A DNA stretch of 35,752 bases from a virus. Numbering within the stretch: position 1 is the stretch's first letter; each line of letters begins with the position of its first letter. This document shows, one piece after another, positions 1 to 35,752 of this stretch. Position numbers and translations under genes: made by a program. The notes under the pieces were generated by a model that did no database searches, was not told where the DNA came from, and saw only the letters and a program-made list of their open reading frames with translations. Location of the stretch: the IMG/VR virus record IMGVR_UViG_3300030406_002351, positions 1-35,752 of that record; one strand, given 5' to 3'.

Positions 1-77
1 TTAGCACTTTCTTCTTGGGCCTGTGGTTCCTCGCTACTGGTTTCCTCGGTGGCTTGTGATTCCTGTTTGGTTTCTTG
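1..77. repeat. 77-bp terminal direct repeat, left copy
   Basis: Bases 1-77 are identical to 35676-35752. A 77-base exact overlap is what a circular or circularly permuted genome gives when a de Bruijn assembler run at k=77 linearises it. The reading frame of the acidic protein continues correctly across the joined ends, which confirms that the two ends belong together. It is therefore more likely an assembly overlap than a physical terminal repeat. Confidence 0.95.
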
Positions 78-533
78 TGCCTCAACTGGTGCTACCTTAG
101 CCTCTACCTTGGCTACCTCTGCTTGTACCTTGGCTACCTTTTCCTGCATTACTGTTTGCCCCCAGGAATCTAAGGAGGGAAAATCTATTATTCTATCGAG
201 GATGGGCGGAACGTAGAATCTCTGTTCTACTACATCATTTGCTACGCTAGCTACAAATACTTCTGTCTCGTCTACCGCTATATTTGTTTGAGTAACAGCT
301 GCCGTACCTACGGCAACAGTTCCAGCAGTGCCAAGCTGTGCTATTTTATCTACTACAGGAAAATCTTTGACTCTTCCTAGGAGCGTTTTCTTAGCCCGCC
401 TAGCACCGTCTTTAGCTGCCTTGAGAGCCTCCTCAGCGTCTTTACGGCTAGGTCCTTCACTTTTACTCCCCAGGACCTCATCGAGGCTGTCACGGAGTTC
501 AGAGAGCTTTTGTTTAGCGTTTTTGTAATCCAT
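1..533 (-). CDS. Acidic low-complexity protein, N-terminal part (gene crosses the junction)
   Basis: This is the 5' portion of a gene that continues at 35675 and stops at TGA 35408-35410, giving 266 aa on the circle. It starts MDYKNAKQKLSELRDSLDEV. A helical N-terminal part is followed by a region with V-A-K-V and V-E-A-K-V repeats and then a long Glu/Ser/Ala-rich tail. No enzymatic motif or signal peptide is seen, and I do not recognise the family. An in-frame ATG at 576-578 would add 15 residues and would lie closer to the stop of the upstream holin-like gene. It sits among membrane and secreted-protein genes of the late operon, so a structural or lysis-related role is possible but unproven. 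Confidence 0.8.
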   Translation of the reverse strand, partial: MDYKNAKQKLSELRDSLDEVLGSKSEGPSRKDAEEALKAAKDGARRAKKTLLGRVKDFPVVDKIAQLGTAGTVAVGTAAVTQTNIAVDETEVFVASVANDVVEQRFYVPPILDRIIDFPSLDSWGQTVMQEKVAKVQAEVAKVEAKVAPVEAQETKQESQATEETSSEEPQAQEESA

Positions 534-595
534 TGAATTGGTGAACACCAAGAGCATATACTCTTGGGCTTGTTGCATACATTACATTTCTTCAT
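377..595 (-). CDS. Possible overprinted Cys-rich basic small protein
   Basis: This 72-codon ORF starts at an ATG preceded by AATAAT, the leader seen before many genes here, just after the stop of the holin-like gene. It begins MKKCNVCNKPKSICSWC, a C-x2-C-x6-C-x2-C pattern like a zinc knuckle, and ends in a Lys/Arg-rich helix. Most of it overlaps the N-terminus of the acidic protein gene in another frame, so it may only be a shadow. It is listed because the start context and the Cys spacing are hard to ignore. Confidence 0.22.
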   Translation of the reverse strand: MKKCNVCNKPKSICSWCSPIQWITKTLNKSSLNSVTASMRSWGVKVKDLAVKTLRRLSRQLKTVLGGLRKRS

Positions 596-596
596 A

Positions 597-1001
597 TTAT
601 TTAACTGATGATGAGCCAAAGTAAAATCCTACGATAGCAAGAACTGTTTGGCGTATCTCTGGTAGTATAACATACCCATGCAAGGTCTGAAATGTTGTAC
701 CCTTCTTAAATCCAAAGAATTTACTGTACTCACTGGCTACTGTTACTCCTTCGTCACTGTGAGCTAGTATGAAGGGGGCTATAATTACACCAAATAGAAC
801 TGTTACTACTATAACTCTTCGCACCCAGGCACCACCATCTCCTGTGCGTTTTGCAGCTGCATCAGCACTTGCACTTGATGCTTCTTGTCTTTTGATAAGA
901 TTATTTACATTATTCTGTTGAGCAGTCACCATTGTGCCGATCAACTTAAACAAGAACCCAGATGCACCACCACCTAGCATAGCTATGAGTTCAGTAGTCA
1001 T
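597..1001 (-). CDS. Candidate holin (three hydrophobic segments)
   Basis: The 134-aa product would form pores in the inner membrane and time lysis. Three hydrophobic stretches are visible: an N-terminal Gly-rich one (about residues 5-26), a strong helix after WVRR (about 62-80), and a C-terminal one ending GFYFGSSSV (about 118-131). The segment between the first two is polar and Ala-rich. This arrangement resembles the 'holin of 3TMs' type found in marine phages and gene transfer agents; that is from memory of the family. The start overlaps the TGA of the upstream 51-aa membrane protein (ATGA), so the two are probably translationally coupled. The lysozyme is elsewhere in the same operon (6804-7331). 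Confidence 0.6.
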   Translation of the reverse strand: MTTELIAMLGGGASGFLFKLIGTMVTAQQNNVNNLIKRQEASSASADAAAKRTGDGGAWVRRVIVVTVLFGVIIAPFILAHSDEGVTVASEYSKFFGFKKGTTFQTLHGYVILPEIRQTVLAIVGFYFGSSSVK

Positions 1002-1153
1002 TTTAAATCTTTGAGTAGTTTATAAATAGATAGTCCTAAAAATATAAAAGTCATTACTCCAACAACTAGGCTGACTACGCTGTTTACGCTTTGTAGTCCC
1101 ATGCAGGCAAAGAATCCTGTTGATCCTACTGTTCCTCTAAGCATAGTTTCCAT
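998..1153 (-). CDS. Small membrane protein, 51 aa
   Basis: A short gene packed between its neighbours: its ATG overlaps the TAA of the 73-aa gene (TAATG) and its TGA overlaps the start of the holin-like gene (ATGA). The product has a weakly hydrophobic N-terminus and one clear membrane helix (about residues 25-44, SVVSLVVGVMTFIFLGLSIY), followed by a short basic tail (KLLKDLK). Position and topology suggest a lysis accessory protein such as an antiholin or second holin, but nothing in the sequence proves this. Confidence 0.7.
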   Translation of the reverse strand: METMLRGTVGSTGFFACMGLQSVNSVVSLVVGVMTFIFLGLSIYKLLKDLK

Positions 1154-1374
1154 TATTCTGCTGGGTTATACGAGTTAACTGTAGAAGATTCTTCTTCTGC
1201 GGTTAAATCATAAGTAGTAACATTTAAAGCCCACTTTCCCTCTTTCGTAGGATGTGGTCTTGTTGTCCAACGAGTACCTGTACCCTCAGTCCAGTACGAG
1301 TATCCTACTCTCTTACCTTCTGTATCAGCACGAGCATAAGCATCTTCTTCGGTGTTGTATATTAAATAAATCAT
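1153..1374 (-). CDS. Small conserved phage protein, 73 aa
   Basis: A soluble, aromatic-rich product beginning MIYLIYNTEEDAYARAD, with the pattern Y..EGTGTRW..RPHPT.EGKWALNVT in the middle and an acidic C-terminus. Proteins with this pattern are, from memory, common next to tail-fibre genes in marine phages, with no known function. Its ATG overlaps the stop of the 314-aa receptor-binding candidate by one base and its own stop overlaps the next start. It could be a fibre chaperone or a small virion protein; neither is shown. Confidence 0.65.
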   Translation of the reverse strand: MIYLIYNTEEDAYARADTEGKRVGYSYWTEGTGTRWTTRPHPTKEGKWALNVTTYDLTAEEESSTVNSYNPAE

Positions 1375-2318
1375 TATGAATAAATTGAATAATGTTCGTT
1401 TATTTTTGTAGCTATTGTAGGTATATTTGTAATGCTAGTTCCTGCGTACAAGTAACATTCTTTGCATACCCCACCACTAGACCTACCAAAAAAAGCACCT
1501 CCAGTACCACCATAAGCTCCAAATAAAGAAAGTGCTGTATTTTCTCTAGTATCTAAATCAGCTGATTCTGTTTCAGTATCTCCAGTACCATTTACATTTA
1601 TAGTAAACTCCCTATTGTCAGTAATACCATAGCATATAACATCTCCTTCTGTGTTTAAAACAGTAGCATTTTTCATAGTTTCTGGACTTAATCCTTCTCT
1701 TTCGTTTACAATTCTCCAAGAATCATTACCTGACTTAATTACCCCAAGACCTACACCGCCTGCTTGAAAGCCGTCAACACCTCGTAGTCCACCCCATATT
1801 ACTGCTTCGTTAGAGGAATTAGGTACATTTGCAGCTAAAATATTACCAACATAAATTAAACCTAGTTTAGAACTAGCACCAGTTGCCCAATCATCAGTAC
1901 CAAAGTTAGGATTAACTCCATCTGTGGATACTTGAAGATTTTGCATATCGTCATTGCTAGTAGCTAGATTTGATTTTACTCCATTTAAAAATGTACCGCT
2001 TTCAACAATTAATGGTTGTTCGCCATTAGTTCCCTGAATTAAATCTCTATTGTTTCCGCTTTGGTCGTACCACTTTGTAACAAAGCCATCGTTCCCAGAA
2101 CCAACAAAAGCAGTTAATACTCCAGTGTTTATTTCTGATACAGTAAAATCTTGTTCGGTTGATGTTCCTCCTATACGTACACGCACTGCTCGAGGATCAC
2201 CGCCAGTAAGACTTCTAAGACTATACGCAGCAACAGGAGTAGCTATTGAAGTAATAGTCTCTCCTATTTGGTTCAGCCGTCTTTGCCGACCAAGGGCTGA
2301 ATCTAGCGATATGTGCAT
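1374..2318 (-). CDS. Lectin/LamG-like protein, candidate tail fibre or receptor-binding protein
   Basis: The 314-aa product carries AYSLRSLTGG (31-40), AVRVRIGG (44-51), KWYDQSGNNRD (82-92) and QPLIV (101-105). This is the signature of the beta-sandwich domain seen in alpha-L-arabinofuranosidase B-type and LamG-like proteins, which recurs at the tips of phage fibres. The rest is beta-rich, with Gly-rich turns and a CKEC motif near the C-terminus. The inferred role is binding a surface polysaccharide or capsule of the host. It lies directly after a small 87-aa protein in the late operon with no gap to its neighbours. Hydrolytic activity is not supported, because I cannot identify catalytic residues. 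Confidence 0.62.
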   Translation of the reverse strand: MHISLDSALGRQRRLNQIGETITSIATPVAAYSLRSLTGGDPRAVRVRIGGTSTEQDFTVSEINTGVLTAFVGSGNDGFVTKWYDQSGNNRDLIQGTNGEQPLIVESGTFLNGVKSNLATSNDDMQNLQVSTDGVNPNFGTDDWATGASSKLGLIYVGNILAANVPNSSNEAVIWGGLRGVDGFQAGGVGLGVIKSGNDSWRIVNEREGLSPETMKNATVLNTEGDVICYGITDNREFTINVNGTGDTETESADLDTRENTALSLFGAYGGTGGAFFGRSSGGVCKECYLYAGTSITNIPTIATKINEHYSIYS

Positions 2319-2319
2319 T

Positions 2320-2583
2320 TTAAGCTTTGTGAACAGCTATAAGACCACCAGACGCAACAGTTACATTTGTGAATCTTCCGTACAAAACTGTACCAGCACC
2401 AAAAGTAGTGTCTAATTCGTCAATGTTTTCTATAGCTGTGCCTGCTATGCTTGATAAAGTGCTATCTTTAAGAATTTGTATTGCTCCGTAATTACCAACT
2501 CCAGCGGTTGCGTGATTAGCCCCGTCTAAAATAATTGAACCAGCGGAACTAAACTCCAATGCGTTATTTCTTGATTTTGCCAT
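2320..2583 (-). CDS. Small virion-like protein, 87 aa
   Basis: The product starts MAKSRNNALEFSSAGSIILD and is rich in Gly, Ala, Ser and Thr with alternating hydrophobic residues, typical of small beta-rich phage structural proteins (spike, trimer cap or head fibre). There is no signal peptide or enzymatic motif. It sits between the adaptor candidate and the receptor-binding candidate, with one base between its stop and the next start, so a structural or fibre-attachment role is likely but unproven. Confidence 0.6.
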   Translation of the reverse strand: MAKSRNNALEFSSAGSIILDGANHATAGVGNYGAIQILKDSTLSSIAGTAIENIDELDTTFGAGTVLYGRFTNVTVASGGLIAVHKA

Positions 2584-2592
2584 AATTATATT

Positions 2593-3588
2593 TTACCTTG
2601 ATTGTCTAGTCCCGTGAGTTGAGAACTTTCTGTTTACAGTATTGTTATTAGATATTATATCAACCTTTTCAAGTTCTGTCATTAGGTATGACATAGCAGC
2701 CTGTTCTTCACCTATTGCTAACTCTTGTTTGCCTTCTGCTCTAAGAAAGTCAGCGTACACGGCATGAACTATAAAATTAAAAAACTCACCAGGGACCTCT
2801 AGGCTTGAATCATAATACCCAGAAGTAATTGTATACGGAGTAAACTCTCTTTTGTATGTAACATAGGCAGAACTATCTTCTGTATTTGGAATATTAAGAA
2901 TGTTTGCACCGTTTATATCTACAGAAAAATCATACTCAGCGGTTGAGTTGTTGATAAATGGTGTCTTACGGTGTATTCTGCGGAAATCCCCTATATTGTT
3001 TTTGTTATTTTCTGTATAAGGTATTGCTTGTTTTTGAAAAATTGTAGGTCTTCCTGACGCACTATTTGCTGTAGACCAAACTAAGACTTCGTAAGGAAAT
3101 GATTTTTTTTCATTGTCTGACGCATTGTATCTATTAGTTCCAACAGTGCCAACATCTACTATATCTCCCACATCTCTTGTTAAAACAACACCAGTATTAA
3201 TATTCCATTTTCCTGCTGCTGTCTTAAATATTGCAGCATCTGCGGTATCAATTAAGCTTCCATCATCAGGACTTGTAGTTTTATAAAATATAGAAGTACC
3301 TGGAGTAGTATTGGTTGAAGTTGATTTAGAAGAACCAAGAAGATAGTAATCACCATTTATATCAGAAGCACCAGTTCCTGCTGCATTTTCAATAGTAAGT
3401 GCTATTATTCTTCTTTCTTCAGAAGTAACAAGATAGCGGGGCCATATAGCACTAGAATCGAAGGCTTGTTGAAACCTACGATTAATGAAATGCCTAAGCA
3501 TATCTTGCTCCCCTGTTACAAGCTGACCACCAGTACCTATAAGTGCTGATATTCCCTTAAACAGTTCTCCATAAGTTCTAGTCTGCAT
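2593..3588 (-). CDS. Candidate head-tail adaptor / connector protein
   Basis: A 331-aa protein with an N-terminal helical part (GELFKGISALIGTGGQLVTG, then HFINRRFQQAFDSSAIWPR at about 32-51), a long beta-rich middle, and a C-terminal helical segment running GEFFNFIVHAVYADFLRAEG to MTELEKVD. The pattern of helices packing around a beta insert, with a conserved VPGEFFNFIVHAVYADFLR-like stretch, resembles connector or neck proteins of short-tailed phages. Its place four genes downstream of the major capsid gene agrees. A tail or nozzle protein is the main alternative. It starts at the stop of the 102-aa gene, which suggests coupling. Confidence 0.5.
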   Translation of the reverse strand: MQTRTYGELFKGISALIGTGGQLVTGEQDMLRHFINRRFQQAFDSSAIWPRYLVTSEERRIIALTIENAAGTGASDINGDYYLLGSSKSTSTNTTPGTSIFYKTTSPDDGSLIDTADAAIFKTAAGKWNINTGVVLTRDVGDIVDVGTVGTNRYNASDNEKKSFPYEVLVWSTANSASGRPTIFQKQAIPYTENNKNNIGDFRRIHRKTPFINNSTAEYDFSVDINGANILNIPNTEDSSAYVTYKREFTPYTITSGYYDSSLEVPGEFFNFIVHAVYADFLRAEGKQELAIGEEQAAMSYLMTELEKVDIISNNNTVNRKFSTHGTRQSR

Positions 3589-3896
3589 TATATCTTATTA
3601 GGGCTTAGTTCGGGGAACTTTTTATTGTAGTATTTTAAAAATTCTTTAGAATGCACAGTTTCTTGACCATACTTCTTTGTTAGTCGAAAAAACTCTCTTG
3701 CAGGAATAGTAGCCACTGGCTTGCCAAGTACAGGGTGAGTCTTTCCTTTTAGTTGATTGGCTTCTTTTGTAGCCTGTGCAACTCTTTTCTTTTCTGTATG
3801 TTTTTCTAAATTAAATCCAGTTTTAATCTCCTTCATGAAGGCACGATCAATCTCGCCATCAGAATACCGTTTAAAATTAGGTACAATAATATTCAT
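3588..3896 (-). CDS. Unknown basic protein, 102 aa
   Basis: A Lys-rich, mainly helical protein (MNIIVPNFKRYSDGEIDRAF at the start, several KK and EK pairs, no Cys). It is the first gene after the strong terminator at 3901-3930, so it is expressed from read-through or from a promoter I cannot see. Its stop overlaps the start of the adaptor candidate. I do not recognise the family; a minor head or neck component is the likely role from position only. Confidence 0.6.
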   Translation of the reverse strand: MNIIVPNFKRYSDGEIDRAFMKEIKTGFNLEKHTEKKRVAQATKEANQLKGKTHPVLGKPVATIPAREFFRLTKKYGQETVHSKEFLKYYNKKFPELSPNKI

Positions 3897-3900
3897 ATTA

Positions 3901-3930
3901 AAAAGGTGGGGGGCCGAAGCCCCCCGACCA
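3901..3930 (-). terminator. Strong intrinsic terminator inside the late operon
   Basis: Read on the minus strand this is GGTC, GGGGGGC, a TTCG tetraloop, GCCCCCC, ACC, then five T. The seven-pair GC stem closes on a C(UUCG)G loop, and the outer GGT/ACC pairs extend it past one bulged C. It follows the stop of the 153-aa gene by nine bases and overlaps the gap before the 102-aa gene. It would set off the capsid genes from the neck and tail genes in transcript level. Confidence 0.88.
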
Positions 3931-3939
3931 GAATTTAAT

Positions 3940-4401
3940 TTATGCGAATGATCCTAGATCAATAATACGCAGTCCAATAACAATGTTACCAGCAGTTAAG
4001 TTAGCTGTTGTTCCATTGATTTCAGCGAGAACGGTAGTCTCAGCTTGATAAGGAATTGGTTGTGATTGACCATCAGTAAATCCATCTCCACCATTAAAGT
4101 GAGGAGCAGATAATGCGTCAACATCAAGACCATTAATGAACTCATCTGGGTCACCAGCAGTTGTGCCAACATCAAGAGTAATGTCAGTAGCACCAGCAAG
4201 TGCAGTTGATTCAAAAACACCAGCCATCTCAACAGCACCACCAGCAGGGATGGTTGCGATTGGAAGTTGTCCAGCTGTGCCTAATGTTGCTCCACTGAAT
4301 GGATCAGTGCCTAGTTTGATTTTTGCTAAGTCATCAAATGATAGTGAGATGACGTGTGTAAAGCCAGAAGTACCAGCTTCATTTACGGTTAAACGTGCCA
4401 T
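3940..4401 (-). CDS. Candidate capsid decoration / head protein, 153 aa
   Basis: A small acidic, beta-rich protein without Cys, starting MARLTVNEAGTSGFTHVISL and rich in Gly, Ala, Thr and Asp. It lies immediately downstream of the major capsid gene and has the clearest Shine-Dalgarno site in the window (AAGGAG, 10 bases before ATG). An intrinsic terminator follows at once. Strong translation next to the capsid gene suits a protein needed in hundreds of copies, such as a head decoration or cement protein. The family itself is not recognised, so the function is an inference from context. Confidence 0.6.
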   Translation of the reverse strand: MARLTVNEAGTSGFTHVISLSFDDLAKIKLGTDPFSGATLGTAGQLPIATIPAGGAVEMAGVFESTALAGATDITLDVGTTAGDPDEFINGLDVDALSAPHFNGGDGFTDGQSQPIPYQAETTVLAEINGTTANLTAGNIVIGLRIIDLGSFA

Positions 4402-4411
4402 AATGTTATAT

Positions 4412-4417
4412 CTCCTT
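4412..4417 (-). promoter_or_regulatory. Canonical Shine-Dalgarno site of the 153-aa gene
   Basis: The minus strand reads AAGGAGATATAACATT directly before ATG, very close to the well-known T7 gene 10 ribosome binding site. It stands out because nearly all other genes here have only A/C/T-rich leaders without a purine-rich SD. Confidence 0.8.
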
Positions 4418-4423
4418 GGTTAA

Positions 4424-5419
4424 TTATGAAGGATCAACGATCTTACCGTGAGCACCAGGGTGGTATACACCAAGTGTCAAAGCACAATCAACGAAACCAC
4501 GCTCACCGCCACCAAGATTAGGAAGACGAGTGCTTCCCATTGGTATTAGTTCGTGGATACCATAGTACTCAGGGTTAACCATATAACCCATCATTCCTGG
4601 TGTGCCAGCTTGAGTTGGCATACAGTCTGGGTTTCCGTTAACGATAGAAACTATACCATGATCGCTTTGATAGAGATCAACAGATAGTTTGATTTCACCA
4701 CTGTTACCGTCATAGTTTACAGAACGTACGTTGTCTGTAGCAGAACCAGTTGTACGAGCAAAGTCACTAATATCTGAACGAAGTGTGGTGTCAGCAATAA
4801 GCATAAGATTATTGGTTGAACCAGTAACTCCAAAGATTGAAGTGATTAAGCCATTAAACTCGCTTTCGTCAAGAGTAGAACCAGCATCAACAACACTATC
4901 AGAAGGTGTACGGAAATCAACAGGAACATTTGCAGAACCAGCAGCATTTTGAATCCAGTCACCAAGACCACCAAGAGCATTAGCTGTACCAGCACCATTT
5001 TCAACGGCTTGAGTGTTAGCAGAAGCAAGAGTTGCTTCGATGTCTCGTTTTAGTTCGCGGATAGCTTTAGCTTCAGCTTGAGCTATCTTAGCGGGACCAA
5101 CGGAATCGACAGCTTCTTGCATATCGGAAACCATGTAGTCGCGACGGAACTTTTGAACGCGGTTACCAAGCTTTGCACGGCCAGCAAACTGGTCTGTGAA
5201 AGCTGTGACATCAGCACCTTCGGCTATACCTGCGGTGCTAGGAGCTGCAAGACTATCGACTGTCCATTCAACAAATGTTGCGGAAGCCTTTTGCTTGTCA
5301 GCAGAGGAAAGGATTGGAGTTTCTTCGGGAGCGAGGATGGTCAAAACATCTGTCAGGTCCTCACGGTTAGAAACAGCCGATCCTTGATTTGTAGTATCAA
5401 ATGTATTAGTAAATGACAT
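4424..5419 (-). CDS. Major capsid protein (SU10 / DUF5309-like, HK97 fold)
   Basis: The 331-aa product builds the icosahedral shell. The start (FDTTNQGSAVSNREDLTDVL) followed by LAPEETPILS (29-38) is typical of the SU10-type major capsid family (DUF5309). An N-arm is followed by a helical segment with many Ala, Glu and Arg (VQKFRRDYMVSDMQEAVDSV region, the E-loop and spine helix of HK97 folds), and a C-terminal beta-rich part ends GVYHPGAHGKIVDPS. The scaffold gene precedes it and a decoration-like gene follows, the usual order in a head module. No N-terminal prodomain or protease gene is visible, which fits the use of a separate scaffold. Confidence 0.85.
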   Translation of the reverse strand: MSFTNTFDTTNQGSAVSNREDLTDVLTILAPEETPILSSADKQKASATFVEWTVDSLAAPSTAGIAEGADVTAFTDQFAGRAKLGNRVQKFRRDYMVSDMQEAVDSVGPAKIAQAEAKAIRELKRDIEATLASANTQAVENGAGTANALGGLGDWIQNAAGSANVPVDFRTPSDSVVDAGSTLDESEFNGLITSIFGVTGSTNNLMLIADTTLRSDISDFARTTGSATDNVRSVNYDGNSGEIKLSVDLYQSDHGIVSIVNGNPDCMPTQAGTPGMMGYMVNPEYYGIHELIPMGSTRLPNLGGGERGFVDCALTLGVYHPGAHGKIVDPS

Positions 5420-5430
5420 TGTATATTAAG

Positions 5431-6543
5431 TTATCGGTTTTGTAATTGTAGGGTTCTGAGAGTTATAAAATCACTCTTGCTGCCTGTTTTACTGAATCTA
5501 TTTTTGTATTCGTTTACTTTCTTAACCCTTGGATTTGCTTTACGCTCTGATTGAGCACCTGAACCAGTTGGTTGTTTTGGTGGATTTAATCTGGCGGATT
5601 GCTTAGTTTCTGTAACTGGTTTACGTCCATATATACTGTTAGCTGCATGAGCCATAATATATGTAAGCTGTGCTGAAATTTCAGGAGCAACTGCACCTTC
5701 TAATTCAATAAAGCGTGGATCATTTATCATAGCCTCATATTGCTTACGAGTATCATTGTCTTCACCTTGTAGCCAGGATAACTCGTCAGTAGCTTTACTT
5801 TCAAAAGCACTTTTGAGTTGTTGTCCTTGCTCTTTGGACTGAAGAACATTTAGTTGAGCAGGTAGAAATTTATCTCGGCTTTTACGTGCGTTAAGCAAAC
5901 TCTTACGCACATCTGCCTTAGTTAATTCCTTGCCTTCAACTTCAGTTACTACGTCATCGGGACCATAGCCATCGGCATTAAATAATACATCTTCAGCCCA
6001 TTCAACGATATTATTAATTTCATCAGCTTTTTTCTGTATTCCTTCTATAGTATCAATGTTACCATAGGGGTTGTTTTTAATCTGCTGAGTTCCTTTTAGG
6101 GGATCGTTAGAACTGGCTTCCAAGCTTGCACGTAGCTTTTGTAATTCCTCTTCAGCAGCCTTACGTTGTGCGGTTAGTTTTCCAAACCGTTCAACAGCTT
6201 TGCTTCCAAGCTTTTTACCAAGCTCGCTAAGGTCTTCCTCTGACATTTCATCGAGGTCAATCTGTGAAAGAACGTCTTCTGAAGATACTTCAGACTCTGC
6301 TTCAGTCTCAGAACTCTCTTCTGATTCTTCTACTTCTTCTTCTGTTTCTTCTAATTCATCTGATGCAACTTCTGCTTCCTCTTCAACTTCTGCGGTTTCT
6401 TCTACCTCTTCTGTTGGTTCGGTTGCTTGGTTAGCACCTAAGCGTCGAGCGGCAAGCTCAGACACTGTTATATTTGTTGCCACCGATTTTTCTGACGACT
6501 CGGAGATGTCGCTTGAGTGATCTTCTGTCATAATTTTGTCCAT
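5431..6543 (-). CDS. Scaffolding-like protein
   Basis: A 370-aa protein encoded directly before the capsid gene. The N-terminal third is extremely acidic (Glu/Ser runs at about residues 40-95), the middle is charged coiled-coil (ERFGKLTAQRKAAEEELQKL), and the C-terminus is basic (KANPRVKKVNEYKNRFSK). Acidic helical proteins of this size and place are typical procapsid scaffolds, in which a basic C-terminal end binds the shell. The first ATG at 6543 is used here; a second in-frame ATG four codons on is equally possible because neither has an SD site. The call rests on composition and position, not on a recognised domain. Confidence 0.68.
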   Translation of the reverse strand: MDKIMTEDHSSDISESSEKSVATNITVSELAARRLGANQATEPTEEVEETAEVEEEAEVASDELEETEEEVEESEESSETEAESEVSSEDVLSQIDLDEMSEEDLSELGKKLGSKAVERFGKLTAQRKAAEEELQKLRASLEASSNDPLKGTQQIKNNPYGNIDTIEGIQKKADEINNIVEWAEDVLFNADGYGPDDVVTEVEGKELTKADVRKSLLNARKSRDKFLPAQLNVLQSKEQGQQLKSAFESKATDELSWLQGEDNDTRKQYEAMINDPRFIELEGAVAPEISAQLTYIMAHAANSIYGRKPVTETKQSARLNPPKQPTGSGAQSERKANPRVKKVNEYKNRFSKTGSKSDFITLRTLQLQNR

Positions 6544-6584
6544 CCGTATACGCTGGATGATTGCGATAAATTTATTGTAACATC

Positions 6585-6800
6585 CTATGCAAGTTGTTGG
6601 CTATGACGCTCACGAAGTGAGTCCCAGTTTACCATCTTTAGAATGTCATCATACGCCAGAATACGTCCACTCAGTTGCTGTATTCCTTCAGTAGATGCGT
6701 GTGCTAAATCTCCAATAACTTCTTCGCGTGCTATTTCAATAGAATAAATAAAACGAGCAAAAGCTTCGTAGTTAGCAAGAGTATTAATATCATCTTCCAT
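6585..6800 (-). CDS. Unknown small helical protein, 71 aa
   Basis: An acidic, wholly helical-looking product (MEDDINTLANYEAFARFIYS and on to LRERHSQQLA). It is the gene between the lysozyme and the scaffold, three bases after the lysozyme stop codon. Small helical proteins of this sort between portal and scaffold are common in short-tailed marine phages, and their function is not known to me. Confidence 0.62.
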   Translation of the reverse strand: MEDDINTLANYEAFARFIYSIEIAREEVIGDLAHASTEGIQQLSGRILAYDDILKMVNWDSLRERHSQQLA

Positions 6801-6803
6801 AAA

Positions 6804-7331
6804 TTATTTAGATGCAGAACGCATTACGTTAACCATTCTTGGTCCACGAGACTTAACTTGTTTGTACCATTTGCTATCAACCATTTCATCAGCAGCTGTT
6901 TGGTAATCGTTGTTCATCAGTCCAGCCTTCATTTTTTTAAATTTGTTAAGCCTAGTTAACCCTAGATTAAACGCCATGTCAACTATTGCCATTCTAGCTG
7001 CTTCTGGGCGTTGTGCCAGATTCGGATCAAATTTTTGAGCATCTTCAAACGCTTGCCTCAAACTATGGTTGTAAAGAATTTTTGTTTCTCTATCTGATAA
7101 CTCCCGACCATCAAACAATTCATCTATATCAATGCCTTCTTCTTCTAGAAATCTGCGATTGCCCTCATCTTCAAGATTAAAACCAATACCTATTGTTCGA
7201 TTACCTTCACTATCTTCATAAACTCTTGGCTTATTGCCTTCATTTAACGATAACATATTAAAGTAACTTTGAGCGCGTAAATCTTTAATTCTTTGATTTG
7301 CAAACTGACTTGGTGTTTTGTTGTCTGCCAT
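6804..7331 (-). CDS. T4-type lysozyme / endolysin (GH24)
   Basis: A 175-aa muramidase that would cut the MurNAc-GlcNAc bond of peptidoglycan. The T4 catalytic triad spacing is exact: Glu31, Asp40 and Thr46 (E-x8-D-x5-T), followed by IGIGFN. The lower half carries ARMAIVDMAFNLG (about 124-136), the usual second GH24 motif, and a basic C-terminus. The ATG at 7329-7331 is chosen because the domain begins soon after it; a longer ORF upstream lies inside the portal gene. No signal peptide or membrane anchor is present, so it needs a holin (candidate at 597-1001), or it may instead be carried in the virion, as its place beside the portal gene could suggest. Confidence 0.85.
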   Translation of the reverse strand: MADNKTPSQFANQRIKDLRAQSYFNMLSLNEGNKPRVYEDSEGNRTIGIGFNLEDEGNRRFLEEEGIDIDELFDGRELSDRETKILYNHSLRQAFEDAQKFDPNLAQRPEAARMAIVDMAFNLGLTRLNKFKKMKAGLMNNDYQTAADEMVDSKWYKQVKSRGPRMVNVMRSASK

Positions 7332-7362
7332 TACGTTATAATTTAACGATAAAAAACAAATG

Positions 7363-9453
7363 CTACATACTTTGAGTATTAACTTCACCCATTTGAGCTG
7401 GGTTTGTACCAATTCTACCAATCTGAGCATTTTGCATTTGCTGCATAGCAAACAAATACTGTCCTTGATACTTTTCCAGTCTATTACGGAATGCTTCATC
7501 TTCTTCTAGTTTTTCTTGTATATCTGGCTGAGAAGTGTATTGTTGTATAATTTGTAATGCAATTTGACCACCATTTGGACGAGCTGGCATTTCAATGCCT
7601 GCAAAGATTTTTGTCAAGTCATCCATAACCTGTTTTACTATTTGCTCTTGAGCTTCTTCGGATTGCTGAAGAACAGCATCAGCAAGAACAGGGTCAATGC
7701 TACTAGCAGCAACTTCAAGCAATTTATCAATATTAATTCTTCCGTTTCTGTCTAGTTGAGTCAATGAAACTAATTGATTTAGTTTATTTTCTTGAGCCTC
7801 TGGGTCAGAGTTAAGAACATCGTAATTAATTAAGATGTCAAAGTTTTCATCAGGATCGCCCTTCTCAAACATTTGAGGATCTGGAACACCAGTAACTCGG
7901 AAGAATATACTATCAGGTCCAAACCTTTGGAAGCACCGATAAGCTAACTTTAGAACATCGGCACAGTGAGCTAAAAACTTGTCTACTAAAAACTGCCTAC
8001 GCATTTGACTCATTGGATCTTGGTAATCTAAACCAACCATTGCATTAGCTTGTCGCTCCATAGTTTGTTCCATCTCTATAGAACCTTGATTAAAGTTTGG
8101 AGTAGGACCAAATTCAAACTCTCCTTTTCTGCGATACGGTATGTACCTGCCTGGCCCCCAGTCTTTGGGTGCATTACCTACAGGGTGCATAATAGGAGGA
8201 AGAGTTGCTAAACTATTGCGATCAATACGAGAGTCGCGTTCTACCTTTATTTGCTGTTGAATGCCACGTAACACATCAGGGATAGTTTGTGTATCATATA
8301 GGCGTTTGCTGTCCTCTGAAAGCTTTGTAACCACTACTGGGTAGTCCTCATACCCGTTCATAAGATTAAACTTAGCATAGCTTGGTACACCTAATCCTGC
8401 GTTGCCATCAAAGTCTTTGTGTATTACAGTTTCATAAATTGCTTCAGCTCCATCCTCTGGATCAACTAAGCGTTGATAACAATGAACCACTTCAATTAGT
8501 TCATCAGCTTCATAAGCAGAGTCTGTTAAACTTATAGAACGACGACCCTCTTGTTCTCTTTCAATAGAATCAATGTTTACCCCACGATAGTTTTCTATCA
8601 TGTAATCAACAAAATTTTCGTCCCAGCCATCAGTAATAACTTTGTTCTCTAGTTCTTGAGCAGTATAGTATGTACGCCAAAAACAGTATGGTGATCTTTG
8701 AGGATCAGTAACATAAGCTGGGAACATAAAGTCTCCATCGGGTGCTAGTGTCTTAACATCGGGAACATCAATTTGACGACGCACTACGGGAAGCTCCGCG
8801 ACTCCAGTCTTACGTATCTCTTTGAGTGCTCTTTTGGCTTTGCGATCAGTTACGCCATCAAAAGTTGTTTTAATAAGTTCAACAATTTGATCATCATCAT
8901 TTCCTTCTAGAATAATAGTAGCAAGCTCTGGGGATATTTGAGCAATTTGATTTATGTCTAGTTTTTGTAAAAAACGTCTGTCTTCTCTGTGCCATCCAAC
9001 ATAGGTTATCAACAGCCCACGCTCAAGCATATAGTTAGCCCCTAGCTCCATTTCTTGCATAAAGCGAGGAATATAGCCACTTGACACCATCCATTTAAGA
9101 AAATTAGAAACTACTTTAGAACGAGCAATATCTCCCATCTCTACTGGGAAAGCTCTTACGTTAGCTCTCTTCATTGAGGAAATAAACAAGGACACAAGTT
9201 TAGTAACACGCTCATCAATAACGTGAGACTCCATATCGGCTGCACCCTCCCAAGGGAAAGCGTCAGACCCATGCTTACGCAGGTCACGGCTTTTGCCAGG
9301 CCACCAATTACGTCTATCGTCGTAGCTACTACGACATAGATCAAAATAAGTATCTAGCTCGTTTACGGTTTGATTATACGCCTGACGCAGAGCTTTAACA
9401 CCTGGTTCTTTGCCGACGTAAGTTAGTTCCTCAGAAATTGTATCGCTTAACAT
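7363..9453 (-). CDS. Portal protein
   Basis: The 696-aa product forms the dodecameric ring through which DNA enters and leaves the head. It has the long, mostly helical, charged character and size of podovirus-type portals. FPWEGAADMESHVIDERVTKL (split by the usual core) at about 64-84 is a very typical portal segment. Further on are QIDVPDVKTLAPDGDFMFPA, a conserved PFFP-like CFWRTYYTA stretch, and a Gln-rich C-terminal barrel-like helix (QYTSQPDIQEKLEEDEAFR). It follows terminase with only the 132-aa gene between and precedes lysozyme and scaffold, the normal head-module order. The last 90 or so bases overlap the long alternative reading of the lysozyme ORF, which is not used. Confidence 0.85.
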   Translation of the reverse strand: MLSDTISEELTYVGKEPGVKALRQAYNQTVNELDTYFDLCRSSYDDRRNWWPGKSRDLRKHGSDAFPWEGAADMESHVIDERVTKLVSLFISSMKRANVRAFPVEMGDIARSKVVSNFLKWMVSSGYIPRFMQEMELGANYMLERGLLITYVGWHREDRRFLQKLDINQIAQISPELATIILEGNDDDQIVELIKTTFDGVTDRKAKRALKEIRKTGVAELPVVRRQIDVPDVKTLAPDGDFMFPAYVTDPQRSPYCFWRTYYTAQELENKVITDGWDENFVDYMIENYRGVNIDSIEREQEGRRSISLTDSAYEADELIEVVHCYQRLVDPEDGAEAIYETVIHKDFDGNAGLGVPSYAKFNLMNGYEDYPVVVTKLSEDSKRLYDTQTIPDVLRGIQQQIKVERDSRIDRNSLATLPPIMHPVGNAPKDWGPGRYIPYRRKGEFEFGPTPNFNQGSIEMEQTMERQANAMVGLDYQDPMSQMRRQFLVDKFLAHCADVLKLAYRCFQRFGPDSIFFRVTGVPDPQMFEKGDPDENFDILINYDVLNSDPEAQENKLNQLVSLTQLDRNGRINIDKLLEVAASSIDPVLADAVLQQSEEAQEQIVKQVMDDLTKIFAGIEMPARPNGGQIALQIIQQYTSQPDIQEKLEEDEAFRNRLEKYQGQYLFAMQQMQNAQIGRIGTNPAQMGEVNTQSM

Positions 9454-9479
9454 TGGTATGTATTAGTTTATCATATCTA

Positions 9480-9878
9480 TCAAATCTTTTTTATCCAATG
9501 ATAGGTTTTGACATTATTTTCGTTGCGTTCTTCAAAATAAATCATTTTTCCAATTAACTTACCCTGCATCCTTTTTGTAATCTTTACGTTAACTTTACAA
9601 AAATGTTCTCGGTGATGCACGGCAACATACATGGGATTTGGACACTCTCTCAAAACCTTTCCTCTATATATTAATTTATTTGGCTCTTCTTCCTCAACAG
9701 TTACATTAGGCATAGGTATGACATCATCTAATATCTCCTGCCCCTTCTCGTTTATCCAAGTTAAATGTCTTGCTCCTGTAATCATGTCTTCTTCTAGATG
9801 TTTAAATGCTAGATCCATTGCTTCTTCAAAAGGAATGTCACACTCCTTTGCTATTTGGTATAATCTTTTCTTTGCCAT
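9480..9878 (-). CDS. Unknown 132-aa protein with IF2_N-like helix-turn-helix start
   Basis: The N-terminus (RLYQIAKECDIPFEEAMDLA, 5-24) resembles the small helical domain at the start of translation factor IF-2 and some DNA-binding proteins. The rest is a beta-rich basic domain with Cys and His (LRECPNPMYVAVHHREHFCK) and a Lys-rich end. It sits between terminase large subunit and portal, its start overlapping the terminase stop. A nucleic-acid-binding accessory factor of packaging is conceivable; the identity is not known. Confidence 0.6.
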   Translation of the reverse strand: MAKKRLYQIAKECDIPFEEAMDLAFKHLEEDMITGARHLTWINEKGQEILDDVIPMPNVTVEEEEPNKLIYRGKVLRECPNPMYVAVHHREHFCKVNVKITKRMQGKLIGKMIYFEERNENNVKTYHWIKKI

Positions 9879-11509
9879 TAGTATCCTCCCTCGGACTTTC
9901 TTGTTGTGTTCATAGAGGTGTCAGAAACATAATCTGGACCATACCCATCATTCGCCATTCGCAAATAACGTAGAAGGTCAATCCAGTCCTTTAATGGTTC
10001 ATCTACTTTTCCTCTATGCCCCCAGTTAATTAAACTTTGTATTAAATTGCCACAGGATGAGTGTATTTTTAAGATTGGTCTATTTGCATCATCTATCTCT
10101 GCATTTGGATTGTATAACATCCACTCATCTAACCCAGACAGTCCTGTCTCAATATCTGCTCCGCTAGAGGGTATAAAGAACATTTCCTTAGCAGCAAAGC
10201 TTTCAAATAAATCTGTATTGTCTTCATTCTCTCTAGCAAAGAAACGAGAGTCACCTATACGCTCAAATACCTCTACGCCTAGTTCTCTCTCTATCTCCTC
10301 AAACTCATCTATATATGCCTGGATGTCGTATCCCAGCTTCTTAGCTGCTGGACCAAATCTCCACTTTGGATCGCCTGATAATGCCCACTCACCATAGCTG
10401 TCTCTGTCTGGCCACTCACGGAGTATGGTAACATACCCTTGTTTGTCAACAGCAGCCCATATAGCCACATAGTTCCTAGCTCCAGCAGGGTCAACTATTT
10501 GATACACTGTATGTGTTTCTTTGTTTATAGCAGGTAGTTCATCGGTTACGTGTACTTTTGTACTAAAGTATGGAAACAAAGTAGTCATTGACTTAACAGG
10601 CACTCCATAGGCACGTGTTAGTATTTCTTCTCTAGGTCTACCTTGTAGGTCTTTAGCTATACGATTATAGCCACCAAATGGATTCTCATCTGTATGTAAA
10701 TACACAATGCCAGCATCTCTGTTTACACTATACTGCTTTACAGGCACAGGCTCATCAATTAGCTTTGCATGCTTAGTCTCTAAGATCTCAGCATCTCTTA
10801 GATAGTCAGCAATCAGTTCTGTGTACCCATCAATCGGTGTAAAACCTGTAACTAACTTGGAGTCCCTGGTAGCTAGACGAAAACGCTGTGTGTTGATAAG
10901 CGTAGAGTCACCTAGATACTCGTCGTTGCCAATACCTACATTCTCTGGATGATTGCCTAGACTAGGAAACCCAAACTCAAAACCTTCTAGTATTGTGTGG
11001 TTATTACTAAACTGTGTGTATGTCTTAAAATCTACGCGGGTTCTAGTATCTGGAAATATAAAAGACTGACCAGTAAAACCATTCTGCATAGAATAGTTTA
11101 TGTATCCCTCTATGCCCTTAGTCTTGCGTTTGAACTCCTTGGGCATAAATTCCCATATGGCAGCCTGCTGAACCTTTACAGAAGTATCAGCGTTCTGTGA
11201 AAACAATACTACGTGTCCATCTGTGTGCTTAGTAATAGACTCCATAAATATTTTAGCCATACCTGTAGTCTTAGCACCACGATTGCCACCCAAAACTAAT
11301 ACTTCGTTGTACTCAGACAAAGCCCACCTAATTCTGTCCCAGCTTACTAAGTTTACTCCGTGACGCAGAGGATCGTCTATAGTTAGCTTTATAGCGTCCT
11401 CACGGGCTTTCCATACATCATACACAGCTTGTGGTCCCTTTGTGTCTAAGAGAGCCTTGAGCCTGCCTCTATCGGGCGTAGGTATGGTTGGATGCTTAGT
11501 CCACTGCAT
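9878..11509 (-). CDS. terL: Terminase large subunit
   Basis: The 543-aa packaging ATPase and nuclease that pumps DNA into the prohead through the portal. Walker A is GGNRGAKT (74-81); a probable Walker B acidic pair is NDEY (about 195-198). The C-terminal RNase H-like nuclease shows three spaced acids: D340 (VYQIVDPAG), D421 (RIGDSRFF) and D512 (DWIDLLRY). The start overlaps the end of the small-terminase gene by 14 bases, which suggests coupling. It is encoded near the start of the late operon. The Walker A differs slightly from GGNRAGKT-like forms, with Ala before the Lys. Confidence 0.9.
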   Translation of the reverse strand: MQWTKHPTIPTPDRGRLKALLDTKGPQAVYDVWKAREDAIKLTIDDPLRHGVNLVSWDRIRWALSEYNEVLVLGGNRGAKTTGMAKIFMESITKHTDGHVVLFSQNADTSVKVQQAAIWEFMPKEFKRKTKGIEGYINYSMQNGFTGQSFIFPDTRTRVDFKTYTQFSNNHTILEGFEFGFPSLGNHPENVGIGNDEYLGDSTLINTQRFRLATRDSKLVTGFTPIDGYTELIADYLRDAEILETKHAKLIDEPVPVKQYSVNRDAGIVYLHTDENPFGGYNRIAKDLQGRPREEILTRAYGVPVKSMTTLFPYFSTKVHVTDELPAINKETHTVYQIVDPAGARNYVAIWAAVDKQGYVTILREWPDRDSYGEWALSGDPKWRFGPAAKKLGYDIQAYIDEFEEIERELGVEVFERIGDSRFFARENEDNTDLFESFAAKEMFFIPSSGADIETGLSGLDEWMLYNPNAEIDDANRPILKIHSSCGNLIQSLINWGHRGKVDEPLKDWIDLLRYLRMANDGYGPDYVSDTSMNTTRKSEGGY

Positions 11510-12080
11510 CTTCTTCTACATCTATTACCTCTGCCTCTGGAAGCGAATCTATAAGGCTCATAGCCTCCTCTGGAGTTGTTATATGCCTTACTTCTATCTT
11601 CTGTATATTGTTACCCGTTACATTATCAAAGGTTCTGTGCAACTTCTCCTGTGCTACTGCTAGGTTAGCCAAGTCTTTAGTCTCTGCCTTCTTTATCTTT
11701 GCTTCTGCCTCTGGAGAACCATCCAGGTAACTGGCAGCTATCTTCTCTCCTATACTATTTATCTCATCTATCGTAGAAGCTAACTGTATAGCTCTCTCCT
11801 CCCTAAACAACCTAGCCTCGTCAGAGGCTTTGACTATGCCATTAATACGCTTGGCTATATGATGGTTTAACTTCATGGTTTGTTTAACCTCGTGTACACT
11901 AGCTCCAGAAAGAAACAAAGAAGCAGCTGTAAGCCACTTCTCTGGGTTATTGTTAGGCAAACTATTCTTAGCCGTCTTCTCCTGCTCGTGAGCCAGCATA
12001 GGAGCCAAGGCATCCCTCATCCTAGTTTTCATATCTATCTGTGTCTCTTCACCATCCATACCTATACTCTTCTCTGTCAT
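11496..12080 (-). CDS. terS: Candidate terminase small subunit
   Basis: A 194-aa, strongly helical and charged protein directly upstream of the large subunit. A helix-turn-helix-like segment (LTAASLFLSGASVHEVKQTM, about 50-69) is followed by long helices and a very acidic C-terminus (EVIDVEEDAVD). This is the usual build of small terminases: DNA-binding N-terminus, oligomerising middle and a tail that contacts the large subunit. Its start overlaps the end of the winged-helix gene by about 32 bases. The assignment depends on position and architecture. Confidence 0.68.
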   Translation of the reverse strand: MTEKSIGMDGEETQIDMKTRMRDALAPMLAHEQEKTAKNSLPNNNPEKWLTAASLFLSGASVHEVKQTMKLNHHIAKRINGIVKASDEARLFREERAIQLASTIDEINSIGEKIAASYLDGSPEAEAKIKKAETKDLANLAVAQEKLHRTFDNVTGNNIQKIEVRHITTPEEAMSLIDSLPEAEVIDVEEDAVD

Positions 12081-12414
12081 CTAAACTACTCCTGTCTATC
12101 TTAGGCTCTGCACCTATATAAGACTCTGGCACAAGCGTGTATTGAACCCTTCCATTACCTAGCTTTCTTTTGCTCAAGTAACCACAATCCTCCAACTCCC
12201 TCATCCCCCTCTGTACACTCTTTGTCTCGTCCTTATTATCTATAGCTATCCTCTTAGCACTAAAGTCCCAGTTAGCAGGCTTAGACTTCATATATGCCCA
12301 TATACCCTTAGCTTTTAAACTCAAGCGATCATCTCCCCATATACCTTCTCCTTCTTCCATCAAACTCCAAACAGGGTTGTATCGCCACTCAACCCCATCT
12401 AATAACGACTTCAT
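12049..12414 (-). CDS. Winged-helix protein resembling a replication initiator N-terminal domain
   Basis: A short DNA-binding protein with the pattern DRLSLKAKGIWAYMKSKPAN, then WDFSAKRIAIDNKDETKSVQ, RGMRELEDCGYLSKRK: the winged-helix domain common in phage replication initiators and in DnaD-like proteins. The full replication domain that usually follows is missing, so it may work as a stand-alone DNA binder. It is the first gene of the late arm, beside the iteron-bearing control region. An ATG at 12412-12414 is used here; an in-frame TTG at 12448-12450 would extend it by 12 residues, but that TTG lies in a TTGACA promoter-like hexamer. Role in origin binding or in control of the divergent promoters is inferred. 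Confidence 0.62.
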   Translation of the reverse strand: MKSLLDGVEWRYNPVWSLMEEGEGIWGDDRLSLKAKGIWAYMKSKPANWDFSAKRIAIDNKDETKSVQRGMRELEDCGYLSKRKLGNGRVQYTLVPESYIGAEPKIDRSSLDDREEYRYGW

Positions 12415-12423
12415 ACCCAAAGG

Positions 12424-12490
12424 TGTATATTGCACTTCAGGATATGTCAAGCCCTAGACCCTAAAGTGCAAAATGCACCTCATAAGTATA
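12424..12490 (-). promoter_or_regulatory. Candidate late promoter with GTGCA operator
   Basis: On the minus strand a TATACT -10 element (12490-12485) is followed by a GTGCA-TTT-TGCAC inverted repeat at 12478-12466, which would cover the transcription start. A third half site (TGCAC on plus, 12431-12435) lies 30 bases further on. The -35 upstream of TATACT is poor. A second candidate, TTGACA (12450-12445) with TATACA (12429-12424), has a short 15-bp spacer. The repeated GTGCA sites look like an operator for a dimeric regulator. Confidence 0.5.
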
Positions 12491-12740
12491 CTGTAAAAAA
12501 CATAGCCCAATTAGATTGTATTTTTTAGAACGCAGTTTATGTATATATATACAACGACAAAAAATATTTTGCGACCCCCACCCCCCTAGTGTCTTTTTTA
12601 CGAAAAGTAATTCGTGTATTTTTTTTCGTAATTACTAGTTACTATAATAATACTAATAATAAATGTAAGAAGTTTACTTCGTGTATTTATTTTCTGGCAT
12701 TTCTTTTCGTGTAAATAGTTTTTTTGTAGAAAGTGGGGAT

Positions 12741-12774
12741 ACATTCTGTAGACACATTCTGTAGATACATTTTA
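12741..12774. repeat. Iteron-like tandem 13-bp repeats
   Basis: Two copies of ACATTCTGTAGAy (12741-12753 and 12754-12766) are followed by a partial third (ACATTTTA). The core TGTAGA also occurs just upstream at 12725-12730. Repeats spaced by 13 bp in AT-rich DNA beside a winged-helix initiator-like gene suit a replication-origin or regulator-binding role. Confidence 0.6.
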
Positions 12775-12835
12775 TTGATATATTTAATAGAGTAAATAAG
12801 CGGTAAAAAAAAATTAATATTTTTAAAAAAAACTA

Positions 12836-12865
12836 TTGACAAGCTCTGGCCAGATTGTTTTTACT
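12836..12865 (+). promoter_or_regulatory. Early promoter with palindromic operator in the spacer
   Basis: A perfect TTGACA (12836-12841) is followed after 18 bp by TTTACT (12860-12865). The perfect 10-bp palindrome TCTGGCCAGA (12845-12854) lies inside the spacer, exactly where a repressor would block RNA polymerase. It would drive the tiny early genes that start 50 bases downstream. Confidence 0.6.
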
Positions 12866-12918
12866 GCTATTTATATTAAGTAATAAAGCTTAATATGAAC
12901 ATCAAAATAATACACAAT

Positions 12919-13104
12919 ATGAAAATACGACAGCAAATGTCTGCAATTCAATTAGAAGACTATAACATTAATATTGATGGATGGTTGCCAATAGGTAGTC
13001 TTTACCGCACTCAATGGGGCAACTATCCTGTAATTTCAAACTTTTGGGAGCAACTCGACACAACAGAAGACACGCCTTCCGATGAACACACAGGGGGGCA
13101 TTAA
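12919..13104 (+). CDS. Unknown small early protein, 61 aa
   Basis: A soluble, acidic product with no recognised motif (WLPIGSLYRTQWGNYPVISN in the middle, Asp/Glu/His-rich end). The ATG at 12919 is chosen because AAATAATACACAAT stands directly before it, the leader shared by the genes that follow; an ATG eight codons upstream (12895) is in frame but would place the leader inside the gene. It is the first gene of the early arm. Genes in this position in lytic phages often attack host functions, which is a guess here. Confidence 0.5.
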   Translation: MKIRQQMSAIQLEDYNINIDGWLPIGSLYRTQWGNYPVISNFWEQLDTTEDTPSDEHTGGH

Positions 13105-13129
13105 ATCATAACACTAAATAACACACAAT

Positions 13130-13261
13130 ATGGAAAGAAAATACATATTCGTTAACTATCAAAACGAAATAATCCACACTGAAGAAACAAGCACACCTGA
13201 CGAAACCTACCGCTTTTTATTGCGTTGTGGTTTTCAGGTGGGAGGCTTTCAACTAGCTTAA
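13130..13261 (+). CDS. Unknown small early protein, 43 aa
   Basis: MERKYIFVNYQNEIIHTEET starts a 43-aa basic-to-neutral product ending in GFQVGGFQLA. The leader ACTAAATAACACACAAT precedes the ATG, as for its neighbours. No motif is recognised. The next gene's leader follows its stop at once. Confidence 0.55.
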   Translation: MERKYIFVNYQNEIIHTEETSTPDETYRFLLRCGFQVGGFQLA

Positions 13262-13289
13262 TATGCACACTAAAATAACACTAATAATT

Positions 13290-13472
13290 ATGAATGTAGA
13301 AATAACTAAAGAAGCATTTTACGCCCTATTAAATAACACTAAGCCCTCATCTATTGAGCAAGGGGAACATTACCGAAAAGCTCTTTGGAAAAGTAAAGGG
13401 GTTCTGTTAATTGAATTAGAGAACTTTTTGTCTTGCGCTACTCAATACTATGTTCAAGACATTAACGCTTAA
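13290..13472 (+). CDS. Unknown small early protein, 60 aa
   Basis: A mainly helical product (EITKEAFYALLNNTKPSSIE, then ALWKSKGVLLIELENFLSCA). The ATG at 13290 follows the shared leader type (ACACTAATAATT); an upstream in-frame ATG at 13263 would again absorb the leader. No family is recognised. Confidence 0.5.
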   Translation: MNVEITKEAFYALLNNTKPSSIEQGEHYRKALWKSKGVLLIELENFLSCATQYYVQDINA

Positions 13473-13504
13473 TCACTAAATAATCACACTAAATAATAAA
13501 CACA

Positions 13505-13816
13505 ATGAGAAAAGTCACACAACAAATCGCAAACGCCTTTGCACAAGGCAACAAACTAACAGTAGGAAACACAATGACAGATGGCAACGCTGTAATGTTG
13601 CACGGCAATTGTATTGCAGAGAAAGACCTATGGGGCAACATCACAATGACGCTTGCTGGCTGGAACACTCCAACAACTAGGGAGCGTTTAAATGGCATTG
13701 CAGAAGTCTTAGGACTTAATGCAAGGTTCACTAAAAGGGGCAATTGGGCTTACCTAAATGACAGACCAGTCCAAGACAATTTATGGTATCCAGTCCACGC
13801 AAAGCCCGCTTCTTAA
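13505..13816 (+). CDS. Small phage protein of a widespread unknown type, 103 aa
   Basis: Starts RKVTQQIANAFAQGNKLTVG and contains the block TLAGWNTPTTRERLNGIAEV (about 49-68), which from memory recurs in small proteins of many unrelated phages. It is followed by a FTKRGNWAYLND region. The build looks like a compact alpha/beta fold; function unknown. It has the leader AATAAACACA before its ATG and is the best conserved of the early array, so it is the most useful anchor for comparing relatives. Confidence 0.72.
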   Translation: MRKVTQQIANAFAQGNKLTVGNTMTDGNAVMLHGNCIAEKDLWGNITMTLAGWNTPTTRERLNGIAEVLGLNARFTKRGNWAYLNDRPVQDNLWYPVHAKPAS

Positions 13817-13835
13817 TCACACTAAATAATACACA

Positions 13836-13982
13836 ATGACTATAGAAGAATTATCTAATGTCGAGCTATGGCTTGCCCTAGACAAACTCAATAGCGTTGC
13901 TTACGCAACGCTTTCCTACGAAGAAAAGACATTACTAAGAGATATTGCCAAAGAACTAAAACACAGAAATCCAAACTTGTAA
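13836..13982 (+). CDS. Unknown small early protein, 48 aa
   Basis: A helical, charged product (MTIEELSNVELWLALDKL at the start, RDIAKELKHRNPNL at the end). The coding region contains a perfect 8-bp hairpin (AGCGTTGC, TTAC, GCAACGCT at 13893-13912). Leader ACTAAATAATACACA precedes the ATG. No family is recognised. Confidence 0.55.
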   Translation: MTIEELSNVELWLALDKLNSVAYATLSYEEKTLLRDIAKELKHRNPNL

Positions 13983-13987
13983 AAACT

Positions 13988-14185
13988 ATGAAAACAGAAA
14001 ACATACTACAACCTAATAATAAAAAGTATAAAGTAGAAATTCACTATTACGGTAGTGATGCTAAAGATCTCTTATTTTTTTGGGATAAGAAAAAAGCTTT
14101 TGATACATACGATTCAGCGTATCGTGATTCTTGCGTTTGGACCGCTTATTTATTTAGCCCTAGCGGTAAACTAATATACAATTAA
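13988..14185 (+). CDS. Unknown small early protein, 65 aa
   Basis: A small alpha/beta-looking product: a beta-rich start (KYKVEIHYYGSDAKDLLFFW), a KKAFDTYDSAYRDS helix and a final strand TAYLFSPSGKLIYN. The last motif (LFSPSG) recurs in the 123-aa protein at 17744. Only five bases separate it from the previous stop, so they are probably cotranslated. Confidence 0.6.
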   Translation: MKTENILQPNNKKYKVEIHYYGSDAKDLLFFWDKKKAFDTYDSAYRDSCVWTAYLFSPSGKLIYN

Positions 14186-14205
14186 CCACACACACAATAA
14201 ACACT

Positions 14206-14343
14206 ATGCACTCACACACAACTACACAAGGCAATCACTATTGGATTGATGGCGTTTTCGCTTTCATTAACATAGGAGGCGAAAGGCTTACCTATTGGGA
14301 AGACATTGACGAATTAGAAAATTGGGTAGATTCACAATATTAA
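14206..14343 (+). CDS. Unknown small early protein, 45 aa
   Basis: MHSHTTTQGNHYWIDGVFAF starts an acidic product ending in DELENWVDSQY; beta-rich start, helical end. The leader is A/C only (CACACACAATAAACACT). No motif is recognised. Confidence 0.5.
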   Translation: MHSHTTTQGNHYWIDGVFAFINIGGERLTYWEDIDELENWVDSQY

Positions 14344-14364
14344 CCACACACACAATAAACACCT

Positions 14365-14553
14365 ATGAAAACAGAAACTATACACTTAAAAGTAATTACT
14401 CCCTACAATGAGAAAATCAATGTAGTTCAGCAAATCCCTAAAGATTCTCACAGTCCAATAACAACCGCCTTTAATTACTTTAGAGAAGATAAAGACAAGC
14501 GATTTGAGTATCAGCTTGTCGGTGAAGGAATGTGGAACATAAACAACAAATAA
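14365..14553 (+). CDS. Unknown small early protein, 62 aa
   Basis: MKTETIHLKVITPYNEKINV begins a small beta-rich product (QQIPKDSHSPITTAFNYF in the middle, EYQLVGEGMWNINNK at the end). Its leader is nearly identical to that of the preceding gene (CACACACAATAAACACC). Function unknown. Confidence 0.55.
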   Translation: MKTETIHLKVITPYNEKINVVQQIPKDSHSPITTAFNYFREDKDKRFEYQLVGEGMWNINNK

Positions 14554-14575
14554 TAAACACACAATAATAAACAAT

Positions 14576-14914
14576 ATGAAAAAATATATGTATCAAGAGC
14601 AGTTCAAAGCAAACGGCCAAAATATAGAAGCATTTAGGGTTGAAAACGATATTAATGGCAATCCTAGGTATGTAATACACTTCTTAGAATTAGTTAATAA
14701 GAGCGAACAAGAGAAGGTTCATGAAAGCACAGCATTATTGAGAAAGAAATATCCTAATCAATGGATTAGCTCAATTGATCAAATGTTTGCCCTTGCCCTT
14801 AAAAAGGCTAAAAAGGTAGGCGGCCAAGTTTACAGGGCTAAATGGTTTGGCGGTGGCATAGTGTTTCAATCTTACAATATCAAAGAAGACATAGAACAAG
14901 CTCTTAAAGCCTAA
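14576..14914 (+). CDS. Phage protein of unknown function, 112 aa
   Basis: The pattern NGNPRYVIHFLEL near residues 29-41 and GGQVYRAKWFGGGIVFQSYN at about 82-101 is familiar from small hypothetical proteins in many phages. A beta-alpha-beta core is likely. The largest of the leader-associated early genes along with the 103-aa one; leader AAACACACAATAATAAACAAT. No catalytic residues are apparent. Confidence 0.68.
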   Translation: MKKYMYQEQFKANGQNIEAFRVENDINGNPRYVIHFLELVNKSEQEKVHESTALLRKKYPNQWISSIDQMFALALKKAKKVGGQVYRAKWFGGGIVFQSYNIKEDIEQALKA

Positions 14915-14930
14915 TAAATAAACACACATT

Positions 14931-15074
14931 ATGAAAAACTTAATAAAAGATCTAGTCCAGAATCAGCTTGTAAAGACTGAGCAACAAGCGGAAGATGCAG
15001 TAATTATCTTCTTTACAACTACTGGCTCCATTGCCTTTATAGCAGCTGCAATCATTATTGATTGCATATTCTAA
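14931..15074 (+). CDS. Small membrane protein, 47 aa
   Basis: A charged, amphipathic N-terminal helix (MKNLIKDLVQNQLVKTEQQA) followed by one transmembrane helix (VIIFFTTTGSIAFIAAAIII, about 24-43) and a CIF end. Early expression with a single membrane span would suit superinfection exclusion or a host-membrane effector, but that is only a possibility. Leader AATAAATAAACACACATT. Confidence 0.6.
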   Translation: MKNLIKDLVQNQLVKTEQQAEDAVIIFFTTTGSIAFIAAAIIIDCIF

Positions 15075-15087
15075 ACAAACTAAAACT

Positions 15088-15312
15088 ATGACAAATAAAA
15101 CATACAAAAAGCCAATAGCTTTTGATGTAGACCAACCAGTAGTCGGAGTGCGAAGATATACAATATTTGCACACAGCGAGGAAGAAGCTATTGAAAAAGC
15201 AGAAAATAATAACTTAACCGAACACGATGCAGTATGGTTTGATGAACTAGAATCAAATGAATTTTATGTGATCGATGCAGACGAATCAGCAACCTTAGAA
15301 GTAAACAACTAA
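15088..15312 (+). CDS. Small EEAIEKA-type protein, 74 aa
   Basis: A strand-helix design: VVGVRRYTIFAHSEEEAIEK, then a polar acidic tail. The segment A-x-S-E-E-E-A-I-E-K-A is shared in pattern with the proteins at 15325 and 16149. The ATG at 15088, behind AAACTAAAACT, is preferred over an in-frame TTG at 15058 that lies in the preceding gene. Function unknown. Confidence 0.62.
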   Translation: MTNKTYKKPIAFDVDQPVVGVRRYTIFAHSEEEAIEKAENNNLTEHDAVWFDELESNEFYVIDADESATLEVNN

Positions 15313-15324
15313 CCAACTAATAAT

Positions 15325-15750
15325 ATGAATAAATACAATATATCACGAGCAATTCACTCAACAGAATACTACAATCAGGTAGAAGCCAAAACATTAGAAG
15401 AGGCTATAGAGAGGGTAAGGAATGATTTACTTCCTGACTATGAACAAATAGATGATGCAGCGACACCTGTTGAAAATGTATCTAGTACCGAAACCAATAT
15501 TGTTAATAATGCCTTACGCAAGGTTCAAGAATTAGATGAAGCTATGAGTCTTGTTTGGGACGCTATTGGAGACTTCGGAGAAGTGCCTAGTAACACAGAA
15601 GAAACTCTTGAATTTTTACAAGACCAATTAAAAGACTTAGGTAAGTCAGTCGGAGGATTTGCGGAATTGGTTTTTCAACTCGATGAGTTGGGAAAAGAAG
15701 GAAGTAACTTGAGTGCAAGGCTCGCCACCAGTGCTTGCACAAACAATTAA
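15325..15750 (+). CDS. Unknown protein with EEAIERV N-terminal module, 141 aa
   Basis: The N-terminus repeats the small module of its neighbour (YYNQVEAKTLEEAIERVRND). An acidic linker and two long helices follow (NALRKVQELDEAMSLVWDAI and FLQDQLKDLGKSVGGFAELV), probably coiled coil. No catalytic motif is seen. Leader CCAACTAATAAT. It ends about 115 bases before the next gene, behind the hairpins at 15789-15849. Confidence 0.62.
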   Translation: MNKYNISRAIHSTEYYNQVEAKTLEEAIERVRNDLLPDYEQIDDAATPVENVSSTETNIVNNALRKVQELDEAMSLVWDAIGDFGEVPSNTEETLEFLQDQLKDLGKSVGGFAELVFQLDELGKEGSNLSARLATSACTNN

Positions 15751-15788
15751 CACTGAGAGGCTCTATATGGGCTTACTATAACCAAATG

Positions 15789-15849
15789 AGGGTAATACCC
15801 TTGCAAACAAACAAAACGCCTTCTAGGGGCATTAGAAGCTCCTAGAAGG
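15789..15849 (+). promoter_or_regulatory. Pair of leader hairpins with alternative pairing
   Basis: AGGGT-AAT-ACCCT (15789-15801) is followed by a perfect 9-bp stem CCTTCTAGG (15819-15827) with CCTAGAAGG (15841-15849). The loop carries TAGAAG (15833-15838), a second partner for CTTCTA (15820-15825), so two hairpins exclude each other. No T-run follows, so it is not a terminator. The 3' arm contains AGAAGG, the only purine-rich stretch before the gene at 15865. Confidence 0.5.
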
Positions 15850-15864
15850 GAAAACTACAGATAT

Positions 15865-16152
15865 ATGATAGAATTAAACCCAACGGCAGAATCGAGAATG
15901 AGTGCAGTCAAATGTATGGAAGGATTGAGAGATAAGATTGAAATGTTTATGAAGGCAGGAGACCTGATAGACCACACCAAAAGGGGTAGAGCTACAGAAG
16001 AAGAAGCAAGAGAAGTGAGAGCCAAGTCATTGAAAATATGGAAGGAAAAGAAATGCACCATAGCTCAGGCCGCGAGGCTAGGTGGGGCAGATATACAGAG
16101 TTTTCGCAAGTGGCTAGTAGAGCAAGGGCATCACACTCCAAGGGGTAGATGA
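15865..16152 (+). CDS. Helix-turn-helix protein, 95 aa
   Basis: An Arg/Lys/Glu-rich helical product. The C-terminal half has the shape of a helix-turn-helix (CTIAQAARLGGADIQSFRKW, about 67-86) with a basic end (GHHTPRGR); the N-terminal half is a charged helix (ECMEGLRDKIEMFMKAG region). It could be an early regulator acting on the operators of this genome. Its TGA overlaps the next ATG. Confidence 0.6.
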   Translation: MIELNPTAESRMSAVKCMEGLRDKIEMFMKAGDLIDHTKRGRATEEEAREVRAKSLKIWKEKKCTIAQAARLGGADIQSFRKWLVEQGHHTPRGR

Positions 16153-16337
16153 CTTGCTACAGTATATCCTATACTAGAAAAGATATGCCCAACAAATGCG
16201 AGGCTATAAAACACGCTCATACAGAAGAAGAAGCATTAAAACATTTAGCCACTGGCACCAAAAAGAGAGGGTATAAACTAAAGCGTAGCGGAGTATCTAT
16301 CGAGCTACTGGCTATCAAGGAAGTGACTAAGGCTTGA
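16149..16337 (+). CDS. Small EEALKHL-type basic protein, 62 aa
   Basis: Starts CYSISYTRKDMPNKCEAIKH, then AHTEEEALKHLATGTKKRGY and a basic beta-like end. It shares its A-H-T-E-E-E-A-L pattern with the proteins at 15088 and 15325. Start and previous stop overlap (ATGA). It closes the first block of the early arm, and its last codons carry the -35 region of the next promoter. Confidence 0.62.
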   Translation: MTCYSISYTRKDMPNKCEAIKHAHTEEEALKHLATGTKKRGYKLKRSGVSIELLAIKEVTKA

Positions 16338-16352
16338 CAAACAATTTATAAT
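16323..16352 (+). promoter_or_regulatory. Promoter GTGACT-N18-TATAAT
   Basis: A perfect TATAAT (16347-16352) lies 18 bp after GTGACT (16323-16328), inside the end of the 62-aa gene. TTGACA at 16334-16339 is also present, but its only -10 partner is poor (TATCAG, 16-bp spacer). Transcription should begin near 16359, less than 50 bases before an intrinsic terminator. Confidence 0.55.
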
Positions 16353-16405
16353 TACTATCAGTTTTTCATATATCCGTGTTGAGACGGTGTGTTTGGTTAT
16401 TTAAG

Positions 16406-16437
16406 CTCCTCCTACTCAACTAGGGGGAGTTTTTTTT
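16406..16437 (+). terminator. Intrinsic terminator after a short RNA
   Basis: CTCCTCCTA (16406-16414), loop CTCAAC, TAGGGGGAG (16421-16429) with one T-G pair, then eight T (16430-16437). It ends the first early block and would also end a transcript of about 80 nt from the promoter just upstream. It may be an attenuator in front of the replication genes. Confidence 0.88.
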
Positions 16438-16439
16438 AC

Positions 16440-16750
16440 AGTATATCGGAGCAAGCGGCCTCACAAGTTAGCCCAAGTCTGAGTTGGTGGTTGCATAGTT
16501 TGACAGAAACCCGACTATGCGTAAAGGGTTTGCAGTAATGCAAGAACGGCCAAGGTTAGCGTAATACAGGACTTACCACACGCGACGATCCAAGGCACTA
16601 TCGAGGGCGGGGACACTCATAATTTGAGGCAAAGCAAGAGCATAGGTTCGACCAGTAATGGGGAACTTATGCTCAAACAGGGAGCATCTCTAATTTGAAT
16701 GAGGCAGAAAAGCATTGACCTTACAATCATTTAATCCGATCATACTATTA
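16440..16750 (+). ncRNA. Candidate structured non-coding RNA
   Basis: About 310 bases without a plausible ORF, less AT-rich than the other gaps and full of inverted repeats. Stem A: GCATAGT (16493-16499) with ACTATGC (16514-16520). Stem B: TTGCA-GTAA-TGCAA (16530-16543). Stem C: GAGCATAGGTTC (16638-16649) with GAACTTATGCTC (16663-16674), 12 pairs including one G-U. The loops of B and C share AGTAATG. Two related segments, CATAATTTGAGGCA (16618-16631) and CTAATTTGAATGAGGCA (16690-16706), flank stem C. AAGTTAGC and AAGGTTAGC also recur. It does not match tRNA, tmRNA or a group I intron core that I can recognise. Confidence 0.5.
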
Positions 16751-16751
16751 T

Positions 16752-17507
16752 ATGAATAAAAAAACTGATATAAAAACTGCTCTACTGGACATTGAAATAA
16801 TAATGTACAGACACGCTGCTAAAGCAGAAGCTGAAGGGACAAGCCTACGTACATTAAAATCAATGTGTGTACAAGCCATAGATAACTGTGTGCTCGGGAG
16901 CAAGGCATCTGAGTTTTATCTCATGGTATCGGGTCGTAATAACTTTCGTAAAACACTCTATCCCAATTATAAAAGTAATCGTGGAGACAAGCCACAGCTA
17001 TACAGACCCTTGAGCAAGGCCATCAAAGAAATGTATGGGAACAGGTGGTATCAGCACGATCAGTTAGAAGCTGATGATTTACTGGGTATAATATCCACCA
17101 ATGGAAAGATTGATAAGCCAATTGTATGTAGCATAGATAAAGATCTGTTAAGTGTACCTGGGTGGCATTACAATTGGGACAAGGACGACTGGCCTACCTA
17201 TGTGAGCCAAGAAGAAGCTGACCACAACTGGCTTATGCAACTACTCATGGGAGATAGTACCGATTGCATAGAGGGCATGAAGGGTATCGGCAAAGTAAAA
17301 GCAGAGAAACTTATTGAGAAGTATGCAGACCCTACACTAAGTGTTCCAGAGCAAGCTAAAAATATTTATGAAAAAGAAAATTATTCTCTTGACCAGTATT
17401 ATAATTGTTTAAACACTGTGACTATCTGGAGGAAACCTTTACCAAAAGAACTCCTAGAAAATAACCTAATCACAGAAATAGTAAAAACCATACCAACACT
17501 AGAATAA
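16752..17507 (+). CDS. 5'-3' exonuclease (FEN / T5-T7 gp6 type)
   Basis: A 251-aa metal-dependent structure-specific nuclease that would remove RNA primers or degrade host DNA. Metal-binding acids are in place: D13 (LLDIE), E106, D108 and D109 (EADDL), D129 and D131 (SIDKD), and D168 and D171 (MGDSTD). A helix-3-turn-helix follows (GMKGIGKVKAEKLIEKY, 175-191). The C-terminus is short. It lies directly behind the candidate RNA and ahead of the helicase genes as the first replication enzyme. TTGACC-N17-GATCAT at 16715-16743 could start a nearly leaderless mRNA for it. Confidence 0.85.
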   Translation: MNKKTDIKTALLDIEIIMYRHAAKAEAEGTSLRTLKSMCVQAIDNCVLGSKASEFYLMVSGRNNFRKTLYPNYKSNRGDKPQLYRPLSKAIKEMYGNRWYQHDQLEADDLLGIISTNGKIDKPIVCSIDKDLLSVPGWHYNWDKDDWPTYVSQEEADHNWLMQLLMGDSTDCIEGMKGIGKVKAEKLIEKYADPTLSVPEQAKNIYEKENYSLDQYYNCLNTVTIWRKPLPKELLENNLITEIVKTIPTLE

Positions 17508-17508
17508 T

Positions 17509-17739
17509 ATGGATATAAAACAAGAAAACATCGAACGCATACAAACACAAATAGATATGATAAGACAGGAGTCACGCACCTTATCCTATCGTATCGAGAG
17601 AATGACAGAGCAACGCAAAGCTCTTAGCCAAGAGAAAAACAGACTCAAGGACAGACTTGAAGCTGTTAACTCAATACCAGTTACAGAACTTATCGAGGGA
17701 ACTAAAGAAGCTCTTTCCAATCTAACAATCAGAAAATAA
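17509..17739 (+). CDS. Small coiled-coil protein, 76 aa
   Basis: An almost entirely heptad-patterned helix (IERIQTQIDMIRQESRTLSY, RIERMTEQRKALSQEKNRLK), ending in a short basic tail. It starts one base after the exonuclease stop, with ACTAGAATAAT before the ATG. It is likely an oligomerising accessory; no partner can be named. Confidence 0.68.
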   Translation: MDIKQENIERIQTQIDMIRQESRTLSYRIERMTEQRKALSQEKNRLKDRLEAVNSIPVTELIEGTKEALSNLTIRK

Positions 17740-17743
17740 TAAT

Positions 17744-18115
17744 ATGAAAATAGAAGTTCACACCGCAGAGATAGATCCACACACAGAAGTGTTTGCATTA
17801 GACGTAGACGATGTATCATTACAACGCCTACAGTATGGGGAGGTCGGCAGCCCTAATCCCTATGTCAAGGTAGCTGATGTTACCAAGGCATTACAGCCAA
17901 AGTCTCCACGCACAGACCAAGAACGCATGGATTTAATTGATAATGAAGGGTATACCTACTGTTACCACATTTGCTCTGGAGCTATAACTGGCAGAGCACA
18001 CAGATTTGTAGCCTTGTTTTCTCCCAGTGGGCAACAACTTACAGATAGCACTCATGCTTTTGAAACCTTGAGAGAAGCTTTAGATTTTGTTTTAGATATG
18101 GAGGAGATGCAGTAG
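17744..18115 (+). CDS. Unknown protein, 123 aa
   Basis: An alpha/beta-looking acidic product: MKIEVHTAEIDPHTEVFALD, then VSLQRLQYGEVGSPNPYVKV, and FVALFSPSGQQLTDSTHAFE near the C-terminus. The LFSPSG motif is shared with the 65-aa protein at 13988. There is a HICSGA segment with one Cys and no recognised catalytic set. Four bases after the coiled-coil gene, with AATAAT as leader. Confidence 0.62.
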   Translation: MKIEVHTAEIDPHTEVFALDVDDVSLQRLQYGEVGSPNPYVKVADVTKALQPKSPRTDQERMDLIDNEGYTYCYHICSGAITGRAHRFVALFSPSGQQLTDSTHAFETLREALDFVLDMEEMQ

Positions 18116-18116
18116 T

Positions 18117-18353
18117 ATGAAGCTATTTATGAATGGCTTTGATGAGTGCATAGCGGGCGTTGTACAAAGATTTGGTCAGCCTTCTATTGTTTGCTATGAC
18201 AAGGAGAAAGTCTTGGAGCAGTTAATGGAGGATGGCATGACCGAAGATGAAGCCATAGAATATTTTGAATTTAATCAGATCGGAGCATGGATGGGGGACA
18301 ACACACCCTGTTTCATATCTCCTTTCGATGAGGAAGAAATTGATTGGGAGTAG
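18117..18353 (+). CDS. Unknown acidic protein, 78 aa
   Basis: A strongly acidic product (MEDGMTEDEAIEYFEFNQIG) with a DEEEIDWE end. Only one base separates it from the preceding stop, and its end overlaps the start of the HNH gene. The acid-rich helix with a D-E-A-I-E motif resembles many small phage proteins of unknown role. Confidence 0.62.
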   Translation: MKLFMNGFDECIAGVVQRFGQPSIVCYDKEKVLEQLMEDGMTEDEAIEYFEFNQIGAWMGDNTPCFISPFDEEEIDWE

Positions 18354-18733
18354 AGAAACCATACAACTCTGGTCAGTGGACTAAGGCTCGTTACAGGAGC
18401 TTTATTATGTCGGCTTTGCGTCGAGCCCAATGGCCAGTCAAGTATGAATCTATTCGATCAGCCTTTGTGTGTGATGGTGTGAACCCCGCAAGCGGACGCA
18501 AGTGTAAGCTGCACAAGTGTTCCGTTTGCGGGGAACTATTTCCCGCCAAAGATATGAGAGCAGATCACATTACTCCCATCGTACCTGTCACTGGCTTTGA
18601 CAACTGGGACGCACTCATAGCAAGACTGTTCTGTGAGATAGATGGGTTCCAGGCAATCTGTGTTAAGTGCCACTCAGTGAAAACCAAGGCCGAAAATGCA
18701 GAGCGTAAGAAAAACAAACTAGTGAACAAATAA
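18344..18733 (+). CDS. HNH endonuclease
   Basis: A 129-aa nuclease with paired zinc Cys (C59-x2-C62 and C106-x2-C109), the DH pair of the active site (D74-H75 in RADHITPIV), the GFDNWDALIARLFCE stretch typical of phage HNH proteins, and CHSVKTK at the end. The start is TTG at 18344, chosen because GAGGAAG lies seven bases upstream and the frame overlaps the previous gene. It may be a free-standing homing endonuclease or a packaging helper; terminase is far away on the other strand, which favours the former. Confidence 0.78.
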   Translation: MGVEKPYNSGQWTKARYRSFIMSALRRAQWPVKYESIRSAFVCDGVNPASGRKCKLHKCSVCGELFPAKDMRADHITPIVPVTGFDNWDALIARLFCEIDGFQAICVKCHSVKTKAENAERKKNKLVNK

Positions 18734-18762
18734 TCACCACAAATGTCATACTAGTGAACAAA
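18718..18762. repeat. 13-bp direct repeat ACTAGTGAACAAA
   Basis: Two exact copies at 18718-18730 and 18750-18762, one at the end of the HNH gene and one just behind it. Each carries the palindrome ACTAGT. It could be an operator, or the scar of a duplication linked with the HNH gene. Confidence 0.7.
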
Positions 18763-18801
18763 ATAGCACTGATTTAGTTCAAATTTAGTTAAAAATAATT
18801 C

Positions 18802-18830
18802 TTGACTTGGGTGTTTCAAAATGAGATAAT
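18802..18830 (+). promoter_or_regulatory. Strong promoter TTGACT-N17-GATAAT
   Basis: TTGACT (18802-18807) and GATAAT (18825-18830) with the ideal 17-bp spacer. It would drive the block starting at 18885. A perfect hairpin (GATCGA, eight-base loop, TCGATC; 18838-18857) falls at the very start of the transcript. Confidence 0.75.
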
Positions 18831-18837
18831 GGGGTCA

Positions 18838-18857
18838 GATCGACAATCCGCTCGATC
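18838..18857 (+). promoter_or_regulatory. 5'-UTR hairpin
   Basis: GATCGA (18838-18843) pairs with TCGATC (18852-18857) around CAATCCGC at the expected +1 region. The A-run following it belongs to the A/C-rich leader. It may protect the transcript end from exonucleases or bind a regulator. Confidence 0.55.
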
Positions 18858-18884
18858 AAAAAAACACACAACCACACACACAAT

Positions 18885-19295
18885 ATGAATACTCAAACAA
18901 AATTCAAAGTCTCTACCAAATCAACTAGCAGAAAACTTTCTGACTATGCTCATTACACTTTCAACAACATGGTCGAAAATTCAATCGACAGCTTTGGCGA
19001 AGAGTTCCGTGACAGGTATCAAGACTTCGTTGACCAACTTACCAATCGCAAGATCAACGACAAAGAGTTGATGGTCGACGATGACATCCTTAAATGCTTT
19101 ATCGCAGACTGCGATGAGACTGCTAACCTCGACTACAGAGAAGGTCATGTCGAAGATGATCCTGACACTGTCGCAGGAGGCAGATGGCTAGACAAACTTT
19201 ACTGGAAACTTGCTGCTGCACATCCGCAGTATCGTGTTAAGGAAACAGTAAGCACTTGGCAGGCTAACAAACTTGTTTCACTGTCTTACAAATAA
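18885..19295 (+). CDS. Unknown protein, 136 aa
   Basis: An acidic, helical product (NNMVENSIDSFGEEFRDRYQ, NDKELMVDDDILKCFIADCD) that ends in a basic part (WQANKLVSLSYK). Leader ACACACAACCACACACACAAT. First gene behind the strongest promoter in the early arm and next to the single-strand binding candidate, so it is probably abundant; its role is not known. Confidence 0.66.
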   Translation: MNTQTKFKVSTKSTSRKLSDYAHYTFNNMVENSIDSFGEEFRDRYQDFVDQLTNRKINDKELMVDDDILKCFIADCDETANLDYREGHVEDDPDTVAGGRWLDKLYWKLAAAHPQYRVKETVSTWQANKLVSLSYK

Positions 19296-19316
19296 CCACC
19301 ATTAACCAATAACATT

Positions 19317-20009
19317 ATGTCAAGAACAAAACCAAGATCATCGGGGTCATCAAACCCTGCTACTAAGTTCCTTCAATGGAACACGCAAGCTTCCACATGG
19401 GAGTTTTACGACAAGGAAGCACAAGAGACAAGACTCTTACCACAAGACACAGGCTTCATTGTCCTAGATCAACTCAACACCTGTAAGGGTTGGGACGATA
19501 GAAAGAACAGTGCCATCTGGTCTAACGAAGTGTATACAGTTGCAGACAAGCTAACTCTCCGCAACAAGGATGGTATAGTTGCTACTGGCACTTGGGCTGA
19601 TGTTAAGACTGTACAAGGTGTTAAGTTTACCAAGTCAGTTTATGCTATGGCCAAGGTTGGCGAGGGATACGAGCTAGTAAACTTTCAACTCAAGGGCTGT
19701 GCTCTTACCGCTTGGATTGATTTCCAAGACAAAGCAGGTGGTTCTAATAAGTTAGAGCAAGACATTGTAGTAGCGGTCACTGAAGCGGTTGAAGACCGCA
19801 AGGGTGCTGTGACCTACAACCGCCCAGTATTTAGTGTTGTATCCAATACGCTATCCGATGAGGCTTCCCTCCAGGCAGACAGAATGGATGGAATACTTCA
19901 AGAGTATCTATCCTCCTATCTGAAGGAGGAGAAGCCCACAGAGGATGAGAAAGAGAGTGAGCCTGAAATTGTTTACTCTGAGCCCGAAGTAGTAGCCGAT
20001 CCTTTCTAG
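19317..20009 (+). CDS. Candidate single-strand DNA-binding protein
   Basis: A 230-aa protein with a basic flexible start (RTKPRSSGSSNPATKFLQW), a beta-rich core (TGFIVLDQLNTCKGWDDRKN, then GYELVNFQLKGCALTAWIDF) and a long acidic linker ending in VVADPF. An acidic tail capped by a Pro-Phe end is the hallmark of SSB proteins, which recruit partners through it. The core motif VLDQL-x-x-x-KGW-x-D is familiar from phage proteins near replication genes. It sits before the helicase and is followed by a strong terminator, in line with a heavily expressed protein. OB-fold membership cannot be proven by eye. Confidence 0.58.
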   Translation: MSRTKPRSSGSSNPATKFLQWNTQASTWEFYDKEAQETRLLPQDTGFIVLDQLNTCKGWDDRKNSAIWSNEVYTVADKLTLRNKDGIVATGTWADVKTVQGVKFTKSVYAMAKVGEGYELVNFQLKGCALTAWIDFQDKAGGSNKLEQDIVVAVTEAVEDRKGAVTYNRPVFSVVSNTLSDEASLQADRMDGILQEYLSSYLKEEKPTEDEKESEPEIVYSEPEVVADPF

Positions 20010-20019
20010 GCATATAGTT

Positions 20020-20052
20020 AGCCCTTCCCCTTCGGGGGCGGGGCTTTATTCT
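20020..20052 (+). terminator. Intrinsic terminator with UUCG loop
   Basis: AGCCC, TT, CCCC, then the TTCG loop, GGGG, GCG and GGGCT (20020-20045), then TTATTCTTTT. The inner stem is closed by C(UUCG)G and the outer AGCCC/GGGCT is perfect. It separates the SSB-like block from the helicase block. Confidence 0.85.
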
Positions 20053-20065
20053 TTTATTATATAAT

Positions 20066-20338
20066 ATGTTTCCAAAAGACGCAGAAGAACGCAAGACCTA
20101 TCCAGTAGCAACCTTTATCAAGGACTACTTTCCCAACGCTATAGCACAGCTAGCACACCACAGTTACAAGGCACAACAACAGCATGGCAGCCCGTCCAAT
20201 GGCAAGCCTATGCAATGGTTCAAGGACAAGTCCATAGGGGACGAGAACCAACTTATAAGACATTTTATGGAGGGTGATCTTCACAGCACAGCTTGGAGAG
20301 CACTAGAACTACTAGAGAGAGATATAACAAAATCATAG
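20066..20338 (+). CDS. Candidate dATP/dGTP diphosphohydrolase-like protein (DUF5664 type)
   Basis: A 90-aa helical product whose C-terminal pattern RHFMEGDLHSTAWRALELLE resembles the H-x-x-H-A-x-x-x-A-L-x-L-L-E segment of small phage proteins annotated as dATP/dGTP diphosphohydrolase N-terminal domain. Such enzymes trim the dNTP pool. The helical N-terminus carries AQLAHHSYKAQQQHG. The match is by eye and covers little more than one motif. It starts after the terminator with TTATATAAT before the ATG and precedes the helicase operon. Confidence 0.45.
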   Translation: MFPKDAEERKTYPVATFIKDYFPNAIAQLAHHSYKAQQQHGSPSNGKPMQWFKDKSIGDENQLIRHFMEGDLHSTAWRALELLERDITKS

Positions 20339-20340
20339 CA

Positions 20341-20625
20341 ATGGAAGAATTTGACTACATAGATAGATACAGAATGATGAACCAGTATCGCAAAAACTTT
20401 TTGGATAAAACTATAGAGAAATTAAAAAAATTTAAAGACGAAGAAGGCAGCGACCAGTCGTATGAAATTATGCTACAGCTTGCAGAGTCTATTTTAGAGG
20501 ACATGGACTCAAGCAAAGGGATGACTTACCACATGGCTGAAAGTAAGTTTTACGATGAGGCTAGAAAGACTGTAGGACGAGGCATACTCTGGGGACTTAT
20601 AAAAGAAAATGGATCAACCTCATAG
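20341..20625 (+). CDS. Unknown helical protein, 94 aa
   Basis: A charged helical protein (MNQYRKNFLDKTIEKLKKFK, SYEIMLQLAESILEDMDSSK). The ATG at 20341, two bases after the previous stop, is preferred to an in-frame TTG at 20293 that lies within that gene. Its end overlaps the helicase start by 17 bases, which suggests coupling; it could be a helicase loader, but nothing proves that. Confidence 0.62.
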   Translation: MEEFDYIDRYRMMNQYRKNFLDKTIEKLKKFKDEEGSDQSYEIMLQLAESILEDMDSSKGMTYHMAESKFYDEARKTVGRGILWGLIKENGSTS

Positions 20626-21922
20626 CCCAGAAGCGGAGGAGTCCTTACTTGCCTGTTGTCTGTTAGACAATGCTTCTTATGATAGCATTACTAACTTGGT
20701 GTGTGCTGATGATTTCTACAACAACTCCAACAAGATTATATTCAAGGCCATATCAAAGCTATGCTCTGCGGGAGAGGAGTTCTCTGAGATAGAACTTGAC
20801 GAGCTACTCAAGCGTGAGGGTACAGACAGAGAGGCGGGTGGACTGGGTGCCATTATGCACATACAGAGACAGGCTAGTAGTTCCTTGCAGATAACAAGCT
20901 ATGCCAAGATTATAAAAGAGAAGTCTAAGCTACGTCAGATTATACGTACAGCACGCATAGCCATTGAGTCAGCCAGAGAGAACCAAGATGCCGACGTAAT
21001 CATTGCCGACATTGAGAGAGCAGTTACTGCTACCCTAGACAATAACTCAGTTGATGATCCATCTATACGTGTAGCTGCTGAATCCTTGCGTGAAGACTTC
21101 AAGAAGATGGCCGAGGGTACTTACGAAACTTTCGCCCTGCCGACAAGAATCAAACAACTAGATGAGAAGCTTAGTGCGGGCGGGGTAGCCAACGGAGAGG
21201 TTATGGTTGTTGCTGCACCTACATCCTGTGGCAAAACCTGTATAGCTTTGAACATAGCCCTACAGAATGGTGTGAGTCATAACAAGCCTGGTCTATACTT
21301 CTCCTTCGAGATGCAAGCCAAGAGCCTAGCAAAGCGCATGATACAGACCTGCTCTGCTGTAAACCTTAATCAGTTTCAAGATGGTGTACTGACCCCAGAG
21401 AAACAGCAACGTGTATGGGATGCTACCGATAGAGTAGAGAAAGCTCCTATCTTCACAGAGCACTATGTACGCAACGTAGATGAACTACGATCACGTGCTC
21501 GTATGTATAAACGCAAGCACAAGATTGAATGGATAGTTATAGACTACCTACAGCTAGTTCCTTGGAACACTAAACTCAAGAAACACGATGGCATTGCAGA
21601 GGTTAGCCACCAAATAAAACTTATGGCCATGGAGCTTGACCTTCCTGTTATTCTTTTAGCACAGGTAAACAGAGAGGGAGCAAAGCGTGAGACTGGCATT
21701 ACTCTGTATGACTTGAAAGACTCTGGTGACATCGAGAACGACGCAGACATTATCCTATTGCTATGGCCTAACGGGTCAGATACAAAGGAGGCAACAGTTC
21801 ACGACGATCCAGTAAATGGGGTACACATATCTATCAAGTATAATATAGCAAAGCAACGTGAAGGGGAGCGTGACCAGTACGGCAAGTTTGTCTTCCAAAA
21901 CCACATAGGCAGGTTTAGTTAA
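20609..21922 (+). CDS. dnaB: DnaB-type replicative helicase
   Basis: The 437-aa hexameric helicase unwinds DNA at the fork. An N-terminal DnaB domain (PEAEESLLACCLLDNASYD) is followed by the RecA-like motor with Walker A APTSCGKT (about 203-210), Walker B IVIDYLQL, ILLAQVNREG and DLKDSGDIENDADIILLLW, the DnaB-family motifs in order. The C-terminus is KYNIAKQREGERDQYGKF with an arginine finger-like end. It has no primase domain, and no primase or polymerase gene is visible in the window, so it probably works with the host polymerase. Confidence 0.9.
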   Translation: MDQPHSPEAEESLLACCLLDNASYDSITNLVCADDFYNNSNKIIFKAISKLCSAGEEFSEIELDELLKREGTDREAGGLGAIMHIQRQASSSLQITSYAKIIKEKSKLRQIIRTARIAIESARENQDADVIIADIERAVTATLDNNSVDDPSIRVAAESLREDFKKMAEGTYETFALPTRIKQLDEKLSAGGVANGEVMVVAAPTSCGKTCIALNIALQNGVSHNKPGLYFSFEMQAKSLAKRMIQTCSAVNLNQFQDGVLTPEKQQRVWDATDRVEKAPIFTEHYVRNVDELRSRARMYKRKHKIEWIVIDYLQLVPWNTKLKKHDGIAEVSHQIKLMAMELDLPVILLAQVNREGAKRETGITLYDLKDSGDIENDADIILLLWPNGSDTKEATVHDDPVNGVHISIKYNIAKQREGERDQYGKFVFQNHIGRFS

Positions 21923-21938
21923 TCTCACTAACATAAAT

Positions 21939-22766
21939 ATGACACAGCAAAACTTAACACAGAAGCAGGCATATCACCTCTATTTAGAGGGTCTCACATA
22001 CAAACAAATCGCTGACGAATACGGAACAAGTTCAGAGGCTGTGCGATCTAAGATTAGACGATACAAAGCCACTATACCCGCAGCAATGGGAACTGAAAGA
22101 GTTCTAGTTATAGCTGACACTCATTGCCCTGCCATGCACCCTGGATACATACATTTCTTAGTATCTATCTTTCACAAACACAAGTGTACACGTGTTGTTC
22201 ACATTGGTGACCTAGTGGACTGGAACGCTATCAGTTACCACGAAAAAGATCCAACCATGCCTAGTGCAGCAGATGAGTTTGTAGAGGCTTCTATGCAAGT
22301 TAGAGCCTTGCACAGAGCTTTCCCAGAGGTAGACTACCTTGTTGGCAATCACTCGGCCCTACCAGAGCGTAAGGCACAGAGTGTTGGACTACCACCAGAA
22401 GTAATACTTAATTTTAAAACACTATGGGGACTTGACGGATGGAACATACATCCTAGATTCACTGACCTAGTGATTGATAATGTTATATACAGACACGGAG
22501 ACAAAGAAAAGGGAGGACAGATGTCGGCACTAAAGAATGCACAAGCCCAATTCAAGTCTCTAGTTATGGGACACTACCACGCACAAGCTGGTATCAACTA
22601 CCACGCTAACCAAGATGATATTGTTTTTGGTATGAATGTAGGCTGTGGTGTAGATCACGATCACCCTGCTATGAACTACGGACGTATATACGCTGCCAAG
22701 CCTATTGTGGGCTGTGGTGTAGTTTATTCTTCCAAACTTGCTTTCTTTGAACCAATGTTTATCTAA
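21939..22766 (+). CDS. Metallophosphoesterase with N-terminal helix-turn-helix
   Basis: A 275-aa calcineurin-like phosphoesterase. The active-site motifs are present in order: DTH (60-62), GDLVD (90-94), GNH (136-138), RHGDK (185-189) and GHYH (211-214). The first 45 residues form a separate domain with a helix-turn-helix (LTYKQIADEYGTSSEAVRSK), an unusual addition for this family in phages. Substrate cannot be read from sequence; nucleic acid or nucleotide is plausible given its operon with the helicase. Confidence 0.85.
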   Translation: MTQQNLTQKQAYHLYLEGLTYKQIADEYGTSSEAVRSKIRRYKATIPAAMGTERVLVIADTHCPAMHPGYIHFLVSIFHKHKCTRVVHIGDLVDWNAISYHEKDPTMPSAADEFVEASMQVRALHRAFPEVDYLVGNHSALPERKAQSVGLPPEVILNFKTLWGLDGWNIHPRFTDLVIDNVIYRHGDKEKGGQMSALKNAQAQFKSLVMGHYHAQAGINYHANQDDIVFGMNVGCGVDHDHPAMNYGRIYAAKPIVGCGVVYSSKLAFFEPMFI

Positions 22767-22774
22767 CCAATATT

Positions 22775-22999
22775 ATGCTATACGAACACAAAATAGAAAT
22801 GGATACCTGCGGTGGCGACACAGCCAATGTCACTGTTGAATTTGAAGCCGACAAACCATCATCTAGAGACGCAGAGGTTGATGGCTTATACTACCTTGAG
22901 TCTGACGCACCTCTGTGTAGAGATGACATAATAGATATGTTTGAGTGGATCGAGCAGGACAGTTCCGAGTGGCAACTAATTTCACGTAATACAAAATAA
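22775..22999 (+). CDS. Unknown acidic protein, 74 aa
   Basis: A small acidic beta-alpha product (MLYEHKIEMDTCGGDTANVT, then RDDIIDMFEWIEQDSSEWQL). Two Cys residues but no zinc pattern. Its stop abuts the start of the next gene at 23000. Confidence 0.62.
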   Translation: MLYEHKIEMDTCGGDTANVTVEFEADKPSSRDAEVDGLYYLESDAPLCRDDIIDMFEWIEQDSSEWQLISRNTK

Positions 23000-23197
23000 A
23001 TGCAAGAACCCAAGACCCAATCCGTATTCAAGATTAACTCAGAAGAAATTCTAGCTAAAGGACTGGAGGCTATGACCAAATCATGTGAGGCCTTAACCAA
23101 GCAGAACGAAACACTAAACAAAGATATAGAGAATTTAAAAAAGAAGATTGATATACTTCAAGATCGTCTCCTATCTAATGCGGAGGAACGAGAATAA
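23000..23197 (+). CDS. Small coiled-coil protein, 65 aa
   Basis: A heptad-rich helix (LEAMTKSCEALTKQNETLNK, DIENLKKKIDILQDRLLSNA) ending the early arm. The start follows directly on the previous stop. Function unknown; it resembles the 17509 coiled-coil gene in build, not in sequence. Confidence 0.62.
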   Translation: MQEPKTQSVFKINSEEILAKGLEAMTKSCEALTKQNETLNKDIENLKKKIDILQDRLLSNAEERE

Positions 23198-23323
23198 TTT
23201 TGTAGGGTTTACTGGTTCCTACAGAAAGAGTAAGTCGTGAGTGCTTCAGGAGGGGTTGTATTATTTGCCCGAATTAGAGTTGCCGTCAGCCAGCTTTCCA
23301 ACCACGACGCTGACACTTTTAAT
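23198..23323. terminator. Convergent junction with several inverted repeats
   Basis: Between the end of the early arm and the end of the late arm. TGTAGG pairs with CCTACA (about 23209-23232). GTCAGC (23285-23290) pairs with GCTGAC (23309-23314), followed by ACTTTTAATTT, a weak terminator for the plus strand. GAATTAG (23271-23277) is complementary to CTAATTC (23337-23343), and GGGG-TTG-TATTAT (23252-23264) nearly to ATAATACCCC (23328-23337). It may stop both transcripts. Confidence 0.45.
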
Positions 23324-26300
23324 TTAGATAATACCCCTAATTCTTAGGGCTTGAATTACAACGTCTGAGATCAATCCCCTACGCCTAAAATCGTTTATCA
23401 TACTAGGATTTTTGGACAGATAGTCAACCTTCTCATCTGTATCCATGTTGCGTATAATTAAGTCTTTTTCGCTAAACCCCTTTTTTGCACTCTTCTGCTC
23501 TCTGAGCCACATAGCCTTTAGCCTCTTGCCAACAACAGGGTCGGATCGAAGATACCTATTTATGTTAACGAGCTTCTCTTGCATTGTATCTCCTTGTTCG
23601 TTATATATGTCCGATGTAGATTTTTTCAAAGCCCTTGGCAAGTCAGATGGAGAGTTGTCTAATATTTCTAATATTCTTTTGGACGAAACTTTTGCGTCTT
23701 TAAATATTTTTATACGGTCGTTTTCGTCATACCCCAACTCAATTAAGCTTTGGTTATTCTTGGACAAAGCAGCGAATGCGTCTGAGTAAATCTTGTTGGC
23801 TTTCTCGTACTCTTGATTTAACTCTGCCTCTGATGGTTCTCCAAATTTTAATAAGCTGTTGTAGTCTGACTTAGCCTCATTGGATAAAGTGTTGGTGTTT
23901 CTAATTGTAAACATTGCAGCCTTACTTACATCAAATGGATTAATTCGTGCTCCCAGTTGCCTTGCTCCTACCTCCTTTAGCGTCAAATCACCTTTGCCCA
24001 GGCGAGCCTTCTTTAACTTCTTTAGTTCCCTGCTGAACCCAGGCTCAAATGATTCCTTCAAAAAGAACCCCAAGCGTTCTTTGGCTTGATCTAACTCGTT
24101 TATCTGTTTTGATATTTTTTCCCCACGCTCATCTAAGTTCATTATTGATTGGTACGCTGATTGAAATATAAAAGAACCTTCTCCTACTAGTTCCTCTGAT
24201 AGTAGCCCAATAAGTGATTGTTCGCTGTCTCCGTTTAAACCCGCTTTTAGTGCTGACAAAGCAAGTGCGTGCGGCACTACATAACTAGGGTTAGCAGTCC
24301 ATCCCGTGCGCCCCCCATCGTCTAACTTAACCAACAAGTCTCTGTTCTTATCGTAAGATGCGTAGACAACGTCACGTAGGGCTTCTTCTTTTTTATCGTC
24401 TACCCCTGAAGCAGCTTTAACTCCCTCAATAGCAGCGTAGGTTCCTCCGTACACCCCAAGCAAAGAAGCAAGTCTCTTGGTTCCTTCAACTCTCATTTTA
24501 GCTACATTGGCTGCTCCAAGTTCTGCAAACTCTTCTCCAAAGTTACCTGCTAACATACGAGCAATAATCTTACCTTGGTTGTATTGGTTCCTGGCAAACT
24601 CGGCAGTAAACGATGCGAACTGTGGCATAACGCCCCAACGAGAAAGAGTACGTACCACATTGCTCAACTTGTCGTAATTTTGGTAAGTATCATTAATCAT
24701 CATTGCTGCCTGCTTCTTAATAACCTCCTCACTAGCGTTTGGAAACATCTTGCGTATGGCTTGTTGATTAGCCTTCCAACCTACGTACCTACCAAGAGTA
24801 TCGGGTACTTGGTATGCTTTACCAACTGGATCTAGTCCTTTCTGTAACCACTTGGAGAACGGGCCTGCATTTAATGTTGACCTAAGGTCTGACTCTAAGA
24901 CATTGGCATTCTTGATACCATACTTGGACATCTCTTCTATTTCGTCTAGAAGTGCTTTACGAGCCTTTGGGGTATTTTCTAACCCCTCCAACGCACGAGA
25001 AACTAAAGGAACATCAGCTAATGCTAGACGTAGTCCACGACTCCCCTCTTTGATTGAGAAAGGGTTAATCCCCATACCTAGTAAGTTGGCAGAATTACCA
25101 TATACCTGTACAGGATAAGCTACAGTATTAAATAACACCTTTGCCCCCTTGGACAAACCAACACCAGCTCCATATAAATCTCGTAGCCCGTTAAGGAATA
25201 TATTGTCCATCTTCTCCGAGCCATTACTAACATACAATTCGTTTAGTGCTACCTGAACCTGTGGGTATGCGTATAAGCCAGAACCCTCTGGGCCTGATCC
25301 TCTTAATACAAGCTCGACCATTTCATCATCTACCTTAGTGGTAGAAGCTACCCCAGCGTCAACTAACTCTTTTCCAAGAATAAGATTAGTTCTTTCTCTT
25401 GCCACTGATTTAGCAATACCAGTTAGTGTTCCCCTCATGCGTTCTACGGGATCTTTTATTTCTCCTAACCAAGCTTTTTCCGCTTCACCAGGGGTCTTTC
25501 TTTTCTTAAATACAGAATCTATTCCATTTCCTAAAAATCTTCTTGGGTCTTCTTTTTTGGTAGAGGCAAAGCTGTCTTCTAGTCTCTTCAGGTGTTTATT
25601 TGCATTGGCTGATGCTGTATCAAAATCTTGACCCCTTTTCATGTTAGCCTCAGTCAATTCATTTATAGCCGCTTGTTTTTGTTTTGCTGAGGGCTTGTAG
25701 TTGGGGTCTAGAAAAGCCTTATACTCTCTCCTAGCGTAACGCTGGCTTGAGTTCATTGAGTCGTTTATAATATCCCTTAGTTTTTTTCTCGCTTCGTCAT
25801 CTGCGGATTTATAGGCCCCTTCATCAAGTAGTTTTATGGCCTCCTTCTGCAACGCTACCCTAGCTTCATTATACTTTTCTAAATCAGCACCAAGAACCCT
25901 AGCTACATCATCTGACATCTCGCCAGTATCTAAAAATTTATTGATAGGTGCTTCTAATGACGGATCTTTCTTTATTGCCCTTGCAACCTTAGCTCCAATC
26001 CTGCCAGCAAGCTCTTCGGCTGTTTTAATAGTTCTTGAAAAATCAATAGTAGCTTGTTGTGCTTTTTTACCTACAACCTTAGAGGGTGCAACAGAGGCTA
26101 GTATTCTCCCCATGTTACCAAGGTTTGCTTGGGGCTGTGTTAGAGCTTGTGCCGCTGCCTTGCCCCTTGCTCCATCCTTAGTTTCTTGTATGCTCCTTAG
26201 TAGTATTTCTCGCCCAAACTCTATGTCATCAGAAGCATCTTTCGGAAAGAATGATAAATCCTTGAATGTAATCTCTTCTCTAGCAACAGCATCATCTATT

Positions 26301-26938
26301 TGTTGTGGTGTCTTACCTGCAAACTTCTGTCCAATCTTAGTAGTCACACCACCGAGAGCACCACCAAATAACGCACCTGCTCCACCAAACTGAACTAGTT
26401 CTTCTGCTGTGGGCAGACGGCCTTCATCTATAACAGCCCTTGCTGTAGCGTCTGTAACGCCAAATGCAGCCCCTTTAGCAGCTTCTCTGGTTGCAACCTT
26501 ACCAAGGCTCATAGCTCCCTTTATTCCCTTACCTACGCCCCCAGGAATAGCACCGATAGCAGCAGCAGCCATAGCTCGACCTATAGACTTGTCCTCTTGT
26601 CCTTCGACATCTTGGGCAAACAAGCTACCAAAAAATGAGGCTGTTGCTCCACCTATTACAGAACCAGCTAACGCTCCAGCAGCTGTACCAGCACCAGGAA
26701 CTATAGACCCCAACGCACCACCAAGAATAGCACCAAGTGCAGAGCCACCAACGCCAGCTCCTACTTCTATGCCTACACCTTTTAGTATATCTTCAACGCT
26801 AGGTTCTTCGTCTTCTTCTTCAATAGTTTCAAATACATTTCTTTGAGAAACTATGTCGTCAAATATATCCCTCTGAGAAACTATGTCGTCAAAGACATCG
26901 CTTTGCTCAGAGTAAAGCGTGTCAAATATATCTGCCAT
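23324..26938 (-). CDS. Very large internal virion / DNA-ejection protein candidate, 1204 aa
   Basis: The longest gene in the genome, at the end of the late arm. The N-terminus has ten-residue repeats (DVFDDIVSQR, DIFDDIVSQR, and diverged flanking copies), then a long Gly/Ala-rich hydrophobic stretch with GxxxG motifs (about 48-115) able to enter membranes, then charged helical regions for the rest of the length. A segment around MINDTYQNYDKLSNVVRTLS, then VMPQFASFTAEFARNQYNQG resembles the region found in large inner core proteins of marine short-tailed phages. Such proteins leave the head at infection and carry DNA across the envelope. Tape-measure function is less likely, since no long tail module is seen. 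Confidence 0.62.
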   Translation of the reverse strand: MADIFDTLYSEQSDVFDDIVSQRDIFDDIVSQRNVFETIEEEDEEPSVEDILKGVGIEVGAGVGGSALGAILGGALGSIVPGAGTAAGALAGSVIGGATASFFGSLFAQDVEGQEDKSIGRAMAAAAIGAIPGGVGKGIKGAMSLGKVATREAAKGAAFGVTDATARAVIDEGRLPTAEELVQFGGAGALFGGALGGVTTKIGQKFAGKTPQQIDDAVAREEITFKDLSFFPKDASDDIEFGREILLRSIQETKDGARGKAAAQALTQPQANLGNMGRILASVAPSKVVGKKAQQATIDFSRTIKTAEELAGRIGAKVARAIKKDPSLEAPINKFLDTGEMSDDVARVLGADLEKYNEARVALQKEAIKLLDEGAYKSADDEARKKLRDIINDSMNSSQRYARREYKAFLDPNYKPSAKQKQAAINELTEANMKRGQDFDTASANANKHLKRLEDSFASTKKEDPRRFLGNGIDSVFKKRKTPGEAEKAWLGEIKDPVERMRGTLTGIAKSVARERTNLILGKELVDAGVASTTKVDDEMVELVLRGSGPEGSGLYAYPQVQVALNELYVSNGSEKMDNIFLNGLRDLYGAGVGLSKGAKVLFNTVAYPVQVYGNSANLLGMGINPFSIKEGSRGLRLALADVPLVSRALEGLENTPKARKALLDEIEEMSKYGIKNANVLESDLRSTLNAGPFSKWLQKGLDPVGKAYQVPDTLGRYVGWKANQQAIRKMFPNASEEVIKKQAAMMINDTYQNYDKLSNVVRTLSRWGVMPQFASFTAEFARNQYNQGKIIARMLAGNFGEEFAELGAANVAKMRVEGTKRLASLLGVYGGTYAAIEGVKAASGVDDKKEEALRDVVYASYDKNRDLLVKLDDGGRTGWTANPSYVVPHALALSALKAGLNGDSEQSLIGLLSEELVGEGSFIFQSAYQSIMNLDERGEKISKQINELDQAKERLGFFLKESFEPGFSRELKKLKKARLGKGDLTLKEVGARQLGARINPFDVSKAAMFTIRNTNTLSNEAKSDYNSLLKFGEPSEAELNQEYEKANKIYSDAFAALSKNNQSLIELGYDENDRIKIFKDAKVSSKRILEILDNSPSDLPRALKKSTSDIYNEQGDTMQEKLVNINRYLRSDPVVGKRLKAMWLREQKSAKKGFSEKDLIIRNMDTDEKVDYLSKNPSMINDFRRRGLISDVVIQALRIRGII

Positions 26939-28338
26939 TAAAAAGTAAACCCTCTTTCTCTCGCTATCCGCCTAGCCTCTTCTGGGTCTCCGTTAGCCTC
27001 GTCTAATATAGCTTCGGCTGTTTCTCTATCTAATAATTTTTCATCATTAGGTGTATTTGTCGTAGTCACAGGGGTGGGTGTATTTGGTTCTGTAAACAGT
27101 TTCTTAATGTCTCCACCCATTCCATCAATAATATAGAGAGTAGCTTGTTCTTCAGTAAGACGACCATCCCTAATAAACAGCTCTGCAACCGTAACTAAGT
27201 CTTGGTATTTCTCAGTTTGTGTTTTCCTGTATTCATCTAACCTAGCCTGAGCTACATCGTTGTTAAGTCTCTTTCCTTCATTAGCAAGTCTATTAGCCTC
27301 TCTAAGAGCTTTTTCTGGGCCGCTGTTGTACTCTGCTTGCAGCTGTCTTATACGCTCGTTATAGGTCTTCATACTTTCTTTTCTACCACTATAGTATTCT
27401 CTTCTAGCAATAAGCTTACGAGCCTCTTCAAAGGTCATATCTCTGCCTACTCCAGAACCTCCTGCTTCCGCTCTTGCCCTGCCCTCTAGAGTTTTACTTC
27501 TAGCAAGTCGTGTATCACGTTCAGTTTGAGTTTCGCCAGGCTGTCTTTCCCTGTCACGAAGCCTCTGCTCTCTAGCAGCAGATTCAGTAAAGAAACTGCT
27601 TCTACCATCAGGAACAAATGTATCTTCAGTTGCAACTTCTGGTGGTAGTGCGTTTTGTATATCTTCTAGGCTTGGAACAGTAAAGCCCATAGTCTCGGCT
27701 AGTAAGTTAGAAGGAACTGTAACTGATCCCTCATCAACGTCGAATGTCCTTGTTCCTCTTCCTTTGCCAAACGCAGAAGCAACATCTTGATTAGCTCTAA
27801 TAGTGCGAACCTCCCCACTTGGTAAGACAAAGGATGCCTCTTCTGGTGACAGAGGTTGCTGTTCAAGAATAGGTTCCCTGTAATCCAACATAGGATTAAT
27901 GCCAGATTGTCCAATCTTTATTACGTGGCCGATCGCCCTTTGTTCATCTAGGAAACTACATTGCTCTGGAGTTACATCAGTACCATAATTGCCTTTGCAT
28001 TCATTTTCTCTATCAATACTTCCAAATTCACTTAATCCAAATAATTCTTCTTGATTTGGTCCTCCTGGATTTATTATTGGATCAGGAGAAAAAAAAGGAA
28101 GTTGCTCACGTGCATCACTATATGCTTCCCCAAAAGAGGGTCGGGTCGGATTTCCTAAATAATCAACAGCAGCCAGTCCAATTTGACCAATAGCTGTAGA
28201 GGGAGCAGAAACAACTTCGCCAGTAGTTTTTAATAAATCTAAAATATCTTGCCCAAATCCTAATATTCTAGACTGACTTGGTGATGCTTGGTTATTGTCG
28301 CTAAAGTCAAGTGAACCAAAATTAAAGTTTGTGGCCAT
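26938..28338 (-). CDS. Candidate internal virion protein, 466 aa
   Basis: A hydrophilic, Glu/Arg/Gln-rich protein. The N-terminal part is low in structure with Gly/Pro/Asp segments, and the second half is charged helical (FEEARKLIARREYYSGRKES, EYNSGPEKALREANRLANEG). No enzymatic motif. Its start context is AAACATAAAATATT before ATG. It sits directly ahead of the 1204-aa gene with one base of overlap, and the two are likely partners, as in other short-tailed phages with stacked core proteins. The class is inferred from position and composition. Confidence 0.5.
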   Translation of the reverse strand: MATNFNFGSLDFSDNNQASPSQSRILGFGQDILDLLKTTGEVVSAPSTAIGQIGLAAVDYLGNPTRPSFGEAYSDAREQLPFFSPDPIINPGGPNQEELFGLSEFGSIDRENECKGNYGTDVTPEQCSFLDEQRAIGHVIKIGQSGINPMLDYREPILEQQPLSPEEASFVLPSGEVRTIRANQDVASAFGKGRGTRTFDVDEGSVTVPSNLLAETMGFTVPSLEDIQNALPPEVATEDTFVPDGRSSFFTESAAREQRLRDRERQPGETQTERDTRLARSKTLEGRARAEAGGSGVGRDMTFEEARKLIARREYYSGRKESMKTYNERIRQLQAEYNSGPEKALREANRLANEGKRLNNDVAQARLDEYRKTQTEKYQDLVTVAELFIRDGRLTEEQATLYIIDGMGGDIKKLFTEPNTPTPVTTTNTPNDEKLLDRETAEAILDEANGDPEEARRIARERGFTF

Positions 28339-28390
28339 AATATTTTATGTTTCAATTAAATATTTATAAGGATACGGGGGGTAGTTTTGC

Positions 28391-29170
28391 TTAGTTACGT
28401 CTTCCATAGCCATAAGTTTTATTAAATTCATCAATTCGTGACTGTTGTGCCTTTAATTTATCCATTCTTATCTGATCAACCTTTGTTAAACCTGGAGTAA
28501 ATGTATTTCCAGATGGCCCACCATAAGTCCCTAAAAACTGACCTTCAGACCCAAACAAACTGTCTCCACGTCGCGTAAGAGTGCCAGCGGGCCTAGAGGA
28601 CTGCGGTACAGGTCTCGGTGCTGCTGGTATATTTCCAAATGGATTTAAAGCTTGTCCTGTAGACGCTTCACGCAACCGCTGGAGTTCACCTTGTTGTGGT
28701 TTGTTGGTTGCAAAATTAAATATTACCCCTGGAATATCGTCTTGGTTAAAATTACCAGACGCAATATTTCTTTGAATGTAAGACCGCACGTCATCTATGC
28801 CCGCTTGACCTGGTTCACCAAATAACGTATATGAAGCATAAAGATTTTGTAAGCCTTGGATTGCGCTCTGTTTTCTGTCTCTCTTTCTTTGAGATTCTAA
28901 TTCTCTTGCTCTCTGTTTCTGTTGTGCTTCTGCCCTGCTCTGTTCGGCTTTTCTTTTTCTTTCTGCTGCGTATCTAGTTAGTCCCCCAGTTTGAGGATTA
29001 AAATCAAAAGCACTAACACCAAGAGGTCTAATAAAAGTGCCGTCGTCACGACGTGAAACCATGCCAAAATCTGTTTCTACAGGTTGGAATCTTGATGGGC
29101 GAGGTGGTTGCCCCGCGTACTTTCCTTGTCCCAAAACTTTGTCGAAAAAATCCCTTGTTGATGTTGCCAT
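28391..29170 (-). CDS. Virion-associated protein, 259 aa, with LFGS module
   Basis: An Arg/Gln-rich protein, with a central charged helix (YAAERKRKAEQSRAEAQQKQ) and a low-complexity Pro-rich part before the C-terminus. The end carries SLFGSEGQFLGTYGG and then a helix (RMDKLKAQQSRIDEFNKTYG). The same module occurs in the neighbouring 142-aa protein. Possibly an internal core or tail accessory protein; unknown family. Leader TAAATAAAATATATT. Confidence 0.5.
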   Translation of the reverse strand: MATSTRDFFDKVLGQGKYAGQPPRPSRFQPVETDFGMVSRRDDGTFIRPLGVSAFDFNPQTGGLTRYAAERKRKAEQSRAEAQQKQRARELESQRKRDRKQSAIQGLQNLYASYTLFGEPGQAGIDDVRSYIQRNIASGNFNQDDIPGVIFNFATNKPQQGELQRLREASTGQALNPFGNIPAAPRPVPQSSRPAGTLTRRGDSLFGSEGQFLGTYGGPSGNTFTPGLTKVDQIRMDKLKAQQSRIDEFNKTYGYGRRN

Positions 29171-29178
29171 AATATATT

Positions 29179-29607
29179 TTATTTATAGTACGTAAACTGC
29201 CCGTTGACACGCGAAACCCCTTGCTCACCGTACAACCTATCTTCTTCTTCCGCAGTCAAAAGGGGTTGCCCTAATTCAGATCTGCCTTCGTTCATTTTGT
29301 CTATTTTTTCTTGTGCTTTAGCTTGAGCTTGGGCTAAGTCTGATTTATTAGTGTTCAACACGCTAACTCCACCTAAACCTGTTTCCATAGTTCCTAACAA
29401 TGTGCCGCCAGAACCAAACAGTTGACCTCCTTCCTGATCTACCGTTTCTCCCATCAAATCAAAGGCTAGTTTTTTATCTCTTTCTTCCTTCTCTCTTACC
29501 ATTCTTGAAATTTCTCCTGGACTCATCATTCCGTATTGGTCCTTAAATGTCTTTTGAGGAAATTTTGTCCCAAATAATCCTCCGTTGTTTGTTGGAAATC
29601 CTATCAT
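29179..29607 (-). CDS. Virion-associated protein, 142 aa, with LFGS module
   Basis: Begins MIGFPTNNGGLFGTKFPQKT, continues with a charged helix (EISRMVREKEERDKKLAFDL) and contains GGQLFGSGGTLLGT, then a helix (AQAKAQEKIDKMNEGRSEL) and EEEDRLYGEQGVSRVNGQFT. The LFGS-x-G-x-x-LGT plus helix block is shared with the following 259-aa protein. A short 8-base gap separates them. Structural role inferred from position. Confidence 0.5.
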   Translation of the reverse strand: MIGFPTNNGGLFGTKFPQKTFKDQYGMMSPGEISRMVREKEERDKKLAFDLMGETVDQEGGQLFGSGGTLLGTMETGLGGVSVLNTNKSDLAQAQAKAQEKIDKMNEGRSELGQPLLTAEEEDRLYGEQGVSRVNGQFTYYK

Positions 29608-29645
29608 TGCGTTTATATATTATTCTATTGTATCATAGCTGTGAA

Positions 29646-30566
29646 CTATGCTATCTTGTTAAGTATTGTTAATTTACCTTGGAACAACATTTGGTTGTCT
29701 CCAAATATTTGAAGGTCAATTTGAGTGCTTCCTCTAAGTGCAAGCCTAGCAGTAACATAGTCATTAATCGGATTCATTGTTCCTACGTAATCTGTGCCAC
29801 TTTGACTTAATGAAGCCGTAGCAATATCCCTTGGGCGTATAACTAGTGTGCTTGAATTAAACTCAGTAGTGTCTTGTATCTCCCCATCAGAAAATGGGGA
29901 CAGAGTAGTTGCAGCAATAATATTAAGCCCACTTGTAGCACTCAGAAACGGAACCTGGTATCTAGGGCTTTTGACACTAAAAGTTAAAATTGCTTGCTGC
30001 GAAGAAACAACATTAGAGGTAATGTCAGTTGCTGCTGTATAATCAGCTCCCCCTGATATAAGGGTGGGTCCAGTAGTTAATCCCCCATCTCCACTTGCAG
30101 GAGGAACTCTACTTCCTTGAGCCACAAATCCCCTACCAGCACCAGTTGCAGTAAATTTAACAACTGTGTTATTAGGATAATCACCAGTATCCGCGTAAGC
30201 AAGATTAGTTATTTGACCAACATTTGTAGGTTCTTCTCCGTTTAATATATAGACTCCACTGCCACCAATTGAACTGCCGTTAGTTGGCGTACCGCTTATT
30301 GAAGGAATCCCACCGCTAACCGTGATGTTAGGAGTGTAGTCATTGTCATACCTATCTGTCCAAGTAAAAGCATTATTATATGTTCCATTTGGCAAGCCAT
30401 TGACATGACCTACTCGCATAGAAACTCCAGAGGGTGCAAAGAAGGAAGTACCGTTGTTGAATTTTAGTGTCCACGCATCGGTGGCATCTCCAACAGTAAA
30501 AGGTTTGTATTCAGCTACGTTGTTAGCTAAATTATCGTCGTCAGTAAAAACAGTAATTGTAGGCAT
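29646..30566 (-). CDS. Candidate tail or fibre protein, 306 aa
   Basis: A long beta-rich, Gly/Thr/Ser/Asn-rich protein without Cys, starting MPTITVFTDDDNLANNVAEY and ending LFQGKLTILNKIA. Repetitive turns such as NVTVSGG/ISGTPTNGSSIGG suggest an extended beta structure as in tail fibres or tail sheath-like appendages. Not recognised beyond that. The stop lies 38 bases from the next start, in an inverted repeat (CATAG, seven bases, CTATG). Confidence 0.45.
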   Translation of the reverse strand: MPTITVFTDDDNLANNVAEYKPFTVGDATDAWTLKFNNGTSFFAPSGVSMRVGHVNGLPNGTYNNAFTWTDRYDNDYTPNITVSGGIPSISGTPTNGSSIGGSGVYILNGEEPTNVGQITNLAYADTGDYPNNTVVKFTATGAGRGFVAQGSRVPPASGDGGLTTGPTLISGGADYTAATDITSNVVSSQQAILTFSVKSPRYQVPFLSATSGLNIIAATTLSPFSDGEIQDTTEFNSSTLVIRPRDIATASLSQSGTDYVGTMNPINDYVTARLALRGSTQIDLQIFGDNQMLFQGKLTILNKIA

Positions 30567-30572
30567 AATATT

Positions 30573-31217
30573 TTAATTTAGTTCAAAGCTACCATTTTCG
30601 TGGTAGTCAAAAAAGTGTGGTCCAGTATCATAGTAATCGCTAGGCACAGGGTCTGGAGTAAAAGACCTTGAAGTTCCTGAAGAAGAAATTCCGCCAGTCT
30701 TTTGTGTAAAACGACCACTACTAAAATCTATTATAACATTCCAGGGTGCTGTTCTAACTCCTGGTCCCCAGCCATCAAACACATCTACCTTTACTGTTGC
30801 TCCCAAAGCCCAATTAGCTCCAGCAGCAATAGCTTGATCTCTAGTAACAGCAGCCTTACGGAAACCAGTTGTTAAAAAATCTGGATTGTTTCGGTTTCCA
30901 ACTGTAACAGAACCTATATATCCATTTACAATTAACTGAGTGTCAAATATAGGTACACCATCTATTGTAAGCCTTATATCATCATCTTGTGGTCCTTCGG
31001 AAACCAATAATAGACCAATAGGAATATCTTCTTCATCATTAGCTTCTGTGGCTTGAAAAACATCAGCAGGAGCCTCTGCAACTTGCTTTCTCTCTTCTTT
31101 GTTAGGAATAACAACATTAGCTCCAGCAACTATAACATGACCTTGTGCGGCTTGAAGTCTATTCATTCCGTCAACATTATTCTTTGCTATTCGCAATCTC
31201 TCTTCTAAACTAAGCAT
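30573..31217 (-). CDS. Virion protein, 214 aa, with N-terminal coiled coil
   Basis: Starts with a heptad-like helix (MLSLEERLRIAKNNVDGMNR) and GHVIVAGANVVIPN, which matches the small 63-aa neighbour in order and spacing. A beta-rich remainder follows (IGLLLVSEGPQDDDIRLTID, VTVGNRNNPDFLTTGFRKAA). It looks like a structural protein with an N-terminal oligomerisation or docking module. Its start overlaps the end of the 63-aa gene. Confidence 0.48.
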   Translation of the reverse strand: MLSLEERLRIAKNNVDGMNRLQAAQGHVIVAGANVVIPNKEERKQVAEAPADVFQATEANDEEDIPIGLLLVSEGPQDDDIRLTIDGVPIFDTQLIVNGYIGSVTVGNRNNPDFLTTGFRKAAVTRDQAIAAGANWALGATVKVDVFDGWGPGVRTAPWNVIIDFSSGRFTQKTGGISSSGTSRSFTPDPVPSDYYDTGPHFFDYHENGSFELN

Positions 31218-31401
31218 TTGGTATTACTATGTTTCTTGCTCCTATAACTCTTTCCCCATTATCTGCTCCAGGGAGTTCTATAGTTTTAAATGGTTTTATT
31301 TTTTCTTCTAGCATTCGTAGCTTATCTTCTACAGATTGATCTTTAATCTCTCTAGTGGGAGTAAATAGCGTCTTGCTCATAACTGGGTTTCCCATACTCA
31401 T
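31210..31401 (-). CDS. Small protein, 63 aa, related to the N-terminus of the 214-aa protein
   Basis: The ATG overlaps the TAA of the 457-aa gene (TAATG at 31399-31403), preferred over an upstream ATG within that gene. A short coiled coil (VEDKLRMLEEKIKPFK) precedes GERVIGARNIVIPNA, which lines up with LEERLRIAKNN and GHVIVAGANVVIPN of the next protein. It is probably a free copy of the docking module. Confidence 0.55.
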   Translation of the reverse strand: MSMGNPVMSKTLFTPTREIKDQSVEDKLRMLEEKIKPFKTIELPGADNGERVIGARNIVIPNA

Positions 31402-32774
31402 TACTTTGCTACAAATTGAACTATTCTGCGTTCCCATATATCTCCCTGCCACCTGTGTATTGATACCCTGTCATTTAAAAATTTACCAGAGTTAACAAAA
31501 CCAATATATTCATCGGCTGTGGGTACAGTGGTTGAGCTAAGAATATCTGTTCTATTGCCTGATTCGTCTACAGGTCTAAACTCAGCTGGAGCGTGTATAC
31601 GTTGGGGGTTTGATAAAAAGAAGTCTCTTACAATTCTTACTGGAACAGCCTCACTAAATGGCTGTGATCTAAATGCAAAGTTTTCATCTAGTTGGAATGG
31701 GCCTGTTGATACTCCAGGGAAACGTACTACTAGTTCATCCCAGTCTTGACTTTGTGTAGGAACCATTGCAAATGTGCGTGTTAGCACTGCCCCATCTTGC
31801 CCGTTGGGTGCAACTTGTTGATCTACTAAATGAGCCGTATTTGTTCCCCCTGTGCCATCAAAAACAGGGTCTGTTATTTCTGGTGGTATAAGTTGCTTGA
31901 TAGAGCCAGCAACATTAACAGAAGATATTGCATACTGTCTAGTTATAATAAAATCACTGCTTCCGTCAGTTTGTAATCCTGTGTCAAATCTAACCCCTAT
32001 CTGTGGATCACCTAGCTCTGTAGCTATCGAGGTAGAACGTACTTCAAAGTCATACCTAAAAGTGGTTAGACCATTAAAGTCGCTCTTAGACTCGGACTTG
32101 AGATTATGGTTGGTAGTTACCTCTGGTACAGCGGCTCTTACTTCAGCAGCAGTAAATTTTACAGCCTGAACAGAAACATCAAACTTGGGAGAGTTCTTGT
32201 CAATAGATACATTTAATACCCCAGGTTCTATCCAGGTTTCTTGTATTCTTATAAATTGATTTTCATTAGGTCTTTTTGCATCTTCTTCTGCCGAGGCAAG
32301 AACAAGTGTAGTAGACCCATATCCATGATCTGAGTGCGTTAGGGTTGTGGTTCCTACAGTTTTGCCATAGGTTGCTCCATCCTTAGCTATAACACTTCTT
32401 GTTACTTTCCTTAGACCATTTGATTCCTGATCAACCTTATCTTCTGCTTCTTGTACAAAAGAACTAGTAAGAGTTTCATATACAAACGTTATAACATATT
32501 CACCTGTTTGTGTATACCCTGCCTCGTTCTGAACAAGCACCATGTCTGGATAAGCTTCTCCTGTTCTAGAATCAATGCCATCCACAGACATTTGAGCAGA
32601 GTAAAGAGTTCCAAAGTCTGCAAATATTTGAGATTTATTAGTCTGGTACCAAGCCTCTGTTTCGTTCTTAGCCTTGCATCGAACTACTATACGATAGCGA
32701 GAACCAAAAAGTTGGATAACTTCAGGTTTCTTTCCGTAGATTTCTAATCTTTGGGTTCTATGAAATGTGGCCAT
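31401..32774 (-). CDS. Candidate tail protein, 457 aa
   Basis: A large soluble beta-rich protein (RLEIYGKKPEVIQLFGSRYR at the N-terminus, repeated Thr/Val/Asp strand patterns, HRWQGDIWERRIVQFVAK at the end). It is the first large gene after the tiny basic array. Nozzle, baseplate hub or fibre are all possible. No zinc or catalytic motifs. Translational coupling with the 63-aa gene is likely, since they overlap. Confidence 0.45.
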   Translation of the reverse strand: MATFHRTQRLEIYGKKPEVIQLFGSRYRIVVRCKAKNETEAWYQTNKSQIFADFGTLYSAQMSVDGIDSRTGEAYPDMVLVQNEAGYTQTGEYVITFVYETLTSSFVQEAEDKVDQESNGLRKVTRSVIAKDGATYGKTVGTTTLTHSDHGYGSTTLVLASAEEDAKRPNENQFIRIQETWIEPGVLNVSIDKNSPKFDVSVQAVKFTAAEVRAAVPEVTTNHNLKSESKSDFNGLTTFRYDFEVRSTSIATELGDPQIGVRFDTGLQTDGSSDFIITRQYAISSVNVAGSIKQLIPPEITDPVFDGTGGTNTAHLVDQQVAPNGQDGAVLTRTFAMVPTQSQDWDELVVRFPGVSTGPFQLDENFAFRSQPFSEAVPVRIVRDFFLSNPQRIHAPAEFRPVDESGNRTDILSSTTVPTADEYIGFVNSGKFLNDRVSIHRWQGDIWERRIVQFVAK

Positions 32775-32786
32775 TGATTATATAAA

Positions 32787-33023
32787 TTAACACTTCCAAC
32801 GTCTCAAGGCAAGTGCCTTGCGTGTTGGTCTTCCTTTCTTGTCTTTCATCGGACCTTTTACTCCAGCCATCCTAGCACAAAATGATTTTTTCCTAGCTGC
32901 TCTTTTGCCCTTTGGATTAGACTCAGTAACAGGTGGCTTTAGGTTAGCACCAGTCTTACGTTTAAAGTAAGCCCTGCCTGCGGCAGTAAGTCCTCCTTTT
33001 TTACTTTTGTGTTCCTTTCTCAT
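32787..33023 (-). CDS. Lys/Arg-rich small protein, 78 aa (DUF6321-like)
   Basis: Very basic: SKKGGLTAAGRAYFKRKTGA, NLKPPVTESNPKGKRAARKK, SFCARMAGVKGPMKDKKGRP, ending RKALALRRWKC. The KGGLTAxGR and KSFCARM-x-GVKGPM motifs are common in marine phage proteins that I associate with DUF6321. It is the last gene of the basic array; the TAATG overlap of the array also occurs at its start. Confidence 0.72.
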   Translation of the reverse strand: MRKEHKSKKGGLTAAGRAYFKRKTGANLKPPVTESNPKGKRAARKKSFCARMAGVKGPMKDKKGRPTRKALALRRWKC

Positions 33024-33262
33024 TAGCTCCTGACTTTTGCCCTAGGTGTATTTGCAACGACTGTTTTTCCTCTAGCTCCTGCCTTTTTCTTTTTTCTAGC
33101 AGTACTAGCTCTTTCCGCTTTCGTGAGAGATAGAGCCTTTCTTTTAGGGAGACAACGGTCAGGGTTCTTCTTGTCTTTAGACGTTCCGCAAGGTCCTTTG
33201 ATTGATCCATCAGTTCCTATGCGTACCCAGTTTTGTTTTAGCCATTCTTTTAATTGTGCCAT
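33023..33262 (-). CDS. Lys/Arg-rich small protein, 79 aa
   Basis: Starts AQLKEWLKQNWVRIGTDGSI, has a Cys/Pro/Lys core (KGPCGTSKDKKNPDRCLPKR) and a basic end. The LKxWxxxNWVxI motif with two Cys recalls small phage proteins of unknown function that accompany the 78-aa type; in some phages the two occur together in one longer chain. Start and previous stop overlap. Confidence 0.7.
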   Translation of the reverse strand: MAQLKEWLKQNWVRIGTDGSIKGPCGTSKDKKNPDRCLPKRKALSLTKAERASTARKKKKAGARGKTVVANTPRAKVRS

Positions 33263-33549
33263 TACGATTTTTTAATACTATTAATATAGGTCCTATACAC
33301 TTTAGCAGGCCCAGTCTTCTTCATTACTTTTGCTCTTTGCTCCATTGCTATTGCTGCCTGTATCTTATGTGCGTGTGTTTTACCTGATCTCCTTATTTTG
33401 TTTACACTAGACTTTGCTGTCTTAACATCCTTAAATCCTAACCCTTTTATTGTACCTCTAGGATTTTCGTCCGTGTACAAATCAGAATGCTTGGACTTAG
33501 GTCTAATAGTTCCATCTGGTCTTTTTCTAGGTATTCTTTTGTTTGGCAT
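33262..33549 (-). CDS. Lys/Arg-rich small protein, 95 aa
   Basis: Contains SKHSDLYTDENPRGTIKGLG, FKDVKTAKSSVNKIRRSGKT and HAHKIQAAIAMEQRAKVMKK, a set well known to me from marine cyanophages and pelagiphages (function unknown), ending basic. The strongly conserved middle suggests it is a real structural or DNA-binding protein. Overlaps its neighbours by TAATG. Confidence 0.72.
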   Translation of the reverse strand: MPNKRIPRKRPDGTIRPKSKHSDLYTDENPRGTIKGLGFKDVKTAKSSVNKIRRSGKTHAHKIQAAIAMEQRAKVMKKTGPAKVYRTYINSIKKS

Positions 33550-33701
33550 TACTTACCAATTTTTTTCATTGCTTTCTTATGAGACTCAGTAAAAGTAGCA
33601 CCTTCTTTTATTAGCTTACGCATAAAATCCATATGCTTTTTAGTATGATGCTTAGAATGAGCTTTGAGTGCCGCTTGTTGTCTTTTACCTATCTTATCCA
33701 T
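33549..33701 (-). CDS. Lys/His-rich tiny protein, 50 aa
   Basis: Basic helical product MDKIGKRQQAALKAHSKHHT then KKHMDFMRKLIKEGATFTES, ending KKAMKKIGK. ATG overlaps the TAA of the 57-aa gene and its stop overlaps the next ATG (TAATG both times). It is too short for usual ORF cut-offs but sits perfectly in the array. Confidence 0.72.
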   Translation of the reverse strand: MDKIGKRQQAALKAHSKHHTKKHMDFMRKLIKEGATFTESHKKAMKKIGK

Positions 33702-33874
33702 TATCTGCCCTTTCGTTTACCACCCTTAGCCTTCTTAGCATAGTTAGGGTCTTTACAGTACTTAGATGCGGCTAGATTAGCATACGCACTAGGATACGTA
33801 TCAAATGTACGCCTAGCCCAAGCCTTACCTTCGGGACATATTTTACCTCCGCTTTTTGCTCTCTTTTTTGCCAT
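33701..33874 (-). CDS. Lys/Arg-rich tiny protein, 57 aa
   Basis: Contains ICPEGKAWARRTFDTYPSAY, then ANLAASKYCKDPNYAKKAKG, a pattern often seen in marine phage proteins (two Cys at fixed spacing, K/R tail). The ATG falls inside the end of the 41-aa gene, overlapping it by 32 bases in another frame. Confidence 0.72.
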   Translation of the reverse strand: MAKKRAKSGGKICPEGKAWARRTFDTYPSAYANLAASKYCKDPNYAKKAKGGKRKGR

Positions 33875-33968
33875 TTTTTACAAGTGATTTAAGAAGCTTT
33901 GCTTGACCCGCATGAGCCTTAGAAGCCTTCTCAAGCTTTCTTGCGACGCTTAGTATTTTTCTGTGCAT
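33843..33968 (-). CDS. Lys/Arg-rich tiny protein, 41 aa
   Basis: MHRKILSVARKLEKASKAHA, then GQAKLLKSLVKNGKKESKKR, R: a single amphipathic basic helix. It overlaps both neighbours in other frames (38 bases upstream, 32 bases downstream). Composition agrees with the array; with so much overlap it is the least certain member. Confidence 0.5.
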   Translation of the reverse strand: MHRKILSVARKLEKASKAHAGQAKLLKSLVKNGKKESKKRR

Positions 33969-34071
33969 TTCTACTCCTTAATACTTTGAAGTCTGCTCCA
34001 GTAATCTTGTTACGGGGTGCAGCAACTCTAGCTAGTTTCTTTTGTTTTGGACTGTATTTGCTAAATGGCAT
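33931..34071 (-). CDS. Lys/Arg-rich tiny protein, 46 aa
   Basis: MPFSKYSPKQKKLARVAAPR, then NKITGADFKVLRSRNAQKNT and a KRRKKA tail. The 'F.KYSPKQKKLA..A.PR.KIT.ADF..L' pattern is familiar from small marine phage proteins. ATG overlaps the TAA of the previous gene. Confidence 0.68.
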   Translation of the reverse strand: MPFSKYSPKQKKLARVAAPRNKITGADFKVLRSRNAQKNTKRRKKA

Positions 34072-34184
34072 TACTTCTTTCGTTTTACCATTTTCTTTTT
34101 AGCCATTCCTTTCATTCCTTTAGCTTTAGCAGCTTTAGATGGACGGCCTACTTTACTTCCGTATGTTCCTTTTCCCATTGGCAT
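34071..34184 (-). CDS. Lys-rich tiny protein, 37 aa
   Basis: MPMGKGTYGSKVGRPSKAAK, then AKGMKGMAKKKMVKRKK. First member of the array in the direction of transcription, with AAAGGATATATT before its ATG (a fair SD). Almost half of the residues are Lys or Arg, like a histone tail; the fold is probably disordered until bound. Confidence 0.68.
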   Translation of the reverse strand: MPMGKGTYGSKVGRPSKAAKAKGMKGMAKKKMVKRKK

Positions 34185-34208
34185 AATATATCCTTTTGTT
34201 TATTAGTT

Positions 34209-34649
34209 TTAGTTAGCTTCAGTTATTGTTTCTGAAGAGTAAATTTCTAGTGATACAGTAGCCTCACCTGTATCAGTTGCTTTTGTAATTCTTAAATTAT
34301 CAATATTGTTTCCGCTACTTGGTAAGGCAAAGTCTATGCTCTCTGATTGCTTTGCTTGACCAGCAGTAAAAGCACCAATATCTAGAACTGTTCCAGATCC
34401 TATAGCTGTTCCTGTTGCTGTAGAATCTCTGAGCACAGCTCCAGTAAGGGCAACATCTGATGTCATACCAATATACTTCAAGCCCGTCCTTAGAGCACTA
34501 ATTGATATTACCAAAATCTCTTTGTCTGATGCCATCTTAAAACTACATCTAGATAAAGAGTTACCAGTAATTGTAGTGCTTTTAGTTAGGTTCTGACCAA
34601 CTGCATTAGTTGTTTGGTTTATTGATATTAATAAATTATCTGTTGCCAT
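34209..34649 (-). CDS. Unknown beta-rich protein, 146 aa
   Basis: A Thr/Ser/Ala-rich product (TTITGNSLSRCSFKMASDKE, then TAIGSGTVLDIGAFTAGQAK), no signal peptide. The strand-rich composition resembles small capsid or fibre proteins; it lies between the tiny basic genes and the secreted protein. Start follows the secreted protein's stop by one base, with GGAG eight bases upstream of ATG. Confidence 0.55.
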   Translation of the reverse strand: MATDNLLISINQTTNAVGQNLTKSTTITGNSLSRCSFKMASDKEILVISISALRTGLKYIGMTSDVALTGAVLRDSTATGTAIGSGTVLDIGAFTAGQAKQSESIDFALPSSGNNIDNLRITKATDTGEATVSLEIYSSETITEAN

Positions 34650-34650
34650 A

Positions 34651-35271
34651 TTATACTCCGCTTCTTATTTTCATGTAGCTAAATACTACAAAAAATCCTA
34701 CGATCATTGCAATCCATAAACCTGTGTCTTTTAGCTCAGGTATAGGCGTAACAAAGTCGGCACTATAAATTTGTCCTGGTGCTGTAAGTCTTACTTGCAT
34801 AGTTCCTAAAGCATCTGGTGAAAAGGACGAAAATACAGCAGCATAAGTAGTGTCTTCGGCTAGTGTTATAGTTCCATTAAATGGTTGACTGTGTCTCTCA
34901 AAGCCTTCAAAAGTATCTAGTTGTCCTCCTCCAAAGCCTATAGTGGGACCATCGTTAAATATCAAGGGTTTGTCAATTATGAACTCAGCCTCTAAGTCAT
35001 CATATATTAATAAAGAAGTATCTTCAGTCCCTCCAGTTAAATCACTGTAGTAGTTTTCAAACGTGTACTGCCCGCCTACAGAGGTAGTAAATAACAGAGG
35101 ATTATAATAAGTTGCCCCACCTTCTGGGTTAAAATCAACTACGCTGTAGGTTTCATCTATGCCTATTTCAAGGTCATAAATTACACTGTTTAGTTGCACA
35201 GCACCCCAAGCTATAGAAACAAACAGCAATGGGGCTAATAAAAATTTTATTTTTTGAAAATAGATGTACAT
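34651..35271 (-). CDS. Secreted protein with PEP-CTERM-like sorting tail
   Basis: A 206-aa protein with an N-terminal signal peptide (basic start, hydrophobic 10-22, AWGA-VQ cleavage-like site) and a tripartite C-terminus: PIPEL (176-180), a membrane helix GLWIAMIVGFFVVFSYM (184-200) and the basic KIRSG end. The middle is beta-rich and looks like the 'GGQYTF ... TSLLIYDD ... GTITLAEDTTYAAVFSSFSP' domain found in many bacterial PEP-CTERM proteins. In bacteria exosortase cuts this tail and passes the protein to the exopolysaccharide layer. The tail is a diverged version (PEL instead of PEP). Overlaps the 54-aa membrane gene. Confidence 0.62.
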   Translation of the reverse strand: MYIYFQKIKFLLAPLLFVSIAWGAVQLNSVIYDLEIGIDETYSVVDFNPEGGATYYNPLLFTTSVGGQYTFENYYSDLTGGTEDTSLLIYDDLEAEFIIDKPLIFNDGPTIGFGGGQLDTFEGFERHSQPFNGTITLAEDTTYAAVFSSFSPDALGTMQVRLTAPGQIYSADFVTPIPELKDTGLWIAMIVGFFVVFSYMKIRSGV

Positions 35272-35411
35272 ATTGAGGCGAACTCCTTGAATGCTCTGGA
35301 TATTATATTATTTTTAGGTAGAAACATAACTACAATAGAAAATATTCCTATGTACGCAAATAACATACCTAGCAGATTGTCCTTGTAATTATCTAATATA
35401 TATTGTATCAT
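35247..35411 (-). CDS. Small membrane protein, 54 aa
   Basis: MIQYILDNYKDNLLGMLFAY, then IGIFSIVVMFLPKNNIISRA: one transmembrane helix (about 14-31) followed by a basic, Cys-containing helical tail (FKEFASICTSIFKK). Its ATG overlaps the stop of the acidic protein (ATGA) and its end overlaps the start of the secreted protein by 25 bases. A lysis accessory or membrane-insertion partner of the secreted protein would fit; neither is shown. Confidence 0.62.
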   Translation of the reverse strand: MIQYILDNYKDNLLGMLFAYIGIFSIVVMFLPKNNIISRAFKEFASICTSIFKK

Positions 35412-35752
35412 ACCTGTCTTGGTCCTTCTGGCGACACCACCCTTGAATCGTCTGGTAATATGGATGGCTGTTCTATTTCATTGGTTTTTACATCTGAATG
35501 AGGCTTGACTTCATCTATTTCATCAACTTCCTCTGCACTCTCTTCTTCTGGTACAGCTTCTGCTGAGTCTTCTTCTAATGGCTCTTGAGCCTCTTCACTT
35601 TCTATTTCTTCACCTTCAACCTCCTCTACATCTTGTTCAGCTTCTTCTGCACCTCCTCCATTTTTCTCGGTGTTGTTAGCACTTTCTTCTTGGGCCTGTG
35701 GTTCCTCGCTACTGGTTTCCTCGGTGGCTTGTGATTCCTGTTTGGTTTCTTG
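35408..35752 (-). CDS. Acidic low-complexity protein, C-terminal part (gene crosses the junction)
   Basis: This is the 3' portion of the gene that starts at 533; bases 35676-35752 duplicate 1-77. It encodes Glu-rich repeats (EEVEGEEIESEEAQEPLEED and similar) and ends VSPEGPRQV. No known domain. Stop at 35408-35410. Intrinsically disordered acidic tails of this kind are seen in scaffolds and in DNA-mimic proteins. Confidence 0.8.
   Translation of the reverse strand, partial: QETKQESQATEETSSEEPQAQEESANNTEKNGGGAEEAEQDVEEVEGEEIESEEAQEPLEEDSAEAVPEEESAEEVDEIDEVKPHSDVKTNEIEQPSILPDDSRVVSPEGPRQV
35676..35752. repeat. 77-bp terminal direct repeat, right copy
   Basis: Exact copy of 1-77; see the left copy. 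Trimming one copy gives a 35,675-bp circle with the acidic gene intact. Confidence 0.95.

Follow-up and report, generated by a model that had tools for sequence, protein, structure and literature searches.

The window, that is, the whole stretch of DNA analysed here, comprises the 35,752 bases of the uncultivated virus record IMGVR_UViG_3300030406_002351. The largest ORF-free gap in its early plus-strand gene block (16338-16751, 414 nt), overlapped by no ORF of 60 aa or more on either strand, holds two RNAs and a promoter-like site. The first, RNA1 (16363-16437, plus strand), consists of a hairpin and a strong terminator and lies directly upstream of the second, RNA2 (16438 to ~16712, plus strand), which is ~270 nt long with a core, ACAGTATATCGG...GAATGAGGC, at 16438-16705. 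RNA2 is followed by a promoter-like site, TTGACC ... CATACT (16715-16746, plus strand), whose TTGAC is kept right after RNA2 in the relatives inspected. The site stands before a gene for a 5'-3' exonuclease (16752-17507, plus strand; phrog_107, E 1.5e-45), the first gene of the replication block, after which come genes for a DnaB-type helicase and a metallo-phosphoesterase.

An earlier note had proposed a candidate structured RNA at 16440-16751, in front of the replication genes. That interval does hold the RNA2 core, but it also takes in the promoter-like stretch (TTGACC at 16715) and misses the upstream unit at 16334-16437. The placement before replication genes holds in most relatives, whereas other genes intervene in L001, L303, L309 and L308. 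The segment had also been described as richer in G and C than the other gaps, and indeed RNA2 has 48.5% GC and the noted interval 45.5%, against 40.4% for the genome and 27.7-45.2% for the other gaps (one at 45.2%). Two further ORF-poor gaps lie elsewhere in the window: one of 444 nt and 27.7% GC (12451-12894), where early and late genes diverge, is a candidate control region, and the other spans 659 nt (33550-34208). Among the minus-strand late genes (e.g. 7363-9453, 9878-11509 and 23324-26938), ten large proteins have no Pfam match.

With the exonuclease as query, 52 contigs were retrieved, and wherever upstream DNA is present the RNA2 segment is 82-100% identical; these form clade A. The first clade B copy, a diverged RNA2 in the same place, was found in a record reached via the capsid gene, with an exonuclease 60% identical. 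A further search and a pattern scan brought clade B to 23 contigs, whose exonucleases are 58-63% identical where scored. Together, ~50 clade A and 23 clade B contigs, or ~70 phage contigs, carry RNA2 homologs at the same locus, with ~66% identity of RNA2 between the clades. A pattern scan for the AUACAGSACUUACCA core returned two already-known contigs and no third clade among the matches listed, and a phage collection searched with clade A, B, C and D sequences contained no homologs. Its only other yield was a weak match of 40 nt to Lactobacillus phages, which falls upstream of the element. In scans of genome contigs, a first pattern gave 0 matches and a second at least 116, the fetched loci resembling the element in the pattern only. 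Among 30 records of major-capsid relatives, many of them fragments, the element is absent from most by BLAST. The capsid of the window itself has a clear relative in phage C75C1 (65%).

No family of Rfam 15 is matched at the gathering threshold anywhere in the window, RNA2 included, and nothing credible appears up to E = 10 for clades A and B, the sub-threshold matches up to that value being to unrelated families only. ARAGORN finds 0 tRNA or tmRNA genes in the window. The earlier note could not place the segment among tRNA, tmRNA, group I introns, GOLLD or ROOL, and no description of the RNA2 family turned up in a small search of the literature. GOLLD, ROOL and OLE, known from bacteria and phages, are large RNAs of ornate structure (PMC12286853). 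Like these, RNA2 is large, conserved and non-coding, and GOLLD and ROOL are phage-borne too; unlike them, it is of far smaller size, matches no covariance model, Rfam's GOLLD and ROOL models included, and stands behind a terminator and before replication genes. Orphan structured phage RNAs are a known kind; the RNA2 family, itself well supported, is absent from Rfam 15.

Structure and conservation of RNA2

The RNA2 model comprises helices P1-P8, all on the plus strand. The P1 hairpin (16455-16473) shows a U-A/C-G exchange in clade B (11:7) and has two exchangeable versions in clade A, where an alternative hairpin module, GGCAGGTGGACGAACCACTGACC, takes its place in L024, L027, L032, L035, L037 and L073 between otherwise near-identical flanks. 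A possible pseudoknot joins GUGG (16487-16490) to CCAC (16576-16579); it is paired in all sequences of both clades, and being nearly invariant it is weak evidence. The P3 hairpin (16493-16520), with the conserved loop UUGACMGARA, is the best covarying helix. P4 (16528-16547) is built from GUU/AAC, a 2-nt bulge, UGCA/UGCA and a GUAA tetraloop (16535-16538). P5 (16549-16555 with 16590-16596) encloses both P6 (16559-16561 with 16581-16583) and the conserved AUACAGSACUUACCA. The P7 hairpin (16616-16628), CUCA-UAAUU-UGAG, contains the first AAUUUGA/GAGGC copy; its pairing is invariant, and AUUUGAG is kept in both clades. P8 (16638-16674) has 11-12 outer pairs, an inner CCA/UGG and a GUAA tetraloop (16655-16658). 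The second AAUUUGA...GAGGC copy (16688-16705) forms the 3' boundary of RNA2, and AUUUGA and GAGRC are kept in clade A, in clade B and, among the mosaic loci, in L292 and, with a single change, L300.

The three hairpins of the earlier note are real and correspond to P3, P4 and P8, the last folding with 12 outer and 3 inner pairs (z -7.4). Its motifs also lie where they had been placed: AGTAATG at 16534 and 16654, AATTTGA at 16621 and 16692, and GAGGCA at 16626 and 16701, and the two hairpin loops sharing AGTAATG are both GUAA tetraloops. In clade A, the P4 loop is GUAA or GCAA, varying at the N position, and the P8 loop is GUAA or GUGA, varying at the R position, the one exception being an extra A in two sequences. 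Both corresponding loops differ in clade B, so the GNRA loops are a clade A feature.

Three alignments underlie the model: one of 35 clade A sequences, one of 18 clade B sequences and one that joins both clades. Local hairpins common to both clades were placed on them by hand and the pairs then counted, the same sequences having given the structure. For the 61 pairs counted in the 18 clade B sequences, 99.6% of cells are paired, compared with 35-41% in a control with the partners slid, and two-sided changes occur at 11 pairs (26 cells), which 0 of 500 shuffles match when kinship is ignored. In clade A (35 sequences, 52 pairs), 93.8% of cells are paired, two of the three inner P8 pairs being scored as unpaired because a gap sets them one column off; two-sided changes occur at 6 pairs (31 cells), again with 0 of 500 shuffles and kinship ignored. 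Specifically, P3 is 99-100% paired and changes on both sides at 4 of its 7 pairs in clade B and at 2 pairs in clade A. Its strands are GCAUAGU/ACUAUGC and ACAUAGC/GCUAUGU in clade A, and GCUAGGU/ACCUAGC, GCACUAUC/GAUAGAGC and GCCCUGUC/GAUAGGGC in clade B. P5 is 100% paired in clade B with one C-G to U-A change (GUCCCGU/GCGGGAC to GUCUCGU/GCGAGAC). P8 carries two-sided changes in both clades, and so does P4, with G-C to A-U in 3 clade A sequences and a different, likewise covarying stem in clade B. All three stems singled out in the earlier note thus covary, at values that 0 of 500 shuffles reach, while most pairs of RNA2 are invariant, above all in clade A. That the hairpins arose by chance in ordinary intergenic DNA, for which nothing was found in favour, is refuted by these pair counts; with conservation and covariation in two clades, the probability left to this reading is practically nil.

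Additionally, G-U cells far outnumber A-C cells in clade B (111 vs 1), which implies that the element works as RNA made from the plus strand. Folded in that sense, the 312-nt segment reaches -91 kcal/mol, compared with -74.3 kcal/mol for shuffled sequences, and is better than 100 of 100 shuffles (z -3.2); the minus strand reaches a z of -1.5 only. These observations bear on whether the element might act as DNA instead, for instance as an origin of replication whose single strands form hairpins, as its location before the replication genes could suggest. Tolerance of G-U and not of A-C (111 to 1 in clade B), unusual folding on the plus strand only, and a local minimum of cumulative GC skew that lies near 14-15 kb, with skew tracking gene orientation, all speak against such a role, which we regard as very improbable.

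The mean identity of RNA2 in clade A is 93.4%, and that of codon positions 1, 2 and 3 of the exonuclease gene in the same phages is 93.5, 96.8 and 74.6%. The longest stop-free run in any frame, 57 codons, is not shared. Because identity is at the level of first codon positions and this run is not shared, the segment is constrained but not coding. The structured-RNA interpretation of the earlier note was largely right: the stems covary, the gap does not vary freely (93.4% vs 74.6% at third codon positions), and no conserved ORF was found in it, relatives differing there by indels of 1-2 nt. Two further structural candidates were set aside. The closing helix GCCUCA/UGAGGC of a whole-element minimum-energy fold was dropped from the model, being broken in L012, L014, L024 and others; a pairing between RNA1 and RNA2, UCAAUCA/UGAUUGA, holds in clade B only; and a joint RNAalifold of both clades was unhelpful, with P4, P5 and P8 misaligned. 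Taken together, comparison of the relatives shows RNA2 to be a plus-strand structured RNA of ~270 nt, with helices P1-P8, under purifying selection, and by this comparative evidence it is almost certainly a real structured RNA.

RNA1 and its complementary loops

RNA1 contains a specificity hairpin (16374-16387, plus strand), CCGT-GTTGAG-ACGG with its loop at 16378-16383, and a terminator hairpin with T-run (16403-16436, plus strand) of 12 pairs, stronger than any other terminator-like site in the early region. The two loops are complementary, GTTGAG in the specificity hairpin matching CTCAAC (16415-16420) in the terminator. Relatives carry other loop pairs, including GTAGTG/CACTAC, GTCGCG/CGCGAC, GTCAAG/CTTGAC, GTCAGAG/CTCTGAC, AGTCGCATT/AATGCGACT and AACGATA/TATCGTT. 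Across 15 loop types, cognate loops form on average 6.1 bp vs 3.0 when swapped, a difference reached in 0 of 5000 permutations, and the weakest type (L052/L073) still forms 4 bp. Comparison across these types shows the RNA1 hairpin loop to be complementary to its own terminator loop, at the level of predicted pairing, and the arrangement looks like a sequence-specific on/off switch.

Some loop types are common to clades A and B, and in L028 the promoter segment of one RNA1 type is joined to the loops of another. Because of these shared types and this chimera, the RNA1 unit seems to be exchanged between phage lineages as a cassette. RNA1 equivalents also occur in L290, L297, L302 and L309, and L295 has RNA1 without RNA2. 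The promoter-like site of the RNA1-RNA2 unit, TTGACA-N7-TATAAT (16334-16352, plus strand), can also be read as TTGACA-N16-TATCAG (16356) or GTGACT-N18-TATAAT (from a scan, 10/12), and TTGAC-N8-TAYAAT is kept across clade A lineages. In L002-type relatives, RNA1 is missing and TTGACA-N7-TATAAT lies directly before RNA2, which points to transcription of RNA2 from that promoter-like site.

The CI RNA of phage P4, the c4 RNA of P1/P7 and plasmid copy-control RNAs are small structured RNAs before replication genes, complementary to a terminator region. RNA1 is likewise complementary to a terminator region and comes in several specificities (15 loop types, 0 of 5000 permutations). Unlike in those systems, its partners lie within one short transcript, and no sequence relation to them is shown. 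P4 CI and c4 RNAs act in trans to bring about termination and immunity; for RNA1, action in trans would be putative.

Mosaic loci and possible functions

Several loci carry other RNAs in the place of RNA2 or of part of it. In L290 (2057-2383) and L299 (376-702), a different structured-looking RNA of ~330 nt lies between RNA1 and the TTGAC site, and in L300 (673-1060) a 5' part related to that RNA is joined to the 3' end of a clade B RNA2. L292 and L293 have a third kind of 5' part, followed by a GIY-YIG ORF; the 3' half of P8 comes next, and after it the AUUUGA motif in its second copy. In L292 this ORF (946-1503) has 185 codons and is of the T5orf172/MUG113 kind (PF10544, PF13455); read by eye, GACGTAGAGTTTAACC before it can pair with GGGTGAAACTATGTC after it as the two P8 strands. 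None of the variant-locus RNAs has a meaningful Rfam match up to E = 10. With these locus variants and the exchangeable P1 versions, the ends of RNA2 (ACAGT... and AUUUGA..GAGRC) are its most stable parts and the middle is mosaic. At L292:2265-2383, and also near L381 and L395, there is a tRNA-like gene (Rfam tRNA, 45 bits) with a ~46-nt insertion apparently in the anticodon loop; ARAGORN recovers the L395 copy only, without a clear anticodon.

Group I introns can carry GIY-YIG endonuclease genes, and the L292 ORF inside an RNA helix resembles that arrangement. RNA2 could be imagined as a ribozyme, or as what is left of a mobile intron that spliced itself: the GIY-YIG ORF of L292/L293 sits, by eye, between potential P8 strands in an architecture typical of introns, and in L290, L299 and L300 the locus holds RNAs of other types. 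Unlike in such introns, however, no group I or group II model of Rfam matches the clade A, clade B, C-type or D-type RNA even at E = 10, RNA2 is flanked by a terminator and a promoter-like site, and neither exons nor an interrupted gene were recognised; we consider this origin improbable. A suspected resemblance between the C-type RNA and group II introns finds no support in Rfam.

A more serious alternative is that RNA2 acts in cis as the leader of the replication operon, either by antitermination, with the nascent RNA modifying RNA polymerase as the put sites of phage HK022 do, or through processing, stability or translation of whichever gene comes first. The put antitermination RNAs of phage HK022 are structured, belong to an early phage transcript and consist of two short hairpins, and RNA2 is likewise a structured RNA in an early phage region. 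A leader role is conceivable because RNA2 has no terminator of its own, none lying between it and the next gene, and because the exonuclease follows within 50-100 nt at most loci. In line with such a role, a methyltransferase-like gene inserted in L001 (1500-2194) between an intact RNA2 and the exonuclease sits exactly at the start codon position, behind the same 48-nt leader. L303 likewise has a DNA methyltransferase-like gene between RNA2 and the exonuclease, upstream of 2501; the identity of both methyltransferases comes from reading the sequence. On the other hand, the next gene differs in L001, L303, L309, L294 and L308, the conserved TTGACC promoter-like site intervenes, and in the downstream operon no strong intrinsic terminators were found that it would have to overcome. 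With ~270 nt and two GNRA loops, RNA2 is also far larger than put, about 4x longer, and unlike put it has a promoter-like site after it. We hold a leader function to be possible but rather doubtful. Because that promoter-like site is conserved after RNA2 and the exonuclease is not always the next gene, RNA2 is probably not a dedicated switch for the exonuclease mRNA.

The reading we tentatively favour, without giving it full confidence, is that RNA1 is a regulated attenuator followed by RNA2 as a free-standing structured RNA. RNA1 and RNA2 would be transcribed from one promoter, and RNA1 would usually end transcription, leaving an RNA of 75-120 nt. Pairing between the RNA1 loops, in cis or by earlier RNA1 in trans, may then set read-through into RNA2 and the replication block. 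RNA2 would then work early in infection as a folded RNA in its own right, most likely by serving as a scaffold or by binding protein. A bolder version, which we think unlikely, is a two-part RNA control device before phage replication genes. In it, the exchangeable RNA1 loop specificities would provide every phage with an attenuation or superinfection-immunity type of its own, and read-through would make RNA2; this would be an RNA machine of a new class in phages, with middle domains replaceable by other structured RNAs or by the gene of a homing endonuclease.

The RNA2 family adds a structured phage RNA beyond Rfam 15, with diverged relatives enough for testing its structure and function. RNA1, with its many natural loop types, is a simple case in which sequence-specific control of phage replication genes by RNA can be tested, and from it an immunity or attenuation system based on RNA could come to light in uncultivated phages.
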